From NCBI GenBank assembly GCA_026984915.1, contig JALSRG010000124.1, positions 35,191 through 99,190 of the forward strand: a stretch of 64,000 nucleotides of DNA, in the 5' to 3' direction. Each line of letters opens with the position of its first letter. The stretch's first letter is position 1. Under the pieces are notes generated by a model. It was not told where the DNA came from. It ran no database searches and was given only the letters and a program-made list of their open reading frames with translations. The translations under genes were made by a program, and so were the position numbers. This DNA comes from Marinosulfonomonas sp. (lineage in GTDB: Bacteria; Pseudomonadota; Alphaproteobacteria; Rhodobacterales; Rhodobacteraceae). This document shows positions 1-64,000 of this stretch, in pieces.

Positions 1-25
1 ATAAGATGCCATGTTTACACCGTCC

Positions 26-1207
26 TCAATTGTACAGGCAGTCGCAAAGCTTTGTCAGCCCGCGCTGCGTTTCTTCTATTGGGGCCACCATGGCGGCCCG
101 GATAAATGTCTTGCCCGGATTGTCGCCATCGACCTCCCGGCTGAGATAGGCGCCGGGCAAGACCCGGATGCCGGTTTCTCGCCATAGCTTCAGGGCGGCC
201 TTTTCGCCGTCATCCACAGGAAGCCACAGGAAAAAGCCGCCTTCTGGCCCCCTGTAGCCGTGAATGCCGGCAAACACTTTGTCGGCCACCTTGTATTTCG
301 CCTGATACAGGGCGCGGTTTGCGCGCACATGTTCCTCATCCGCCCAGGCTTTGGCTGCCGCATGTTGCAGGGGCATCGGCAGGGGCGCGCCGGCATAGGC
401 CCGCAATTGTTTGATCCGCGTCAGGCATTTCGGCCCGCCGGCAACGAAACCTGACCGCAGACCAGCCAGGTTTGAGCGTTTGGACAAAGAATGAAAAATC
501 AGAACCCGCTCCGGATCGGCACCGATCTTGCGCGCGGTCTGCAAGGCCCCGGTTGGTGGGCTGTCGCGGTAAATCTCGCTATAGCATTCATCGGCAAAAA
601 TCAGAAAATCGTGTTTTTCGGCAAGCCTGATCAGTTCCGCCCAATAGTCGGCAGTGGCCACGGCACCCTGCGGGTTTGACGGCGAACAGACATAGGCAAT
701 GGCTGTGCGGTTCAGTATCTCGTCCGGCAAGGCGGAATACTCTGGCAGAAACCCGTTTTGCGCATTGGCAGAGACGTAAACAGGCGCGGCCCCGACCGAA
801 AGGGCGGCCACGGCATAGACCTGATAAAACGGGTTGGGTGTCAGCACGATTGGCTGTTTGCCCATCTTTGTTTCGGGGCACAGCGCCATTGCCGCATTGT
901 ACAGGCCTTCGCGGGTGCCGTTCAGAACCATCAGTTCGGTGTCGGGATCTACAGCAACCGCGTAGCGGTGTTTGAGCCAGTCGGAAATGGCATTGCGCAG
1001 GGGCGGGATACCGTCATTGGGGGGATAATTGCGAAACTCGGCTGCATGGGCGGCAATTGTTTCGGGCACAAAATCGGGGAAGGCGTGTTTTGGCTCGCCG
1101 ATGGACATGGCAAAAGGCTCACCCCCGGGTGCATGTGCATCCAGCAGGCCGCGCAGGCGCGGAAACGCATATTCTGGCAGGTCCGAAAACCGCTCTGGAA
1201 AAACCAT
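26..1207 (-). CDS. dapC: Class I/II aminotransferase, DapC-like (succinyl-diaminopimelate transaminase)
   Basis: 393 aa, complete fold-type I PLP aminotransferase. An N-terminal GEP motif (about residue 37), the NPQG motif and the DECYSE stretch are followed by the PLP-lysine motif SLSKRSNLAGLRSG, which is the form seen in DapC proteins that transfer an amino group to N-succinyl-2-amino-6-ketopimelate in lysine/DAP synthesis. Length is normal for the family. It is transcribed away from the amidase gene upstream of it on the same strand. The dap assignment is inferred from the PLP motif; other class I aminotransferases remain possible. Only 25 bases lie beyond its stop, so the downstream neighbour is not visible. 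Confidence 0.8.
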   Translation of the reverse strand: MVFPERFSDLPEYAFPRLRGLLDAHAPGGEPFAMSIGEPKHAFPDFVPETIAAHAAEFRNYPPNDGIPPLRNAISDWLKHRYAVAVDPDTELMVLNGTREGLYNAAMALCPETKMGKQPIVLTPNPFYQVYAVAALSVGAAPVYVSANAQNGFLPEYSALPDEILNRTAIAYVCSPSNPQGAVATADYWAELIRLAEKHDFLIFADECYSEIYRDSPPTGALQTARKIGADPERVLIFHSLSKRSNLAGLRSGFVAGGPKCLTRIKQLRAYAGAPLPMPLQHAAAKAWADEEHVRANRALYQAKYKVADKVFAGIHGYRGPEGGFFLWLPVDDGEKAALKLWRETGIRVLPGAYLSREVDGDNPGKTFIRAAMVAPIEETQRGLTKLCDCLYN

Positions 1208-1336
1208 TTTTGCCTCAAGTTCGGGATCATGAACGCCCCGTTATCAGGCAAAATAGACCAGTCGCGCCTGCGGGTCCACAAAAAGCCTGCGATATGACGC
1301 ACTTGGAATGCTTTGCTGTGGCTTTTTGGTCCGCTT

Positions 1337-2665
1337 TTAACTGAGCGCAACCTCAGCCGCGGCCCCCAGGCGCAACAGTTGCTCTTCCGTATTCGGGCCG
1401 GATTGCAGTAAAATACCGCAGGAAGGCAGGCCGGTGGGCAATGTCAGGCCGGTTGCACCCATCAGGTTTCCGATGCGGGTATTGCGCAGGGCCAGGAGGT
1501 TTTCCGAGACATAATAGTCATGGTCGGTTGCCAGTTTTTCGATTATCGGGGGCAATATCGGCGAAGATGGCATGATCACGGCGTCGTATCCCGCGGTTTT
1601 TTCATACCATGCGGCCCTGAGGCGGCGCAGTTTTTGCCACCCCTGAACAAATTCAACCCCGGAAAAGGAATTGCCCGCACGAAACCGGTCCAGAATTTCG
1701 TGGAAAACCTTGTCGGGCGCGGCTTCGATTTCCTTGCACCATTGTGCATAGGCTTCGGTGGTGAACAGCACCGCCGAAAGGTCAAGCGCCGCCTCCACTT
1801 CCGGGATCGATGCGCGATCGACACAGACCCCGGCGGCCTGCAGGCGCTGAACGGCACTGTTGAACCCTGCCAGCGGCATGTCGCGCACGTCTTCCAGGGC
1901 ATTTTCGAGTATCAGAAAGCGGCTGCCCTGCAGGGTTGCACCGCGCAGGTCCGCCGGTTTTCCGCCCTCAAGAACGGCCAGCATCAGGGCGGCATCCTCG
2001 ACGCTACGGCAGAGCGGGCCAACCGTGTCAAAGCTCTCGCACAGCGGAACGACCCCTTTCAGAGACAGGCGCCCGGCCGTGGTTTTCAACCCGACCAGAT
2101 CGTTCCAGGCCGACGGGATACGCACGGATCCGCCTGTGTCAGAGCCTACCGCAACGGGGGCCAGTCCAAAAGCAACAGAGGTCGCGGCGCCAGAACTGGA
2201 GCCGCCGGATACGGCCTCGGGCGCATTGACACAGGGCGGCGTTTGTGTGACCGGATTGTACCCAAGCCCCGAGAACGCAAGTTCGCTCATGTGGGTTTTG
2301 CCCAGACAGACCGTTCCGGCCATCGTGGCATTGCGCAAGACCTCGGCGTCCTGTGCGGGCACCCGCCCTTGCAACAGGGCCGATCCGGCCTCGGTCAGAA
2401 CCCCTGCGGTATCAAACAGGTCTTTCCAGCTGACCGGCACACCGTCCAGCAGCCCCAGCCGGTGCCCGGATCTGGCGCGCTTTGCTGCGGCCTGTGCCTC
2501 GGCGCGGGCACGGTCTTCGGTCAGGCGGGCATAAATCCTGTCCCGCAAAGGGTGGGTCTTTATTGCCGTCAGGTAAGTATCGGTCAGCGCTTCCGGGTCT
2601 ATTTCACCCTGATCAATGCCACGGCCCAGGTCTGCTGCCGTCATTCTCAACCAGTCATCTGACAT
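1337..2665 (-). CDS. Amidase (amidase signature family)
   Basis: 442 aa amidase-signature enzyme hydrolysing an amide bond with a Ser-cisSer-Lys triad. The Lys is in KDLFDTAG, the Gly/Ser-rich core GGSSSGAATSVA is followed by SDTGGSVRIP, which carries the catalytic serines. I start it at 2665 rather than at the longer upstream ATG (2848). The shorter start has GGGGGA upstream and begins with MSDDWLRMTAADL, typical of the family, whereas the extension would overlap the divergent flavoprotein gene. The substrate cannot be told from sequence. It is not GatA by context: no gatB or gatC is nearby. Confidence 0.85.
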   Translation of the reverse strand: MSDDWLRMTAADLGRGIDQGEIDPEALTDTYLTAIKTHPLRDRIYARLTEDRARAEAQAAAKRARSGHRLGLLDGVPVSWKDLFDTAGVLTEAGSALLQGRVPAQDAEVLRNATMAGTVCLGKTHMSELAFSGLGYNPVTQTPPCVNAPEAVSGGSSSGAATSVAFGLAPVAVGSDTGGSVRIPSAWNDLVGLKTTAGRLSLKGVVPLCESFDTVGPLCRSVEDAALMLAVLEGGKPADLRGATLQGSRFLILENALEDVRDMPLAGFNSAVQRLQAAGVCVDRASIPEVEAALDLSAVLFTTEAYAQWCKEIEAAPDKVFHEILDRFRAGNSFSGVEFVQGWQKLRRLRAAWYEKTAGYDAVIMPSSPILPPIIEKLATDHDYYVSENLLALRNTRIGNLMGATGLTLPTGLPSCGILLQSGPNTEEQLLRLGAAAEVALS

Positions 2666-2750
2666 TTTTTCCCCCAATTTGTGGTCCTGATAAACGGTAG
2701 CGTCATGGCCACGCATGGACAATCCCGAAAGGCCGTTCATTATAGGCATT

Positions 2751-3977
2751 ATGAAAACCGACTCGGATATTCTGATCACCGGCGGCGGGCTGAACGGGCC
2801 GGCCCTGGCTTTGGCGCTCGCCGACGGCGGGTTTGGCGTGACGATCATTGATGCCGCCCCGCCAAGGGCGCGCGGTGCGGTCGGATTTGACGGGCGTTCC
2901 TATGCGCTCGCCCTTGCGTCGCAGCGCTTGCTCGCGGCGCTGGGCGTTTGGCCGAAGGTAGCAGAAAACAGCCAGCCGATCCTTGAAATAAAGGTGACGG
3001 ACGGGCGCGCCGGCGAAGGCCCGGCCCCCTGGATGCTGCACCTTGACCATGCCGAGATCGAGGAAGGGCCGATGGGCTATATGCTCGAGGATCGTTTTCT
3101 CTACAGCGCCCTGCACCAGGCTGTCACCGCGCACCCCGGCATTACCCTGATTTCCGGTGAGACCGTCACCGCCCAGCACAGTCAGAATGCCGGCGTTCAG
3201 GTGGGATTGGGCAATAACAGAGCCTATCAGGCACGTCTGTTGGTCGGTTGTGACGGGCGCAACAGCGGCACGGCCCAAAGGGCCGGTATTACCCGCAGTG
3301 GCCATGATTACGGCCAGACCGCGCTGGTTTGCGCGATCGAACATGAAAAACCGCACCACGGCATTGCGCATCAGTTCTTCATGCCGCCGGGGCCGCTGGC
3401 GATTCTGCCACTGCCGGGCAATCGCGTATCAATCGTCTGGAGTGAAACCCATGCCGAAGCGGCGCGTATCAGCGCCCTGTCGGATGAGGAGTATCTTGCG
3501 GTGCTGCGGCCGCGGTTCGGCAGTTTTCTGGGCGAAATCAAGCTGGCGGGCAAACGCTTCAGCTATCCGCTCAGCCTGACCCTGGCCAACAGCTTTGTCG
3601 CAGATCGGGTGGCGCTGGTGGGTGATGCGGCGCACGGGGTGCATCCGATTGCCGGGCAAGGGCTCAATCTGGGGCTGCGCGATGTCGGGGCCCTGGCCGA
3701 GGTGCTGATCACCGCCAAACGCCGGGGCGAGGACATCGGCGCCAGCGATGTGCTGGCGCGCTATCAGCAGTGGCGCCGGTTTGACACGCTGACTCTGGCG
3801 CTGGCCACCGATGGTTTCAACGCGCTGTTTTCGAATGATAACGGCTTGCTGCGCCTTGGCCGCGATCTGGGCATGGGGCTGGTCAATGCCCTGCCAGGGC
3901 TGCGCCGGCGTCTGATCCGCGAGGCCGCCGGCCTGACGGGCGATGTGCCAAAACTGTTGCAGGGGCGCCAGATTTAG
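2751..3977 (+). CDS. UbiH/UbiF/COQ6-family FAD monooxygenase
   Basis: 408 aa flavoprotein monooxygenase of the ubiquinone-biosynthesis hydroxylase family. The N-terminal Rossmann FAD motif is GGGLNGPALALALADGG. The second FAD motif is VGDAAHGVHPIAGQGLNLG, diagnostic of UbiH/UbiF/COQ6. It probably hydroxylates the aromatic ring of a ubiquinone precursor at the membrane. I chose the ATG at 2751 because the family starts just ahead of the GGG motif; an ATG at 2715 is also in frame and neither has a strong ribosome binding site. Which ring position it hydroxylates (UbiH, UbiF or UbiL type) is not decided. Confidence 0.85.
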   Translation: MKTDSDILITGGGLNGPALALALADGGFGVTIIDAAPPRARGAVGFDGRSYALALASQRLLAALGVWPKVAENSQPILEIKVTDGRAGEGPAPWMLHLDHAEIEEGPMGYMLEDRFLYSALHQAVTAHPGITLISGETVTAQHSQNAGVQVGLGNNRAYQARLLVGCDGRNSGTAQRAGITRSGHDYGQTALVCAIEHEKPHHGIAHQFFMPPGPLAILPLPGNRVSIVWSETHAEAARISALSDEEYLAVLRPRFGSFLGEIKLAGKRFSYPLSLTLANSFVADRVALVGDAAHGVHPIAGQGLNLGLRDVGALAEVLITAKRRGEDIGASDVLARYQQWRRFDTLTLALATDGFNALFSNDNGLLRLGRDLGMGLVNALPGLRRRLIREAAGLTGDVPKLLQGRQI

Positions 3978-3989
3978 CCGGAACAGAGC

Positions 3990-4841
3990 CTAAATCAGCG
4001 ATTTCAGGCCCGATTGATAGTCGGGATACAGCAGGTCTATACCCAGTTCGGTTTTTATCCGTTCATTGCTGACGCGTTTGGATTCCGCATAGAACGAACG
4101 CGCCATATCCGTCATCTCGGCCGTCTCGAAGGCTTCGGCGGCTGGCACGGGTAATCCCAGCAGCCTGGCGGCATGGGCGATCACATCTTCGGGCGGTGCC
4201 GGGGTATCGTCGCATACGTTATAAACCGAACCGGGGTTCGGATTTTGCATCGAGGCTGCCAGAACCCGCGCCAGATCCGCCACGTGGATGCGGGAAAAAA
4301 CCTGATCCGGTTTGATGATCCGCCGGGCGGTGCCGTTGCGCAGCTTGGCAAATGGGCCCCGTCCGGGGCCATAAATTCCGGCCAGGCGAAAAATATGCAG
4401 CGGCAGGCCGGTTTCACACGCAAGGTTTTGCCATTGCTGCTCGGCATTTACCCGCCATTTTCCGCGCTCTGTTGTCGGGGTCAATGGCGTGGCTTCATCA
4501 ACCCAGCCGCCTTTGTGATCGCCATAGACGGCGGTTGTCGACAGATAACCGACCCAGCGCAGATGCGTTGCGGCTTTGGCCAGTTCCGTGCGCAGTTCGG
4601 CAAGCACCGGATCGCCGGCTGCGGTCGGGGCAATGGAAACCAGAATATGGCTGGCCGAGGAAATCGGCGCAGCCAGTGGGGTTCCCGGCCAGAAAACAGT
4701 CTCTGTTATGGCAGAACCCGGCTCTGCTTTGCCATCGCGAGGGCGGATCGTGCCGGTGATCTTCCAGCCATCTGGCCGCAGCAGCTTGGCCAGCGCCCGC
4801 GCCGTATATCCGTGACCAAGAGAAAGCAGAGTGTGTTGCAT
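3990..4841 (-). CDS. NAD-dependent epimerase/SDR-like protein (YeeZ type)
   Basis: About 283 aa, extended-SDR-like protein. It begins MQHTLLSLGHGYTARALA, in which GHGYTARAL replaces the usual GxxGxxG; this is typical of the YeeZ/SDR_a-like group. STTAVYGD and FRLAGIYGPGRGPFAKL match the conserved SxxxVYG and LR.xxIYGPGR segments of sugar-nucleotide epimerases. The catalytic Tyr lies in the VYGDHKGGW region, but the usual YxxxK is not obvious. Function is unknown in this group. Its start faces the paa promoter region, so the two transcription units are divergent. A longer start at 4877 is possible. Confidence 0.7.
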   Translation of the reverse strand: MQHTLLSLGHGYTARALAKLLRPDGWKITGTIRPRDGKAEPGSAITETVFWPGTPLAAPISSASHILVSIAPTAAGDPVLAELRTELAKAATHLRWVGYLSTTAVYGDHKGGWVDEATPLTPTTERGKWRVNAEQQWQNLACETGLPLHIFRLAGIYGPGRGPFAKLRNGTARRIIKPDQVFSRIHVADLARVLAASMQNPNPGSVYNVCDDTPAPPEDVIAHAARLLGLPVPAAEAFETAEMTDMARSFYAESKRVSNERIKTELGIDLLYPDYQSGLKSLI

Positions 4842-4886
4842 GCTGTCGTTGATTGCGCGGGCGCCGGCAAAACGCAACCCGCAAAA

Positions 4887-4931
4887 ATGTTACATAAAAT
4901 TTCTTGCCTTGTTGAATTCGTAACATATAGT
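4887..4931 (+). promoter_or_regulatory. Candidate paa promoter with overlapping inverted repeat
   Basis: Between the divergent epimerase-like gene and paaA there is a TTGCCT (4904-4909), a 16-nt spacer and TATAGT (4926-4931), resembling a sigma-70 promoter. A 7-bp perfect inverted repeat ATGTTAC (4887-4893) and GTAACAT (4920-4926) flanks it, with arms about 33 bp apart. That spacing suits a dimeric repressor or activator straddling the -35 and touching the -10. Assignment as the paa operator is inference from position. Confidence 0.4.
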
Positions 4932-4961
4932 TGAGGCAGGTGAATCAAGAGGACGCGCAAC

Positions 4962-5963
4962 ATGTATTCACAGGGTCTGATCGGTGCGGATGGTCGCACC
5001 GAGGAATCCGAGGCATTTCTGGACGCCTTTCAGAAACGCATCGACGCCGAAGAAAAGATTGAGCCAAAAGACGCGATGCCCGAGGGCTATCGCCGCACCC
5101 TGATCCGGCAGATCGGCCAGCATGCGCATTCCGAAATTGTCGGCATGCTGCCCGAGGGCAACTGGATCACTCGTGCCCCAAGCCTGAAACGCAAGGCGGC
5201 GCTGCTGGCCAAGGTGCAGGACGAGGGCGGGCATGGGCTCTATCTCTATGCCGCGGCAGAAACCCTGGGTGTTTCGCGTGAACAGATGACCGAAGAGCTT
5301 TTGTCCGGCAAGGCCAAGTATTCCTCGATCTTCAATTATCCCACCCTGAACTGGGCGGATATGGGCGCCATCGGCTGGCTGGTGGATGGGGCCGCGATCA
5401 TGAACCAGATACCGCTGTGCCGCTGTTCGTTCGGCCCTTACGCGCGCGCCATGATCCGGGTCTGCAAAGAGGAGAGCTTTCATCAGCGTCAGGGTTATGA
5501 AATCATGCTGACCCTCTGCCGGGGAACGGCCGAGCAAAAGCAAATGGCGCAGGACGCGCTTGACCGTCTGTGGTGGCCGGCTCTGATGATGTTCGGCCCG
5601 CATGACGCCGACAGCGCGCATTCCGAGCAGTCGATGAAATGGAAGATCAAGCGTTTCAGCAATGACCAGCTTCGGCAGAAATTCATTGATGCGACGGTGC
5701 CGCAGGCCGAATATCTGGGGCTGACCGTGCCAGATCCGGACCTGCGCTGGGATGACAGCCTGAACGGTGGCAAGGGCGGCTATGCCCACGGCGATATCGA
5801 CTGGGATGAATTCTGGCGGGTGGTCAAGGGGGACGGGGTGATGAACCGTGACCGGATCAAAGCCCGGAAAAAGGCCTGGGATGATGGGGCCTGGGTGCGC
5901 GAAGCCGCGTTGAAACACGCCGAGAAACGAGCCATGCGAAAAACACAGGAGGCCGCCGAATGA
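4962..5963 (+). CDS. paaA: 1,2-phenylacetyl-CoA epoxidase, catalytic subunit PaaA
   Basis: 333 aa catalytic di-iron subunit of the multicomponent oxygenase that converts phenylacetyl-CoA to its ring-1,2-epoxide. Ferritin-like di-iron ligands are visible in the two ExxH-type segments, [15 protein letters not shown] and [14 protein letters not shown], as in known PaaA. Length is normal. An AGAGGA ribosome binding site precedes the ATG. The stop overlaps the paaB start by 4 nt, so translation is probably coupled. It is the first gene of a complete paaABCDE operon. Confidence 0.97.
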
Positions 5964-6247
5964 CCGAACAGGAAACCCCGCTCTGGGAGGTGTTTATCCG
6001 CCCGCGCAATGGTCTGGCGCACCGGCATGTCGGCTCTGTTCATGCGGCAGACGAGGTATTGGCGCTGGATGCGGCGCGTGATGTCTATACGCGGCGCGGT
6101 GAGGGCAACTCGATCTGGGTAGTGCGTTCCGATGCGATTGCCGCAAGCGATCCGGATCATGCAGACGAAACCTTTGATCCGACAGCCGACAAGATTTATC
6201 GCCATCCGACATTTTATGAAATTCCCGAAGACGTGGGGCACATGTAA
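5960..6247 (+). CDS. paaB: 1,2-phenylacetyl-CoA epoxidase subunit PaaB
   Basis: 95 aa, the usual size for PaaB, the small non-catalytic subunit that bridges PaaA/PaaC heterodimers. [21 protein letters not shown] and the segment with [20 protein letters not shown] are characteristic of the family. It overlaps paaA by 4 nt and paaC by 1 nt. Confidence 0.96.
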
Positions 6248-7002
6248 TGGCGGACCAGGCCCTTCTGAATGCGTTGATAGAACTGGCGGATGATCATAAT
6301 ATCCTCAGTCACCGCCTCGCGGAATGGTGCGGCCACGCGCCGATCCTTGAGGAAGACCTGGCCCTGACCAATATGGCGCTGGACATGATCGGCACGGCAC
6401 GCGGGCTGTATAGCCATGCCGCCGATGTTGAGGGCAGGGGGCGCAGCGAGGATGATCTCGCCTATCTGCGGGTTGAGCGCGAATACCGCAATTGCCTGCT
6501 GGTGGAACGCCCCAACGACGACTTTGCCCATACCATGTTGCGCCAGTTGTTCTTTGCCGCGTTCATGGAACCATACTGGCAATCCGCGCTGACCAGCAGC
6601 GATGAAACCATCCGCGGGATTGCCGGAAAATCGGTCAAGGAGGTTGCCTATCATATCCGCCATGCCGGCGAATGGGTGATCCGCATGGGTGACGGCACGC
6701 AGGAAAGTGCCGCGCGTCTGCACGCAGCCATGCAGGATCTGCACATCTATACCGAAGAACTGTTTCATGCGTCCGAGGCCGCCGGCCACTGCGCCCGGGC
6801 CGGCCTGTTGCCGGACAGGACGGACCTGCGGGAAACATGGCTGGAAACACTGACACCGATCTTTGCCGAGGCCAGGCTTGAAATGCCCGAAGGGGTGCCC
6901 CCCCAGATTGGCGGGCGCGACGGGCTGCATGGTGAGGATCTGGGGCACCTGCTGGCAGAAATGCAGTATCTGCAGCGCGCCCATCCGGGGGCATCGTGGT
7001 AG
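6247..7002 (+). CDS. paaC: 1,2-phenylacetyl-CoA epoxidase subunit PaaC
   Basis: 251 aa structural subunit that pairs with PaaA. It has the PaaA-like ferritin fold (segments DDHNILSHRLAEWCGHAP and VEREYRNCLLVERPNDDFA) without a working metal site. Normal length. The ATG overlaps the last base of paaB, and the 3' end overlaps paaD by 7 nt. Confidence 0.96.
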   Translation: MADQALLNALIELADDHNILSHRLAEWCGHAPILEEDLALTNMALDMIGTARGLYSHAADVEGRGRSEDDLAYLRVEREYRNCLLVERPNDDFAHTMLRQLFFAAFMEPYWQSALTSSDETIRGIAGKSVKEVAYHIRHAGEWVIRMGDGTQESAARLHAAMQDLHIYTEELFHASEAAGHCARAGLLPDRTDLRETWLETLTPIFAEARLEMPEGVPPQIGGRDGLHGEDLGHLLAEMQYLQRAHPGASW

Positions 7003-7478
7003 CAGAGCGGGAAAAGGCCTGGGCCGCAGCCGCCTCGGTGCCCGACCCGGAAGTGCCCTGTGTAACGGTGGCAGATCTGGGAATATTGCGCGATGTCAGG
7101 GTCGAAAACGGCGTGGCCACAGCGTTTCTGACCCCAACCTATTCGGGCTGTCCGGCGGTTGATTTTATCGAACTGGCGGTAGAAACCGCCCTGCGCGATG
7201 CCGGGTTTGACGCGCGGATCGAGCGGGTGATCTCTCCGCCCTGGACAACCGACTGGATCACCAAAGAAGGCCGCGAAAAACTGCGGGCCTACGGCATTGC
7301 GCCGCCGGTCAAGGGCAGCAATTCAAAACGCGCGTTGTTTGGCGAAACCGTGGTGGCCTGCCCGCGTTGCGCTTCGGAAAAAACCGAGCGGATAAGCGAG
7401 TTCGGCTCAACCGCCTGCAAGGCACAGTACCGCTGCACCTCCTGCGGTGAACCATTCGACTATTTCAAATGTATCTGA
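6996..7478 (+). CDS. paaD: Phenylacetyl-CoA epoxidase maturation factor PaaD
   Basis: 160 aa with a GTG start inside the paaC 3' end. The N-terminal MIP18/DUF59 domain has PDPEVPCVTVADLGI and TPTYSGCPAVDFI. The C terminus carries two CxxC-type pairs (CPRCASEK and CTSCGEPF), as expected for the Zn-binding tail. The family is needed for Fe-S or di-iron maturation of the epoxidase. Confidence 0.95.
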   Translation: MVAEREKAWAAAASVPDPEVPCVTVADLGILRDVRVENGVATAFLTPTYSGCPAVDFIELAVETALRDAGFDARIERVISPPWTTDWITKEGREKLRAYGIAPPVKGSNSKRALFGETVVACPRCASEKTERISEFGSTACKAQYRCTSCGEPFDYFKCI

Positions 7479-7488
7479 AAGGGCAGAC

Positions 7489-8541
7489 ATGCAGTTTCAC
7501 GACCTGACAATCAGCAGCGTAACGCACGAAACGCCGGATTCCGTTGCCATCAGTTTTGATGTTCCGGCGGATCTGGCTGATGTGTTTCAGTATCAGCCGG
7601 GCCAGTATCTGACCATTCGCCATGAAATTGATGGCGAGGAACTGCGCCGGTCATATTCGATCGCCTCGGGGCCGCACGACCCCCTGACCATCGGGGTAAA
7701 GCGGGTCGATGGCGGTATTTTCTCGACGATTGCCCAGCAGTTGAAGCCCGGCGATACATTGCAGGTCTCGGCCCCGGACGGCCGCTTTGTCCTCAAGGAT
7801 GCGCGCAGGATACTGCTGGTTGCCGCCGGTTCCGGGATTACGCCGATGGTGGCCATCGCCGCCCATGCGTTAGAGCGCGGCACCAATGTCACCCTGATCT
7901 ATGGCAATCGCGATACAAGCCACATCATGTTTCGCGACCGGCTGGAAGCGCTGAAAGACAAGCATCTGGCAGAATTTTCCCTGATCCACGTGTTGAGCCG
8001 CGAAGAGCAGGACGTGCCGCTGCTCAACGGCCATGTGAGCGGAGAAAAGGTGATCCGGCTGGCCAATGCCGGTGTGCTTGATCTGGCGGATACCGGGGCG
8101 GTGTATCTCTGCGGCCCCGGAGAAATGATCGACGATGTGCAGGCGCATTTGCTGGATCATGGTGTGCCGCCGCAAAGCATTCACCATGAACGCTTTGCCG
8201 TTGAGGGGGCGCCGGCGCCCAAACCCCGCTCAGAGGCCGCCGAATCTGCCGCCGAGGCCGGGGTTGATGTCGAGGTGATCCTCGATGGATCGCGCCGGCG
8301 TTTTATCCTGACCGAAGCCGATGATACAGTTCTCGCGGCGGCGGCGCGCAACGGGCTGGAACTGCCGTATTCCTGCAAGGGCGGTATGTGCTGCACCTGT
8401 CGCTGTCGCATTGCCGAAGGCACGGCGGAAATGGCCACGAATTATTCGCTGGAACCCTGGGAGCTTGAGGCCGGCTTCACCCTGGCCTGCCAGACCCGCC
8501 CGACCAGCGAAAAGCTGGTGCTGGATTTTGACGCCGCCTGA
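7489..8541 (+). CDS. paaE: Phenylacetyl-CoA epoxidase reductase PaaE
   Basis: 350 aa electron-transfer subunit passing electrons from NADPH to PaaA. Order of domains: FAD-binding ferredoxin-reductase barrel (RRSYSIAS about residue 50), NAD domain (VAAGSGITPM and YLCGPGEMI), then a C-terminal plant-type 2Fe-2S domain with CKGGMCCTCRCR and a later single Cys in TLACQTR. The start at 7489 has GAAAGGG upstream. A longer in-frame start at 7447 would lie inside paaD. Confidence 0.96.
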   Translation: MQFHDLTISSVTHETPDSVAISFDVPADLADVFQYQPGQYLTIRHEIDGEELRRSYSIASGPHDPLTIGVKRVDGGIFSTIAQQLKPGDTLQVSAPDGRFVLKDARRILLVAAGSGITPMVAIAAHALERGTNVTLIYGNRDTSHIMFRDRLEALKDKHLAEFSLIHVLSREEQDVPLLNGHVSGEKVIRLANAGVLDLADTGAVYLCGPGEMIDDVQAHLLDHGVPPQSIHHERFAVEGAPAPKPRSEAAESAAEAGVDVEVILDGSRRRFILTEADDTVLAAAARNGLELPYSCKGGMCCTCRCRIAEGTAEMATNYSLEPWELEAGFTLACQTRPTSEKLVLDFDAA

Positions 8542-8564
8542 CCGGCGCGACCGGGGCTTTTCTT

Positions 8565-9674
8565 ATGCTGCGCCACGATTTATGTGGGGGCGTGGCAGAG
8601 CGATTGCAGGATATCTATGACCAGAAGGTCAAGGCGGGCGAGCTGACGGATGATCCAGCCCAACGGGCTGTTTTGCCGGTTCTGGAAGATATCCGCAGCC
8701 ATCTGGAGCGCGAACCGCAGCGCAAGCCCGGTATTCTGGGCGGCCTGTTTCACAAACCCGAAGACGTGCCCATGGGGCTGTATCTGTGGGGCGGGGTCGG
8801 GCGTGGCAAATCCATGCTGATGGATTTGTTCGTGGAAAATCTGGACATCCCGGAAAAGCGCCGCGTGCATTTTCATGCCTTCATGCAAGAGGTCCATGCC
8901 GGGCTGCACGCTGCGCGCAACTCTGGGGCGCAGGATGCGGTCGCACCGGTGGCGCGGCAAATCGCCAATGGCTTGCGCCTGCTGGCATTTGACGAAATGC
9001 AGATCAGCGATATTGCCGACGCGATGATTGTCGGGCGGCTTTTTGAAAAGTTGCTTGCGGCTGGGGTGGTGATCGTCACCACCTCCAACCGCCCCCCCGA
9101 TGACCTCTACAAGGACGGGCTGAACCGCGGGCTGTTTTTGCCCTTCATCCGGTTGCTGAAAGACAAGATGGTCGTGCACGAACTGGCCAGCCCAAAGGAT
9201 TACCGGCAGGATGCGCTGGCCGGTGGCAAGCGCTGGTTCTGCCCCAATGACGAAACCGCACGCAACCGCATCAATGCGGTCTGGCAGGATCTGACCGGCA
9301 GCAGCCGTCAGGCGCCGCTAAGTTTGCGGGTGCAGGGCCGCGATGTCGTGCTGCCGGCCTTTCACAACGGGGTGGCACGGGCCGGGTTTTATGATCTGTG
9401 CGGTCGGGCACTGGGGCCTGCGGACTATCTGGCCGTCGCCGGGGCTGTCCGGGTCCTGATCATCGAGGACATTCCCTGTCTCAGCCGCAGCAACTTCAAT
9501 GAGGCCAAACGGTTCGTCACCCTGATCGACGCATTGTATGAAAACCGGGTCGGGCTGGTGGCCAGCGCGGCGGCAATGCCGGACATGCTCTATGTGGAGG
9601 GCGAGGGAAGTTTTGAGTTTGAACGCACTGCCAGCCGTCTGCATGAAATGATCGGGGCGGATTGGGGGCGGTGA
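8565..9674 (+). CDS. zapE: Cell division protein ZapE (AFG1-like ATPase)
   Basis: 369 aa AFG1/ZapE-family P-loop ATPase. The Walker A is GGVGRGKSM at about residue 77 and the Walker B is LLAFDEMQI. TTSNRPPDDLYKDGLNR and IEDIPCLSR are also family hallmarks. In E. coli ZapE modulates FtsZ rings; the mitochondrial relative AFG1/LACE1 acts in protein quality control. It starts 23 nt after paaE but probably has a housekeeping role, since zapE is found in varied contexts. Confidence 0.93.
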   Translation: MLRHDLCGGVAERLQDIYDQKVKAGELTDDPAQRAVLPVLEDIRSHLEREPQRKPGILGGLFHKPEDVPMGLYLWGGVGRGKSMLMDLFVENLDIPEKRRVHFHAFMQEVHAGLHAARNSGAQDAVAPVARQIANGLRLLAFDEMQISDIADAMIVGRLFEKLLAAGVVIVTTSNRPPDDLYKDGLNRGLFLPFIRLLKDKMVVHELASPKDYRQDALAGGKRWFCPNDETARNRINAVWQDLTGSSRQAPLSLRVQGRDVVLPAFHNGVARAGFYDLCGRALGPADYLAVAGAVRVLIIEDIPCLSRSNFNEAKRFVTLIDALYENRVGLVASAAAMPDMLYVEGEGSFEFERTASRLHEMIGADWGR

Positions 9675-9683
9675 AGCGCCCCC
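9664..9683 (+). terminator. GC-rich stem-loop over the zapE stop codon
   Basis: Perfect 7-bp arms GGGGGCG (9664-9670) and CGCCCCC (9677-9683) with a 6-nt loop span the zapE stop. There is no T run, so a factor-independent terminator is uncertain. It lies between convergent genes. Confidence 0.35.
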
Positions 9684-9704
9684 GGGCTTTGGCGGTACAG
9701 GCGG

Positions 9705-10577
9705 CTATTTCCAGGAAACGGCCCTGCGGTACAAATGCCAGGTGGCATGGCCGAGAACCGGCACCACAATAATCAGCCCCAGCAGAACCGGCAGTGACCC
9801 AAGCGCCAGACCAGTGGCAACGATCAGCCCCCAGGTGGCGGTGATCAGCGGGTTCTTCCGGGCGACCTGAACAGAGGTTGTGAGCGCGGTTTTCAGTCCG
9901 ACCTCCCGGTCCAGCAACATCGGGAACGAGGTGATGCTGAAGGCAAGAACTGCGGCGGCAAAAAAGAAACCGGTGATCATGCCCATTGCCGCCATTTCCC
10001 ATCCGGCGCGAGTTGTGAAAACCAGCCGGACGAATTCACGGATCGTTTCGGGCATCGCAGGCCCCAGGGTTGTCACGAAAATCAGGTTGGCGACCAATAG
10101 CCAGAGCGCAAAGACAACAACATGAAACAGCCCCAGCACAAACACAGCGCCGAAACGCGGTGATTCCAGTACTTTCAGGGCGGCCATCCAGTTGGTTTCT
10201 TCGCCCTGTTCCCGGCGGCGGCTCATCTCGTACAACCCGACGGCGGCCACCGGCCCGACCAGGGCAAAGCCCGCGATGACGGGAAACAGAAGATGCAGCA
10301 GGTCGCCTTGCGTGGCCATCCAGACCAGGCTGAGACCGACAAGCGGGTAGAGCAGGCAGAGAAAAACGACATCGGTGCGAAAGGCAACGAAATCGGCAAA
10401 CCCCTGTTTGAGGGCCGCGCGAATATCCGTCATTGATAAGGACATGATCTCGGGATGAACGCTCACCTCTTTTTCAGTCAGCGCTTCGGTTACTGATCTG
10501 AAATGGCCGAATATGTTTCCCACTGTCTTGGCGGACCACGAAACGGGGTTTCCGATGGTTTTAACGGCTTTGACCAT
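9705..10577 (-). CDS. DUF2189 family integral membrane protein
   Basis: 290 aa, predicted inner-membrane protein with a roughly 60-residue soluble N terminus and then about six hydrophobic segments. DIRAALKQGFADFVAFRTDV followed by LLYPLVGLSLVW is the pattern of DUF2189 proteins; their function is unknown. GGAGG lies 8 nt upstream of the ATG. It is monocistronic, with about 300 bp to folC downstream. Confidence 0.8.
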   Translation of the reverse strand: MVKAVKTIGNPVSWSAKTVGNIFGHFRSVTEALTEKEVSVHPEIMSLSMTDIRAALKQGFADFVAFRTDVVFLCLLYPLVGLSLVWMATQGDLLHLLFPVIAGFALVGPVAAVGLYEMSRRREQGEETNWMAALKVLESPRFGAVFVLGLFHVVVFALWLLVANLIFVTTLGPAMPETIREFVRLVFTTRAGWEMAAMGMITGFFFAAAVLAFSITSFPMLLDREVGLKTALTTSVQVARKNPLITATWGLIVATGLALGSLPVLLGLIIVVPVLGHATWHLYRRAVSWK

Positions 10578-10876
10578 GATTTGACCTCCTGATTGAGAGC
10601 CATCGCAATAGAAACGATTCCACGGGGAAATCGCGCACGGCTCCGGGTGCGGAAATTGTCAGGCGGCCAGCCTTGGCAAAGAATAGCAGGATAATGCTCG
10701 CGCTGCGGTCACATTTGCGCGCGCAGGCGGTTTTTGGCAGGTCTTGGCATCAGAACCGGGCACCCAGGCGGCCGATTTCACATGCAGCCAGGGTGCTGAT
10801 CGTTTCTACCGGATACCGTGTTTCGCGCGGCTGGTTTGGGGATGCTCCGCAAGGTCCCGGCCAGCTATCCGGCCAT
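10578..10876. other. Intergenic region without a convincing gene
   Basis: Promoter-side region of the DUF2189 gene and 3' flank of folC. A CCGGC/GCCGG stem-loop sits at the folC end (about 10870-10885). On the minus strand an open frame without a start codon runs from the folC 3' end to a stop near 10737; its ending (ETISTLAACEIGRLGARF) looks protein-like, possibly a remnant, but I cannot support a gene. Confidence 0.4.
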
Positions 10877-12151
10877 TCAGCCGGCCTCTCGCAGAACCGC
10901 GCCGGCAAGGTACAGTGAGCCGCAGATCAGAATACGGGCCTTGGGCGATTGCGCGGTGACAGAGCGGATGGCCGACAGCACATTTTCCGCCTGATCAGCC
11001 GGCAGGCCACAGGCCCGCGCGGCGCGCGCGGTTTCAGCGGCGGGCAGGGTGTTGGGTTCTCCGGGGATCGAAACCGCCAGCAGGTGATCGGCAACAGCGG
11101 CCAACGGGCGCATATAGCCGGCAACATCCTTGGTGTTGAGCATGCCGCAGATCAGATGTGTGGGCCGCTTTGGCAGGGTGGCAAGATGGGCGGCAATCGC
11201 TTGGCCCGCAGCCGGGTTGTGGCCGCCATCGAGCCACAGTTCGGCCGTGCCGGCGGCCTCTGCCAGCGGTCCTTCACGCAAACGCTGCATCCGGGCGGGC
11301 CATGTGGCCTGCAACAGCGCGGCCTCACAGGCCTGTTCACCCAGGCCAAGATGGCGCAGCGCGGCAATGGCCATGCCGGCGTTTTCAACCTGGTGCGCGC
11401 CGGGCAGAACCGGCACTGGCAGATCAAGAAGCCCGGTCTCATCCTGATAGATCAGGCGCCCGCGTTCCTGCCATACATGCCAGTGCTGGCCATGCGCCAA
11501 CAGTGGCGCCCCCAGACGCGCCGCGCGTGCCTCGATCGCCGCAAGTGCCTCGTCCGGCTGCGGCCCGACCACGCAGGGTGCATTTCGCTTGAGTATCCCG
11601 GCTTTTTCGCCTGCGATCTCGGTCAAGGTTTCCCCCAGATACTGGGTGTGGTCGATGGAAACCGGAGTGATCACGCAGAGTTCCGGCTGTTCGATCACGT
11701 TGGTTGCGTCCAGCCGCCCACCCAGGCCGACCTCCAGCAGGGTGTAATCCGCCCCGGTGCGGGCAAAGGCCAGCAGCGCCGCCACGGTGGTGATTTCGAA
11801 ATAGGTGATCGGTGTGCCGCCATTGGCCACATAGCATTCATCGAGAATGACGGTGAGGGCCTCTTCGCTGATCAGATCGCCGGCAACCCGGATACGTTCG
11901 TGAAACCGCACAAGATGCGGTGAGGTATAGACGTGAACCCGCCGGCCCGCTGCCGCAAGCCCTGCCCGGATCATGGCCAGGGTCGACCCTTTGCCGTTGG
12001 TGCCCGCAACATGAATAACCGGCGGCAGGTTGCGTTCGGGGTGGTCCAGCGCCCCCAGCAACCGCCAGACTCGATCAAGCGTGAAGTCGATGACCTTCGG
12101 ATGCAGCGCCTGCATCCGCGCCAGAATGCGGTCCGAGTTCTGCTCGCTCAC
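10877..12151 (-). CDS. folC: Bifunctional folylpolyglutamate synthase / dihydrofolate synthase FolC
   Basis: 424 aa Mur-ligase-fold enzyme adding glutamate to dihydropteroate and folates. The ATP site is [43 protein letters not shown] and [12 protein letters not shown] are the standard FolC motifs in the right order. The GTG start overlaps the accD stop (GTGA), so the two are translationally coupled; accD-folC is a common alphaproteobacterial pair. Confidence 0.96.
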
Positions 12152-13101
12152 TTGGCGGATTTCTCGGGGGTTTTTGCCGGTTTGGCCTCGGCTGCCGCCT
12201 CTGCCGGCTGTTTCTGGGCATCGGGTTTGGGCAGGTCGCCCTTGATTGCAGGGGTTTGGCGCATCAGCAGGCGGGCAATGGTGATCAGTTCTTCGCGCAT
12301 GTCCTTGCGGTGCGTTACCCGGTCCAGCATGCCGTGATCCAGCAGATATTCCGAACGCTGGAAACCTTCCGGCAGTTTCTCTCCGATGGTCTGTTCGATC
12401 ACCCGGCTGCCGGCGAAACCGATCAGGGCGTTTGGCTCGGCAATCTGCACGTCGCCCAGCATCGCATAGGATGCGGTGACACCGCCGGTGGTGGGGTGCG
12501 TCAAGACCACGATATAGGGCAGGTGTGCCTCCTTCAGCATTTCGACCGCAACGGTGGTGCGCGGCATCTGCATCAGGCTCAGAATGCCTTCCTGCATCCG
12601 CGCGCCCCCGGCGGCGGAAAACAGGATGAACGGGCGTTTGGCGGCGACGGCGCGCTCAACCCCGGCCAGAATGGCGTTGCCGACATACATGCCCATCGAC
12701 CCGCCCATGAACCGGAAATCCTGCGCCGCCACGACCATTGGCGTGCGGCCGATCTCGCCCTCGGCCACCAGCATGGCTTCTTTCTCGCCGGTTTTCTTTC
12801 GAGCTTCCTTCATCCGGTCCGGATATTTTTTCTGGTCGCGAAATCCCAGCGGGTCCGCCGTGGCCTCCGGCACGTCGATTTCAGTGAAAGTGCCCCCGTC
12901 AAACAGGGCCTCCAGCCGGTCGCGCGGGGCAAATGACATGTGATGGTCGCAAGAGGTGCAGACGTTCAGGTTTTCTTTCAATTCGCGGTGGAACAGCATG
13001 GTGCCGCACTCGGGGCATTTAGACCACAGGTTTTCAGGCACCTCGCGGCGCGAGAAAAGAGAGTTAATCGTCGGGCGGACGTAATTTGATATCCAGTTCA
13101 T
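12148..13101 (-). CDS. accD: Acetyl-CoA carboxylase carboxyltransferase subunit beta AccD
   Basis: 317 aa beta subunit of the carboxyltransferase that makes malonyl-CoA for fatty acid synthesis. The N-terminal zinc ribbon has CPEC and CTSC, about 19 residues apart. The crotonase-like core has [12 protein letters not shown] and [19 protein letters not shown] start at 13101 ([16 protein letters not shown]), the usual family start; the longer frame to 13212 is not conserved. The C-terminal Ala/Lys/Glu-rich tail (about 30 residues) is low complexity. Confidence 0.97.
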
Positions 13102-13154
13102 GCCGGGCACCTTGTTTTGGCGATCTGCTGTCTGATTTAGGGCGCGTGGCCGGG

Positions 13155-13180
13155 AAATGCAATCAGCCACTGTTGCATTT
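13155..13180 (-). terminator. Stem-loop between the CPBP protease gene and accD
   Basis: Perfect 8-bp arms AAATGCAA (13155-13162) and TTGCATTT (13173-13180) with a 10-nt loop overlap the last bases of the CPBP gene and precede accD by about 55 nt. It is probably a terminator or transcription-attenuating hairpin; the T run is short. Confidence 0.4.
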
Positions 13181-14060
13181 AACGGCTGAGCGCAAAGCGC
13201 AATATGCGCCACAGGATCAGAAGGGCCACCAGATCAACGATCATCGCAACGGAAAAATCCCAACTGCCCGGATCAGGCATTGGCGTGACAAACAGCGAAA
13301 GCCCGGTGATGGTCTGATCCATGGAAACCACCAGCAGGGCAAAGATATTGTTGACAAAATGCAGCCCCATCGAGGCCCCCAGCGACCCGGTGTTGACCAC
13401 CAGATCCGTAGAGATCAGCGCAAAGACAAATGTCGCACCAACAACCAGCCAGGCGTCAACGCCCAGCTTCGGGTTCCAGTGCAGCGAGGCAAATAACAGC
13501 GCCGGCAAGAGCATCCAGACAAAGCGCGAGGCAAACCGCGCCGCCAGTTGTTGCGGCAGATAGGCCCGGAAAACCATTTCTTCGGAGGCGGTCTGGATCA
13601 GAAGCAGCGGCAGCGCATAGGGCAGGTACTTCAGCCATTCCTGAAACGGCAGGTTATCCGCCGGCCGGTCGAAGAAAATCAGCGCGGTGACAAGCAGGCT
13701 GAAAAAGATCAGGCTGATGACCACTGTCAGGACAAAGCCCCTCAGGGTTTCGCCAAACGGGCCAAACAGCGTGCCGGGGCTGCGGTAATGGCAGGCGGGA
13801 GCGGTAATGATCGCCCCCAGCCCAAAGCCGACAAAGGTAAACAGCATGACCAGCGTCGGAACCGGCTTGGTTCCGTCCCGCAAATCCAGCATCCAGCCGA
13901 AAAACCCCATCGGCGTGGCATAGGCCATGATGCCGGCCATGACCAAGGCCAGAAATCCGGCATAAATGAACAGGATCAGCAGAAGGCCAAGAATCAGCCG
14001 CCATATTTGCGGATACAGGCGGGCGGGGGCAACATAGGCACTGAACTCGGGTGTTATCAT
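13179..14060 (-). CDS. CPBP family intramembrane metalloprotease
   Basis: About 293 aa membrane protein with many hydrophobic segments. The CPBP (Rce1/CAAX-protease-like) glutamate motif [13 protein letters not shown] (EExxxR) lies in the middle, followed by an ALLFASLHW segment (FxxxH) and GLHFVNN (HxxxN/B). These are the three conserved catalytic motifs, so the enzyme is probably active. The substrate is unknown. Start codons at 14060, 14072 (ATG) and 14096 (TTG) are all possible; none has a strong ribosome binding site. Confidence 0.82.
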
Positions 14061-14136
14061 GGCGCGCAGCATCGGCAAATGTTCTGGCTTGTGCAAGCCG
14101 GAAATGTGATAAGCACTTCATAGCAGGAGGTTTGAC

Positions 14137-14385
14137 ATGCTGGTAAAAGAGCCCTTCCCCATCGCCAAAATCCGTGTCCCGGTCAAACGCGTCAAAACGC
14201 TGGATCCCGCCAAGGTGCAGCAGATTGCCGAAAGCATACTGGAAGAGGGCCAGACCACGCCTATCCGGGTGCGCAAATCCAGGGACGGCTATGTGCTGAT
14301 TGAAGGGCTGCACCGGCTGGAGGCGCTGAAGGCGCTGGGCGAAGAAACGGTCGAGGGATATCTGGTGCGGGCGGCGCTGCATTGA
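14137..14385 (+). CDS. Small ParB N-terminal-like domain protein
   Basis: 82 aa consisting only of a ParB/sulfiredoxin-like N-terminal fold. IAKIRVPVKRVKTLDPAKV, the segment EEGQTTPIRVRKSRDGYVLIEG and LHRLEALKALG resemble the ParB box and the G(L/E)HR motif of ParB-N. There is no helix-turn-helix or C-terminal dimer domain, so it is not a partition ParB. Small proteins of this type exist in Rhodobacterales with unknown function. AGGAGG lies 8 nt upstream of the ATG. Confidence 0.75.
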   Translation: MLVKEPFPIAKIRVPVKRVKTLDPAKVQQIAESILEEGQTTPIRVRKSRDGYVLIEGLHRLEALKALGEETVEGYLVRAALH

Positions 14386-14455
14386 GGGAGATATTCAGCC
14401 ACAGGTGGCCTTTGAAGCCTTCTCGAATATGAATTTCACTGAACTGCCAGAATTG

Positions 14456-14664
14456 ATGACAAAACAACAGTTGTGCTTTGGAGGCCGGTTCGACCGGAAG
14501 AGCATCATTGATCCGGGTAGAGGAGATGCGGGCATTTCCACCACGTCTGCCGGATCTATACTGTGCTGTCCGAGGAATATGCGATCAAGATCGCGCGTGA
14601 CTGGAATGTAAAAGCAAGCGGTTCAGGATATGTAACGCGCTTTGAGGTATTGGATCCTACCTGA
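14456..14664 (+). pseudogene. Decayed small gene with several frameshifts (FPPRLP...EEYAIKIARDWN family)
   Basis: No single frame is open, but joining frames gives a coherent small protein. The frame at 14473 reads VVLWRPVRPEE. The frame from about 14501 reads ASLIRVEEMRAFPPRLPD. The first frame then resumes with YTVLSEEYAIKIARDWN and SGSGYVTRFEV before a TGA at 14662. This matches, from memory, a family of roughly 100-150 aa proteins (LYRPVG-PEEL, FPPRLP, EEYAxxIARDWN, GYVTxFxV), often annotated as ADP-ribosylation/crystallin J1-like. At least two frameshifts and a missing C terminus make it a pseudogene. The family name is uncertain; the decay is seen directly. Confidence 0.55.
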
Positions 14665-14710
14665 ACGCAGCAGGAGTTTCCGCCATTCCGCTCATGCCGT
14701 TGGCCCACAA

Positions 14711-14780
14711 GCCGTTTTCTTTTTAGAAAACGGCACGGAAAATTGTAATTTTCCGGTTTGGAATTTTTCAAAAATTCCAA
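14711..14780. repeat. Three tandem perfect palindromes (stem-loops)
   Basis: Three different inverted repeats sit back to back. The first has arms GCCGTTTTCT (14711-14720) and AGAAAACGGC (14725-14734). The second has CGGAAAATT (14736-14744) and AATTTTCCG (14747-14755). The third has TTGGAATTTTT (14758-14768) and AAAAATTCCAA (14770-14780). Arms are 9-11 bp without mismatch and loops are 1-4 nt. They follow the decayed gene and precede ilvD by about 100 bp. They could be stacked terminators, a structured leader or a cruciform-forming element. Confidence 0.7.
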
Positions 14781-14883
14781 CTGCGGATTGGTAGCTTCAT
14801 CCAGGTCTACGCCCTAATATCCCCACTTGATGAACCCATCCCCATCCCCTATTCAAATTCCAGGCATCAATCAGGGGTCCATC

Positions 14884-16617
14884 ATGAAAAACACCAGGTT
14901 CGACAAATCGAAATTGCCCAGTCGCTATGTGACCGAGGGGCCCGAGCGTGCGCCGCATCGTTCATACATGTATGCGATGGGGGTCAGCGAGGCAGAGATT
15001 CATCAGCCGTTTGTCGGGGTGGCCACCTGCTGGAACGAGGCCGCGCCCTGTAACATCGCGCTGAACCGTCAGGCCCAGGCCGTCAAGATGGGGGTGAAGG
15101 CCGCCGAGGGCACCCCGCGCGAATTTACCACCATCACCGTCACCGACGGCATCGCCATGGGGCATGAAGGCATGCGCAGCAGCCTGGCCAGCCGCGAGGC
15201 CATTGCCGACACTGTTGAGCTGACCATGCGCGGCCATTGCTATGATGCGCTGGTCGGGGTGGCGGGCTGTGACAAGTCCCTGCCCGGCATGATGATGGCG
15301 ATGGTGCGGCTCAATGTGCCCTCTGTGTTCATCTATGGCGGCTCGATCCTGCCGGGCCGGCTCGATGGCAAGGATGTCACGGTGCAGGATGTGTTCGAGG
15401 CCGTCGGTCAGCATCAGGCGGGCAATCTTTCCACCAGCGACCTTGAGAGGCTCGAGGCGGTGGCTTGCCCCAGCGCCGGCGCCTGCGGTGGCCAGTTCAC
15501 CGCCAACACCATGGCCTGTGTGTCCGAGGCAATCGGCCTGGCCCTGCCCAACAGTTCAGGTGCCCCGGCCCCTTACGAAAGCCGTGATCAGTATTGCGAG
15601 GCTTCGGGGACCGCAGTGATGAACCTGCTGGAAAAGAACATCCGCGCCCGCGATATTGTCACCCGCAAGGCGCTGATCAACGCGGCACGCATTGTCGCCT
15701 GCACCGGCGGCTCCACCAATGCCGGGCTGCACCTGCCGGCCATTGCGCATGAGGCGGGGATTGATTTTGATCTTGACGATGTTTGCGACATCTTCCGCGA
15801 TACCCCCTATTTTGTCGATCTGAAACCGGGTGGGCAGTATGTGGCCAAGGATCTGTACGAAGCCGGCGGCGTGCCGGTGGTCATGAAGGAACTCGACAAG
15901 GCGGGCCTGATCCACCGCGACTGCATGACAGTTACAGGCCGCAGCATGGGCGAAGAGATCGACCGCGTCACCCGACAGGCCGATGGCAAGGTGATCTACC
16001 CCGTGGATACGCCGCTCTCGAAAACCGGCGGTGTTGTCGGACTGAAGGGTAACCTCGCCCCGGAAAGCGCGATCGTCAAAGTGGCCGGCATGGCGGCAGA
16101 CCAGCAGGTGTTCACTGGCCCCGCGCGGGTGTTTGAATGCGAGGAAGACGCCTTTGAGGCGGTGCAAAAGCGCGACTACAAGGAAGGCGACGTGATTGTG
16201 ATCCGCAACGAAGGCCCCGCCGGCGGGCCCGGCATGCGTGAAATGCTGGCCACCACGGCGGCATTGTCCGGGCAGGGCATGGGCAAGAAGGTGGCACTGA
16301 TCACCGATGGCCGGTTTTCCGGCGCCACGCGCGGCTTCTGCGTCGGCCATGTCGGCCCCGAGGCGGCCCATGGCGGCCCGATCGCCCTGATCGAGGACGG
16401 CGATATCATCACGCTGGATGCTGTCAAAGGCGAAATTTCGGTCGATCTGAGCGATGAAGAACTGGCAAAGCGCAAAGCCAACTGGAAAGGCCCGCGTGAA
16501 ACCATTTATGCCTCGGGGGCTTTGTGGAAATATGCGCAACTGGTCGGGCCAACGAAATACGGGGCCGTATCGCATCCGGGGGCCAGGAAAGAGCGCCATG
16601 TCTACATGGATCTCTGA
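14884..16617 (+). CDS. ilvD: Dihydroxy-acid dehydratase IlvD
   Basis: 577 aa Fe-S dehydratase of branched-chain amino acid synthesis, acting on dihydroxyisovalerate and dihydroxymethylvalerate. Conserved pieces include [44 protein letters not shown] and [17 protein letters not shown]. Cys residues in the first three are the expected cluster ligands. I prefer the start at 14884 ([20 protein letters not shown]) over 14827, because the upstream 19 residues are Pro/Ser-rich and not family-like. The lipoprotein gene starts inside its last codons. Confidence 0.96.
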
Positions 16618-17362
16618 GAACCCGAACCGGGCTTTGGCCGGTCGCCTCTGGCCCGCCTCAGCCCGGTTTTCAACCGCTGCTTTGCTTCTTTCGCTGGCCG
16701 GCTGCGGCGGTTTCGATGCGGGCGGTGGCCCCGGCCTGTTCGCACAAAAAGCGCCTGAAAAGGCGCGCGTGGTTCAGAACACGGTGACCATCGCCGGGCC
16801 ACGCGGTTATTGTGTCGATACAACGGCCACGCGTGATGACGCACGCGGCGCCTTTGTACTGTTGGCAAGTTGCGCGTCGATTTCCGGCTCTGCCCGGCAA
16901 CCAAAGCCGGATCACCCGGCCATCCTGACAGCCACAGTTGCGGCCGAGGAATCCGGCCGGCCGATTGCCGATTCAACCGACCGTCTGAAAGCGTTCTTTA
17001 CCTCGGATGCCGGGCGCGCCGCCCTGAGCAAGAATGGCAAGGCGGAGAGCGTGACTGTTCTTTCGACCAGCGCGAATGACGGGGTGTTTTACCTGCACGC
17101 CCGCGACAAGAGCGGCGCTCTTGTTTCGGGTGCCGGCGAAGATTACTGGCGGGCAATGCTGGATGTAAAGGGGCGGGTCGTTTCGGCGTCACTCGTGGGG
17201 GTGAACAATCAACCGATATCCGATGATGCGGCGCTGGCGACCCTGCAAAAGTTCACCCGCAGGATTCAGAGGGAAAACCGGGTTTCAGCCCAGACAGACG
17301 CAGCCGTGCAACAGGCGAGGAAAACAGGATTGCCGGGATTTTTGCGGCGTTTGTTCCCGTGA
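16598..17362 (+). CDS. Putative lipoprotein of unknown function
   Basis: 254 aa. An N-terminal basic and hydrophobic stretch ends in the lipobox LSLAGC (Cys36), so it is probably lipid-anchored. The rest is soluble and contains [20 protein letters not shown], a segment I recall from small Rhodobacterales outer-membrane-type lipoproteins of unknown role. The start overlaps the ilvD end by 20 nt, with GGAAAG upstream, so expression with ilvD is likely although a functional link is not evident. Confidence 0.75.
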
Positions 17363-17435
17363 AACCATTTTGGGAGATAACAGGTTTCTGCTAAGCAGGT
17401 TTCGGTAACGATATGACCCAAAGACGGCAAACACC

Positions 17436-18197
17436 ATGGCAAAGCTGATCGATCAACTGCTACAGGACCGGGCCTTGCGGCGCTGGCGCAGGGCCGCGAC
17501 ACAGGCCCCGGATGTTGATCTGGAAACCTTGCGCGCCTTCCGCAACCGGGCGCGCCAACTGAACCGGCAGCTGCGTCGGGTGATGCATGTGGCCGACAGT
17601 CGCCTGATGCTGCCGCTGATCGGGACGAATGCCATTCGCCGCCCTTTGGGGACAGATTGGGTCTGGCGGCCCGAAATATGGCGCGGCCCGATCAGCCCGC
17701 CGGGCCGTGCCGCCGTGACGTCCCGCACCATGTTCGGCAGCGAGGCCACGATCTTTCATGACTGTAGCGTCTCCGAACTGACTCTGCGCCAGATCCGCAA
17801 TCAGCGCGAAGATATCCTTTCGCCTTTCGGGCTGCGGATGGATGTTTTCCAGTTTGATGGCAGTTTCCTTTCGCTGGTGATTGATCTGCCAGCGGATTCG
17901 GTCGAAGGGTTGCGTAAAAAGCACCTGATCCGCATGGATGTGGCTGTCGAACTGGAAAAACCGCTGGAAATCTTTGCCCGCCTGAATATCAAACATGGCC
18001 CCAATACCGACCAGTTGGTTCGCGAGTTGCCGCTGCACGAGGAAGAAGTGATGGTCGAGTTTGATCTGGCCTACAGCAAAATGAATGAAAAGCGGGTGGA
18101 GCGCATGTGGGTCGATCTGATCTTTGAGGGTCCGGAGATGAACCAGATCATGCTGCGGGACGTGACCTTCGGCCGCCGCCCCCGGGCCGAGTTGTGA
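17436..18197 (+). CDS. Conserved hypothetical protein (DUF6478-like)
   Basis: 253 aa soluble protein. A basic helical N terminus (LLQDRALRRWRRAA, then ARQLNRQLRRVMH) is followed by a beta-rich domain with repeated FxLRMDVFQFDGSFLSL-type strands. I recognise the general shape of a Rhodobacterales-restricted family (DUF6478 by memory, uncertain). It forms a pair with the next gene, 13 nt downstream. Function unknown. Confidence 0.7.
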   Translation: MAKLIDQLLQDRALRRWRRAATQAPDVDLETLRAFRNRARQLNRQLRRVMHVADSRLMLPLIGTNAIRRPLGTDWVWRPEIWRGPISPPGRAAVTSRTMFGSEATIFHDCSVSELTLRQIRNQREDILSPFGLRMDVFQFDGSFLSLVIDLPADSVEGLRKKHLIRMDVAVELEKPLEIFARLNIKHGPNTDQLVRELPLHEEEVMVEFDLAYSKMNEKRVERMWVDLIFEGPEMNQIMLRDVTFGRRPRAEL

Positions 18198-18210
18198 CGG
18201 AAGGAAAGCC

Positions 18211-18591
18211 ATGAGCCGGATAACGCTAACCCGAACCAGCCTGACTCAGGGTGTCTGGCAGGCCGTGCTCACGGTGCATGACAAACAGGATGCAAAACCG
18301 GAAATCAGTGTGACTCATCTGGACAAGCCGCTGGATGGGGTGACTGTTACCGATGATCGGGATACGCAGGGGGAGTGGTCGCTGCGGGTACCGATCCCGG
18401 CGGAAACCATATCGGACGGGGTGCAGACCTATCTGGTGAAAGACGCCGGTTCCGGCGAAAAACTGGCCAGCTTTGCCATTCTGGCCGGCGATGCGCTGGA
18501 TGATGACATCCGGGCCGAGATTGATCTGTTGCGCGCCGAGCTTGACATGTTGAAACGCGCCTTTCGCCGGCATTGTCTGGAAACGATGTGA
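18211..18591 (+). CDS. Hypothetical protein with C-terminal coiled coil
   Basis: 126 aa. The first 90 residues look like a beta-sandwich (ISVTHLDKPLDGVTVTDD, WSLRVPIPAETISDGVQTY). The C terminus is a short amphipathic helix, IRAEIDLLRAELDMLKRAF, with a heptad pattern suggesting oligomerisation. GGAAGG lies upstream of the ATG. It directly follows the DUF6478-like gene and probably works with it. No recognised family. Confidence 0.65.
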   Translation: MSRITLTRTSLTQGVWQAVLTVHDKQDAKPEISVTHLDKPLDGVTVTDDRDTQGEWSLRVPIPAETISDGVQTYLVKDAGSGEKLASFAILAGDALDDDIRAEIDLLRAELDMLKRAFRRHCLETM

Positions 18592-18592
18592 T

Positions 18593-18629
18593 CGCCACGC
18601 CCCTGTGACGTGGCGTTGTGACGTGGCGT
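18593..18629. repeat. 13-bp tandem duplication with overlapping stem-loop
   Basis: TGTGACGTGGCGT occurs twice without a gap (18604-18616 and 18617-18629). CGCCACG at 18593-18599 can pair with CGTGGCG in either copy, so alternative hairpins can form just after the preceding stop and 50-90 nt ahead of the 2,4-dienoyl-CoA reductase gene. It could be a terminator or slippage product. Confidence 0.5.
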
Positions 18630-18655
18630 TTCGGCTGGACAGGGCGCGGCCCTGA

Positions 18656-20710
<2,055 letters not shown>

Positions 20711-20886
20711 ACCTGCAAGTTTTCCTTTGAGCCGGCATGGTTACGACGCCTTTTTTGCGATCGAATCATCATTTCCAATTACACGACGATCTTGGTAAAA
20801 CCTAACTATTGTCGAGCCAACTCCGCATTCTTGCCCGATTTCGAGGCGATAAACTGCCCAACGAAAATCGAAAAACGGGTACAAAA

Positions 20887-21792
20887 ATGGATCGACTGGC
20901 CGAAATGGAAGCCTTTGCCACGGTTGTGGACCAAGGTGGATTTACGGATGCTGCCAAGAAGATGGGGATCTCGAAATCAGCCGTATCTAAACATGTATCA
21001 TCACTGGAGGCCCGCCTGGGTGCCCGGTTATTGAACCGAACCACGCGCCGTGTCAGCCCGACGGAAATCGGTCTGGCCTATTATGACCGCGCCCGTCGTG
21101 TTCTGAATGACGCGGGTGAGGCCGACGCGCTTGTGACATCCATGCAATCTGCGCCCTCCGGGCTGTTGCGCATATCCGTTGCTACAGATTTTGGCGTGAA
21201 CTACCTGTCGCCGGTTCTGGGTGATTTTTTGCAGGAATTTCCGGATATTACGGTGAACATGGTTCTGAACAACCGCTATGTTGAACTGATCAGTGAAGGT
21301 TTTGACATGGCCATCCGCATCGGTGAACTGGAGGACAGCACCCTGCGGGCCCGCAAACTGACGGAAACCAGCAAGCGCATGGTTGGCTCGCCGGATTATT
21401 TCAAGAAGTTTGGCCGACCGCAGAAAATCGACGATCTGAACGAACACAAACTTTTGCATTATACCAATCAGGCGAATGGCGCCGTCTGGAAACTGACCGC
21501 GCCCTCGGGCGAAAAGCGCCAGGTCCGTACCGCCGGATGGTTGTCGGTAAATGACGGGCAGTCCCTGCTGAATGCGGCCATTTCCGGGCTTGGGATCGCT
21601 TATCTGCCCAGCTTTCTCTATGCGGATGCCCTGAAAAAAGGCTTGGTCGAGGAAGCCATCCCCGGCCTGCCGGCGGAACGTCAGGGCATTTACGCCGTGT
21701 ATCCGCCCGGTCGGTTCACCCAACCAAAGGTCCGCGCCTTCATAGATTTTCTGGTGCATTCCTTTGCCGACAAGGGGCCGGACAACTGGTAA
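20887..21792 (+). CDS. LysR family transcriptional regulator
   Basis: 301 aa. The N-terminal winged helix-turn-helix is MEAFATVVDQGGFTDAAKK, then SKSAVSKHVSSLEARLGARL, followed by LNRTTRRVSPTEIG. The C-terminal periplasmic-binding-like effector domain starts near residue 90 (SGLLRISVATDFGVNYL). It belongs to the DsdC/AaeR-like subgroup with RTTRR and the YLPSFLYADAL ending. I start it at 20887 because the family begins right at MDRLAEMEAF. Target genes are unknown; no divergent partner is present. Confidence 0.92.
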   Translation: MDRLAEMEAFATVVDQGGFTDAAKKMGISKSAVSKHVSSLEARLGARLLNRTTRRVSPTEIGLAYYDRARRVLNDAGEADALVTSMQSAPSGLLRISVATDFGVNYLSPVLGDFLQEFPDITVNMVLNNRYVELISEGFDMAIRIGELEDSTLRARKLTETSKRMVGSPDYFKKFGRPQKIDDLNEHKLLHYTNQANGAVWKLTAPSGEKRQVRTAGWLSVNDGQSLLNAAISGLGIAYLPSFLYADALKKGLVEEAIPGLPAERQGIYAVYPPGRFTQPKVRAFIDFLVHSFADKGPDNW

Positions 21793-21834
21793 TATCGCCA
21801 GTCCGGCAAGAGGCAACCCGGCAAGAAAACAGCA

Positions 21835-22809
21835 TTACTGGGTCGAGGTGAGAATAGCCTCGACCCTTCTGTTCAGTTTGCGCCCCTGTTTCGTCAGATT
21901 GCTTGCACGGGGCGACAGATAGCCCATGCCTTCGGCCTTGATCTGGTCCCTGGGGGCGCCGTAATCCGAGATCAGAACCCTGGCCACCGCCGCCGCACGC
22001 TTCTTTGAAAGGGCAATATTGCCGGCAAGCGAGCCTTCCGTGTCGGTATGACCAACCAGGGTTATCTTCTTGTCCGGATGGGTTTTCAGATAGGTGGCCA
22101 GGGCTTCAAGTGATGCAAAATGCTCGTCGCTCAGGGTGGAAGATCCGGTTTCAAAAGTAAGGTCCTCAAGCACAACGCTGCCGTTTCTTTCCAGTTCAGC
22201 CCCCAGATCCGTGACCCCTTCGACGGGAAAGGACGATGTGGCCGGGTTTGGCGCAGCGTTCTCTCCATCGGTATTTGACGATCCAACCAGGGCAATATTG
22301 CCGGAATCTCCGGGCGCCACATGTATCATCTGCACAAAGCCCGCCTGATTGGAGCGGCTGACCAGCAGATCAATATACTCGGTTTTTCCGCTGTCCTGCT
22401 CGGTCCGCTTGGCTGAAAAGAAACGGAAATCCCCCAGATCGACATGCATGTCCGGCTCTGGCAGAACGTCTATGTGATAGCGAAAATCGAACCCGCCGCA
22501 TTCCTCGGTTGCGCATTCAAACAATGGCTCAAATCCGGCGTCGGTCAGTTGCTGTTTCAGCGGTGTGAGGATCTGCAGGGTGGTCAGGCCCGATTGCGGC
22601 AGTTTCCATGCCTGTTTGTTGATATTCCCCTCGGCCTTGATGGTTTCCAGCCGGCCGTTTGTCCAGGGGCCGACCGGGATCAGGGTACTGTCCGATTTTT
22701 CAGCCCTTTGTGCCGTCGGCGTCGCCTGCGCCGGAAAAACAAGTGAGAGTGCCGACGCCTGCACGGGCAGCAGGAAAAACAGACCAGAGATCAGAAAGCG
22801 AATATTCAT
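21835..22809 (-). CDS. OmpA family protein
   Basis: 324 aa exported protein. An N-terminal signal peptide (FLISGLFFLLPVQASA) is followed by about 180 residues of unknown fold with CATEECGG and then a C-terminal OmpA peptidoglycan-binding domain: LTFETGSSTLSDEHF, ITLVGHTDTEGSLAGNIALS, and KGRKLNRRVE-type ending. It probably anchors the envelope to peptidoglycan. It is the last gene of a chain with 4-nt overlaps. Confidence 0.88.
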   Translation of the reverse strand: MNIRFLISGLFFLLPVQASALSLVFPAQATPTAQRAEKSDSTLIPVGPWTNGRLETIKAEGNINKQAWKLPQSGLTTLQILTPLKQQLTDAGFEPLFECATEECGGFDFRYHIDVLPEPDMHVDLGDFRFFSAKRTEQDSGKTEYIDLLVSRSNQAGFVQMIHVAPGDSGNIALVGSSNTDGENAAPNPATSSFPVEGVTDLGAELERNGSVVLEDLTFETGSSTLSDEHFASLEALATYLKTHPDKKITLVGHTDTEGSLAGNIALSKKRAAAVARVLISDYGAPRDQIKAEGMGYLSPRASNLTKQGRKLNRRVEAILTSTQ

Positions 22810-23381
22810 CTGTGGGCGCTGTGGTACTCATTGTTCGGGCGCATGTCGCTGGCCGACGCTACGCGGTTTGTCATGTTGAAGAACCCGGCCACCGAGGCAA
22901 TGTCCCAGATATCACGGTCACTGAAACCGGCCTGGCGCAGGGTTTCGCGGTCCTGTTCCTCTATTCTGGCACAATCCTCGGTCAGTTTGGCGGCAAAATC
23001 CAGCATTGCGCGCTGTCGCGGGTCCAGATCGGCAACACGGTAGTTCATCACCAGCATTTCACCCAGCACCGGATCGCCTGACAATTCACGCACCGCTGCA
23101 CCATGCGCGGTCAGGCAATAAAAGCATTTGTTGATCGACGAAACCACGACCGCAATCATTTCGCGTTCCAGTTTTGTCAGACCACTGTCGGCCAGCATCA
23201 GATCATTGTAAAGCGCGGTAAAGGCATTCAGCTTTTCAATATCAAAGGCATAGGCCTGCAAAACATTGGGCACCAGCCCCAGCTTTTCAGTACAGATGTC
23301 AAAATATTTCCGGGTCTGCTCCGGCAATGGGTCGACCATGGGAAGGTCAAGCGCCGTCGGGCGTTGGGTATCTTTCTTCAA
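22806..23381 (-). CDS. Peroxidase-related / carboxymuconolactone decarboxylase family protein
   Basis: 191 aa AhpD-like fold. The redox motif is NKCFYCLTAHGAAVREL (CxxC plus His), typical of uncharacterised peroxidase-related enzymes. Family-typical ends are DLPMVDPLPEQTRKYFDIC and FNMTNRVASASDMRPNNEY. It probably detoxifies peroxides with a thiol donor. It overlaps both neighbours by 4 nt. Confidence 0.88.
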   Translation of the reverse strand: MKKDTQRPTALDLPMVDPLPEQTRKYFDICTEKLGLVPNVLQAYAFDIEKLNAFTALYNDLMLADSGLTKLEREMIAVVVSSINKCFYCLTAHGAAVRELSGDPVLGEMLVMNYRVADLDPRQRAMLDFAAKLTEDCARIEEQDRETLRQAGFSDRDIWDIASVAGFFNMTNRVASASDMRPNNEYHSAHR

Positions 23382-24130
23382 ACCTGCTCATCCTTGTTGC
23401 CATTGTTGCGGCTTTTTATGCGGTAGTGGTATTGTCCCACATTTTGCATGCCGAGGGAAGTATAGAGCCGGTTTGCCGCGCTGTTGGCCCGGGTGACCAC
23501 CACGCAAAAATCGCTGGCACCGTTTTCCACTGCCCAGGCAGCGGCGCATCGCATGATATTGATGCCAACGCCCTGCCGCCGCTGTGTCGGGGTCACCTCC
23601 AGTGCGTGCAGCATCGCGACGCCATCGGCCATGGCTACATAGGCCACGCCGGCAGCCCGATCATTCTGGCGCGCCAGTATCGCGGTTTTGGGGCCTTTGG
23701 CGCGGTGCATGACAGCCCGTCGCCCCGTACCGATACCGCCTTCCTGCCAGAGGTCATCCATGATGGCCAGCGGTGGCCAGACCGGAAAGGCCGACAGGCG
23801 CGGCGGGGCTGGTCTGGCCAGTTGCTCTGCCGGGCAGGAATAGAAGTACACCGGGTCCTTGATATGATAACCCTGCTGTTCAAGCATCCTGTCCAGGGCA
23901 GCGCCGGGGGCGCGTATCAGGAACAGATTCGGCTGGCCGAGGGCGCGCATGGCCTTTTCCGCCAGCGGCAGATCCCGGGCGGTAAAGGGGTGGGCATCCG
24001 TTGTGGCGCTTACCCGCTGCCCGCCGCCCTGTCCGTCGCGGATGATCCACGGGCCAACGGCGCTGCGGCTGGCAGGCGGCCAGGTTTTCTCCATCACCTC
24101 AAAGGGCTGCATGGTGCCTTTTACCGTCAT
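23378..24130 (-). CDS. GNAT family N-acetyltransferase
   Basis: 250 aa. The C-terminal half is a GNAT domain with the acetyl-CoA motif VTPTQRRQGVGINIMRCAAAWA and ANSAANRLYTSLGMQNVGQYHYR. The N-terminal 110 residues are divergent. Substrate unknown. The context (CinA-like upstream, CMD-like downstream, 4-nt overlaps) is probably conserved operon structure rather than a pathway. Confidence 0.85.
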   Translation of the reverse strand: MTVKGTMQPFEVMEKTWPPASRSAVGPWIIRDGQGGGQRVSATTDAHPFTARDLPLAEKAMRALGQPNLFLIRAPGAALDRMLEQQGYHIKDPVYFYSCPAEQLARPAPPRLSAFPVWPPLAIMDDLWQEGGIGTGRRAVMHRAKGPKTAILARQNDRAAGVAYVAMADGVAMLHALEVTPTQRRQGVGINIMRCAAAWAVENGASDFCVVVTRANSAANRLYTSLGMQNVGQYHYRIKSRNNGNKDEQV

Positions 24131-24858
24131 TTTGCCGTGCCTTCAGTCAGCTTGATCAACCCCGAAAGCGCCGCATCCAATGCGGCGCCCTCGGTTCCGC
24201 GCAAGACGATATAGGTGCCATAGCGGCCGTTTTCGATAAACGGATAAGAGCCGATCGAAAGCTCGGGATACTGCTTTGCCAGGGTTGCCAGCGGCATGGC
24301 GATATCCCCTTCGGGCAGGTCTACCCTGTGGGTGCGGCTCAGCAGCGGTGCCCCGCCGGTCAGCAAGGGCAGAAGCGAGGCCAGCATCGCCTCGAACACC
24401 GCCGGAACGCCGGCCATCACATGCACGTTTTCCAGGCTGAAACCGGGGGCTGTCGATACCGGGTTTTCAATCAGTGTCGCCCCTTGCGGAATGCGGGCCA
24501 TGCGCAGGCGGGCGGCGTTCAGGTGCTGTCCGGTGCGGGCATAATGGGCCTGCAGCAGAGCGCGGGCATCTTCGCGAACATCAATCGGTACGCCAAACGC
24601 TGCGGCAATGCTGTCGGCGGTTATGTCGTCATGGGTCGGGCCAATACCGCCCGAGGTGAACACATGATCATAGGCCGGCGAAAGGGCGCGAATGGCACCG
24701 ACAATGGCATCCTGTCTGTCCGGCACGACGCGCACTTCCTGCAAATCAATCCCGTGTCTGGTCAGCGCGCCTGCAAGATGGTGCATATTGCTGTCACGGG
24801 TACGCCCCGAGAGGATCTCGTCACCAATCACCAGCATGGCGGCCGTCGGGTTTGGCAT
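24127..24858 (-). CDS. CinA-N-like molybdopterin-binding domain protein
   Basis: 243 aa containing only the MoCF/CinA N-terminal domain: LVIGDEILSGRTRDSN, TSGGIGPTHDDITADSIA and the GxPxVFEAML segment. It lacks the C-terminal nicotinamide-nucleotide amidase domain of full CinA. The role of the stand-alone form is unclear. The start at 24858 has AAGGA upstream; the longer frame to 24906 would run into the divergent sfsA start. First gene of the overlapping chain. Confidence 0.85.
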   Translation of the reverse strand: MPNPTAAMLVIGDEILSGRTRDSNMHHLAGALTRHGIDLQEVRVVPDRQDAIVGAIRALSPAYDHVFTSGGIGPTHDDITADSIAAAFGVPIDVREDARALLQAHYARTGQHLNAARLRMARIPQGATLIENPVSTAPGFSLENVHVMAGVPAVFEAMLASLLPLLTGGAPLLSRTHRVDLPEGDIAMPLATLAKQYPELSIGSYPFIENGRYGTYIVLRGTEGAALDAALSGLIKLTEGTAK

Positions 24859-24904
24859 GGGGCATTCCTTGTGGCTGATACATGTTCGGTATAGGCCTAG
24901 TGTC

Positions 24905-25609
24905 ATGCGCTTTCAAACCCCCCTTGTGCCGGCCCGGCTGCTGCGCCGCTACAAACGCTTTCTGGCCGATATGCGGCTGGATGACGGGCGCGAGGTCACC
25001 GCTCATTGCGCCAATCCCGGCTCGATGCTGGGGCTGGCCGAGGAAGGGGAAAAATGCTGGCTTGAGCCAAACGACGACCCAAAGAAGAAATTGAAATACG
25101 GCTGGCGGTTGGTTGACCACGAAAACGGCCATTTCACCGGCGTGGATACCAGCGTTCCCAACCGTGCCCTGCGGGCCGCACTTGCGGCCGGAGAAGTGCC
25201 GGAACTGGCGCAATACGGGCAGGTGCAGGCCGAAGTGAAATACGGCGCGAAAAGCCGGGTGGATTTTCTGCTGACAGACAGATCGCACAAGGATCTGTAT
25301 CTGGAGGTGAAAAGCGTCACCCTCAGCCGCGCGCCGGGGCTGGGCGAATTTCCCGATAGCGTGACCGCGCGCGGCACCCGGCATTTGCAGGATCTGGCGG
25401 CGATGGTCGCGCAGGGGCAGCGGGCGATGATGCTCTATCTGGTGCAGCGGACCGACTGCCGGCGGATGCGTCTGGCTGATGACATTGATCCGGCCTATGC
25501 GCAGGCCTATGGGCAGGCGCGTTCAGCCGGGGTCGAGGTACTCTGCTATGACACCAGAATTTCACCAGACGGGATTTGGCTGGGCAAGCGCCTGCCGGTG
25601 GAGGAATAG
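24905..25609 (+). CDS. sfsA: DNA/RNA nuclease SfsA
   Basis: 234 aa SfsA-family protein, originally linked to sugar fermentation stimulation and later described as a nuclease. TPLVPARLLRRYKRFLAD, NPGSMLG, SRVDFLL and LYLEVKSVTLSR show the family order, and the PD-(D/E)xK-like core is VDFLL...EVK. Normal length. It starts about 46 bp from the divergent CinA-like start. Confidence 0.93.
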   Translation: MRFQTPLVPARLLRRYKRFLADMRLDDGREVTAHCANPGSMLGLAEEGEKCWLEPNDDPKKKLKYGWRLVDHENGHFTGVDTSVPNRALRAALAAGEVPELAQYGQVQAEVKYGAKSRVDFLLTDRSHKDLYLEVKSVTLSRAPGLGEFPDSVTARGTRHLQDLAAMVAQGQRAMMLYLVQRTDCRRMRLADDIDPAYAQAYGQARSAGVEVLCYDTRISPDGIWLGKRLPVEE

Positions 25610-25685
25610 CAAGTGCTTTGCCATATCCTCTGGCGCTGGGCGTTGCGCTGCATTATCTAGGGCTGAACAAGCAGGAGTATGAGTC

Positions 25686-26498
25686 TTGGACGATACACGC
25701 GGCCGTATGACCAAAGACGGCATCAGGATTTATGAACAGTCGGATTTTGCCGGTATGCACAAGGCCGGGCATCTGGCGGCGCAGTTGCTGGACGAGGTGA
25801 TCCCGCTGGTTAAACCCGGCGTGACCACCGGTGAGATTGACAGCTATATCACCGATCGGGTGGTTGCGGAGGGGGCCACCTCCGCAACAATCGGCTACAA
25901 GGGCTACAAGCATGCCAGTTGTATCAGTGTGAACCATGTGGTCTGCCACGGCATCCCCGGCGACAAGCGCCTGAAAAGTGGCGATATCGTCAATATCGAC
26001 ATAACGGTGATCGTCGATGGCTGGTTTGGTGATACCTCGCGCATGTATGTGGCGGGCAAGCCGGGCCGCAAGGCCGAGCGGCTGATTCAGGTGACGCATG
26101 ACAGCCTGATGAAGGGCATCGAGGCGGTCAGGCCGGGCAACACCTTTGGCGATATCGGCCATGCGATTCAGGTCTATGTGGAAAGCCAGCGCATGAGCGT
26201 GGTGCGCGATTTCTGTGGCCACGGTCTGGGTCGGGTTTTTCATGCGCCGCCCAACGTGCTGCATTACGGTCGCGCCGGCACCGGTCCGGTGCTGGAAGAA
26301 GGCATGATTTTCACCATTGAGCCAATGGTCAATCTGGGCCGGCCGGAAACCAAGGTGCTGAATGACGGCTGGACGGCGGTCACGCGCGACAAAACCCTGT
26401 CGGCGCAGTTTGAACATTCCATCGGTGTCACCGCCGACGGCTGCGAGATTTTTACCCTGTCACCGGCTGGCAGGTTCCATCCGACCTATCCGGTTTAG
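25686..26498 (+). CDS. map: Type I methionine aminopeptidase
   Basis: 270 aa enzyme that removes N-terminal methionine from nascent proteins. Metal ligands are in IDITVIVDGWFGDTSRM (two Asp), CGHGLGRVFH (His) and FTIEPM (Glu), with a final Glu in SAQFEHS. I use the TTG at 25686 because AGGAG sits 9 nt upstream; the next in-frame ATG (25707) has none. An ATG at 25679 is in the wrong frame. Confidence 0.95.
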   Translation: MDDTRGRMTKDGIRIYEQSDFAGMHKAGHLAAQLLDEVIPLVKPGVTTGEIDSYITDRVVAEGATSATIGYKGYKHASCISVNHVVCHGIPGDKRLKSGDIVNIDITVIVDGWFGDTSRMYVAGKPGRKAERLIQVTHDSLMKGIEAVRPGNTFGDIGHAIQVYVESQRMSVVRDFCGHGLGRVFHAPPNVLHYGRAGTGPVLEEGMIFTIEPMVNLGRPETKVLNDGWTAVTRDKTLSAQFEHSIGVTADGCEIFTLSPAGRFHPTYPV

Positions 26499-26526
26499 GC
26501 CGGGTCGGTTTGGACAGGGCGCGTCT

Positions 26527-26565
26527 GTATGAAATCCATACAAAACCCATATGTTTTCCATATGG
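26527..26565. repeat. Array of 11-bp-spaced CCATA repeats with palindromes
   Basis: CCATA occurs at 26536, 26547 and 26558, exactly 11 bp apart. The left end is GTATGAAATCCATAC (arms GTATG/CATAC) and the right end CCATATG-TTTTC-CATATGG. On the other strand the pattern is KATGG every 11 bp ending in GTATGGATTTCATAC, matching 14 of 15 bases of the end of the array at 63215-63262. It lies about 30 bp after the map stop, between convergent genes. Confidence 0.6.
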
Positions 26566-26736
26566 CGTTTTCGGGGATTCCAGGACAGCAAGAATGGCTC
26601 ATGACCCTATGCTGCGCAGGTCCCTGAACCTGTGATTCAGCCTCTTTTCAGGGCGTAATTCAGTGGAGAGGCCGCAGGGAATGCAAGGCCGGCCATCAGA
26701 GATTCTGTAAGCCCGTCGCATTGACATAAACATCAT

Positions 26737-27300
26737 TCATGGCTTGTTTTCCAGAATTGTTATCCATGTATCCCCATAGTGTCGCTGGTCGCGCAGCGTG
26801 AAACCTTCGGGTGCGGGTTGGCGTGCGTTTTCTTCCCAGACGACCAGCGCGCCATCACCGATCCATGCCCCTTCGCGCGCGGCCGCCAGCGCTTTTTCTC
26901 CGAGTCCCAGGCCATAGGGCGGGTCCAGAAAAACCAGTGTGAAGGGGGCGGATTTGTTGGCGGTCAGACGTGTGGCGTTGGTTTTCAGAATCGTGCTGTC
27001 GCCGACATGACCGGCCAGTCTGATGTTTTCACGGATCAGGTTTTGCGCTTTGCGGCCATCATCAACAAAGGTGCAATGGGCCGCGCCACGCGACAGGGCC
27101 TCCAGCCCCAATGCACCGGTGCCGGCAAACAGATCCAGCACTCTGGCGCCGGTGATCGGGTCGCCATGGATTCCGCCGGTCAGTATGTTGAAAAGGCTTT
27201 CCCGCACGCGGTCAGAGGTCGGCCGCAAATGCGCCGCAGCGTCGCCTTTGCCAAGACTGGCAAGCCGCAAGCCGCGGTTCTGACCGGCAATGATCCTCAT
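26737..27300 (-). CDS. rsmD: 16S rRNA (guanine966-N2)-methyltransferase RsmD
   Basis: 187 aa class I methyltransferase modifying G966 of 16S rRNA. MRIIAGQNRGLRL, RPTSDRVRESLFNIL, LDLFAGTGALGLEALSRGA (SAM site) and FLDPPYG (catalytic (N/D)PPY) are all present. Normal length. The start overlaps the upstream flavoprotein gene by 4 nt. Confidence 0.95.
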   Translation of the reverse strand: MRIIAGQNRGLRLASLGKGDAAAHLRPTSDRVRESLFNILTGGIHGDPITGARVLDLFAGTGALGLEALSRGAAHCTFVDDGRKAQNLIRENIRLAGHVGDSTILKTNATRLTANKSAPFTLVFLDPPYGLGLGEKALAAAREGAWIGDGALVVWEENARQPAPEGFTLRDQRHYGDTWITILENKP

Positions 27301-28508
27301 CTTTTCAGTAAGGATTTCAGATCGGTTTCCGGGTTGCTCACCAATTCGGCCGCAACCGGTTTTCCCGACTCGATCAACCGCTTGCCGATCATGTAGGCGC
27401 GGGCGTCGTTCATGGCATCCACCGCAAGAAGATGCTCTCCGCGATAATACCAGATCGATTGAGAGCCGGGTTTGTCGCCGGGGCGCAGAACTGTGGAATC
27501 ATAGCCGGTATTCAGACCGGCAATCTGTAGTTTTACATCATACTGATCCGACCAGAACCACGGTGTTGCCACGTATTTCTTGTTGGCGCCCAACATGTTT
27601 TCAGCAACCACTTCTGCCTGATCGATGGCATTGGGAACGCTTTCCAGCCGGATACGCCCGCCCTTGTAGGGAAACGAGGCGCAGTCACCGGCTGCCCAGA
27701 TATTGCCATCAGAAGTGCGGCCCAGAGCGTCTGTCTTTATGCCATTGTCGATCGCCAGTCCGGCAGCCTCGGCCAGGGTGGTTTCAGGCCGGATACCTAT
27801 TCCGACAATCACGAAATCCACCGGCAAGACATGCCCGTCCGACAGGGTGGCCTGTTTGACGCGCTGCTCCCCGGACAGGTGGCCCAGCCCGATACCTTCG
27901 AGAATTTTCACCCCGTGTGATTCGTGCAAAGCGCGAAAATAGGCGGATGTTTCCGGCGCGGCGACCCGCTGCAGAATACGGTCTGCCATTTCCACCAGGG
28001 TAACATTCAGGCCCAGTTTTGACGCAACCGCGGCCGCCTCCAGACCAATATAACCACCGCCGACAATCAGCACATTCTTTCCCTTGGCGAATTCTGGCTG
28101 CATTTCGTCAATATCCGCCAGTGTCCGTACGACATAGATGCCTTTCAGCGTTCCGCCGATGCTGTCAGGCAGGTGAAGCGGACGGGAACCGGTGGTCAGG
28201 GCGAGTTGATCATAGGAAATCATTTCCTGCCCGACGGTCACGGTTTTTGCGGCGGGATCAACTGCGGTAACAGGTGTATCCAGGCGCAAACGGATGTTCT
28301 GGTCTTTATAGAACTGTTCCGGCCTCAGGAACAGGCGATCCCGCTCCATTTCGCCAAGCAGGTAGGCCTTTGAAAGCGGGGGGCGCTGATAGGGTGGCAC
28401 CGGCTCGGCCCCGATCAGCGTAATCTCGTCCTCAAAACCCAGATTGCGCAATTTGGCTACCAGCGCAGCCCCTGCCTGTCCTGCGCCGATGACTACGAAA
28501 TGAGGCAT
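27297..28508 (-). CDS. FAD-dependent ferredoxin/rubredoxin-reductase-like oxidoreductase
   Basis: 403 aa. FAD site VVIGAGQAGAALVAKLRN, NAD site LIVGGGYIGLEAAAVASKLG, second FAD segment IWAAGDCASFPYKGG, and a C-terminal reductase domain with WFWSDQYDVKLQIAGL. These are hallmarks of the oxygenase-coupled NADH-ferredoxin reductase family (ThcD, CamA, BphA4). No ferredoxin or P450 gene is adjacent, so the electron acceptor is unknown. Overlap with rsmD suggests co-transcription. Confidence 0.9.
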   Translation of the reverse strand: MPHFVVIGAGQAGAALVAKLRNLGFEDEITLIGAEPVPPYQRPPLSKAYLLGEMERDRLFLRPEQFYKDQNIRLRLDTPVTAVDPAAKTVTVGQEMISYDQLALTTGSRPLHLPDSIGGTLKGIYVVRTLADIDEMQPEFAKGKNVLIVGGGYIGLEAAAVASKLGLNVTLVEMADRILQRVAAPETSAYFRALHESHGVKILEGIGLGHLSGEQRVKQATLSDGHVLPVDFVIVGIGIRPETTLAEAAGLAIDNGIKTDALGRTSDGNIWAAGDCASFPYKGGRIRLESVPNAIDQAEVVAENMLGANKKYVATPWFWSDQYDVKLQIAGLNTGYDSTVLRPGDKPGSQSIWYYRGEHLLAVDAMNDARAYMIGKRLIESGKPVAAELVSNPETDLKSLLKR

Positions 28509-28601
28509 AGGTTTTTTTCCTGCTGTTTATGTTTGGGGCGAACAGTATATCATGCAGCATGAAACGCAATCCGCGAACACGGCAACAAGGAGAAATTACC
28601 A

Positions 28602-29093
28602 ATGAGCATTTCGACCGGTGACAGGCTGCCCGATTCCACCCTGATGAGCATGGGGCCGGAAGGGCCGCAGGAACGGCCGCTGCACGCACTGACAAAGGGG
28701 CGCAAGATCGTGATCTTTGCCGTGCCGGGGGCCTATACGCCAACCTGCCACAGCGCCCATGTTCCCAGCTTTGTCCGCAACATGGATGCACTGAAGTCCA
28801 AAGGCGTGGACGAAGTGATCTGCGTGAGCGTGAATGATCCTTTCGTGATGCAGGCCTGGGGCGAGGCCACAGGGGCAACGGATGCCGGGATAACCATGCT
28901 GGCCGATGCATCCGGCGGGTTCACCAAGGCATTGGGTCTGGATTTCAGCCTGGCACCTGCCGGGCTTTATGGACGCTCGTTGCGCTATGCGATGCTGGTG
29001 GATGATGGTGTTGTCAGCATCCTGAACCTGGAAGAGGACGCGGGGGTGTGTGAAACATCGGCAGGTGAGGCACTGCTTGCGGCAATGGGCTGA
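28602..29093 (+). CDS. Peroxiredoxin (Prx5 type)
   Basis: 163 aa, the usual size for atypical Prx5/hybrid-type peroxiredoxins. The peroxidatic motif is VPGAYTPTCHSAHVPSF with Cys49; no second conserved Cys partner is obvious apart from those in VDEVICVSV and VCETSAG. It reduces hydroperoxides, probably with glutathione or glutaredoxin. AAGGAG precedes the ATG. It is divergent from the flavoprotein gene. Confidence 0.93.
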   Translation: MSISTGDRLPDSTLMSMGPEGPQERPLHALTKGRKIVIFAVPGAYTPTCHSAHVPSFVRNMDALKSKGVDEVICVSVNDPFVMQAWGEATGATDAGITMLADASGGFTKALGLDFSLAPAGLYGRSLRYAMLVDDGVVSILNLEEDAGVCETSAGEALLAAMG

Positions 29094-29098
29094 CCGCA

Positions 29099-29132
29099 CA
29101 AGGGCCGACACGAAATTTCATGTCGGCCCTTG
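29099..29132. terminator. Bidirectional stem-loop terminator between convergent genes
   Basis: Perfect 12-bp arms CAAGGGCCGACA (29099-29110) and TGTCGGCCCTTG (29121-29132) with a 10-nt loop, 6 nt after the peroxiredoxin stop and 24 nt from the stop of the facing baeRF gene. Confidence 0.7.
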
Positions 29133-29155
29133 ATTGTGAATGACATCCGGATTGG

Positions 29156-30358
29156 CTACCAGCGGCGTTTTGCAGCGATACCGCCGAATTCATTGTTCAA
29201 TCGTTTCTTGGCGGGGCCTTCGACAAACTCCAGCCTTGTGCCATAGTCGCCGGCCAGCGAAAAAATCCGGTCGCCCAGCGCGACCTGTTCCGCGCCATCG
29301 CAAAGTTCGGCCAAGGTTTCGCGGTCAGCCGAGACCAGGCCATAATCCGGGCAGGCCCAGATTTTTGCGTCTGAATCGAACGGAACAACCAGTGTGTCAA
29401 GCTGGCCGATCTGCAATGCGTCGAGCACTTTGCCCAAGCCCCAGATGCCGGGTTGCTCCTGTATTTCATCCAGCAGGGCCATTTCGGCCTTGCGTTCGGC
29501 GTCTTCCAGCACGGGTTCCACATGTTTCTTGATGTCGGCGACGGTCGGGTTGTCCAGGTCTTTCGGGTTATGAACCCTGGCAACGACCTTGGCGCGCAGT
29601 TGCCGCGGCAAGGCATTCAGACAGACAGCCGTTTCCGGCTCTTCCCCCATCAGCACCAGACGGTTGATACCACGCGCGTGCAATGCCCTCTCCAGAAGGC
29701 GGCCCAGCCGCACGTAGAGTTTGTGGCGCCAATAGCCGAGTTTTGCCGCATATGTATCTTTGGTTGAGCCGGACTTGTCGGGTTCTGTCTTGGCTCTCAG
29801 TTCGCCGCTGCGAATGAATTCAGCGGCTTCCTTCAGGTCTTTCCAATCCTGTTCGTCAAACCCGGCAAAAACATTGTCGCATTCCTTCAGGTCGCCCAGG
29901 AACAGTTCGAAGAATCGCCATTTTGAGCCATTCAGATGCAGGACGGCCGTGCGCTCATATTCATCCATGGCAAAGATCAGCGGGGCGATCCACGGCGCGC
30001 CAAACCGTGCCTGTGAGCGGCCGGCACGCAGATCGACGACAGGCAGATCCACATTCAGATCAACACGTTCCACAAAAAGCTTGCCCAGATGGTTCTGTTT
30101 GGCAAAAAGGGCCATGGTGCGGGCGGCAGGACGTTCTTCGTTGATCAACTCAAGGATCGCGTCATTGAGTGAAAGCGCGTGTTCCGGGCGTTTTTGTATC
30201 TCCGGAATGTCTTTTAGCGCGTTTTTGATCCGTTTGCGCCATGCCCCGCCCTTGTTGTCAGGGCTGGCCGGATTGATATCGGCATAGACGGACAAGATCG
30301 GCGCCTCAAGCGCCGACAGCCTGTCGATGAGTTCATTGGCTTCTTTCTGGTTGAGCAT
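29156..30358 (-). CDS. Bacterial eRF1-like (baeRF) protein
   Basis: 400 aa soluble protein resembling the bacterial/archaeal relatives of eRF1 (baeRF families). The central region has RTAVLHLNGSKWRFFELFLGDL and the C-terminal third has INRLVLMGEEPETAVCLNALP followed by DTLVVPFDSDAKIWACPDYGLVS, resembling eRF1 domain 3 (L7Ae-like). A glutamine-containing GGQ motif is not visible. Proposed roles of baeRF proteins (ribosome rescue or stress) are untested. Two nt separate it from an upstream 53-aa gene. Confidence 0.65.
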   Translation of the reverse strand: MLNQKEANELIDRLSALEAPILSVYADINPASPDNKGGAWRKRIKNALKDIPEIQKRPEHALSLNDAILELINEERPAARTMALFAKQNHLGKLFVERVDLNVDLPVVDLRAGRSQARFGAPWIAPLIFAMDEYERTAVLHLNGSKWRFFELFLGDLKECDNVFAGFDEQDWKDLKEAAEFIRSGELRAKTEPDKSGSTKDTYAAKLGYWRHKLYVRLGRLLERALHARGINRLVLMGEEPETAVCLNALPRQLRAKVVARVHNPKDLDNPTVADIKKHVEPVLEDAERKAEMALLDEIQEQPGIWGLGKVLDALQIGQLDTLVVPFDSDAKIWACPDYGLVSADRETLAELCDGAEQVALGDRIFSLAGDYGTRLEFVEGPAKKRLNNEFGGIAAKRRW

Positions 30359-30360
30359 CT

Positions 30361-30522
30361 CTATCCCATTTCCTTGTCAATTCCCGAGACAATCAGCCGG
30401 GCCATCGTGGCCTGCAAGACGCTGGTCGGGAAGTTTTTATCAAGCGCCAAGGCGCATTCCGCTTCTGAACGGTATGAAATGCATTTAGGCGGTGAAAATT
30501 CAGGTTCAAGGACGAAAGGCAT
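30361..30522 (-). CDS. Small protein (53 aa) upstream of and coupled to the baeRF gene
   Basis: Open frame from ATG at 30522 to TAG at 30361-30363, 53 codons, preceded by a strong GGGAAGGGA ribosome binding site. It ends only 2 nt before the baeRF ATG, so translation is likely coupled. The protein starts MPFVLEPEFSPPKC, has two Cys (about residues 14 and 23) and ends in a helical segment LQATMARLIVSGIDKEMG. No recognised family. The spacing, ribosome binding site and protein-like composition support a real gene. Confidence 0.6.
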   Translation of the reverse strand: MPFVLEPEFSPPKCISYRSEAECALALDKNFPTSVLQATMARLIVSGIDKEMG

Positions 30523-30715
30523 GTTCCCTTCCCGGCGCGGTGCCGTTTTGCGGTTTCAGGGACCGGTTTCCTGACTGAATAGTAAAAAGACATTTGACTC
30601 GCGGCGGTTAGCTGGCGCTTACTCTGAGTCATCTGGTGGTGGGTGACATGGCGATCACACAATGTTTGCAGCCCCGCCAGCCGATAAGAGAAAACCAAAC
30701 ACCTGGGAGGAAAAA
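30523..30715. promoter_or_regulatory. Divergent promoter region for the baeRF pair and the tct operon
   Basis: The region holds TTGACT (30594-30599) as a possible -35 on the plus strand and an inverted repeat TGACTC (30595-30600) / GAGTCA (30626-30631), arms about 25 bp apart, which could bind a dimeric regulator of the transport-catabolic operon. No regulator gene is adjacent. Assignment is by position only. Confidence 0.3.
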
Positions 30716-31684
30716 ATGGTGAATGGAATAATCAAACGCATAGCCCTGGGCGCAGCCTTTAGTGTGGCTCTGGCTTCGTCGGCACTGTCCGCCGAATGTA
30801 TTGCCCCGGCCAACCCCGGCGGCGGCTGGGATTTCACCTGCCGCACAATCGGCAAGATCATGTATGATATCGGGGCGGTAGACGCACCGATTCAAGTTAC
30901 CAACATGGCCGGCGGCGGTGGCGGGTTGGCCTATGCTCTGGTGGTGAACGAGCGGAACAACGACCCCGATCTGATCGTTGCGGCATCCAGTGCCACAGCC
31001 ACGCGCCTGGCACAGAATGCCTATGGTGGCCTGACTGCCGACCAGGTACGTTTTCTGGGGGCAATCGGCGCGGATCCGGGGATCATAGCCGTTGCCAAGG
31101 ACAGCCCCTATAAATCGCTGAATGACCTGATTGATGCGGTCAAGGCGGATCCGGGTTCTGTCACCTTTGCCGGCGGATCGGCGGCTGGTGGGTTCGATCA
31201 CCTGAAAGTTCTGATGGCGCTGGGGCGGGCTGGTTTCAACGATATCAAAGCCGTGAAATATGTCGGGCTTGATGGCGGCGGCGATGCGATCACCCAGGCC
31301 ATTGGTGGCCATGTCCAGGCTGTTACCGGCGATATGTCCGAGGTGGTCGGCTTTCTGAAATCCGGCGACATCCGGGTTCTGGCTGTTTTCACCAACGACC
31401 GCGTACCGGGCTTTGATGACATTCCGACTGCAAAAGAGCAGGGTATTGACGTTGTCGCGGTGAACTGGCGCGGATTGTATGTGCCCAAGGGCATCACCGA
31501 AGACCAGTACAATACCTGGGTTGAGCGCCTGCGCAAGGTTGCGGAATCAGACGAGTGGCATGAGGCTATGGTTTCGCACGGGCTGGCCCCGTTCACCTTG
31601 CTTGGTCATGACTTTGAAACCTATCTTGATGGTGTGATCAAAGAGGTTGCACAGCTGTCACGCGACATCGGCGTCATTCAGTAA
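30716..31684 (+). CDS. tctC: Tripartite tricarboxylate transporter substrate-binding protein (TctC family)
   Basis: 322 aa periplasmic solute receptor. Signal peptide to about residue 24 (LGAAFSVALASSALSAE), then APANPGGGWDFTCRTIG, the NPGGGWD segment that contacts the carboxylate in TctC/Bug proteins. SAAGGFDHLKVLMALG and YVKYVGLDGGGDAITQ-like motifs fit the family. GGGAGG precedes the ATG at 30716. It is the first gene of an eight-gene operon and delivers an unknown carboxylate. Confidence 0.92.
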   Translation: MVNGIIKRIALGAAFSVALASSALSAECIAPANPGGGWDFTCRTIGKIMYDIGAVDAPIQVTNMAGGGGGLAYALVVNERNNDPDLIVAASSATATRLAQNAYGGLTADQVRFLGAIGADPGIIAVAKDSPYKSLNDLIDAVKADPGSVTFAGGSAAGGFDHLKVLMALGRAGFNDIKAVKYVGLDGGGDAITQAIGGHVQAVTGDMSEVVGFLKSGDIRVLAVFTNDRVPGFDDIPTAKEQGIDVVAVNWRGLYVPKGITEDQYNTWVERLRKVAESDEWHEAMVSHGLAPFTLLGHDFETYLDGVIKEVAQLSRDIGVIQ

Positions 31685-31696
31685 GGTCTTAATCTT

Positions 31697-32131
31697 ATGA
31701 GCGACCGCCTGTTCGGTTTGGCCGTCATTGTGGTGGCGTTGGGGTATATCCTCAGCGCCACCCAGATTCAGACCAGTTTTCTGTCTGATCCGGTCGGCCC
31801 AAAAACCTTTCCCTACCTGATCGGCGGCACGGCAATCATCTGTGCGTTGGCAATCATTCTGAAACCGGATGCAGAGCCGGACTGGCCATCGTTGTGGACA
31901 TTCGGAAAAATTGGTCTCGCGGTACTGGTTCTTGTTGCTTACGCCTATGCGCTGAAGCCTTTTGGTTTCGTGGTGCCGACCGCTGTTGCGGCCGGATTGC
32001 TGAGCTATCAGATTCATCCGGCTGCCAAATCGGCCTCCCTGACAGGGATCGGCCTTTCGGTCGGGCTTTTTGTCATTTTCAAATACGCGCTGGGATTGGG
32101 CTTGTTCGCCTTTTCCAGATCGTGGTTCTAG
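31697..32131 (+). CDS. tctB: Tripartite tricarboxylate transporter small membrane subunit (TctB family)
   Basis: 144 aa, four hydrophobic segments, beginning with RLFGLAVIVVALGYILSA and containing SDPVGPKTFPYLIGG, the PxxFP motif of TctB. It partners TctA in the sodium-coupled importer and lies between tctC (12-nt gap) and tctA (9-nt gap). Confidence 0.9.
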   Translation: MSDRLFGLAVIVVALGYILSATQIQTSFLSDPVGPKTFPYLIGGTAIICALAIILKPDAEPDWPSLWTFGKIGLAVLVLVAYAYALKPFGFVVPTAVAAGLLSYQIHPAAKSASLTGIGLSVGLFVIFKYALGLGLFAFSRSWF

Positions 32132-32140
32132 GGAGCTTCC

Positions 32141-33646
32141 ATGGATACGCTATCGCTGCTGGCAGACGGGTTTGCCGTTGCGTTGACACCTTCCAATCTG
32201 GCGCTGGCCGTGATCGGCTGTTTTCTGGGAACCATCATCGGCGCCCTGCCGGGGCTGGGGCCAAGCAACGGTGTTGCAATTCTCATTCCGCTGGCATTCT
32301 CGCTGGGGCTGGATGCCACGGCATCGCTGGTTCTGATGACCAGCGTTTACTATGGCGCGATGTATGGCGGGCGGATCAGTTCGATTCTGCTGAATATTCC
32401 GGGTGACGAACCCGCGCTGATGACAACGCTGGACGGTTATCCGATGGCAAAGGCCGGGCGGGCCGGGGATGCGCTGGTTTTGTCTGGTGTAGCTTCTTTT
32501 ACAGGGGCTTTGCTGGCCACATTCGGTTTGATCCTTCTGGCGCCTGTACTGGCGCAGGTTGCCTTCAAATTTGGCCCGGCAGAGTATTTCGCGCTCTATG
32601 TTCTGGCTTTCTGCACGCTTGGCGGGATTTCCTCGAACAATCAGGCCAAGGCGGCCATTGCCGCCTGTATCGGCCTGGGGATCGCAATGATCGGGCTGGA
32701 CAATGTAACCGGCATGCCGCGGCTGACTTTCGGGTCCATGCAGGTTATGGACGGCGTCAATTTTCTGGTTGCCATTGTCGGCCTTTTTGCAGTGACCGAG
32801 GTTTTTGTCTTTATTGAAAGCCATGGTCGGGAATCTGCCCTGGGCGTCAAGCTGGGAAAAATCACCATACCGTGGCGTGACATAATTTTCACATTTCCCA
32901 GTATGCTTCGATCAACCGTTATCGGGTTCTTCGCCGGTGTGCTGCCCGGTGCCGGTGCGTCGCTGGGCAGTTTCATGTCCTACACGGCAGAGAAAGCCAT
33001 TGTAAAAGACAACTCCAAATTCGGCCATGGGGATCCGCGCGGCGTGGCTGCGCCAGAGGCAGGCAACAACGCGGCTGCGGGCGGGGCCCTGGTGCCCATG
33101 CTGACCCTTGGTGTTCCGGGGTCCGGGACAACCGCGGTTTTGCTGGCCCTTCTGATGACATTGAATATCACACCGGGACCAACCCTGTTTACGGATCGTC
33201 CCGATGTCGTTTGGGGGCTTATTGCCTCGCTGTTGATTGCCAATGTCGTGTTGCTGATCCTGAATGTGCCAATGGTCAAAATCTTTGTGCGCATCCTCAT
33301 GGTGCCGGCCTGGGTTTTGCTTCCGGGTGTCACGATGATTTCCTTTGTTGGCATCTATTCTCTCTCGGGCAGCAGTTTTGATCTGTTGCTGATGATCGGA
33401 TTTGGCATCATGGGATTTTTCTTTCGCAAGCTCGATATTCCGACAGTGCCGGTCATTCTCGGAATTCTGCTGGGCAACAATATGGAGGACAACCTGCGCC
33501 GCGCCATGGTTATATCAGGTGGCGACTGGACATATCTGTTTTCGTCGTGGATTGCGATCGGGCTGTGGATTGCGGCGGTTGTCGGCTTTGTGGCCCCGAT
33601 GTTTCTGCGGGGTGTGATAAAGCGCCCGCAGGCGATTACGGACTGA
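32141..33646 (+). CDS. tctA: Tripartite tricarboxylate transporter large permease (TctA family)
   Basis: 501 aa with about 11-12 hydrophobic segments. Family hallmarks are GTIIGALPGLGPSNGVAIL, YYGAMYGGRISSILLNIPG, GVLPGAGASLGSFMSYTAEK and LTLGVPGSGTTAVLL. The last base of its stop is the first base of the next ATG. Confidence 0.94.
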   Translation: MDTLSLLADGFAVALTPSNLALAVIGCFLGTIIGALPGLGPSNGVAILIPLAFSLGLDATASLVLMTSVYYGAMYGGRISSILLNIPGDEPALMTTLDGYPMAKAGRAGDALVLSGVASFTGALLATFGLILLAPVLAQVAFKFGPAEYFALYVLAFCTLGGISSNNQAKAAIAACIGLGIAMIGLDNVTGMPRLTFGSMQVMDGVNFLVAIVGLFAVTEVFVFIESHGRESALGVKLGKITIPWRDIIFTFPSMLRSTVIGFFAGVLPGAGASLGSFMSYTAEKAIVKDNSKFGHGDPRGVAAPEAGNNAAAGGALVPMLTLGVPGSGTTAVLLALLMTLNITPGPTLFTDRPDVVWGLIASLLIANVVLLILNVPMVKIFVRILMVPAWVLLPGVTMISFVGIYSLSGSSFDLLLMIGFGIMGFFFRKLDIPTVPVILGILLGNNMEDNLRRAMVISGGDWTYLFSSWIAIGLWIAAVVGFVAPMFLRGVIKRPQAITD

Positions 33647-35007
33647 TGCCGACGCGCGTGCTGATCCCCGCCGGTGCGCTCGGCCTTGGATTTGACGAAG
33701 CCGCCCTCTGGCGCGGAGTAAAGACGCAACCGGACATCATTTGCATTGACGGCGGATCAACTGACAGCGGGCCGCACTATCTGGGAACCGGAACATCGAA
33801 ATACACAAAAGCTGCGACAAAGGCAGAATGGCGATTGTTGATGCAGGCCCGTGCAGCAGCCGGTGTTCCGTTGGTGGTGGGCACTGCCGGCACCTGCGGG
33901 ACCGACAGCACTGTGGACTGGATGTATCGGATAACCTGTGATCTGGCCAGGGAACTGGGCCAGAACCTGACCATTGCGCGCCTGTATTCCAATCAGAGCA
34001 GCACGGCGCTGAAGACAGCGTATGCGGCCGGAAGAATTGCCCCTCTCTGGCCTGAACAACCACTGGACGAGGATCTGTTCGACAGTTGTACAAATATCGT
34101 GGCGCTGGCCGGTGCCGAGCAGATCGATATTGCCTTGCAGACCGGGGCCGATATTGTCATTGCCGGGCGCACTACCGATACCGCAACAATCGCCGCACTA
34201 CCGCTCAGGCGTGGTGATCATGCCGGCGCGGCGTGGCATGGCGCCAAAATCGGCGAATGCGGCGCCTTGTGTTCGACCAATCCCGTCAGCGGTGTGATCG
34301 TGATTGAGTTTGACACACAGGGGTTCACCGTGCGGCCGATGGCCGAGGGCGCGCGATGCACACCTCAGCTTGTTGCGGCGCATATGCTTTATGAAAACGC
34401 CGACCCGAACATTCTGCATGAACCGGGGGGATATCTTGATGTTGGCAATGCTCGTTACAGGCAGGCCGATGAAACATCTGTAACGGTGACAGGGGCAGAG
34501 TGGCATCCGGCGCGCTACACGGTAAAGCTGGAAGGCGCACGTCTGGCCGGGTATCAGTCTTGTACGCTGGTGCTTTTGCGCGACCCTCATTATGTGAAAA
34601 ATGCCGCCACCTGGTGTGCGCGCATTGAGAGCCGACTGCGTGATGAAATACGCGGCCGGATGGGGCTGAGCCCCGATGATTACGTATTGGAATTTCGCCG
34701 TATCGGGCAAAACGCAACCCTGGGTGATCTCGAAACTGCCAGAAGTAGCGCCAGCGAGGTGGGAATTCTGATGGTTGCCACGGCCGCGGATCAGGCGGTT
34801 GCCCGTGAAATAGCAAAGCTCGCCAATCCCTATCTGTTGCACTTTCCGCTGCGTGCGGACGAGCCTCAGGTTACATTTGCTTTTCCGTTTTCCCCTGCGG
34901 AATGGGACAGGGGGGCGGTGTATGAATTCTGTCTGCACCATGTGCTGGGGCTGGAAGATCCCATGCAGGTCTTTGATCTGCGGGTTGATGAGGTTGCCCA
35001 TGGCTAG
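33646..35007 (+). CDS. AtuA family protein (DUF1446)
   Basis: 453 aa, family named for AtuA of acyclic terpene (citronellol) utilisation; the biochemical activity is unknown. It starts MPTRVLIPAGALGLGFDEA and contains DIICIDGGSTDSGPHYLGTG, VGTAGTCGTDS and a DIVIAGRTTDTATIAALPL segment, with a later EPGGYLDVGNARY. The start at 33646 overlaps tctA by 1 nt and the end overlaps the DUF4387 gene by 8 nt. Pairing with DUF4387, sometimes as a fusion, is a known arrangement and suggests one heteromeric enzyme. Here the coupling to a TctCBA importer points to acid rather than terpene metabolism. Confidence 0.85.
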   Translation: MPTRVLIPAGALGLGFDEAALWRGVKTQPDIICIDGGSTDSGPHYLGTGTSKYTKAATKAEWRLLMQARAAAGVPLVVGTAGTCGTDSTVDWMYRITCDLARELGQNLTIARLYSNQSSTALKTAYAAGRIAPLWPEQPLDEDLFDSCTNIVALAGAEQIDIALQTGADIVIAGRTTDTATIAALPLRRGDHAGAAWHGAKIGECGALCSTNPVSGVIVIEFDTQGFTVRPMAEGARCTPQLVAAHMLYENADPNILHEPGGYLDVGNARYRQADETSVTVTGAEWHPARYTVKLEGARLAGYQSCTLVLLRDPHYVKNAATWCARIESRLRDEIRGRMGLSPDDYVLEFRRIGQNATLGDLETARSSASEVGILMVATAADQAVAREIAKLANPYLLHFPLRADEPQVTFAFPFSPAEWDRGAVYEFCLHHVLGLEDPMQVFDLRVDEVAHG

Positions 35008-35305
35008 ACTGGGGGAAATTGCGGGCAAGATCCGGTCAAAAAACGCCGGGCCGTTTACCCTGACGATTGATATTTTCTGCGAGGAGGCAGAACGGTTTGC
35101 CACTATCTGTTCAGCCCTGTCCACTGCACGGGTTGCAAAACTCTATCGTCAGAAGGAGGAAGACGTGATGCGATTTGAACTGCCCCGCCTCAATGTGCTG
35201 AAGTTCTCGATGCCGCGCCCGACCATTCAGGGAAGTTTGAAAGATCGCGATATGCACGCATCGCAATGGGCGTGGATTCTTTCTGAACTGGATCTGAATA
35301 TTTGA
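35000..35305 (+). CDS. DUF4387 domain protein
   Basis: 101 aa. LGEIAGKIRSKNAGPFTLTIDIF and the ending LKDRDMHASQWAWILSELDL are typical of DUF4387. The family accompanies or is fused to AtuA proteins and probably forms their small subunit. It overlaps the AtuA gene by 8 nt. Confidence 0.88.
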   Translation: MARLGEIAGKIRSKNAGPFTLTIDIFCEEAERFATICSALSTARVAKLYRQKEEDVMRFELPRLNVLKFSMPRPTIQGSLKDRDMHASQWAWILSELDLNI

Positions 35306-35402
35306 CGCAAACTGTCTTTTCATGTCGCCACGAGGCAGGAATTGTGGTGCGCGCTGTATGAACTGGGCAAAGATGTTCTGATCTGCAAATTGTGAGCGAC
35401 CC

Positions 35403-36329
35403 ATGCCAACTTCTTTCTACTCCGCTCCCGGAAAATTCTACCGTGGCAACCTGCATACGCATTCAGACCGTTCGGATGGTGCGCTGGATGTGAAAGAGGT
35501 TTGCCGGCGCTATAAAGACGCGGGGTACGACTTTATCGCCGTAACGGATCATTATCTGGGCATGTATGGCTATCCGATTACCGATACGACCCCTTTCCGC
35601 GACAAGGAGTTCACAACACTTCTTGGTGCAGAACTTCACATAGACAGTATGGATAACGGCGATATCTGGCATATTGTGGCGGTTGGGCTGCCGGCTGATT
35701 TTACACCGCCGGATGTGCCGCATTTCATGCATGTGGACTGTGTTGAAACGGCCGCTGAACTGGCGCAGCGTGCGCGCGATGCCGGTGCCTTCGTGGCGAT
35801 TGCTCATCCGCACTGGTCAGGCCTGACAGAAGCAGACGCGCGGCGGCTGACTGCGGCGCATGCGGTAGAGATTTACAACCACGGTTGCGCCATTGAAAAT
35901 GACCGGGGCGACGGGCTGCTGTCCTATGAGCACATGCTGAACGAAGGCCGGCGCCTGACAATGATCGCCACCGATGACGCCCATTTCAAGACACCGGATC
36001 ATTTTGGTGGCTGGGTGATGGTCAAGGCGGCTGATAACACACCCGAAGCGCTGCTGGACGCTCTGAAAAAGGGGGCGTTCTATTCTTCCACCGGCCCGGA
36101 GTTGAAAGATATTCGCCTGACCCGGCGCGCTATCGAAATCGAATGTTCGACCGTTTCGACCATAGCCGTTCTGGGCAGGGGAAATGCGGCCTCGACGATC
36201 TGCGCCGAAGAGATGACCAGCGGGGTTATTGCGCTTGACAGGTTTGCCGTCAGCCCCTGGGTCCGGGTTGCGGTGATTGACAAGGCCGGCAAACGGGCAT
36301 GGTCCAATCCGATCTGGCTTGACCATTAA
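35403..36329 (+). CDS. PHP-domain metal-dependent hydrolase (CehA/McbA-like)
   Basis: 308 aa. The PHP metal motif HTHSDRSDG is near residue 18, with AVTDHYLG, a central GAELHI and VAIAHPHWSGL, and a late TDDAHF; these supply the metal ligands of the polymerase-and-histidinol-phosphatase fold. The C-terminal 80 residues are a beta domain (FYSSTGPELKDIRL) typical of CehA/McbA family members, which hydrolyse carbamate or phosphate esters. It probably removes an ester or amide group from the imported compound. Confidence 0.85.
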   Translation: MPTSFYSAPGKFYRGNLHTHSDRSDGALDVKEVCRRYKDAGYDFIAVTDHYLGMYGYPITDTTPFRDKEFTTLLGAELHIDSMDNGDIWHIVAVGLPADFTPPDVPHFMHVDCVETAAELAQRARDAGAFVAIAHPHWSGLTEADARRLTAAHAVEIYNHGCAIENDRGDGLLSYEHMLNEGRRLTMIATDDAHFKTPDHFGGWVMVKAADNTPEALLDALKKGAFYSSTGPELKDIRLTRRAIEIECSTVSTIAVLGRGNAASTICAEEMTSGVIALDRFAVSPWVRVAVIDKAGKRAWSNPIWLDH

Positions 36330-36353
36330 GTGCGATTGGGGCCTCATGCGGGC

Positions 36354-38018
36354 ATGCAAGCCAGAAACATCCTTTTCATCATGTTTGATCAGCTGCGGTT
36401 TGATTATCTCGGCTGCACGGGTCATCCCTATCTGCACACGCCCAATATAGACCGTCTGGCAGCCCGGGGCCTGCGTTTCAGCAATGCTTACGTTCAATCG
36501 CCGATTTGTGGTGCCAGCCGCATGAGCACCTACACCGGACGATATACAAGCAGCCACGGCGCCCAATGGAATGGCTTTCCCCTGCGGGTCGGGGAAATGA
36601 CGCTGGGGGATCATTTGCGCCCCCTGGGCATGGATTGCTGGCTGATCGGCAAGACCCATATGCGGGTGGACAAGGCCGGAATGGAACGGTTGGGGCTTGG
36701 CCCCGACACGGTGATCGGCGCACGTCAGGCGGAATGCGGTTTTGATGTCTGGTGTCGTGATGACGGGTTATGGGCTCAAGGCCCGGACGGATTTTATGAC
36801 GAGAACCGCTCACCGTACAACGAATACCTGAAATCGCGCGGTTATCCGGGGGAAAACCCCTGGGCGGACTTTGCCAATGCCGCCGATGAAGGCGGAAATC
36901 TGGCGTCTGGCTGGTTTATGAAGAATGCCGACAAACCTGCCAATATCGCCGAGAAAGACAGCGAAACACCCTGGCTGACCCGTGAGGCCATGAAGTTCAT
37001 TTCCCAAGCGCAAACGCCGTGGTGTGCGCATCTGTCCTATATCAAACCGCATTGGCCCTATATCGTTCCGGCCCCCTACAACGACATGTTTGGCCCGGAA
37101 CATGTACTGCCGGCCCGTCGCGATGTGCGCGAGCAACAAAACCCGCACCCTGTCTACAAGGCCTTTATGGATAATCCGATTGGCCAGGCCTTTTCGCGTG
37201 ACGAAGTGCGTGCGCGGGTTATCCCGGCCTATATGGGGCTGATCAAACAGGCGGACGACCAGATGGGAAAACTGTTCGCATTTCTGGAAGAAACCGGACG
37301 AATGGAAGATACGGTCATTGTTCTGACGTCAGATCATGGCGACTATCTGGGAGACCATTGGCTGGGTGAGAAAGACCTGTTCCATGCGCCGTCCGTGAAA
37401 GTGCCGCTTATCATCTATGACCCGTCAGAAAGGGCAGATGCCAGCCGGGGCACGACCTGTGACGCGCTGGTTGAATCGATCGACATTGCCGCAACTTTTG
37501 TTGAAATTGCCGGTGGGAAAGTTCCCGAACACATCATTGAAGGGCGCTCGTTATTACCCTTTCTGCAGGCTACCCCGCCGGAAAACTGGCGCGAATTTGC
37601 CGTCAGCGAATATGATTATTCGGCAACGGGAATCGCTGAAAAACTGGGGGTGCAGCCCAGTGATGCGCGCTTGGTGATGATCACCGACAAACGTTGGAAA
37701 TTCATTCATGCCGAGGGCGGATTTCGCCCGATGCTGTTTGATCTGGAGAGTGATCCTGACGAATTTGTCGATCTGGGGGACAGCGCCGACCACAAGGCAA
37801 TCATTGCGATGATGCGCGAGCGGCTGTGCAAATGGGCCCGCCGCATGTCCCAGCGCGTGACAATATCCGATGACCAGATCGCCCGTGGACGCAGTGCCTC
37901 TGATTACAAGGGTATTCTTCTGGGCATTTTTGAGGAAGAGGATTGTGCGCCCGAGAAAACAGCCAGATACCGTGGCCCTGTACCAAGTGGCCCCATACCA
38001 AAAGGACGGCCGGAATGA
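36354..38018 (+). CDS. Sulfatase-superfamily hydrolase (alkaline phosphatase fold)
   Basis: 554 aa. Metal ligands DQ (residues 12-13) and TSDHGDYLGDH, with the nucleophile motif CGASRMSTYTGRY at Cys52, a C-x-A-x-R formylglycine-type site. It resembles phosphonate monoester hydrolases and choline-sulfatase-like enzymes in length and in the NxDQxRxDxLG opening. The Cys implies maturation by a formylglycine-generating enzyme not present in the window. No signal peptide is seen, so it is cytoplasmic. ATG at 36354 is preferred over the GTG at 36330; the 3' end overlaps the next gene by 4 nt. Confidence 0.88.
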   Translation: MQARNILFIMFDQLRFDYLGCTGHPYLHTPNIDRLAARGLRFSNAYVQSPICGASRMSTYTGRYTSSHGAQWNGFPLRVGEMTLGDHLRPLGMDCWLIGKTHMRVDKAGMERLGLGPDTVIGARQAECGFDVWCRDDGLWAQGPDGFYDENRSPYNEYLKSRGYPGENPWADFANAADEGGNLASGWFMKNADKPANIAEKDSETPWLTREAMKFISQAQTPWCAHLSYIKPHWPYIVPAPYNDMFGPEHVLPARRDVREQQNPHPVYKAFMDNPIGQAFSRDEVRARVIPAYMGLIKQADDQMGKLFAFLEETGRMEDTVIVLTSDHGDYLGDHWLGEKDLFHAPSVKVPLIIYDPSERADASRGTTCDALVESIDIAATFVEIAGGKVPEHIIEGRSLLPFLQATPPENWREFAVSEYDYSATGIAEKLGVQPSDARLVMITDKRWKFIHAEGGFRPMLFDLESDPDEFVDLGDSADHKAIIAMMRERLCKWARRMSQRVTISDDQIARGRSASDYKGILLGIFEEEDCAPEKTARYRGPVPSGPIPKGRPE

Positions 38019-39430
38019 CCCTGATCCCGAAATTGCAACAGATCGTTGGTGTGCAACATGTGCTTACCGGCGCGGATGCCGCCCCGTTTGGCCGGGACTG
38101 GACGGGGAAATACTCCGGCCAGCCTTCATGTGTCGTGCAGCCGGCAAACACCGGCGAAGTCAGCGAGGTGGTAAAACTGGCAGCGGCCACGCAAACACCT
38201 GTTGTACCTGTGGCCGGCAATACAGGGCTTGCCGGTGGTACATATGCAAAAGACGCCATCATGCTATCGGTCGCCCGGCTGAACAGAATTTGCGAAATCA
38301 ATGTATCTGCCCGAACCGCACGGGTCGAAGCCGGGGTTGTTCTGGGGGCGCTGCACGAGGCGGCCGAAGAAAAGGACCTGATCTTTCCACTGATATTCGG
38401 GGCGCGGGGATCTGCCATGATTGGTGGTGTTCTGTCGACCAACGCCGGAGGCTCCAATGTTCTGCGTTATGGCAATACGCGCGTTCTCTGCCTTGGGCTC
38501 GAAGTCGTGTTGCCGTCTGGCGAAGTGATGAACCTGATGAGTGCGCTGCACAAGGATAATTCCGGCTATGATCTGCGCGATCTTTTTATCGGCGCCGAAG
38601 GCACGTTGGGAATCATTACCGGTGCCATTCTGAAACTGATGCCAAAGCCGAATGCCTATGCAACGGCCATGGTTTCGGTGCCTTCGCTGGTGCAGGCCCT
38701 GTCCCTGCTGAACAAGTTGCAGAAAGCAACCGGAGGGCTGGTCGAGGCGTTTGAGTACATGCCGAGAACCTATATGGAACGGCTGGCCACATGCCGACCG
38801 GATCTCAGGCCGCCATTTGAAAAGGCGTATGACATAAACATACTGGTGGAGTTGGGGGCAACGGCACCACGGGACGTTACGCCTGACACGAACGGCGATC
38901 TGCCTCTGGTCAGGCTTTTGGAGGATATTCTGGCCGCAATGTTTGATGAGGGGCTGGTGCTGGATGCGGTCGTTGCCCGATCTGATGCACAGCGTAAAGA
39001 GATGTGGCAAAGGCGCGAGCTGGCGGCAGAAATAACCCTGAGCCGCTTGCCGATTGTCGATAGTGACATAGCCTTGCCTTTGGATGGAATAGCGACGTTT
39101 CTGGAAAAAATTGAGGCACGCCTGCCCAGACTGGACAGGGGGGCAGAGACCATCACTGTCGGCCATCTTGGGGATGGGAACCTGCATTATGCGATTTGGC
39201 CGTCATCCGATGATCCAGCCCTGATGGACCGTTTGCGCGAAGCGGTTGAAGATGTTGTTGCAGAACTGGGCGGCAGTTTCTCGGCGGAGCATGGCATTGG
39301 CCTGAGCAAGAAAAACACAATGATGCGCCGCAAAGACAGGGTGGCGCTTTGCGTCATGCGTCAGATCAAGCGGGCGATAGACCCGCAAGATATCATGAAT
39401 CCGGGGAAAATGCTGCCGGAACCGGAATAA
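38015..39430 (+). CDS. FAD-linked D-2-hydroxyacid dehydrogenase (GlcD/D2HGDH family)
   Basis: 471 aa. The N-terminal PCMH FAD domain has VPVAGNTGLAGGTY and GGVLSTNAGGSNVLRYGNTR. The C-terminal FAD-oxidase domain has VGHLGDGNLHYAIW and SFSAEHGIGLSKK, whose His residues bind the metal and substrate carboxylate in D-2-hydroxyglutarate or D-lactate dehydrogenases. It probably oxidises a D-2-hydroxyacid released by the preceding hydrolases, passing electrons to ETF or quinone. ATGA overlap with the sulfatase gene. Last gene of the operon, convergent with hemC. Confidence 0.9.
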   Translation: MTLIPKLQQIVGVQHVLTGADAAPFGRDWTGKYSGQPSCVVQPANTGEVSEVVKLAAATQTPVVPVAGNTGLAGGTYAKDAIMLSVARLNRICEINVSARTARVEAGVVLGALHEAAEEKDLIFPLIFGARGSAMIGGVLSTNAGGSNVLRYGNTRVLCLGLEVVLPSGEVMNLMSALHKDNSGYDLRDLFIGAEGTLGIITGAILKLMPKPNAYATAMVSVPSLVQALSLLNKLQKATGGLVEAFEYMPRTYMERLATCRPDLRPPFEKAYDINILVELGATAPRDVTPDTNGDLPLVRLLEDILAAMFDEGLVLDAVVARSDAQRKEMWQRRELAAEITLSRLPIVDSDIALPLDGIATFLEKIEARLPRLDRGAETITVGHLGDGNLHYAIWPSSDDPALMDRLREAVEDVVAELGGSFSAEHGIGLSKKNTMMRRKDRVALCVMRQIKRAIDPQDIMNPGKMLPEPE

Positions 39431-39438
39431 TCATTCAG

Positions 39439-40389
39439 CTATTCACTGATCCAGTCAAAGAAACCTGCACCGGCCAGGGCTTTCAGCCTTTCCGCCAGGG
39501 CGCGGCCGATTTCGGGGCCGTCCTCCACAGGGCCGCGTTCCTCTCCGAAATGCGCTTCGGACCCATCCGGGCGCAGTATTTCACCGCGTAAATGCAAATG
39601 CCCCTGATGCAAGGTGGCAAGCCCCGCAATCGGGGTTTCACATGACCCGTCAAGGGCTGCAAGAAAAGCACGCTCGGCAGCGAGGCGCTGGCCGGTCTCG
39701 GTGTCGTGAATCGCCTCAAGCATGGCGGCTACACGTATGTCTTCGCTGCGCCGCTCTATCCCGATGGCCCCCTGGGCCACTGCCGGCAGCATTTCATCCG
39801 GGGATATGGCCGAGCGGGCAACATCCTGTTGGCCGAGCCTGTTCAACCCTGCCATGGCAAGGAACGTACAGTCGGCGATGCCCAGTTCAAGTTTTTTCAG
39901 CCGGGTTTGAACATTGCCGCGAAATTCAACCACCTTCAGATCAGGACGCCTATGCAAGAGTTGTGCGCGACGTCGCAGGCTTGAAGTGCCGACGACCGCC
40001 CCGGCCATCAGTTCATCAAGGCGGTCAACATGTGGTGAAACGAAAGCATCGCGCACATCCTCACGCGGCAGATAACAATCAAGTACCAGCCCATCGGGTT
40101 GCTCAACCGGCATATCCTTCATCGAATGGACCGCAATATCGATTGCCCCCGACAGCATGTCTTCTTCGATTTCCTTGGTAAACAGCCCCTTTCCTCCGAG
40201 TTCCTTGAGGGGGCGGTCCTGCACTTTGTCGCCTGTCGTTGTGATGACTACAATTTCAAAGGCATCTTCGGGCAGATCAAAGGACCGCATCAGGCGGTCG
40301 CGGGTTTCATGGGCTTGCGCCAACGCCAAAGGCGATCCGCGAGTGCCGATCTTCAGGGGCGATGCGGGGGAAGGGAGATCATGTTTCAT
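39439..40389 (-). CDS. hemC: Hydroxymethylbilane synthase (porphobilinogen deaminase)
   Basis: 316 aa enzyme polymerising four porphobilinogens. [43 protein letters not shown] and [12 protein letters not shown] are diagnostic; the dipyrromethane-cofactor Cys is in [11 protein letters not shown]. Start at 40389 by family comparison ([18 protein letters not shown]). Divergent from hemE across about 115 bp, a frequent alphaproteobacterial arrangement. Confidence 0.97.
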
Positions 40390-40503
40390 ATGCCCTTGAT
40401 AGACGCGGCAAATCGGCCTGACAACGGCAATCACACAGCCGTTGGGTTGACATTATGCCGCTGTGGGTGGAACTGCATGGGGCAAGTGACAAGAGGAAAG
40501 ATC

Positions 40504-41538
40504 ATGGCCGAACAAAAGAAACTGCTGCGGGCATTGGCCGGGGAAACCCTGGATGTGCCGCCAATCTGGATGATGCGTCAGGCGGGCCGTTATCTGCCGG
40601 AATACCGCGCCACACGGGCACAGGCCGGCGATTTCCTGTCGTTGTGCTATAACCCGGAGCTTGCCACCGAAGTTACCCTGCAACCGATCCGCCGCTACGG
40701 TTTTGATGCGGCGATCCTGTTTGCCGACATCCTGCTGGTGCCACAGGCACTGGGGGCGGATCTGTGGTTTGTCACCGGTGAGGGCCCGCGCCTGTCGACC
40801 ATCACAACGCCTGCTGAGCTGGAACAGCTAAAGCCGGTTTCCGACATTCACGAAACTCTCTCGCCGATTTATGAAACCGTGCGCTCAGTGGCCCGGGAAC
40901 TGCCCGCCGAAACCGCCTTTATCGGGTTTGCCGGCGCCCCCTGGACCGTGGCCACCTACATGATCGCCGGCCGCGGCACCAAGGATCAGGGACCGGCGCA
41001 CCGGTTGATTGCAGAAGACCGCGCCACATTCGAAGCGCTGCTGGACAGGATCACCGAGGCAACCATTTCCTATCTGTCGATGCAAATTCAGGCCGGCGCC
41101 GAGGTGGTCAAGATTTTCGACAGCTGGGCCGGATCGCTGAAAGGCGATGATTTCAGCAAGTACGCGTTGGGACCTGCCAAACGGATCATTGCGGCGCTCA
41201 AGGCTGAGCACCCCGACACCCCCGTCATCGCTTTCCCGCGCGAAGCAGGCAAAAATTACATCGGTTTTGCCAAGGCAACAGGCGCCGATTGCGTGGCATT
41301 GGACAATTCGGTGTCTGCTGACTGGGCCGCTGAAAAGGTGCAGGTGGACGGCTGCGTTCAGGGAAACCTGGCCCCGGGTCATATGGTGACAGGAGGCAAG
41401 AAATTGGTGAAGGAAACGCGCCGCATTGTGGATGCGTTTTCCAAGGGGCCGCATATCTTCAATCTGGGGCATGGCATCACGCCAGACGCCGATCCGGACA
41501 ATGTGCAGCTTATGGTGGATGCGGTTCGGGGCGCCTGA
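40504..41538 (+). CDS. hemE: Uroporphyrinogen decarboxylase
   Basis: 344 aa heme-pathway enzyme decarboxylating the four acetate groups of uroporphyrinogen [43 protein letters not shown] and [12 protein letters not shown] are conserved. AGAGGAAAG precedes the ATG at 40504; the much longer open frame to 40099 is antisense to hemC. Confidence 0.97.
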
Positions 41539-41546
41539 TTGCTCGG

Positions 41547-41561
41547 GCACCCCGTGGGTGC
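41547..41561 (+). terminator. Weak stem-loop after hemE
   Basis: GCACCC (41547-41552) and GGGTGC (41556-41561) with a 3-nt loop, 8 nt after the hemE stop. No T run follows. Confidence 0.3.
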
Positions 41562-42096
41562 AGTATGGGTTTGGGACACTTTCCACGGTGCAATGGGGGA
41601 AATCGGCGCGATCTGAAGGGTCAAGAGACTTCATCACATCCATATCCCTCGCAAGCGGAACGCAGTTCCGCAATTCGGTGATCTTCAGATAGATCGTGAT
41701 AACCACGTGTTTTGGGATTTCCGGTGATATGTGGCAGAAATCAGCATAGATATCCGTATCACCATCCCGATTGTCACCGGCGTCCGCTTTCGAGATAAGC
41801 GCATTGAACCGCGGTAGGCCTTGGGCTGTTTGGGGAAAATCTCAAGCCCGAGTCAGTGTTTCATCAAGGCCAGGCCTGGCCGAACGCCCCACCTTTTATC
41901 GGAGTGCTTTGTCCTGCCGAGACGGAATGCGCGCCGGATAAGGAAACTGCATCAGCCAGGCATCGCGTTCAGGGTACCCCATCAGAACAACATGCTCATC
42001 CGTCTGGAGCCAGGCGTGCAGTTTTCACGCCGGACTCCTCGGAGGGTGTCATGATCTTGCGCTGACACCCCGAAAACGGATTTGACAACCCGGCCG
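41562..42096. other. Gene-free region, possible decayed coding DNA on the minus strand
   Basis: No intact gene. On the minus strand, two unlinked open stretches look protein-like: 41896-42024 (WLQTDEHVVLMGYPERD, then AWLMQFPYPARIPSR) with no upstream start, and a frame through about 41820-41640 (DGDTDIYADFCHISPEIPK, then HVVITIYLKITEL). They are in different frames, with stops between them, suggesting a degraded gene of unrecognised family. A GGGTGTCA (42044-42051) / TGACACCC (42063-42070) hairpin near the luxI end may be its terminator. Confidence 0.35.
42044..42070 (-). terminator. Candidate luxI terminator hairpin
   Basis: Perfect 8-bp arms GGGTGTCA (42044-42051) and TGACACCC (42063-42070), 11-nt loop, 27 nt beyond the luxI stop. 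No clear T run. Confidence 0.4.
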
Positions 42097-42735
42097 TCAA
42101 GCAGCGTTGCTGAATTCCGGCTGCGCAAAGACGTCATGCTTGATTCCGGAGAAGGCGCGAATACTTTCGATGCGTTCCCTGGAGCAATCCATCAGGGCAG
42201 CAAGTGCTGTCACTTTGCCCATGGGCTTTGGGGATCCGAGATATCCATGCGGCGCATTGCCAGACCGTTTCAACACACGATCCATAATCGGATCAATGAC
42301 GGCGACGGCATCTTTCACACCTGCTTTCATAGCGTATTCAAAGGCACCAATCATGACCTCGCTGGTCACGTAAGAGATTGAGCGTTTCTCTTTCCCGCGC
42401 GTAAGTCTTTGAGTGTCAACACAAAAACGGGTGGCCTCCCAGATGGTGCTGCTGCGCAAAGGCGGTTCTCCATCCAGCAGTGGTGAGAATATATCGCTTA
42501 GCATATGCGGACCCGTGGTCTGAAGAAGCCGCATGCAGCCAACAACATGGCCCTCCTCGTCGACACTGATGACATGTGCTGGATCAAGATCGTCGAACAG
42601 ATCTGTTTCGCGCCCGTTTACAACGGAAACATCCCATCCCAAACGGTCCTTGAAAACCCGTGCCCGCAGACGGAACATTCCATCCAGCAGTTCCGGAAAC
42701 TCGTGCTTGTTTAGTGAATCAACAATAATAATCAT
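42097..42735 (-). CDS. luxI: Acyl-homoserine-lactone synthase LuxI family
   Basis: 212 aa AHL synthase using S-adenosylmethionine and an acyl donor. All signature residues are at family-standard numbers: Arg24, Phe28 and Trp34 in FRLRARVFKDRLGWD, Asp45 and Asp48 in ETDLFDDLD, Arg69 in GCMRLLQ, and Glu100/Arg103 in WEATRF. The start at 42735 has AGGGGA upstream. The sequence cannot tell the acyl chain length. It follows luxR on the same strand across a 97-bp gap that contains a palindrome. Confidence 0.96.
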   Translation of the reverse strand: MIIIVDSLNKHEFPELLDGMFRLRARVFKDRLGWDVSVVNGRETDLFDDLDPAHVISVDEEGHVVGCMRLLQTTGPHMLSDIFSPLLDGEPPLRSSTIWEATRFCVDTQRLTRGKEKRSISYVTSEVMIGAFEYAMKAGVKDAVAVIDPIMDRVLKRSGNAPHGYLGSPKPMGKVTALAALMDCSRERIESIRAFSGIKHDVFAQPEFSNAA

Positions 42736-42792
42736 AACATTTCCCCTATTGTTTCTAATTTGCACTGTCGGAAAAAATGCCGTTAACTTCTA

Positions 42793-42808
42793 TACGGGAT
42801 TTCCCGTA
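42793..42808. promoter_or_regulatory. Palindrome between luxR and luxI, candidate lux-box-type operator
   Basis: TACGGGA-TT-TCCCGTA, 7-bp perfect arms, 58 to 73 nt upstream of the luxI start. Size and symmetry fit a LuxR-type dimer site, although it does not match the classical CTGT-containing lux box. It could instead be a stem-loop between the two genes. Confidence 0.45.
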
Positions 42809-42832
42809 AAACACCCGCTTTAGGCGAAATTG

Positions 42833-43534
42833 CTATTTCGGGTAGATCAGGCCCAGCCCAATGGCGCGGCCAACAGCCTGAACCGAGGTCAGGGCCCCAA
42901 GTTTTTCGCGGGCAGAACGAAGATGAACTTCTACCGTACGATTGGAGATCAGCAGAATGTCGCCGATATCCTGTTGGGTTTTTCCCGCAGCTACCCATTG
43001 CAGGACTTCGCGCTCCCGCGCGGAAAGTTTAGGTTGACGCAATGCGCGGGAAAGGACATCGGATTGCATGACAGCATCATGCATATGAACCGCTGCCATC
43101 TGCAGTTCCGCGATTATCTCCGGAATAAGGGCAGACCATTCCGTATCAGAGCACTTGCGCGTGACACTGAGAAGGCCGCGATCTCCGTATGGCCCCCGAA
43201 CCGGGACCGTAATACCTTTGTTGGCGATACCAAAATCATGGGCCGCAAAAAAGACGGCCTTGAATCTCTCATCCCGCTCAAAACGCGACCAATCGACGGG
43301 CGCGATGCTCAGCGCTGCCTTGTGAATTGTGGGGTCAATGTGGTGCAGGTTCCGACGCATGTAATGCATCTTCCATTCATCCGGATAGTTGGCATACCCC
43401 TGAACGGCCCCCGTTACCGGGTTGGAAGTGGCATAGGATCCGCTGTCCAGTCCAAGCTGCTCGCACAGTTGATCCAGAAAATTGAGACAGTGCTCAGGAC
43501 TGCTTTCGACCGTACTGAGGTCTATCAGATCCAT
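42833..43534 (-). CDS. luxR: LuxR family AHL-responsive transcriptional regulator
   Basis: 233 aa canonical quorum-sensing regulator. The N-terminal autoinducer domain keeps Trp54, Tyr58, Asp67 and Trp82, spaced 4-9-15 exactly as Trp57/Tyr61/Asp70/Trp85 of TraR. The C-terminal LuxR helix-turn-helix starts at LSAREREVLQWVAAGKTQQD and continues ISNRTVEVHLRSAREKL. GAGGAG precedes the start. Probable direct partner of the adjacent luxI. A CGAAAT/ATTTCG hairpin overlaps its stop. Confidence 0.94.
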   Translation of the reverse strand: MDLIDLSTVESSPEHCLNFLDQLCEQLGLDSGSYATSNPVTGAVQGYANYPDEWKMHYMRRNLHHIDPTIHKAALSIAPVDWSRFERDERFKAVFFAAHDFGIANKGITVPVRGPYGDRGLLSVTRKCSDTEWSALIPEIIAELQMAAVHMHDAVMQSDVLSRALRQPKLSAREREVLQWVAAGKTQQDIGDILLISNRTVEVHLRSAREKLGALTSVQAVGRAIGLGLIYPK

Positions 43535-43575
43535 TGGTCATGCTCCTCAGCCCCATAAAACGGGCTGTCATAGCA

Positions 43576-44196
43576 TTAAAGAAGGCCCTTGCGTGATGCA
43601 AGTGATGCGGCCTGGGCGGCTGTTTTGGCCCCCATTTTCTTGATTGAGCCTTTCAACCGTGCTTTTACCGCGCTTTGGGAAATTCCCAGTTCATAAGCAA
43701 TCTGTTTTTGCCGCATACCGGCGGCCAACAGACGCAGCGCATCGATTTGCGCGGCGGTCAGGGTTCCCTCCTGCACGGAGAAATTATTGTGATCTGCCGT
43801 CAATTCCGCAAAAAGTTCGGTCATTTCATCATCGGTGAATTCCCGGTCCTCACGCGCAAAAAAGCCGAAACTGCGCATCGGGTGCTTTTCCTGTCCGGGA
43901 ATGCTTATAACCACGCCGAACAGCAGTCCGTATTCGCGGTATGATTTCAGGATACCGCTCTTGTCATTTTCAGTCAGGTCGCTCCATTTTGCCATTCCGC
44001 CATTGTTGAAAGCCCACTGCATAAGAGGGTCTTCAAGGGCCAGGCCCCGAATCGTGTACTCTTCGATCCATTTCAGGGGAAAGGTGTTCAGTTCTTCTTC
44101 TGGTGCATAAAAGCCCAAACGCAACGCTATATAACACCCCGCAGGGCACATTTTAGAGTAACTTTGCTCCCATCTTGAGCGTAACGTATTAGACAT
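43576..44196 (-). CDS. Second LuxR family regulator, short form
   Basis: 206 aa. The autoinducer domain is shorter at the N terminus than in the neighbouring LuxR but keeps Trp43, Tyr47, Asp56 and Trp71 with the 4-9-15 spacing. The helix-turn-helix is LTAAQIDALRLLAAGMRQKQ, then IAYELGISQSAVKARLKGSI. It is only distantly similar to the other LuxR and therefore may sense another AHL or act as a modulator. Its ATG overlaps, on the opposite strand, the ATG of the HTH-less paralogue (ACATGT). Confidence 0.88.
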   Translation of the reverse strand: MSNTLRSRWEQSYSKMCPAGCYIALRLGFYAPEEELNTFPLKWIEEYTIRGLALEDPLMQWAFNNGGMAKWSDLTENDKSGILKSYREYGLLFGVVISIPGQEKHPMRSFGFFAREDREFTDDEMTELFAELTADHNNFSVQEGTLTAAQIDALRLLAAGMRQKQIAYELGISQSAVKARLKGSIKKMGAKTAAQAASLASRKGLL

Positions 44197-44734
44197 GTCT
44201 ACTTTTCTTGACTATTCTACCGTGGAACTTGGGTACGGTCTTTACATGAAACAACCACAAGAGATAAGTGATCTTTTGCAGCGTATGGTTGCATCAGCCG
44301 AATGGGTCTTCGCTATTGGTGTTAGAATTCGTTTTAACAATCCGACTCTTTTATTTCGTACATACCCAGAACTGTGGATAGAGCACTACGATAAAAATGG
44401 CCTGCTATTCAAGGACCCTACCGTGCGTTGGGGGCTGATGAATACCGGAATGTGCGATTGGGAAGACCTGAAAGATGGTGATGCACACGGGGTTCTTGAG
44501 GAAGCCGCAGGATTTGGTTTGAAGTTTGGCATTGCGATATCCACTGGAGATGCAGCAGAGCGAACACTTGGCTATTTTGCCAGGGGCACAGAGCCATTTA
44601 GCGAGGATGAAAAGCAACGTGCACAGGGGTTTGTGCAGGAGTTGCACGATTTTACGGCCGGGCTGACTGAACTGCCGGCAGAAAAGCTGGCAGCCTATCG
44701 CGTGCTGGGAGAGGCATTGAAACAGACGGTATAG
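44195..44734 (+). CDS. LuxR-type AHL-binding-domain protein lacking the DNA-binding domain
   Basis: 179 aa from the first ATG; an internal ATG at 44246 (residue 18) may be the true start since neither has a good ribosome binding site. Residues 58-119 align without gaps to residues 40-101 of the adjacent short LuxR (25 identities in 62 columns by hand count). The AHL pocket set Trp61, Tyr65, Asp74, Trp89 is intact with 4-9-15 spacing. The protein stops after EKLAAYRVLGEALKQTV, which lines up with QIDALRLLAAGMRQKQ, the first helix of the HTH, so DNA binding is lost precisely. Lower GC than its neighbours, especially the first 250 nt. By analogy with Agrobacterium TrlR it may be an anti-activator or AHL sponge. 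Confidence 0.8.
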   Translation: MSTFLDYSTVELGYGLYMKQPQEISDLLQRMVASAEWVFAIGVRIRFNNPTLLFRTYPELWIEHYDKNGLLFKDPTVRWGLMNTGMCDWEDLKDGDAHGVLEEAAGFGLKFGIAISTGDAAERTLGYFARGTEPFSEDEKQRAQGFVQELHDFTAGLTELPAEKLAAYRVLGEALKQTV

Positions 44735-44754
44735 GATTGACGCCCTTGGAGGCC

Positions 44755-45933
44755 TTATGCGACGTCTGCCTTCAGCCGGTTTCCGGTGCGCCAGGCCCCC
44801 TTCAGAAACAGATTGTTGCCCAGATGAACAAAGTCTGCCCGTGCACCGGGCTGTAATGTGCCAAATTCGGGTGCTCTTCCCAGGATATGGGCCGGAATGC
44901 GGGTCGCCATTGCCAGGGCGCGGTCAGTTGTGACACCAACCTGTTCAACCATGACCTGAACGGCCCGGGGCATGTCCAGATCGGCACCCGCCAGTGTACC
45001 GTCCTCCAGCGTCAACCGCCCCCCGCGGCGGTAAATGGTGCGTCCGTTCAGTGTAAATTCCGTCAGGTCAGTCCCTGCTGCCGCCATGGAATCCGTTACC
45101 AGAAAAACAGCGCCCGGGCCGGTTTTTCCATGCAGAGCCGCGCGGATGGTTGCCGGATGAACGTGAATTCCGTCTGCAATCAGACCGGCGTTCATGGCCC
45201 CCAGATCGAGAGCCGCGCCAACCAGCCCCGGTGCCCGGCTGGTCAGTTGGCTCATGGCATTGAAGAGATGCGTTGCACAACGCGCCCCATTTGCAACTGC
45301 GTCACGACATGCCTGGTAGTCTGCGTCGGTATGTCCCAGCGAAACCAGTATGCCAGCCGCTGCAAGTTCGCCGATCTGCTCGGGCGTAACCGATTCGGGG
45401 GCGACCGTTACCATCAGGTTTGGCAGTGCAAGTGCAGCCTGTTGCAGCATTTCCATGTCTTCAGTTTCCATCGGGCGAATGAGGCCCGGATCATGCGCGC
45501 CTTTGCGCGCAAGAGAAAGATGTGGCCCTTCCAGATGCAGCCCCAGGATGCCCGGAACCCCCTCGGCAATTGCCTCTGCGACTGCAACGATAGCCGCTTG
45601 CGTCCTGTCGCGCGTATCGGTGATCAGGGTTGGCAACAATGCGGTTGTACCATTATCCGCATGCGCATTTACGATCCTGCGCAGGCAATCGACGGATTGC
45701 TCTTCGTTGAAAAGTATTCCACCGCCGCCGTTTACTTGCAGGTCTACGAATCCGGGGGCGATTATGCCCCCTTGCAAATCCACGGCTTCTGCCCCCTTGG
45801 GAATGGCTTTCCTTGGAACAATGGCCTTCACGCGCCCAGCCAAAACGAGCAGGGCAGCATCGGTGTGCCGTTCTCTGCCATCGAATATATCGACACCGGA
45901 AAAAGCGGTCAGAGAGCTATTGGTTTCGGTCAT
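44755..45933 (-). CDS. nagA: N-acetylglucosamine-6-phosphate deacetylase
   Basis: 392 aa amidohydrolase producing glucosamine-6-phosphate. PGFVDLQVNGGGGILFN, LGLHLEGPHLSLARKGAH (metal Glu), VSLGHTDAD, THLFNAMSQL, ADGIHVHP and VTDSMAAAG (catalytic Asp) give a complete active site. It is the last gene of the kinase-gntR-SIS-nagA operon (4-nt overlap with the SIS gene) and ends 20 bp from the HTH-less LuxR gene, which is convergent. Confidence 0.95.
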   Translation of the reverse strand: MTETNSSLTAFSGVDIFDGRERHTDAALLVLAGRVKAIVPRKAIPKGAEAVDLQGGIIAPGFVDLQVNGGGGILFNEEQSVDCLRRIVNAHADNGTTALLPTLITDTRDRTQAAIVAVAEAIAEGVPGILGLHLEGPHLSLARKGAHDPGLIRPMETEDMEMLQQAALALPNLMVTVAPESVTPEQIGELAAAGILVSLGHTDADYQACRDAVANGARCATHLFNAMSQLTSRAPGLVGAALDLGAMNAGLIADGIHVHPATIRAALHGKTGPGAVFLVTDSMAAAGTDLTEFTLNGRTIYRRGGRLTLEDGTLAGADLDMPRAVQVMVEQVGVTTDRALAMATRIPAHILGRAPEFGTLQPGARADFVHLGNNLFLKGAWRTGNRLKADVA

Positions 45934-46952
45934 AGGGTTTCTGTCACCTTCTTCAAATGTCTCGGAGTGTCAGGATTGATCCCGCGGGCCCGCGCGACAC
46001 GTTCAACCATTGCATAAAATGACACAATCAGGGCAAGCGGGTCGGTCAGCGGATGACCGGTGCGCACGCAGGGCAGTTTACAGGCATTTTTTGCCTTGTC
46101 TGATGTCACAAATACCGTGGCTCCCTTGGTTGCAATCTGATCGGCCACTTCAACAAGCGCCGCTTCGGCGGCATCTTTTGCGGCAAGCGCCAGAGTCGGG
46201 AACCCTTTGCCAACGATCGAAACCGGCCCGTGCAGGACCTCTGCGGAAGAATAGGATTCTGCATGTATCTGGCAGGTTTCCTTGAATTTCAACGCCGCTT
46301 CGTTGGAAATGGCAAAACCCGGGCCGCGCCCGAGAGTATATAGGGAATCGTGTCCGGCAACGGCATTGCGCAATTCCGGCCAGTCAATTTCAGCCGCGCG
46401 TGACAACGCTTCGGGCAGTGCATGAATAGCGTTGCGCAACGCGCTGTCGCCCTTCCATTCCGCCAGCAACAACAGACCTGCGACTGCGGAATTCACAAAT
46501 GTCTTGGTTGCCGCAACGCTGCGCTCGGGTCCGGCGTGGATATTCAGCGTATATGTGCAGGTTTGCGCCAAGGGTGACGCCGGATCATTGGTAAGGGCAA
46601 AAGACAAAGCCCCGGCTGTTTTGCCGGCACGCGCCATTTCAACGATATCCGGGCTTTGCCCCGATTGTGAAACCACGATGACGGCAGCCGAATTCAGGTG
46701 TAAGGGTGCGTGGTAAATCGAAGCAACCGAAGGTCCGACAGAGGCCATGGGAATCCCCAGCAAGAGCTCGCTTGCATATTTCAGGTAGGTCGCAACATGG
46801 TCTGATGAACCGCGGGCAACAGAAACCAGAAATGCCGGGCCGAGATCCGCCAGCGCTTTGCCGCCAGCGATAATGTCGATTGTTCCATTATGCAAAAGCC
46901 GTTCGACTGAGTCGGGTATTTCCAGCACTTCCGCGCGCATCCTTGTTTGCAT
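45930..46952 (-). CDS. SIS-domain aminosugar isomerase/deaminase
   Basis: 340 aa with two SIS domains, similar to the isomerase half of GlmS and to NagB-II/AgaS-type deaminases. The first has SVARGSSDHVATYLKYASE and VVSQSGQSPDIVEMAR; the second YTLGRGPGFAISNEAALKFKE and EVLHGPVSIV. With no NagB in the cluster it is the likely glucosamine-6-phosphate deaminase feeding fructose-6-phosphate. Overlaps gntR by 1 nt and nagA by 4 nt. Confidence 0.9.
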   Translation of the reverse strand: MQTRMRAEVLEIPDSVERLLHNGTIDIIAGGKALADLGPAFLVSVARGSSDHVATYLKYASELLLGIPMASVGPSVASIYHAPLHLNSAAVIVVSQSGQSPDIVEMARAGKTAGALSFALTNDPASPLAQTCTYTLNIHAGPERSVAATKTFVNSAVAGLLLLAEWKGDSALRNAIHALPEALSRAAEIDWPELRNAVAGHDSLYTLGRGPGFAISNEAALKFKETCQIHAESYSSAEVLHGPVSIVGKGFPTLALAAKDAAEAALVEVADQIATKGATVFVTSDKAKNACKLPCVRTGHPLTDPLALIVSFYAMVERVARARGINPDTPRHLKKVTETL

Positions 46953-47737
46953 CAGATGTGTGCCCCTTTGCTTTGCGGTGCATTCTTCAGGCGCAGTTCG
47001 GCGACAAAATCATAGGCGTCGCCACGATAGATAGAGCGCGTGAATTCGACAACCCGGCCGCCGGGAAGATATGATGTGCGTTCTATTCTCAACCCTGCCG
47101 AGCCGGGCTTTTCGTGCAGCAGTTCCGCGTCGTGCGCTGACATGTTGATGGCAGAAATTCTCTGCACCGCCCGGACCGGCCGGTTCCCCAGCTTTTCCAG
47201 GGCTTCATACAATGATCGTACGACCATTTCGGGGTCTGGCAAAAGATCGACTGGCAGAGATGCCCGCTCGACAGCCATCGGCTGATCATCCGCCATCCGA
47301 AGGCGCGAAAGACGCGCAACAGAATGATCTGCGCCAAGGCCAAGCGCGACGACTTCTTCGGGCGAGGGCATAAAGGTGCCGCGCTCCAGCCATTGGGAAT
47401 GAGAAGCCATGCCGCGGCGCGCCATGTCCTCGGTGAATGAGGTAAGGCGGGAAAGGGACTGCTCGACTTTCTGCACACGGGGTGCGACGAAAGAACCCGA
47501 CCCCTGCCTCTGTACGATCTTGCCTTCGGCGGCCAAGGCCTGAATGGCCTTGCGGACCGTGACGCGCGATAAATTGGTCAGAGTGGCAATGTCGCGTTCT
47601 GGCGGCAAAGGGGAATCCGGGGGCAACTGACCGGAATCTATGCCGGATTGAAGTCGCCTGCGCAATTGCACATAGCGGGGGCCATTGTCGCGCGAAAGCC
47701 AGTTCTCGGGGTTCAGGAAGGTGCGGATATCCGTCAT
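46952..47737 (-). CDS. GntR family regulator with UTRA domain
   Basis: 261 aa HutC-type repressor. The winged helix is PPERDIATLTNLSRVTVRKA followed by LAAEGKIVQRQGSGSFVAP. The C-terminal UTRA domain has EEVVALGLGADHSVARLSRL and GLRIERTSYLPGGRVVEF. It is the likely controller of this amino-sugar regulon (NagR-like), sensing a phosphorylated amino sugar. I start it at 47737, inside the 3' end of the kinase gene (4-nt overlap); longer frames are antisense to nothing but not family-like. Confidence 0.93.
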   Translation of the reverse strand: MTDIRTFLNPENWLSRDNGPRYVQLRRRLQSGIDSGQLPPDSPLPPERDIATLTNLSRVTVRKAIQALAAEGKIVQRQGSGSFVAPRVQKVEQSLSRLTSFTEDMARRGMASHSQWLERGTFMPSPEEVVALGLGADHSVARLSRLRMADDQPMAVERASLPVDLLPDPEMVVRSLYEALEKLGNRPVRAVQRISAINMSAHDAELLHEKPGSAGLRIERTSYLPGGRVVEFTRSIYRGDAYDFVAELRLKNAPQSKGAHI

Positions 47738-48627
47738 GGTGCTGCCTCTGGTCGGGATTGCACCCGCGCAGCTAACAATAGTGCCCCGTCCAGCGCCCCG
47801 CCTTTGGCCGGGGTCAAACAGTCGCGCAGGAGCTTTGGTAGAAACGGCGCATAATGTGGCCCCAGCCCGCCAGTCAGGCAAAGCGGTTCATTTGCGTTCC
47901 GGTCAAGCGTGGACAGGGCCCGTTCAATATAATGGGCACCCTCAGACATCAGTGACAATGCGAATCTATCCCCGGTTTCGGCAGATCTGACAATGGAGGG
48001 GGCAAACCGTGCCAGTTCCGCAGGCGTTGCCTTTTGCGAAAATGCAGACAGGGAAACCGCATCATCGGCAAATTCGGCCAGTGTTTGTTCAATGATCGGG
48101 GTCGGAGGCTCTAGCCCGTCAAAACACAACAATGCCTGCGTAAGCAGGGAGCGCCCCAGCCAGGCGCCCGAAGCCTGATCGCCCGCCACCGCGCCCCATC
48201 CGCCCACATATCGGGTTTGGCCCCGCTCCCGAACAAAGCGGGCCAAGAACGAGCCGGTGCCAATGGCGGCAACGCTTCCGGATGACCCGTTCAAAGCGCC
48301 CAGAACTGTTGCTTCGCGATCTTCGCAAACCTCTGCAATCCCGACCGGCAAAGCCTTGCGGATCGGGGCCGCTGTTTCTTCGGACTGGACACCGGCAAGC
48401 CCAACATGCGCGCGCGCCGTACTCAGGGCGGAAACCGAAATAGCGGATTTTGCCCGCGCTTCCTCTAATGCCGCAAGGATATTGTGTATCGTGGCAGTCA
48501 TATCCGTGGTGGCATTGGCCGGCCCGCCTTTGCCGATGCCCCGCAGCTTACCATCAACAGCGATGGCCGCACGGCATCCAGTGCCGCCGCCATCTATCCC
48601 GACAAGAATATTTTTTGACTCTACCAT
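47734..48627 (-). CDS. BadF/BadG-type N-acetylhexosamine kinase
   Basis: 297 aa ASKHA-fold kinase. Phosphate-1 motif VGIDGGGTGCRAAIA, phosphate-2 SVAAIGTGSFLARF and adenosine motif LTGGLGPHYAPFLP. This family includes N-acetylglucosamine kinases and MurK, which phosphorylates both GlcNAc and MurNAc. Next to murQ and nagA it probably makes GlcNAc-6-P and/or MurNAc-6-P. First gene of the minus operon. Confidence 0.9.
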   Translation of the reverse strand: MVESKNILVGIDGGGTGCRAAIAVDGKLRGIGKGGPANATTDMTATIHNILAALEEARAKSAISVSALSTARAHVGLAGVQSEETAAPIRKALPVGIAEVCEDREATVLGALNGSSGSVAAIGTGSFLARFVRERGQTRYVGGWGAVAGDQASGAWLGRSLLTQALLCFDGLEPPTPIIEQTLAEFADDAVSLSAFSQKATPAELARFAPSIVRSAETGDRFALSLMSEGAHYIERALSTLDRNANEPLCLTGGLGPHYAPFLPKLLRDCLTPAKGGALDGALLLAARVQSRPEAAP

Positions 48628-48631
48628 TTAG

Positions 48632-48648
48632 ATACCTTTTCAATACCT
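48632..48648 (-). promoter_or_regulatory. Operator-like site A ahead of the kinase gene
   Basis: On the minus strand reads AGGTATTGAAAAGGTAT, two GGTAT half-sites 11 bp apart. It lies just upstream of the kinase ATG (48627). Sixteen of 17 bases match site B at 48726-48742, which faces the opposite way toward murQ. Likely binding site for the GntR regulator of the cluster (inference). Confidence 0.6.
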
Positions 48649-48725
48649 TTATCGAAATATTGCGGCAAGGCAAGCTACATTTCTAGGCTAACCCTTTTTG
48701 TAATGTAAAGAAAGATATGGACAAT

Positions 48726-48742
48726 AGGTATTAAAAAGGTAT
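48726..48742 (+). promoter_or_regulatory. Operator-like site B ahead of murQ
   Basis: AGGTATTAAAAAGGTAT, 16 of 17 bases identical to site A in reverse orientation, about 30 nt ahead of the murQ start. The two sites flank the divergent promoter region and would let one regulator control both arms. Confidence 0.6.
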
Positions 48743-48769
48743 TCTTTCAAAAAACACAGGGGGAATCAC

Positions 48770-49684
48770 GTGGCCGCGCCATTGACGGAAACGCCGTATA
48801 TTTCTGCCAAAGGGTTAGAGACGTTATCCGACACCGCAATTCTTCAGCTTGTTCTTGAGGGGCAGAGCTTGGCTTTGGATTCCGTCCGCAGAAGCTATGA
48901 AACCATTGCCATGGCCGCAGCGGTCATGGCCGACGCCATCCGTGATGGCAGGGTTTTGCACTATGTCGCGGCAGGGTCTTCAGCGCTTATGGCAATTTCC
49001 GACGGGCTGGAACTGGAAGGTACTTTCGGCATCGAACGGGCGCAGGTGCGGCTTTGGATGGCGGGTGGCATTCCGACAAAAACCGGCATGCCTGGTCATG
49101 TGGAGGATGATGAGGCGGCCGCTGCGGTAGTTGTGTCGTCAATCGCTGCCGGTGACGTCGTCATTGCCGTAACGGCGAGTGGCTCGACCCCCTACACCTG
49201 TGCGTCCGCACGGCTCGCACAGGCAAAAGGTGCTACTTGTATTGCGATTGCAAATGTACCGGATGCCAAGGTTTTCGATTGGGCTGACATTTCTGTTTGC
49301 CTGCCAACACCACCAGAGATTATTGCCGGATCAACCCGCTTGGGGGCTGCGACTGCGCAAAAGGCGGCTTTGAACATGATGTCCACCCTGATGGGGATAC
49401 GCCTGGGGCATGTGTACGACAGCAGGATGGTGAATTTACAGGCGGACAATGAAAAATTGCACAACCGTGCCCGAACAATGATTGCCGACATCACCGGCGT
49501 TAGCGCGGATGACGCCTCGATTTATCTTGCAAAATCCGGGTATTCGGTGAAATCGGCGATTTTGCTGGCTTCGGGTGTTGCAACGCTGGAAGACGCCAAC
49601 GCGAGGCTGAGAGAGGTCGGGGGCGACCTGCACGCGGCCCTTCAGTGGAGTAGCGACACTCGGAACCGAAGTGAGAACAGATGA
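48770..49684 (+). CDS. murQ: N-acetylmuramic acid 6-phosphate etherase MurQ
   Basis: 304 aa SIS-fold enzyme cleaving the lactyl ether of MurNAc-6-P to give GlcNAc-6-P, the NagA substrate. VTASGSTPYTCASARLAQAK, CLPTPPEIIAGSTRLGAATAQK, LNMMSTLMGIRLGHVYDSRMVNL and KSAILLASGVATLEDA are MurQ hallmarks. GTG start with AGGGGGA upstream. It links the cluster to peptidoglycan recycling or scavenging. Confidence 0.9.
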   Translation: MAAPLTETPYISAKGLETLSDTAILQLVLEGQSLALDSVRRSYETIAMAAAVMADAIRDGRVLHYVAAGSSALMAISDGLELEGTFGIERAQVRLWMAGGIPTKTGMPGHVEDDEAAAAVVVSSIAAGDVVIAVTASGSTPYTCASARLAQAKGATCIAIANVPDAKVFDWADISVCLPTPPEIIAGSTRLGAATAQKAALNMMSTLMGIRLGHVYDSRMVNLQADNEKLHNRARTMIADITGVSADDASIYLAKSGYSVKSAILLASGVATLEDANARLREVGGDLHAALQWSSDTRNRSENR

Positions 49685-49711
49685 ATTGCGACCAACCAAA
49701 GGGAGATTGAA

Positions 49712-50977
49712 ATGAAAATGAAATACAAACTTGGGGGCCTGCTGCTGGCGGGCACCATTCTGGGTGGGGCATTGTCTGCCACCGCCGAGGAAGCAACCAT
49801 CAGCATCGAAAGCTGGCGCTCGGAAGATCTGGCCATCTGGCAGGACAAGATCATCCCGGCATTTGAGGCATCTCATCCGGGTATCAAGGTAAAGTTTACC
49901 CCGACCTCCCCGACCGAATATGATGCTTCGCTGAATTCACGCCTTGCCGGTGGCACTGCAGGTGATCTGATTACCTGCCGTCCGTTTGACCAGTCTTTGG
50001 CTGTGTACGAACAAGGAAACCTGGCTGACCTGACCAATCTGGAGGCGATGAAAAATTTTCCTGATGTGGCAAAATCCGCATGGAGCACCGATGATGGCTC
50101 GGTCACGTTCTGTGTGCCGATGGCTTCGGTCATTCACGGGTTCATCTATAACAAGGACGCTTTCAAGGAACTGGGCCTGTCGGTGCCGCAAACCGAGGAG
50201 GAATTCTTTGCGGTTCTGGATAAAATCAAGGAAGATGGGACTTATATCCCGATGGCGATGGGGACTCATGACGAATGGGAAGCCAACACCATGGGGTATT
50301 ACAACATCGGGCCGAACTACTGGAAAGGCGAGGAAGGCCGCCTGGCACTGATCAAAGGCACGCAAAAGCTGACCGACAAAGACTGGGTCGATCCTTTCCG
50401 CTCGCTGGCAAAATGGGGCGCTTATCTGGGGGACGGGTTTGAATCCCAGACTTATTCTGACAGCCAGAACCTGTTTACGCTGGGACGGGCCGCAATTTAT
50501 CCTGCCGGTTCTTGGGAAATCAGCGGTTTCAACACGCAGGCCGATTTTGCGATGGGCGCATTCAAGCCGCCAGTGCCAGTTGCCGGGCAGGATTGCTATA
50601 TTTCGGATCACACGGATATCGGAATGGGCATGAATGCAAAAACGGCGAATCCGGAGGCTGCAAAGGCTTTCCTGAACTGGATGGGTTCAGAAGAATTTGC
50701 CTCGCTATATGCCAATGCTCTGCCGGGGTTCTTTTCCCTCTCCAAGCATTCGGTCAAACTTGATGACCCGCTTGCACAGGAATTTGTCAGTTGGCGCGAA
50801 ACCTGCAAGTCGACCATTCGGCCGACCTATCAGATCCTTTCGCGCGGAACACCCAATCTGGAAACGGAAATGGGGCGGGTTTCAGCGAATGTGATCAAGG
50901 GGACTGTAACGCCAGAGGATGCGGCAGCCGAACTGCAGAAAGGCCTTGAGAGCTGGTACAAACCGCAACAGAACTGA
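49712..50977 (+). CDS. ABC transporter sugar-binding protein (CUT1 family)
   Basis: 421 aa extracellular solute-binding protein family 1. Signal peptide to about residue 25 (LLLAGTILGGALSATAE). ISIESWRSEDLAIWQDKIIPAF and a late YNIGPNYWKGEEGRL fit sugar receptors. By context the ligand is an amino sugar or muropeptide. AGGGAG precedes the ATG; 27 nt from murQ. Confidence 0.9.
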   Translation: MKMKYKLGGLLLAGTILGGALSATAEEATISIESWRSEDLAIWQDKIIPAFEASHPGIKVKFTPTSPTEYDASLNSRLAGGTAGDLITCRPFDQSLAVYEQGNLADLTNLEAMKNFPDVAKSAWSTDDGSVTFCVPMASVIHGFIYNKDAFKELGLSVPQTEEEFFAVLDKIKEDGTYIPMAMGTHDEWEANTMGYYNIGPNYWKGEEGRLALIKGTQKLTDKDWVDPFRSLAKWGAYLGDGFESQTYSDSQNLFTLGRAAIYPAGSWEISGFNTQADFAMGAFKPPVPVAGQDCYISDHTDIGMGMNAKTANPEAAKAFLNWMGSEEFASLYANALPGFFSLSKHSVKLDDPLAQEFVSWRETCKSTIRPTYQILSRGTPNLETEMGRVSANVIKGTVTPEDAAAELQKGLESWYKPQQN

Positions 50978-51036
50978 TGCGGGAATGAAAAATGCTTTGG
51001 GCGGCATGGTTCGCCCAAGGCATTCACGGGGGGAAT

Positions 51037-51963
51037 ATGCAGACAACAGTCAGAAAACAGCGGTTCAAGTGGCATATTGTGGTTTTTCTGGCGCCAGCGG
51101 TGCTGGTTTACAGCGCCATCATGATATTCCCCATGATCGATACGCTGCGCCTGTCGCTCTTCACTCAGGAAGGCAGCAAAGAGGTCTATGTCGGGCTGAA
51201 GAATTTTCAGACCCTGTTCCATGATCCGAACTGGAGCGGCCAGTTCTGGAATGCCCTGGGCAATAACGTCTGGTTTTTCATCATCCACATGCTGGTGCAG
51301 AATCCGATCGGAATCATGTTGGCCGCCATCCTGTCTGTTCCGACGCTACGATTTGCGGCGGCATACCGCACGGTCGTGATTGTGCCGACAATTCTGTCAT
51401 TCGTGATTGTGGGGTTTGCCTGGAAATTGATCCTTTCGCCCCTGTGGGGTATTGCCCCTGGAATACTGGATGCCATCGGGCTGAAATCATGGTTTCACCC
51501 TTGGCTGGGCAAGGAAGAATATGCGCTGACCACGCTTGCGCTGATCTCGGTCTGGCAGTTCATCGGCATCCCGATGATGCTGATCTACGCCGCATTGCTG
51601 TCAATCCCTCAGGAAATTCTGGAGGCGGCCGAATGTGACGGAATTACCGGGTTTTCGGCGTTCTGGAAGGTCAAACTGCCGCTGATCCTGCCGTCGATCG
51701 GCATCATTTCCATCCTGACGTTTGTCGGCAATTTCAACTCATTCGACCTGATATATGTGGCGCAGGGGCCTGTGGCCGGGCCAAACTATTCCACCGACAT
51801 ACTGGGGACTTTCATGTATCGCACCTTTTTCGGCTACCAGTTGCAACTGGGCGACCAGAATCTGGGTGCCGCGATTGCCAGCGTGATGTTTGCAATCATC
51901 CTCGTCGGGGTCTGCATCTATCTGTTCACGGTTCAAAGGCGGCTGCGCCGCTATCAGTTCTGA
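51037..51963 (+). CDS. ABC sugar transporter permease 1 (MalF-like)
   Basis: 308 aa, six hydrophobic segments. The EAA loop reads EAAECDGITGFSAFWKVKLPLILPS, matching the CUT1 permease consensus. Start at 51037 with GGGGGG upstream; a longer in-frame start at 50992 lies close to the binding-protein stop. Confidence 0.92.
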   Translation: MQTTVRKQRFKWHIVVFLAPAVLVYSAIMIFPMIDTLRLSLFTQEGSKEVYVGLKNFQTLFHDPNWSGQFWNALGNNVWFFIIHMLVQNPIGIMLAAILSVPTLRFAAAYRTVVIVPTILSFVIVGFAWKLILSPLWGIAPGILDAIGLKSWFHPWLGKEEYALTTLALISVWQFIGIPMMLIYAALLSIPQEILEAAECDGITGFSAFWKVKLPLILPSIGIISILTFVGNFNSFDLIYVAQGPVAGPNYSTDILGTFMYRTFFGYQLQLGDQNLGAAIASVMFAIILVGVCIYLFTVQRRLRRYQF

Positions 51964-51975
51964 GGAGGGCAGACA

Positions 51976-52815
51976 ATGAACAAGGCCCGCAGAAACCTTG
52001 CGCATTCCATCGCGGCGCATACGTTGCTTCTCAGTTATACGATTCTGGCGCTGTTCCCGGTTTTTGTTATCCTGATCAACAGTTTCAAAACGCGCAAAGC
52101 AATTTTTCGCCATCCGCTGACGCCGCCAAATCCGGACAGTTTCAGCCTGGTTGGATATGAGACTGTGCTGAAGCAAGGCGATTTTTTCCACTATTTTCAG
52201 AACTCGATGATCGTCACCGTGGTGTCGCTGTTCTTCATCTTGCTATTTGGGGCGATGGCGGCCTTTGCACTGGCTGAATACCGGTTTCGCGGCAACGTCT
52301 GGATGGGGTTGTATCTGGCGCTGGGCATCATGATCCCGATCCGCATCGGCACCGTGGCGATCCTGCAGATGATGGTGGCCAGCGGGCTGGTGAACACTCT
52401 GACGGCGCTGATCCTGGTCTATACGGCGCAGGGGTTGCCGCTGGCGGTTTTCATCCTGACCGAGTTCATGAAACAGGTTTCGGATGATCTGAAGAACGCC
52501 GGGCGGATCGACGGGCTCAGTGAATACGCGATCTTCTTTCGGCTGGCGTTGCCGCTTGTGCGGCCGGCCATGGCCACGGTGGCGGTTTTCAACATGATTC
52601 CGATCTGGAATGATCTGTGGTTTCCGCTGATCTTGGCCCCGAGCGAGGCAACCAAAACCCTGACATTGGGCAGTCAGGTTTTCATCGGGCAGTTTGTCAC
52701 CAACTGGAATGCGGTTCTGGCAGCGCTGTCATTGGCGATTATTCCGGTCTTGGCTCTCTATGTCATTTTTTCACGTCAGTTGATCCGCGGGATAACGGCC
52801 GGGGCTGTGAAATGA
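51976..52815 (+). CDS. ABC sugar transporter permease 2 (MalG-like)
   Basis: 279 aa, six hydrophobic segments, with the EAA-type loop DDLKNAGRIDGLSEYAIFFR followed by LALPLVRPAM. GGAGGG precedes the ATG. Pairs with permease 1. Confidence 0.92.
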   Translation: MNKARRNLAHSIAAHTLLLSYTILALFPVFVILINSFKTRKAIFRHPLTPPNPDSFSLVGYETVLKQGDFFHYFQNSMIVTVVSLFFILLFGAMAAFALAEYRFRGNVWMGLYLALGIMIPIRIGTVAILQMMVASGLVNTLTALILVYTAQGLPLAVFILTEFMKQVSDDLKNAGRIDGLSEYAIFFRLALPLVRPAMATVAVFNMIPIWNDLWFPLILAPSEATKTLTLGSQVFIGQFVTNWNAVLAALSLAIIPVLALYVIFSRQLIRGITAGAVK

Positions 52816-52909
52816 CGGGTTCATCGCGTGCTCCTTTCCCCGGGGTGAACAGTATCGCGCTTCGGTGCGTTTGTATAACTTCCGCAAGGGTAAAACGAAG
52901 GGTAAGACA

Positions 52910-53908
52910 ATGACGGCATTGCGCCTGAAAAATATAAGCAAGTCCTTTGGGCCGGTCGAAGTTCTGAAAAACATAGATCTGACGGTCGAGGATGGTGAGT
53001 TTGTCGTCTTTGTCGGCCCGTCCGGCTGTGGTAAATCCACGCTGCTGCGGGTGATCGCCGGATTGGAGGACGCCAGCGCTGGTCTGGTCGAAATTGGTGG
53101 GGTGGACGTTACACTGACACCGCCGGCCAAACGCGGCATTGCCATGGTATTTCAGACCTACGCGCTCTATCCGCATCTGACGGTACGCGGCAACATGGCG
53201 CTGGGACTGAAACAGGCAAGACGCCCGAAGGAGATCATTGAAAAGCGCCTGAAAGAAGCGAGCCGGATGCTGTCACTGGAACCCTATCTGGACCGGCGCC
53301 CTTCAGAACTGTCGGGTGGCCAACGTCAGCGTGTGGCGATCGGGCGGGCGATCATGCGTGAACCAAAACTGTTCCTGTTTGACGAGCCGTTGTCCAATCT
53401 TGATGCCGCTTTGCGAATGAATACGCGCGTCGAGATTGCCGCGCTGCATCGAAATCTGGCTGCCTCGATGATCTATGTGACCCATGATCAAACCGAGGCA
53501 ATGACACTTGCCGACAGGATTGTTGTCATGCGCGATGGTATTGTTGAACAGGTCGGCGCCCCCATGGATCTGTACAACAACCCGGACAATCAATTTGTTG
53601 CGGGCTTTCTGGGGGCGCCTTCCATGAATTTCATCAATGCCGGGCAGCACGGATTTGAGCAGGCGGCCGTGCTGGGAATTCGTCCGGAACATCTGAAAAT
53701 ATCCGATACCGGCCCGTTGCAAGGCCACGTCACACATGTGGAAAGGTTGGGCGCAGACACCAACGTACTTGTAAAACTGAATACGGACGAAATGCTGACC
53801 CTACGCCTGTTCGGCCAGTATGATTTTGAAATCGATGCACCGATCAGGCTGGGCTATGCGATGAAAGACGCCTTCCTGTTTGACGAAAACGGTCACCGCG
53901 TCAAGTGA
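52910..53908 (+). CDS. ABC sugar transporter ATP-binding protein (UgpC/MsmK-like)
   Basis: 332 aa. Walker A GPSGCGKST, signature LSGGQRQRVAIGRAI, Walker B LFLFDEPLSNLDA, and a C-terminal OB-type MOI domain (RPEHLKISDTG). These generic CUT1 ATPases often serve several sugar permeases. The 94-nt gap after permease 2 is larger than in the rest of the operon. Confidence 0.94.
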   Translation: MTALRLKNISKSFGPVEVLKNIDLTVEDGEFVVFVGPSGCGKSTLLRVIAGLEDASAGLVEIGGVDVTLTPPAKRGIAMVFQTYALYPHLTVRGNMALGLKQARRPKEIIEKRLKEASRMLSLEPYLDRRPSELSGGQRQRVAIGRAIMREPKLFLFDEPLSNLDAALRMNTRVEIAALHRNLAASMIYVTHDQTEAMTLADRIVVMRDGIVEQVGAPMDLYNNPDNQFVAGFLGAPSMNFINAGQHGFEQAAVLGIRPEHLKISDTGPLQGHVTHVERLGADTNVLVKLNTDEMLTLRLFGQYDFEIDAPIRLGYAMKDAFLFDENGHRVK

Positions 53909-53911
53909 GCG

Positions 53912-54043
53912 TCATATGCCCGTTCCGGCGATGGCATTCAGGCGCTGCAATAAAGTTTGGCGGGCAACCTTTCCGCGAATCGATTCCATTACAATAAGTG
54001 CTTGCAGAGGTTGGCCAGCACAGTAGCTTTGCGATTTTGCCCT
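53912..54043 (-). pseudogene. Possible C-terminal remnant of a minus-strand gene
   Basis: A 43-codon open stretch with no start at its upstream end. Its sequence is protein-like (AGQPLQALIVMESIRGKV, then ARQTLLQRLNAIAGTGI) and ends 4 nt beyond the ABC ATPase stop on the other strand. A 25-codon ORF starting at the internal ATG is also possible. The upstream 150 bp has no continuation. I cannot name a family. Confidence 0.25.
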
Positions 54044-54193
54044 TCAAAATCAATAAAAAGAACTGTCACGGCGCAATTTAAGCAATAATGGCAGTTCCTG
54101 GTTCACAACCGGACCAATTCGGTTAATCTGACACGAACCAACAAAAGCGTCTGAAAACCAACGTGTAAAAAGACTTCAACAAGGGAGAAAACC

Positions 54194-55162
54194 ATGAAGT
54201 TTACAAAAATAATCGCCACAGCCGCGGCGCTCGTTCTATCTGCGCAGGTAGGCAGCGCTGGCGAGCAAAAGTTCATCTCGATCGGTACTGGTGGTGTTAC
54301 AGGTGTTTATTATCCGGCCGGCGGGGCCATTTGTCGGTTGGTTAACAAGCAGCGCAAGGAAACCGGCATACGCTGTTCCGCCGAATCCACCGGCGGATCT
54401 ATCTACAATATCAACACCATTCGCGCCGGAGAGCTTGAATTCGGGGTTGCGCAATCCGACTGGCAGTACCATGCGTATCATGGCACCTCGAAATTTGCCG
54501 ATCAGGGCCCGTTCACCAAATTGCGTGCTGTCTTTTCCTTGCATCCAGAACCTGTGACCATTCTGGCGCGGCGCGATGCCGGGATCAGCAATATCACGGA
54601 TATTCCCGGCAAGCGTTTCAACATTGGTAATGACGGATCGGGAACACAGGGAACCTGGGAAGTGATTGAAAAGGCCATGGGCTGGAAGCGCAGCGATCTC
54701 GCCCTGGCGGCCAAAATGAAATCATCCGAGACGGCCGCCGCCCTGTGTGACGACAAGATTGACGGCTATTTCTGGCTTGTTGGCCATCCGTCCGGCCTGA
54801 CGCAGGAAACCATAGCCTCTTGTGATGCGGTCATTGTTCCGGCTGTGGCCCCGGAAATCGACAAGCTGGTTGCCGATAATCCCTATTACAGAAAAGCCAT
54901 CATCCCCGGTGGCATGTACCCCGGCAACCCGGATGATATTCAGACCTTTGGTGTGGGGGCTACTTTCGTGACCTCGGCCGATGTCCCGGAAGAGGTTGTT
55001 TACATCGTCGCCAAGGCGGTTATGGAAAATCTGGATGATTTCCGCAAACTGCATCCTGCTTTTGCCAATCTGAAGGCCGAAGAGATGGTTCGTGACAGTT
55101 TGTCAGCCCCGCTGCATCCGGGGGCAATTCGTGCCTACAAGGAACTTGGCCTGATTGACTGA
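54194..55162 (+). CDS. TAXI family TRAP transporter solute-binding protein
   Basis: 322 aa periplasmic receptor. Signal peptide to about residue 23 (ATAAALVLSAQVGSAG), then FISIGTGGVTGVYYPAGGAI, which is the TAXI-family start, followed by STGGSIYNINTIRAGELEFG. The ligand is unknown; some TAXI proteins bind glutamate or related acids. GGGAG precedes the ATG. A stem-loop and 104 bp separate it from its permease. Confidence 0.93.
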   Translation: MKFTKIIATAAALVLSAQVGSAGEQKFISIGTGGVTGVYYPAGGAICRLVNKQRKETGIRCSAESTGGSIYNINTIRAGELEFGVAQSDWQYHAYHGTSKFADQGPFTKLRAVFSLHPEPVTILARRDAGISNITDIPGKRFNIGNDGSGTQGTWEVIEKAMGWKRSDLALAAKMKSSETAAALCDDKIDGYFWLVGHPSGLTQETIASCDAVIVPAVAPEIDKLVADNPYYRKAIIPGGMYPGNPDDIQTFGVGATFVTSADVPEEVVYIVAKAVMENLDDFRKLHPAFANLKAEEMVRDSLSAPLHPGAIRAYKELGLID

Positions 55163-55177
55163 TCTTCAGGCAACATT

Positions 55178-55202
55178 CTGGGCGGGAGTCATTCCCGCCC
55201 AG
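55178..55202 (+). terminator. Intercistronic stem-loop between TRAP receptor and permease
   Basis: Perfect 10-bp arms CTGGGCGGGA (55178-55187) and TCCCGCCCAG (55193-55202), 5-nt loop, not followed by a T run. Such hairpins commonly raise receptor mRNA over permease mRNA through partial termination or 3'-end protection. Confidence 0.55.
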
Positions 55203-55266
55203 TAAAATCAAAAAATATAATAAAAACAAAGCCATGACTAAAGTCACGGCACAGGGAGATTAACGT

Positions 55267-57906
55267 ATGACACAGGATCAGGCCCAAAGTCTGGCCGGAG
55301 AGGTCGACGCGCAAGCAATGGCAGCCGACCTTGATGTCGGGGCGCGAAACCCGGACGGATGGCAGGGAAAATTCATCGCCGGGACTGCTCTGATCTGGTC
55401 GATCCTTCAGGTTTTCAATGCCTCGCCACTTCCGGCGCTGATCGCCCAGTGGACCGGGTTGAACTTTGTCTATATCAACTCTGATCAGGAGCGGGTGATT
55501 CATCTGGCTTTCGGCCTTTTGCTGGCCTGTGTGGCCTTTCCCCTGTTCAAATCCTCTCCGCGGAATTACATACCCTGGTATGATTGGGTGCTTGGCCTGC
55601 TGGGCGTTGCCGCGACGCTCTATATCATCATAAATCAAAGCGCGATTGCCGACAGATCGGGCCTGCCGACAACTGCTGATCTTGTCGCATCCGCAGTCGG
55701 TATCGCGATTGTTCTGATCGCCACCTATCGAGCACTTGGGCTGCCAATGGTGGTCGTCGCGTCGGTTTTTCTGGTTTATGTTTTCTATGGCGACCGCAGT
55801 TTCATCCCGGATGCAATGCAATGGAAGGGCGCGTCCTTTAACAAGGCGATGTGGCATTTCTGGATGCAGACCGAGGGTGTCTTTGGCACGGCACTGGGGG
55901 TTTCGGCCTCGATGGTTTTTCTGTTTGTGCTGTTCGGGTCCCTGCTGGAGAAGGCCGGTGCCGGCAACTATTTCATCAAACTGGCCTTTGCCCTGATGGG
56001 GCATTTGCGCGGCGGGCCGGCCAAGGCGGCCGTGGTGGCCTCTGCGGCCACAGGTCTGATTTCAGGGTCCTCCATTGCCAATACGGTTACCACTGGTACC
56101 TTCACAATTCCGCTCATGAAGCGCGTCGGCTTTTCGGCCGAGAAAGCCGGCGCTGTCGAGGTTGCATCCTCGACCAATGGCCAACTGACCCCACCGGTCA
56201 TGGGTGCGGCGGCATTCCTGATGGTCGAATACGTGGGTATTTCTTATCTTGATGTGGTGCGGCATGCGTTTCTGCCGGCGCTGATCAGTTATATTGCGCT
56301 GGTCTATATCGTGCATCTTGAAGCCTGCAAAATGGGGCTGGAAGGCCTGCCGAGACCGGGCGCCAGGAAGACGGCTTCCCAGCGCATGATGGGGATCATG
56401 CTGGGCGTTCTGGTGTTCTGTGCGCTCAGCCTGTTTACCTATTTTGGCCTGAGTTGGCTGAAACCGGTATTTGGCGAATATACCCTGATCGGCATGTCTG
56501 CGTTGTTCCTGATTGTCTATCTTGCACTCATTCGCTGGGCGGCACAGGTTCCGGATCTGGAAGTTGATGATCCGGATGCCCCTTTTCTTGAACTGCCACT
56601 CCCCGGCCCGATTGCCAAGACCGGCGCATACTATGCCCTGCCGGTCATTGTTCTGATCTGGCTTTTGATGATCGAGAGACGATCACCACCGACATCAGCC
56701 TTCTGGGCCACACTTGCCATGCTGTTTGTCATGCTGACACAGCATCCTCTGAAGGCAATGTTTCGGGGTGAATCCGACGCGATGCGCAGATTCAAGGTGG
56801 GTTGGGACAATATGATCGAGGGCCTGATCGCGGGCGCGCGCAACATGATCGGTATTGCGGTGGCTACGGCCACGGCTGGCATTATTGTTGGCACCGTAAC
56901 CCTGACCGGGGCGCATCAGGTGATTGGCGAATTCATCGAAACGATTTCCGGTGGCAGCCTGCTGATGATGCTGATTTTCGTCGCGATCTTTTCTCTCATT
57001 CTCGGAATGGGCCTGCCGACGACGGCGACATATATTGTCATCACTTCACTGATGGCGCCGGTGATTATTGCCGTGGGGGCGAAATCCGGGCTGATCGTGC
57101 CCCTTATCGCCGTTCATATGTTCGTTTTCTATTTTGGAATTCTGGCGGATGATACGCCACCGGTGGGGCTGGCGGCCTTTGCGGCCGCAGCGATCTCCAA
57201 GGGTGATCCGATCAAGACCGGTATCATAGGGTTTTCTTATGATGTGCGAACAGCGATCCTGCCATTCCTGTTCATCTTCAACACGGATCTTTTGCTGATC
57301 GACGTCGGGTTTGCCAAGGCGGTGTTTGTGTTCATCATTGCGGTGATCGCGATGTTGCTCTTTGCGGCGGCTACCCAGAACTGGTTTTTGACCAAATCAC
57401 GAATGTGGGAAAATGCAGCGCTTTTGCTGGTCGCTTTTACGCTGTTCAATCCGGGGTTCTGGCTGGATAAAATGGAAGATCCCTACGTGTTTGAGGATCC
57501 GTCAAAGCTTATGCAACTGGTTGAGTCTGCACCGGATGATGCTACCGTTCGCATTCGCGTCGCGGGTGAGGACTTTCGCACTGGCAAGGATGTGGAAACA
57601 ACAGTTGCCCTTCCCCTCGGCAAAGCAACGGATGGCAATGCCGCTGACCGCCTTCTCAAGAATGCGGGGATCGCCTTTGCCCAGGACGGGGACAAGCTGA
57701 TTGTCGATAATGTCATCGCCGGCCAGTTCGCCGAAAAGAAGGGTGTCGATTTTGACTGGCAGGTGGTCCGGATCGAGACGCCCGCAAACCGAATGCCCAA
57801 GGAGCTGTTTTTCATACCGGCATTGTTGCTGCTTGGCTTTGTCGCATGGATGCAGATGGGGCGAATTCGCAAACAGAAACCCTCAAACGCGCCCGCGGCG
57901 GCATAG
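55267..57906 (+). CDS. TRAP transporter fused permease (4TM/12TM) with C-terminal DUF3394-like domain
   Basis: 879 aa. The small DctQ-like segment (residues about 30-200) is fused to a large DctM-like permease containing SASMVFLFVLFGSLLEKAG, SGSSIANTVTTGTFTIPLMK, ILGMGLPTTATYIVITSLMAP and FYFGILADDTPPVGLAAFA. After the last membrane segments, residues about 740-850 form a soluble domain (ATVRIRVAGEDFRTGKDVET) and then one more membrane helix, as in DUF3394-containing TAXI permeases. It works with the preceding receptor. Confidence 0.93.
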   Translation: MTQDQAQSLAGEVDAQAMAADLDVGARNPDGWQGKFIAGTALIWSILQVFNASPLPALIAQWTGLNFVYINSDQERVIHLAFGLLLACVAFPLFKSSPRNYIPWYDWVLGLLGVAATLYIIINQSAIADRSGLPTTADLVASAVGIAIVLIATYRALGLPMVVVASVFLVYVFYGDRSFIPDAMQWKGASFNKAMWHFWMQTEGVFGTALGVSASMVFLFVLFGSLLEKAGAGNYFIKLAFALMGHLRGGPAKAAVVASAATGLISGSSIANTVTTGTFTIPLMKRVGFSAEKAGAVEVASSTNGQLTPPVMGAAAFLMVEYVGISYLDVVRHAFLPALISYIALVYIVHLEACKMGLEGLPRPGARKTASQRMMGIMLGVLVFCALSLFTYFGLSWLKPVFGEYTLIGMSALFLIVYLALIRWAAQVPDLEVDDPDAPFLELPLPGPIAKTGAYYALPVIVLIWLLMIERRSPPTSAFWATLAMLFVMLTQHPLKAMFRGESDAMRRFKVGWDNMIEGLIAGARNMIGIAVATATAGIIVGTVTLTGAHQVIGEFIETISGGSLLMMLIFVAIFSLILGMGLPTTATYIVITSLMAPVIIAVGAKSGLIVPLIAVHMFVFYFGILADDTPPVGLAAFAAAAISKGDPIKTGIIGFSYDVRTAILPFLFIFNTDLLLIDVGFAKAVFVFIIAVIAMLLFAAATQNWFLTKSRMWENAALLLVAFTLFNPGFWLDKMEDPYVFEDPSKLMQLVESAPDDATVRIRVAGEDFRTGKDVETTVALPLGKATDGNAADRLLKNAGIAFAQDGDKLIVDNVIAGQFAEKKGVDFDWQVVRIETPANRMPKELFFIPALLLLGFVAWMQMGRIRKQKPSNAPAAA

Positions 57907-57917
57907 GGAGAAAAGCC

Positions 57918-58349
57918 ATGATAAAATCCATCCTTCTGCCCGTGGATCTGAATGACGAAAGCTCGTGGCGCAAAGCGCTTCCGCAAGCCGTGGATCTGGT
58001 CAGGTTCTATAATGCCAAACTGCACGTCCTGACAGTAATCCCTGATTACGGTATGTCGATCGTTGGCTCTTACTTCCCAAAAGGCTTTTCAGAAAAAGCC
58101 AAACAGGAAACGGAAGTGGCCCTGAAGGATTTTGTCAGCGAGAATATTCCGGACGGGATAGATGTTGCGTATAGCGTTTTACACGGTGCGATTTACAAAG
58201 AGATACTGGCCCAGGCCGAGGTTACAAATTGTGATCTGATCGTCTTGTCTTCGCACCGTCCGGAAATGAAAGACTATCTGCTGGGGCCGAATGCGGCACG
58301 TATCGTGCGCCATGCCAGGCAATCGGTTTTTGTGGTGCGCGAGGGCTAG
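57918..58349 (+). CDS. Universal stress protein (UspA family)
   Basis: 143 aa. MIKSILLPVDLNDESSW opens the fold and the ATP-type motif near the end is IVLSSHRPEMKDYLLGPNAARIVRHA, a G-x2-G-x9-G-(S/T)-like variant in which the usual Gly/Ser are partly replaced. Usp genes often sit next to TRAP permeases and may regulate transport through ATP binding, as shown for TeaD in Halomonas. 11 nt after the permease gene. Confidence 0.88.
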   Translation: MIKSILLPVDLNDESSWRKALPQAVDLVRFYNAKLHVLTVIPDYGMSIVGSYFPKGFSEKAKQETEVALKDFVSENIPDGIDVAYSVLHGAIYKEILAQAEVTNCDLIVLSSHRPEMKDYLLGPNAARIVRHARQSVFVVREG

Positions 58350-58350
58350 G

Positions 58351-59703
58351 ATGGCCACAAACGCAAGCCATGTGTTTGGCCGCTCGGCCGTGTCCGGGCC
58401 CTTGCCCACCATTGCGCGCGGCGAAGGCTGTTATCTGATTGATACAGCGGGCCGGCGCTATCTGGATGGCTCTGGGGGCGCGGCCGTGTCTTGCCTTGGC
58501 CATTCCGATGCGGCCGTCACCCAGGCGGTCAAGGACCAACTGGACCGGGTCGCCTTTGCCCATACCGGGTTTTTTACCTCTGATCCTGCCGAGGAATTGG
58601 CCGAAAAGCTTGTACAGAATGCACCGGACGGCATTGATCGCGTATATCTTCTTTCCGGCGGTTCCGAGGCAATGGAAGCCAGCCTGAAACTGGCCCGCCA
58701 GTTTTATCTGGAGAAGGGGCAGCCAGAACGCCATCGGGTGATTGCGCGCAGGCAGAGCTATCACGGCAACACACTGGGGGCGCTGGCAACTGGTGGCAAT
58801 ATGTGGCGGCGCGAACCATTTGCACCAATGATGATTGAAACCAGCCATATTTCGCCTTGCTACGAATATCGGGACCGGCAGGAAAGCGAGACAGCGCATG
58901 ATTACGGTCAGCGCATAGCCAACGAGCTGGAAGCGGAAATCCTGCGCCTCGGACCGGAATCCGTGATGGCCTTTGTCGCTGAGCCGGTGGTCGGGGCCAC
59001 CTTGGGTGCGGTGCCGCCGGTCGCGGGATATTTCAAGCGGATCAGCGAAATTTGCGATCGCTATGACGTGCTGCTGATCCTGGATGAAGTCATGTGCGGC
59101 ATGGGCCGTACCGGAACACTGTTCGCCTGCGAGCAAGAGGGCGTGACCCCTGATATCATTGCCGTGGCAAAGGGGCTTGGTGCGGGCTATCAGCCGCTGG
59201 GCGCAATGCTCTCCAGCAAACGGATTTATGAAACAATCGCGCAAGGGTCCGGTTTTTTCCAGCACGGCCATACATATATGGGGCATCCGGTGGCGGCATC
59301 GGCAGGGTTGGCTGTGCTCAAACGTCTGGTTGACGACGGGCTGGTGGCGCGGGTTGGCAGGCTGGGGGCTATTCTTCGCGCAGCATTGCAGGCAGAATTT
59401 GCCGAACAACCCAATGTCGGCGACATTCGCGGCCGCGGGCTTTTCGTCGGTCTTGAACTGGTTTCCGATCGGTCGACAAAGACGCCGTTCGACCCTGCAT
59501 TGGGTGTTGCAAAGCAATTGAAAAAGGCGGCATTTGACGCCGGTCTGGTCTGTTATCCCATGGGCGGAACGATTGATGGCAAGCACGGTGATCATGTGCT
59601 TCTTGCGCCGCCCTTCATCATGGAAGAAACGCAGATTGATGAACTGGTTGGCAAGCTTGCGACGGCACTGAACAGCGTATTGGGCAAAATCTCTGGCTCT
59701 TGA
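58351..59703 (+). CDS. Class III PLP-dependent aminotransferase
   Basis: 450 aa. SGGSEAMEASLKLARQFYLE, ILDEVMCGMGRTGTLFACE (Asp binding the pyridine N) and AVAKGLGAGYQPLGAM (PLP lysine) are class III motifs; the GHTYMGHPVAAS segment is also conserved. Omega-amino-acid:pyruvate or similar specificity is likely, so the TRAP importer may carry an amino compound. The start at 58351 is 1 nt after the Usp stop. Confidence 0.92.
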   Translation: MATNASHVFGRSAVSGPLPTIARGEGCYLIDTAGRRYLDGSGGAAVSCLGHSDAAVTQAVKDQLDRVAFAHTGFFTSDPAEELAEKLVQNAPDGIDRVYLLSGGSEAMEASLKLARQFYLEKGQPERHRVIARRQSYHGNTLGALATGGNMWRREPFAPMMIETSHISPCYEYRDRQESETAHDYGQRIANELEAEILRLGPESVMAFVAEPVVGATLGAVPPVAGYFKRISEICDRYDVLLILDEVMCGMGRTGTLFACEQEGVTPDIIAVAKGLGAGYQPLGAMLSSKRIYETIAQGSGFFQHGHTYMGHPVAASAGLAVLKRLVDDGLVARVGRLGAILRAALQAEFAEQPNVGDIRGRGLFVGLELVSDRSTKTPFDPALGVAKQLKKAAFDAGLVCYPMGGTIDGKHGDHVLLAPPFIMEETQIDELVGKLATALNSVLGKISGS

Positions 59704-59767
59704 CCTTCCGGCCCCACTTGCCATACCCCGAAGCATCCGCTTCATTGCGCTATCCAGGGAGGCTTCT

Positions 59768-60778
59768 GTGCCAAGCGAAACCAAAAGCGTTTCTGCCAGA
59801 TCAGGCAGTGTGCAATTGCCCCAGGTTCATGAAACCCGCAATGCCGGCCAACCGCTCGATATGGATTGGGTGATGCGCGCTGAGGCTAATACATCAGCCA
59901 TCAACCGCCGTGTCGGCACACTGACCGGTCGCCGGTCGCTGAAAAAAGCGCATCAGGCCGCCTGGCTTTTGCGGGCCATAACCATGATTGATCTTACCAC
60001 CCTTTCGGGGGATGACACACCGGGCCGAGTGCGCCGTCTGTGTGCCAAGGCGCGCCAGCCGGTGCGCCCCGACATTTTGCAGGCCCTTGGCATGGAAGGG
60101 CAGCAGATCACCACCGGTGCCATTTGTGTCTATCACGAGATGGTGCCAACGGCCGTTGCCGCGCTTGCGGGCACCGCTATCCCCGTGGCGGCTGTCTCTA
60201 CCGGCTTCCCGGCAGGGCTTTCGCCTTATCGCCTGCGCGTTGCCGAAATCGGTGAAAGTGTGAAAGCAGGTGCAAGCGAAATAGATATCGTGATTTCCCG
60301 CCGCCATGTGCTTACCGGGGACTGGCACGCGCTTTATGATGAGGTGTGCGAATTTCGTGCGGCCTGTGGTGATGCACATATGAAGACCATCCTTGCAACC
60401 GGTGAATTGGGCAGTTTGCGCAATGTGGCGCGGGCCAGTCTGGTCTGTATGATGGCAGGGGCCGATTTCATCAAAACCTCGACCGGCAAGGAAAGCGTCA
60501 ACGCGACGCTTCCGGTCAGCCTTGTCATGGTGCGCGCAATCCGTGAATATCACGCCCGCACCGGCCATCGGGTGGGCTATAAACCTGCGGGCGGAATCTC
60601 AAAGGCCAAGGATGCACTCACCTATCTGGCCCTGATCAAGGAAGAGTTGGGCGACCGCTGGCTTCGGCCGGATCTCTTTCGGTTCGGGGCTTCGTCGCTC
60701 CTGGGTGACATCGAGCGCCAGCTTGAACATCATGCCACCGGGGCCTATTCCGCCTCTTACCGCCACGCGATCGGATAA
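59768..60778 (+). CDS. deoC: Deoxyribose-phosphate aldolase
   Basis: 336 aa class I aldolase splitting 2-deoxyribose-5-P to glyceraldehyde-3-P and acetaldehyde. Schiff-base lysine in FIKTSTGKES, second lysine in GYKPAGGISK, and the LTTLSGDDTPGRVRRLC opening. It is the long form (about 330 aa, N-terminal extension of about 60 residues) found in many proteobacteria and eukaryotes. GTG start with AGGGAGG upstream. Confidence 0.95.
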   Translation: MPSETKSVSARSGSVQLPQVHETRNAGQPLDMDWVMRAEANTSAINRRVGTLTGRRSLKKAHQAAWLLRAITMIDLTTLSGDDTPGRVRRLCAKARQPVRPDILQALGMEGQQITTGAICVYHEMVPTAVAALAGTAIPVAAVSTGFPAGLSPYRLRVAEIGESVKAGASEIDIVISRRHVLTGDWHALYDEVCEFRAACGDAHMKTILATGELGSLRNVARASLVCMMAGADFIKTSTGKESVNATLPVSLVMVRAIREYHARTGHRVGYKPAGGISKAKDALTYLALIKEELGDRWLRPDLFRFGASSLLGDIERQLEHHATGAYSASYRHAIG

Positions 60779-60782
60779 ACCC

Positions 60783-63137
60783 ATGACGATAAAAGACATC
60801 TTTGAAACCATGGATTACGGCCCCGCTCCGGAAAGCCCGGATCAGGCTTTGGACTGGATCAGGAACCATGACGGGCGGTTTGGCCTGTTCATCAACGGGA
60901 GTTTCACCACCCCGCGCGCTGATTTCGAGAGCCGCAATCCGGCCACGGGTGAACTGCTGGCGCAACTGACAACAGCGAACGGCGATGACGTGGACGAGGC
61001 TGTCACAGCCGCCCGGCGCGCGTTTGGCCCCTGGGCGCGCCGTTCAGGCCATGAGCGTGCCAGATACCTTTATGCGCTGGCCCGGTTGCTGCAAAAGAAC
61101 GCCCGGCTTTTTGCTGTGCTCGAAACGCTCGATAACGGCAAGCCGATCCGCGAAAGCCGCGATATAGACGTGCCGCTTGCCGCCCGGCATTTCTACTATC
61201 ACGCCGGCATGGCGCAACTGATGGAAAGCGAGTTGCCCGACCGGGTCCCGCTGGGCGTGGCGGGGCAGATCATTCCCTGGAACTTTCCGCTGCTCATGCT
61301 GTCCTGGAAGATTGCCCCGGCGATTGCCATGGGCAATACCGTCGTGCTGAAACCGGCCGAATACACGTCGCTGTCGGCGCTGTTGTTCGCCGAGATTTGT
61401 CAGCAGGCGGGCCTGCCCAAAGGGGTGGTCAACATCGTTACCGGCGCGGGTGACGTCGGGGAGTTGATCGTCGCGCATGAGGACATCGACAAGATCGCCT
61501 TTACAGGTTCCACCGAAGTCGGCCGGCGCATCCGCGAGGCCACAGCCGGCAGCGGCAAGGCGCTGACGCTCGAGCTTGGCGGCAAATCCCCCTATATCGT
61601 GTTCGAGGACGCGGATCTGGACAGCGCCATAGAAGGGCTGGTGGATGCAATCTGGTTTAATCAGGGGCAGGTCTGCTGTGCCGGTTCCCGCCTGCTGGTG
61701 CAGGAAGGCATTGCCGAGGATTTCTATACGCGTCTCAAGGCGCGGATGAGCAAACTGCGCGTGGGTGACCCACTGGATAAATCCATTGATATCGGCACCT
61801 TGGTCGATCCGGTACAGCACGAAACCGTCAGCCATATGGTTGCCCAAGGAGGCGCGGAAGGCGAGGTATTTCATGCGCCCTGCCAACTGCCCAATCAGGG
61901 GTGTTATTACCCGCCGACGCTTGTTACCGGGTTGACGCCTTCGGCCATGCTGATGCAGGAGGAAATTTTCGGGCCGGTGTTGTGTGCGACCACATTCCGT
62001 ACTCAGGCCGAGGCTCTGGCGATTGCCAATAACACACGCTATGGCCTTGCCGCGAGCATCTGGAGCGAGAACCTGAACCGCGCGCTGGACGTGGCGCCAC
62101 AACTGGTGGCAGGCGTTGTCTGGGTCAATGCCGCCAACCTGTTTGATGCCGCCGCAGGGTTTGGTGGCATGCGGGAAAGCGGGTTTGGGCGCGAAGGCGG
62201 ATGGGAGGGCCTTGCCGCCTATACGGCCCCGCGCCTCAAGCAAAAGAACCTGAAGCCCATCCCGCCCCAAAGCACCCCGAAAGACGCGCATGCCGGCGGG
62301 CTGGACCGCACTGCAAAGATGTATATCGGCGGCAGGCAGACCCGCCCCGACAGTGGCTATTCCCGTGCCATATGGTCGGCCAAGGGGGCGCTTTTGGGCC
62401 ATGTCGGACAAGGCAGCCGCAAGGACGTGCGAAATGCCGTCGAGGCCGCGCGCAAGGCGGCCAGCGGCTGGGCCAGCACCAGCGGGGCCCTTCGCGCGCA
62501 GATCCTGTATTACATTGGTGAAAACCTTTCTGCGCGCACGGATGAATTTTCCCGCCGGATCAATGATTTAACCGGAGGGAAAGATGGAAAGCGCGAGGTG
62601 GAGACCGCGATCTCCCGCCTGTTCACCTATGCGGCCTGGGCAGATAAATACGACGGCCGGGCGCATTCGGTCCCGATCCGCGGTGTGGCGCTTGCCATGC
62701 ATCAACCTGTGGGTGTGATTGCCGCGCTTTCCGCGGATGAGGCGCCGCTTCTGGGGTTGGTTTCGCTGATGGCCCCGGCGATTGCCATGGGCAATGCCTG
62801 CGTGCTTGCGGCGAGCGAGCCTTTCCCCTTGGCTGCCACCGATTTCTATCAGGTTCTGGAAACCTCGGACGTGCCGGCAGGCGTGGTGAATATCCTGACC
62901 GGGCAGCATGCTGACATGGCCGAGACCATGGCACGGCATATGGATGTGGATGCCTGCTGGAGTTTTTCCTCGACCGACATTTCCGGCCTTGTGGAACATG
63001 CTTCGGCCAGCAATCTGAAGCGCACATGGGTGAACAATGCGCGGGCCCGGGACTGGTATTCCAGCGCGGGTGAGGGGCGAGAATTCCTGATGGCGGCGAC
63101 AGAGGTGCAGAACATCTGGATCCCCTGGGGGGAATAG
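60783..63137 (+). CDS. Two-domain aldehyde dehydrogenase (ALDH16 type)
   Basis: 784 aa, two ALDH-like halves. Residues 1-480 form a complete ALDH: IIPWNFPLLMLSWKIAPA, FTGSTEVGRRI, ELGGKSPYIVFED (general base Glu) and FNQGQVCCAGSRLLV (catalytic Cys). Residues about 510-784 repeat the N-terminal half of the fold (MYIGGRQTRPDSGY, then VGVIAALSADEAPLLGLVSL) but lack any catalytic Cys motif and appear shortened. This matches ALDH16, described from Loktanella and animals. Four nt after deoC, it probably oxidises the acetaldehyde made by DeoC. Confidence 0.92.
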   Translation: MTIKDIFETMDYGPAPESPDQALDWIRNHDGRFGLFINGSFTTPRADFESRNPATGELLAQLTTANGDDVDEAVTAARRAFGPWARRSGHERARYLYALARLLQKNARLFAVLETLDNGKPIRESRDIDVPLAARHFYYHAGMAQLMESELPDRVPLGVAGQIIPWNFPLLMLSWKIAPAIAMGNTVVLKPAEYTSLSALLFAEICQQAGLPKGVVNIVTGAGDVGELIVAHEDIDKIAFTGSTEVGRRIREATAGSGKALTLELGGKSPYIVFEDADLDSAIEGLVDAIWFNQGQVCCAGSRLLVQEGIAEDFYTRLKARMSKLRVGDPLDKSIDIGTLVDPVQHETVSHMVAQGGAEGEVFHAPCQLPNQGCYYPPTLVTGLTPSAMLMQEEIFGPVLCATTFRTQAEALAIANNTRYGLAASIWSENLNRALDVAPQLVAGVVWVNAANLFDAAAGFGGMRESGFGREGGWEGLAAYTAPRLKQKNLKPIPPQSTPKDAHAGGLDRTAKMYIGGRQTRPDSGYSRAIWSAKGALLGHVGQGSRKDVRNAVEAARKAASGWASTSGALRAQILYYIGENLSARTDEFSRRINDLTGGKDGKREVETAISRLFTYAAWADKYDGRAHSVPIRGVALAMHQPVGVIAALSADEAPLLGLVSLMAPAIAMGNACVLAASEPFPLAATDFYQVLETSDVPAGVVNILTGQHADMAETMARHMDVDACWSFSSTDISGLVEHASASNLKRTWVNNARARDWYSSAGEGREFLMAATEVQNIWIPWGE

Positions 63138-63214
63138 CCAGCGAGCACGTTTTCATGCGGTGCAGCGACACAGCAACGGGGTGTGAAAGCCCCCTGAAAC
63201 GCCGTGAAAAACGT

Positions 63215-63262
63215 GTATGGAAAGCGTATGGAAAGCGTATGAAAAGCGTATGGTTTTCATAC
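63215..63262. repeat. Tandem 11-bp repeat array ending in a palindrome
   Basis: GTATGGAAAGC (63215-63225), GTATGGAAAGC (63226-63236), GTATGAAAAGC (63237-63247), then GTATGGTTTTCATAC (63248-63262, arms GTATG/CATAC). Weaker related units precede it (GTGTGAAAGCC at 63181). It lies 78 bp after the ALDH16 stop and 125 bp before the TfoX-like gene. The terminal 15-mer matches 14 of 15 bases of the array at 26527-26565. Confidence 0.75.
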
Positions 63263-63387
63263 ATGCGGTGCGATCAGGCAAAACGCCGGCAGACACGCCA
63301 TGCCGCGCCATTTGAAATCATCCGCAGAATTGCGCACACTGGCAACCGCAACAGCCGAAAGACTGCTGAAATGATGGAGCGCGCAAA

Positions 63388-63717
63388 ATGGGGACACCGC
63401 AAGAGTATTTTGAAGAAATCATCGCCGGTTTTATGGTGCAGGATCCCGCGATCTCGGCGGGGAACCTGTTTGGCAAACCCTGCGCCAAGCTGGACGGCAA
63501 GGCCTTTGTGGCCTTTTTCCAGGATGAGATGGTATTCAGGCTGGACGCCGGGCGCTGTCAGGAAATCATTGCAGCCAACACGGCGTGCCGGTTGTTTGAC
63601 CCTTCGGGCAAGGGCCGGCCAATGAAAGAATGGGTGCAGGTGCCCCTGGGTGTGCTGGACTGGGAAGAGTTGGCAAATGCGGCCTTGAGTTTGCTGCGGG
63701 CGCGTATGGCTGTATAG
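63388..63717 (+). CDS. TfoX N-terminal-like / YjbR-like small protein
   Basis: 109 aa. GNLFGKPCAKLDGKAFVAFFQDEMVFRLD is the beta-rich core of TfoX-N or YjbR-like folds, followed by GKGRPMKEWVQVP (W-x2-VP), also typical. Only the small domain is present. Function unknown; the TfoX relatives affect competence gene expression. Confidence 0.7.
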   Translation: MGTPQEYFEEIIAGFMVQDPAISAGNLFGKPCAKLDGKAFVAFFQDEMVFRLDAGRCQEIIAANTACRLFDPSGKGRPMKEWVQVPLGVLDWEELANAALSLLRARMAV

Positions 63718-63742
63718 GTCTACGCCCTAGGGGCAGTGTCTT

Positions 63743-63755
63743 TCGCCTTCGGCGA
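63743..63755. terminator. Short stem-loop between convergent genes
   Basis: TCGCC-TTC-GGCGA followed by GGATATTTGGCC. This stem plus GGATATTT context is, from memory, a frequent intergenic pattern in Rhodobacterales and probably a terminator for the two facing genes. Confidence 0.4.
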
Positions 63756-63845
63756 GGATATTTGGCCCATTTGGAAGGCAGGATTGTTTTTTGCCGAGGC
63801 GTTGACCGGATCGCCCGGTGGGCACGGGGATGGCGGCCCGGCTGT

Positions 63846-64000
63846 TCATTGCCGGCAAAGCAGTTTTTCCAGTGTCAGGCCCATGACCAATGCGCTGTCG
63901 AGCATGTCGTCAACGCCGACCCATTCATCGGGCTGGTGGGCCAGATCGAGAATGCCGGGGCCATAGGCGATGCAGTTTTTCAGGCGGCCGATCCGGTCGA
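63846..64000 (-). CDS. M20-family peptidase, C-terminal end (partial)
   Basis: The last 50 codons before a TGA at 63846-63848 read GPGILDLAHQPDEWVGVDDM, then LDSALVMGLTLEKLLC. The (G)PG-x4-AHQPDEWV-x-DDM segment holds the C-terminal metal-binding His of M20 deacylases (ArgE/DapE-like). The 5' part lies beyond the window, so the substrate is open. No overlap with the TfoX-like gene. Confidence 0.8.
   Translation of the reverse strand, partial: DRIGRLKNCIAYGPGILDLAHQPDEWVGVDDMLDSALVMGLTLEKLLCRQ

Follow-up and report, generated by a model that had tools for sequence, protein, structure and literature searches.

The window, the whole 64,000-nucleotide stretch of a Marinosulfonomonas sp. contig analysed here, carries a quorum-sensing locus with the gene order cerI, cerR, cerM, all on the minus strand, followed by cerN on the plus strand (Table 1). 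In Pfam searches the CerN-like protein matched the autoinducer-binding domain alone (PF03472, E 3.6e-15, 56.2 bits against a cut-off of 23), with no HTH, and it counts as a LuxR-type ligand-binding-domain fold. BLASTP aligned it to its CerM-like neighbour at 32.6% identity over 141 columns; the first 82 columns are gapless and the alignment stops inside the neighbour's first HTH helix. A sequence-only reading of this DNA had described both an ungapped match to the neighbour's sensing domain and an end at the first helix of the DNA-binding domain, and the alignment bears it out on both points.

Table 1. Genes, intergenic gap and AHL-pocket codons of the cer locus, in window positions.
Feature	Position	Strand	Description
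cerI-like AHL synthase	42097..42765	-	222 aa; PF00765, 2.6e-71
cerR-like canonical LuxR	42833..43534	-	233 aa
cerM-like gene	43576..44196	-	206 aa short LuxR: Autoind_bind + GerE HTH; Phe at Tyr53 position
Intergenic gap cerM/cerN	44197..44245	.	49 bp between divergent genes
cerN-like gene	44246..44734	+	162 aa: autoinducer-binding domain, one C-terminal helix, HTH absent
Codon of Tyr40 (Tyr53, TraR numbering)	44363..44365	+	CerN-like pocket residue lost in CerM-like partners
Codon of Trp44 (Trp57, TraR numbering)	44375..44377	+	Pocket
Codon of Tyr48 (Tyr61, TraR numbering)	44387..44389	+	Pocket
Codon of Asp57 (Asp70, TraR numbering)	44414..44416	+	Pocket
Codon of Trp72 (Trp85, TraR numbering)	44459..44461	+	Pocket

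We compared the locus with a first set of 26 loci, consisting of the window and 25 loci chosen for having two matches near each other. The open reading frame originally proposed for the cerN-like gene (44195-44734, plus strand, 179 aa) exists and is intact, but the comparison points to the ATG at 44246 as the more likely start. Among the 26 CerN-like rows, 24 have a start codon 42-45 residues ahead of the pocket Trp (22 ATG, one GTG and one TTG), the exceptions being L048 and L052, and this shared position led us to drop 44195. Within 75 residues the L039 gene offers no alternative start; the peptide encoded by 44195-44245 is unconserved as judged by eye. With the start moved, the overlapping start codons that had been described for these head-to-head genes turn into a 49-bp gap, a putative shared regulatory region. 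The CerM start codon lies within a perfect 12-bp palindrome, TAGACATGTCTA (44190-44201), which on visual inspection is not conserved in L038-L040 of the same genus. Beyond cerN, an apparent amino-sugar catabolism cluster (nagA, SIS-domain, GntR, kinase, MurQ-like and sugar-binding protein genes) occupies 44755-50977. A nagA-like gene also adjoins the cer pair in L038, and hemE lies on the opposite flank of the window cer genes.

The claim that no HTH remnant follows the gene was confirmed: tblastn with 37 HTH queries gave no match up to E 1 in the last 60 bp of the window gene and the 700 bp downstream. The same search over the 26 loci returned matches up to E 1 in five, the best at E 0.015 over 15 residues (L057), and we count no remnant in any of the 26. 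As a positive control, the CerM-like HTH was recovered in 26/26 loci at E <= 3e-20 with own-locus queries left out. The C-terminal ends of the CerN-like proteins are uniform, falling 96-123 residues from W57 (W57 counted) in every locus.

The AHL pocket is intact. W44, Y48, D57 and W72 (numbered from the start at 44246) have the 4-9-15 spacing noted earlier and are invariant in a 28-sequence alignment that includes the window (A1, to which P0002 and P0003 (156 aa, without gene context) were added and from which P0004 was omitted; the protein homologue search with the window protein gave four matches, the query itself among them). In TraR numbering, the window protein has all of W57, Y61, D70, P71, W85 and G113, where the columns were set by motif on the window row, with that of G113 positioned by eye.

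These features match a known system. In Cereibacter sphaeroides, the order cerI, cerR, cerM, cerN corresponds to RSWS8N_05830, 05825, 05820 and 05815 (PMC11655674), and the window has the same order, with cerN and cerM divergent. The setting is thus not new, contrary to what had been supposed. C. sphaeroides CerN is likewise an HTH-less Autoind_bind protein with the pocket WYDPWG, next to a short CerM-type LuxR with CerR and CerI following, and identity within both pairs is about 31%. We treat genome G054 as C. sphaeroides on account of a score fingerprint, the CerM-CerN identity and the CerM pocket. Its PF03472 scores (129.9/83.4/65.2/54.2/46.4/36.3) compare with published values of 128.1/77.1/66.1/51.6/47.5/38.7, its CerI score with 281.5 (282.7 here) and its CerM-CerN identity with 31% (30% here), and its CerM has the rare Phe at W57 seen in C. 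sphaeroides CerM; G054 yields a seventh PF03472 match (30.2 bits) against the six listed (PMC11655674). The window CerN-like and CerM-like proteins fall in the same clades as the G054 pair, grouping with the G054 and G094 proteins at supports of 100/98 and 100/99, respectively. The cerM/cerN gap is 49 bp in the window and 86 bp in G054. Judged from domain content, pocket, gene order and clade, the window gene is a predicted CerN-type quorum-sensing antagonist and the locus an ordinary cer locus.

Phylogenetic analysis of 62 ligand-binding domains (midpoint-rooted) placed the 26 HTH-less rows in one clade (support 99/91) and the 26 CerM-like rows in another (100/100). CerN-like status had been assigned from the absent HTH match and the grouping checked afterwards; no homologue with a full HTH, which would have pointed to a recent frameshift, lies in the CerN clade of 26 rows. 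Because the HTH-less rows form one clade, a single loss of the HTH suffices for this set, and it likely preceded the split of the genera. The remaining 10 rows, full-length proteins that have no CerN-like gene beside them, come from 9 of 11 other stretches (L065 and L066 fell below the 40-bit cut); the midpoint root puts them on the same side as the HTH-less clade. These rows are short LuxR proteins of the GtaR/LuxR1 type of Rhodobacterales, from the same subfamily; the HTH-less clade is nearer to them than to CerM under this rooting, although, unlike CerN, they are full length with an HTH. For the window CerN-like protein, the full-length paralogue that its own genome carries on contig C56 gives a score of 98.7 bits, compared with 71.6 bits for the neighbour. 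Together with the single old clade, this speaks against the recent inverted local duplication from which the gene had been thought to arise; an old local duplication may still lie behind the pair, as the tree is midpoint-rooted only.

The pair is also conserved as a pair. Pairwise distances of the two genes correlate across the 26 loci (Mantel r 0.76, p 0.0002, 4999 permutations) and across 22 loci with near copies excluded (r 0.60). All but one of the 26 pairs in the first set diverge, and the chosen starts lie 49-146 bp apart (49-55 bp in the four loci of the same genus and 86-146 bp in the 21 remaining divergent ones). In 394 sampled family genomes, own genome included, we found 81 CerM-class matches in 78 (cut at 250 bits, next match at 240). 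At least 73 of these 81 have a divergent CerN-like gene within 200 bp (63-200 bp between matches), spread over at least 71 of the 394 genomes; three others have a CerN-like gene nearby on the same strand. For this count, 76 CerN rows were picked by eye among the matches listed and apparent full-length relatives were dropped; two CerN-like genes beside CerM matches, in L088 and L139, are additional to that list. A further 58 stretches, new loci forming a non-random sample selected for a CerM-class or CerN-like match, comprise 54 with both genes, three with CerM alone and one, at a contig end, with CerN alone. An ORF for LuxI lies near 22/26 first-set pairs (counted by eye) and 46/54 further pairs, and no LuxI was found in the stretch examined for 4/26 and 8/54.

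By these trees and counts, the CerM/CerN pair is old and widespread in the family, occurring in about a fifth of the sampled genomes. A CerN-type gene is an already known kind; the age and spread of the pair are what is new here, and they turn a two-gene oddity of one species into a conserved receptor design. Our literature search, for which most subscription journals lay outside coverage, found no published CerM/CerN pair beyond C. sphaeroides. Conservation in the synteny of C. sphaeroides with D. shibae, R. capsulatus and Ruegeria KLH11 was reported for gtaR only (PMC11655674). The available portion of an article covering Roseobacter luxRI topologies (PMC3824088) mentions no HTH-less neighbour, and the accessible parts of PMC13043044, PMC6473078 and PMC13345283 name no CerM/CerN-like pair. 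A second published HTH-less protein is LuxB (Dshi_4067) of Dinoroseobacter shibae, which the available part of PMC4046655 describes as an autoinducer-binding domain without DNA-binding domain beside luxI3; it is plasmid-borne according to the portion available, and we liken it to CerN by this published description.

We next compared pocket residues between the two proteins. Tyr53, four residues ahead of W57 and counted as essential to TraR ligand binding in the accessible part of a review (PMC9654057), is kept in 76/81 CerN-like proteins (24/26 in the first set, 52/55 further), with Phe in the other five, and lost from 80/83 CerM-like proteins, mostly to Leu or Phe. The three CerM-like proteins retaining Tyr comprise 2/26 in the first set and 1/57 further; among the other full-length relatives 8/10 have it. 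The C. sphaeroides authors suggested W57F as a possible reason why CerM responds less strongly to AHL (PMC11655674). As a general cause this is not supported, since W57 is present in 82 of 83 CerM-like proteins (25/26 and 57/57) and Phe occurs in one first-set row and in 0/57 further ones. The window CerM-like protein retains W57, so its AHL affinity may differ from that of C. sphaeroides CerM. Tyr53 is not the sole pocket difference, as W85 also varies in CerM-like proteins (Trp in 76/83), and further columns besides Tyr53 separate the two groups. With Tyr53 kept in CerN and lost in CerM, CerN would be a high-affinity AHL sensor, and the residue pattern makes it likely that CerM is the weakly responding DNA-binding half. 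This gives a single-residue prediction, Tyr53 in CerN and Leu or Phe in CerM, for the sensing and the weakly responding partner.

The biochemistry of the C. sphaeroides proteins suggests how such a pair would work. In 2024, pull-downs showed that CerN binds CerM only with AHL, apo-CerM was found to bind DNA without ligand, and cerM mutations suppressed both cerN and cerI mutants; the regulated genes include ctrA and motility (PMC11655674). According to the parts of that report available, EMSA showed CerM-DNA complexes weakening when CerN was present with AHL, and in E. coli the same combination relieved a lacZ reporter of its repression by CerM. In EMSA, AHL without CerN had a similar but smaller effect on DNA binding by CerM, so CerM is not blind to AHL (PMC11655674, same parts). 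By analogy, the window pair quite probably acts in the same way, AHL-bound CerN freeing CerM from DNA. In this strain, the adjacent CerI-like enzyme would supply the AHL signal, the CerN-like protein would sense it with high affinity through the retained Tyr53, and the apo CerM-like protein would sit on DNA until AHL-bound CerN pairs with it and releases the DNA; ctrA and motility genes may be the targets, as in C. sphaeroides. We further propose, as a reading whose chances we consider evenly balanced, that CerM and CerN form an old split quorum receptor across Rhodobacteraceae. CerN would have kept the pocket Tyr and become the AHL sensor, and CerM would have lost it, binding DNA without signal and sensing AHL through CerN; loss of Tyr53, not W57F, would be the general basis of the weak CerM response.

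Searches for binding sites returned little. The proposed CerM motif TNT(N5)AAGACA(N2)T has no site at the locus, and the nearest one-mismatch site in the window is at 37046. Such one-mismatch sites number 7 in the window against 5.35 expected, and exact sites number 14 genome-wide against 8 for the reversed control, which is no clear enrichment. Allowing up to 3 mismatches, no GtaR-type box was found in the window. Genome-wide, with up to 2 mismatches, it occurs in one place, where the GtaR-like gene of contig C56 starts (2 mismatches), and so marks that gene and not the cerM/cerN pair.

A different partner is conceivable. CerR, a full canonical LuxR, is encoded in the same locus, and the CerN-like protein could damp cerI activation by forming dead heterodimers with AHL-bound CerR, as a dominant negative. 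TrlR of Agrobacterium Ti plasmids is the established precedent in the published material available and, like CerN, is a LuxR-family protein without DNA-binding domain that acts AHL-dependently on a full-length relative. We regard this reading as unlikely. CerR lies between CerM and LuxI in 6/26 first-set loci, and an additional LuxR lies beside CerM in 3/58 further stretches, so it is CerM, not CerR, that CerN goes along with. In the available part of the C. sphaeroides report, moreover, a cerN mutant regained swimming through no luxR deletion other than that of cerM (PMC11655674). The idea of an HTH-less AHL-binding paralogue pairing with a full-length LuxR fits CerN (PMC11655674), but the parallel drawn with TrlR is imperfect, because the TraR that TrlR blocks is the ligand-activated form, whereas CerM needs no ligand to bind DNA (PMC11655674). 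TrlR and TraR share 88% identity; the window pair, at 32.6% and in separate clades, shows neither the recent truncation nor the near-identity to the blocked receptor that characterise TrlR.

CerN might instead act mainly as a stabiliser that keeps CerM folded or protected, with antagonism secondary. The accessible portion of the C. sphaeroides study reports notably lower CerM in the cerN mutant, yet the residual CerM still fully repressed swimming there, and the effects of CerN with AHL on DNA binding in vitro and on reporter repression also run against stabilisation (PMC11655674). Three CerM-class genes occur without CerN in their stretches as well, and we consider a mainly stabilising role very improbable. 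A pure AHL sponge, titrating the signal and touching no other receptor, would suit a protein with intact pocket residues and no DNA-binding domain. The divergent CerN-like gene beside at least 73 of the 81 CerM-class matches suggests a partner, as does the correlated divergence of the two genes, though neighbours that descend together would show such a correlation too, and CerN and CerM interact directly in C. sphaeroides (PMC11655674); a sponge acting alone therefore seems highly improbable to us.

That the gene is a degenerate or recently truncated, functionless luxR, as the missing HTH and a GC of 49.4% against 57.9% for the window might suggest, is barely credible given the single clade, the absence of HTH remnants and the uniform C-terminal ends, the conserved pocket and the dN/dS ratios. 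In the closest genome pair, L039/L040, omega is 0.07 (NG86) or 0.09 (YN00) for the CerN-like gene and 0.05 or 0.045 for CerM. We relied on this pair because 7/12 same-genus comparisons were uncomputable or saturated in at least one method, with dS saturated in those involving the window; all computable same-genus values for the CerN-like gene range from 0.07 to 0.19. As estimated from codon substitutions, these ratios show the CerN-like gene under purifying selection, and with the single clade and no HTH remnant, a recent frameshift or pseudogene was rejected. The relaxed or foreign history once read from the lower GC fares no better: GC is below that of the own locus for CerN-like genes in 24/26 loci and, counted separately, for CerM in 24/26, and the distances of the two genes correlate across loci.

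Several minor observations concern other arrangements. L137, L138 and L140 have a CerM-class gene without a CerN-like neighbour in the stretch and may be lineages in which CerM acts alone. In the own genome (G000), contig C56 (L064:9719-10333) encodes the GtaR-like short LuxR, adjoining LuxI and bearing the GtaR-type box; a third LuxR/LuxI pair lies on contig C54 and a further LuxR on C66, and a scan of the contigs gave one weak relative, left unused. Plasmid searches by protein returned CerN-like and full-length relatives mixed, and two plasmid records lack the pair and show lone genes of 200-207 codons. CerM and CerN are on the same strand in L062 (G097:C4), L128 (G260:C5) and L129 (G365:C11), with LuxI between them in L062 and L128, and a Qingshengfaniella alkalisoli plasmid record that matches the L062 contig in length likewise has the pair on one strand with LuxI between.
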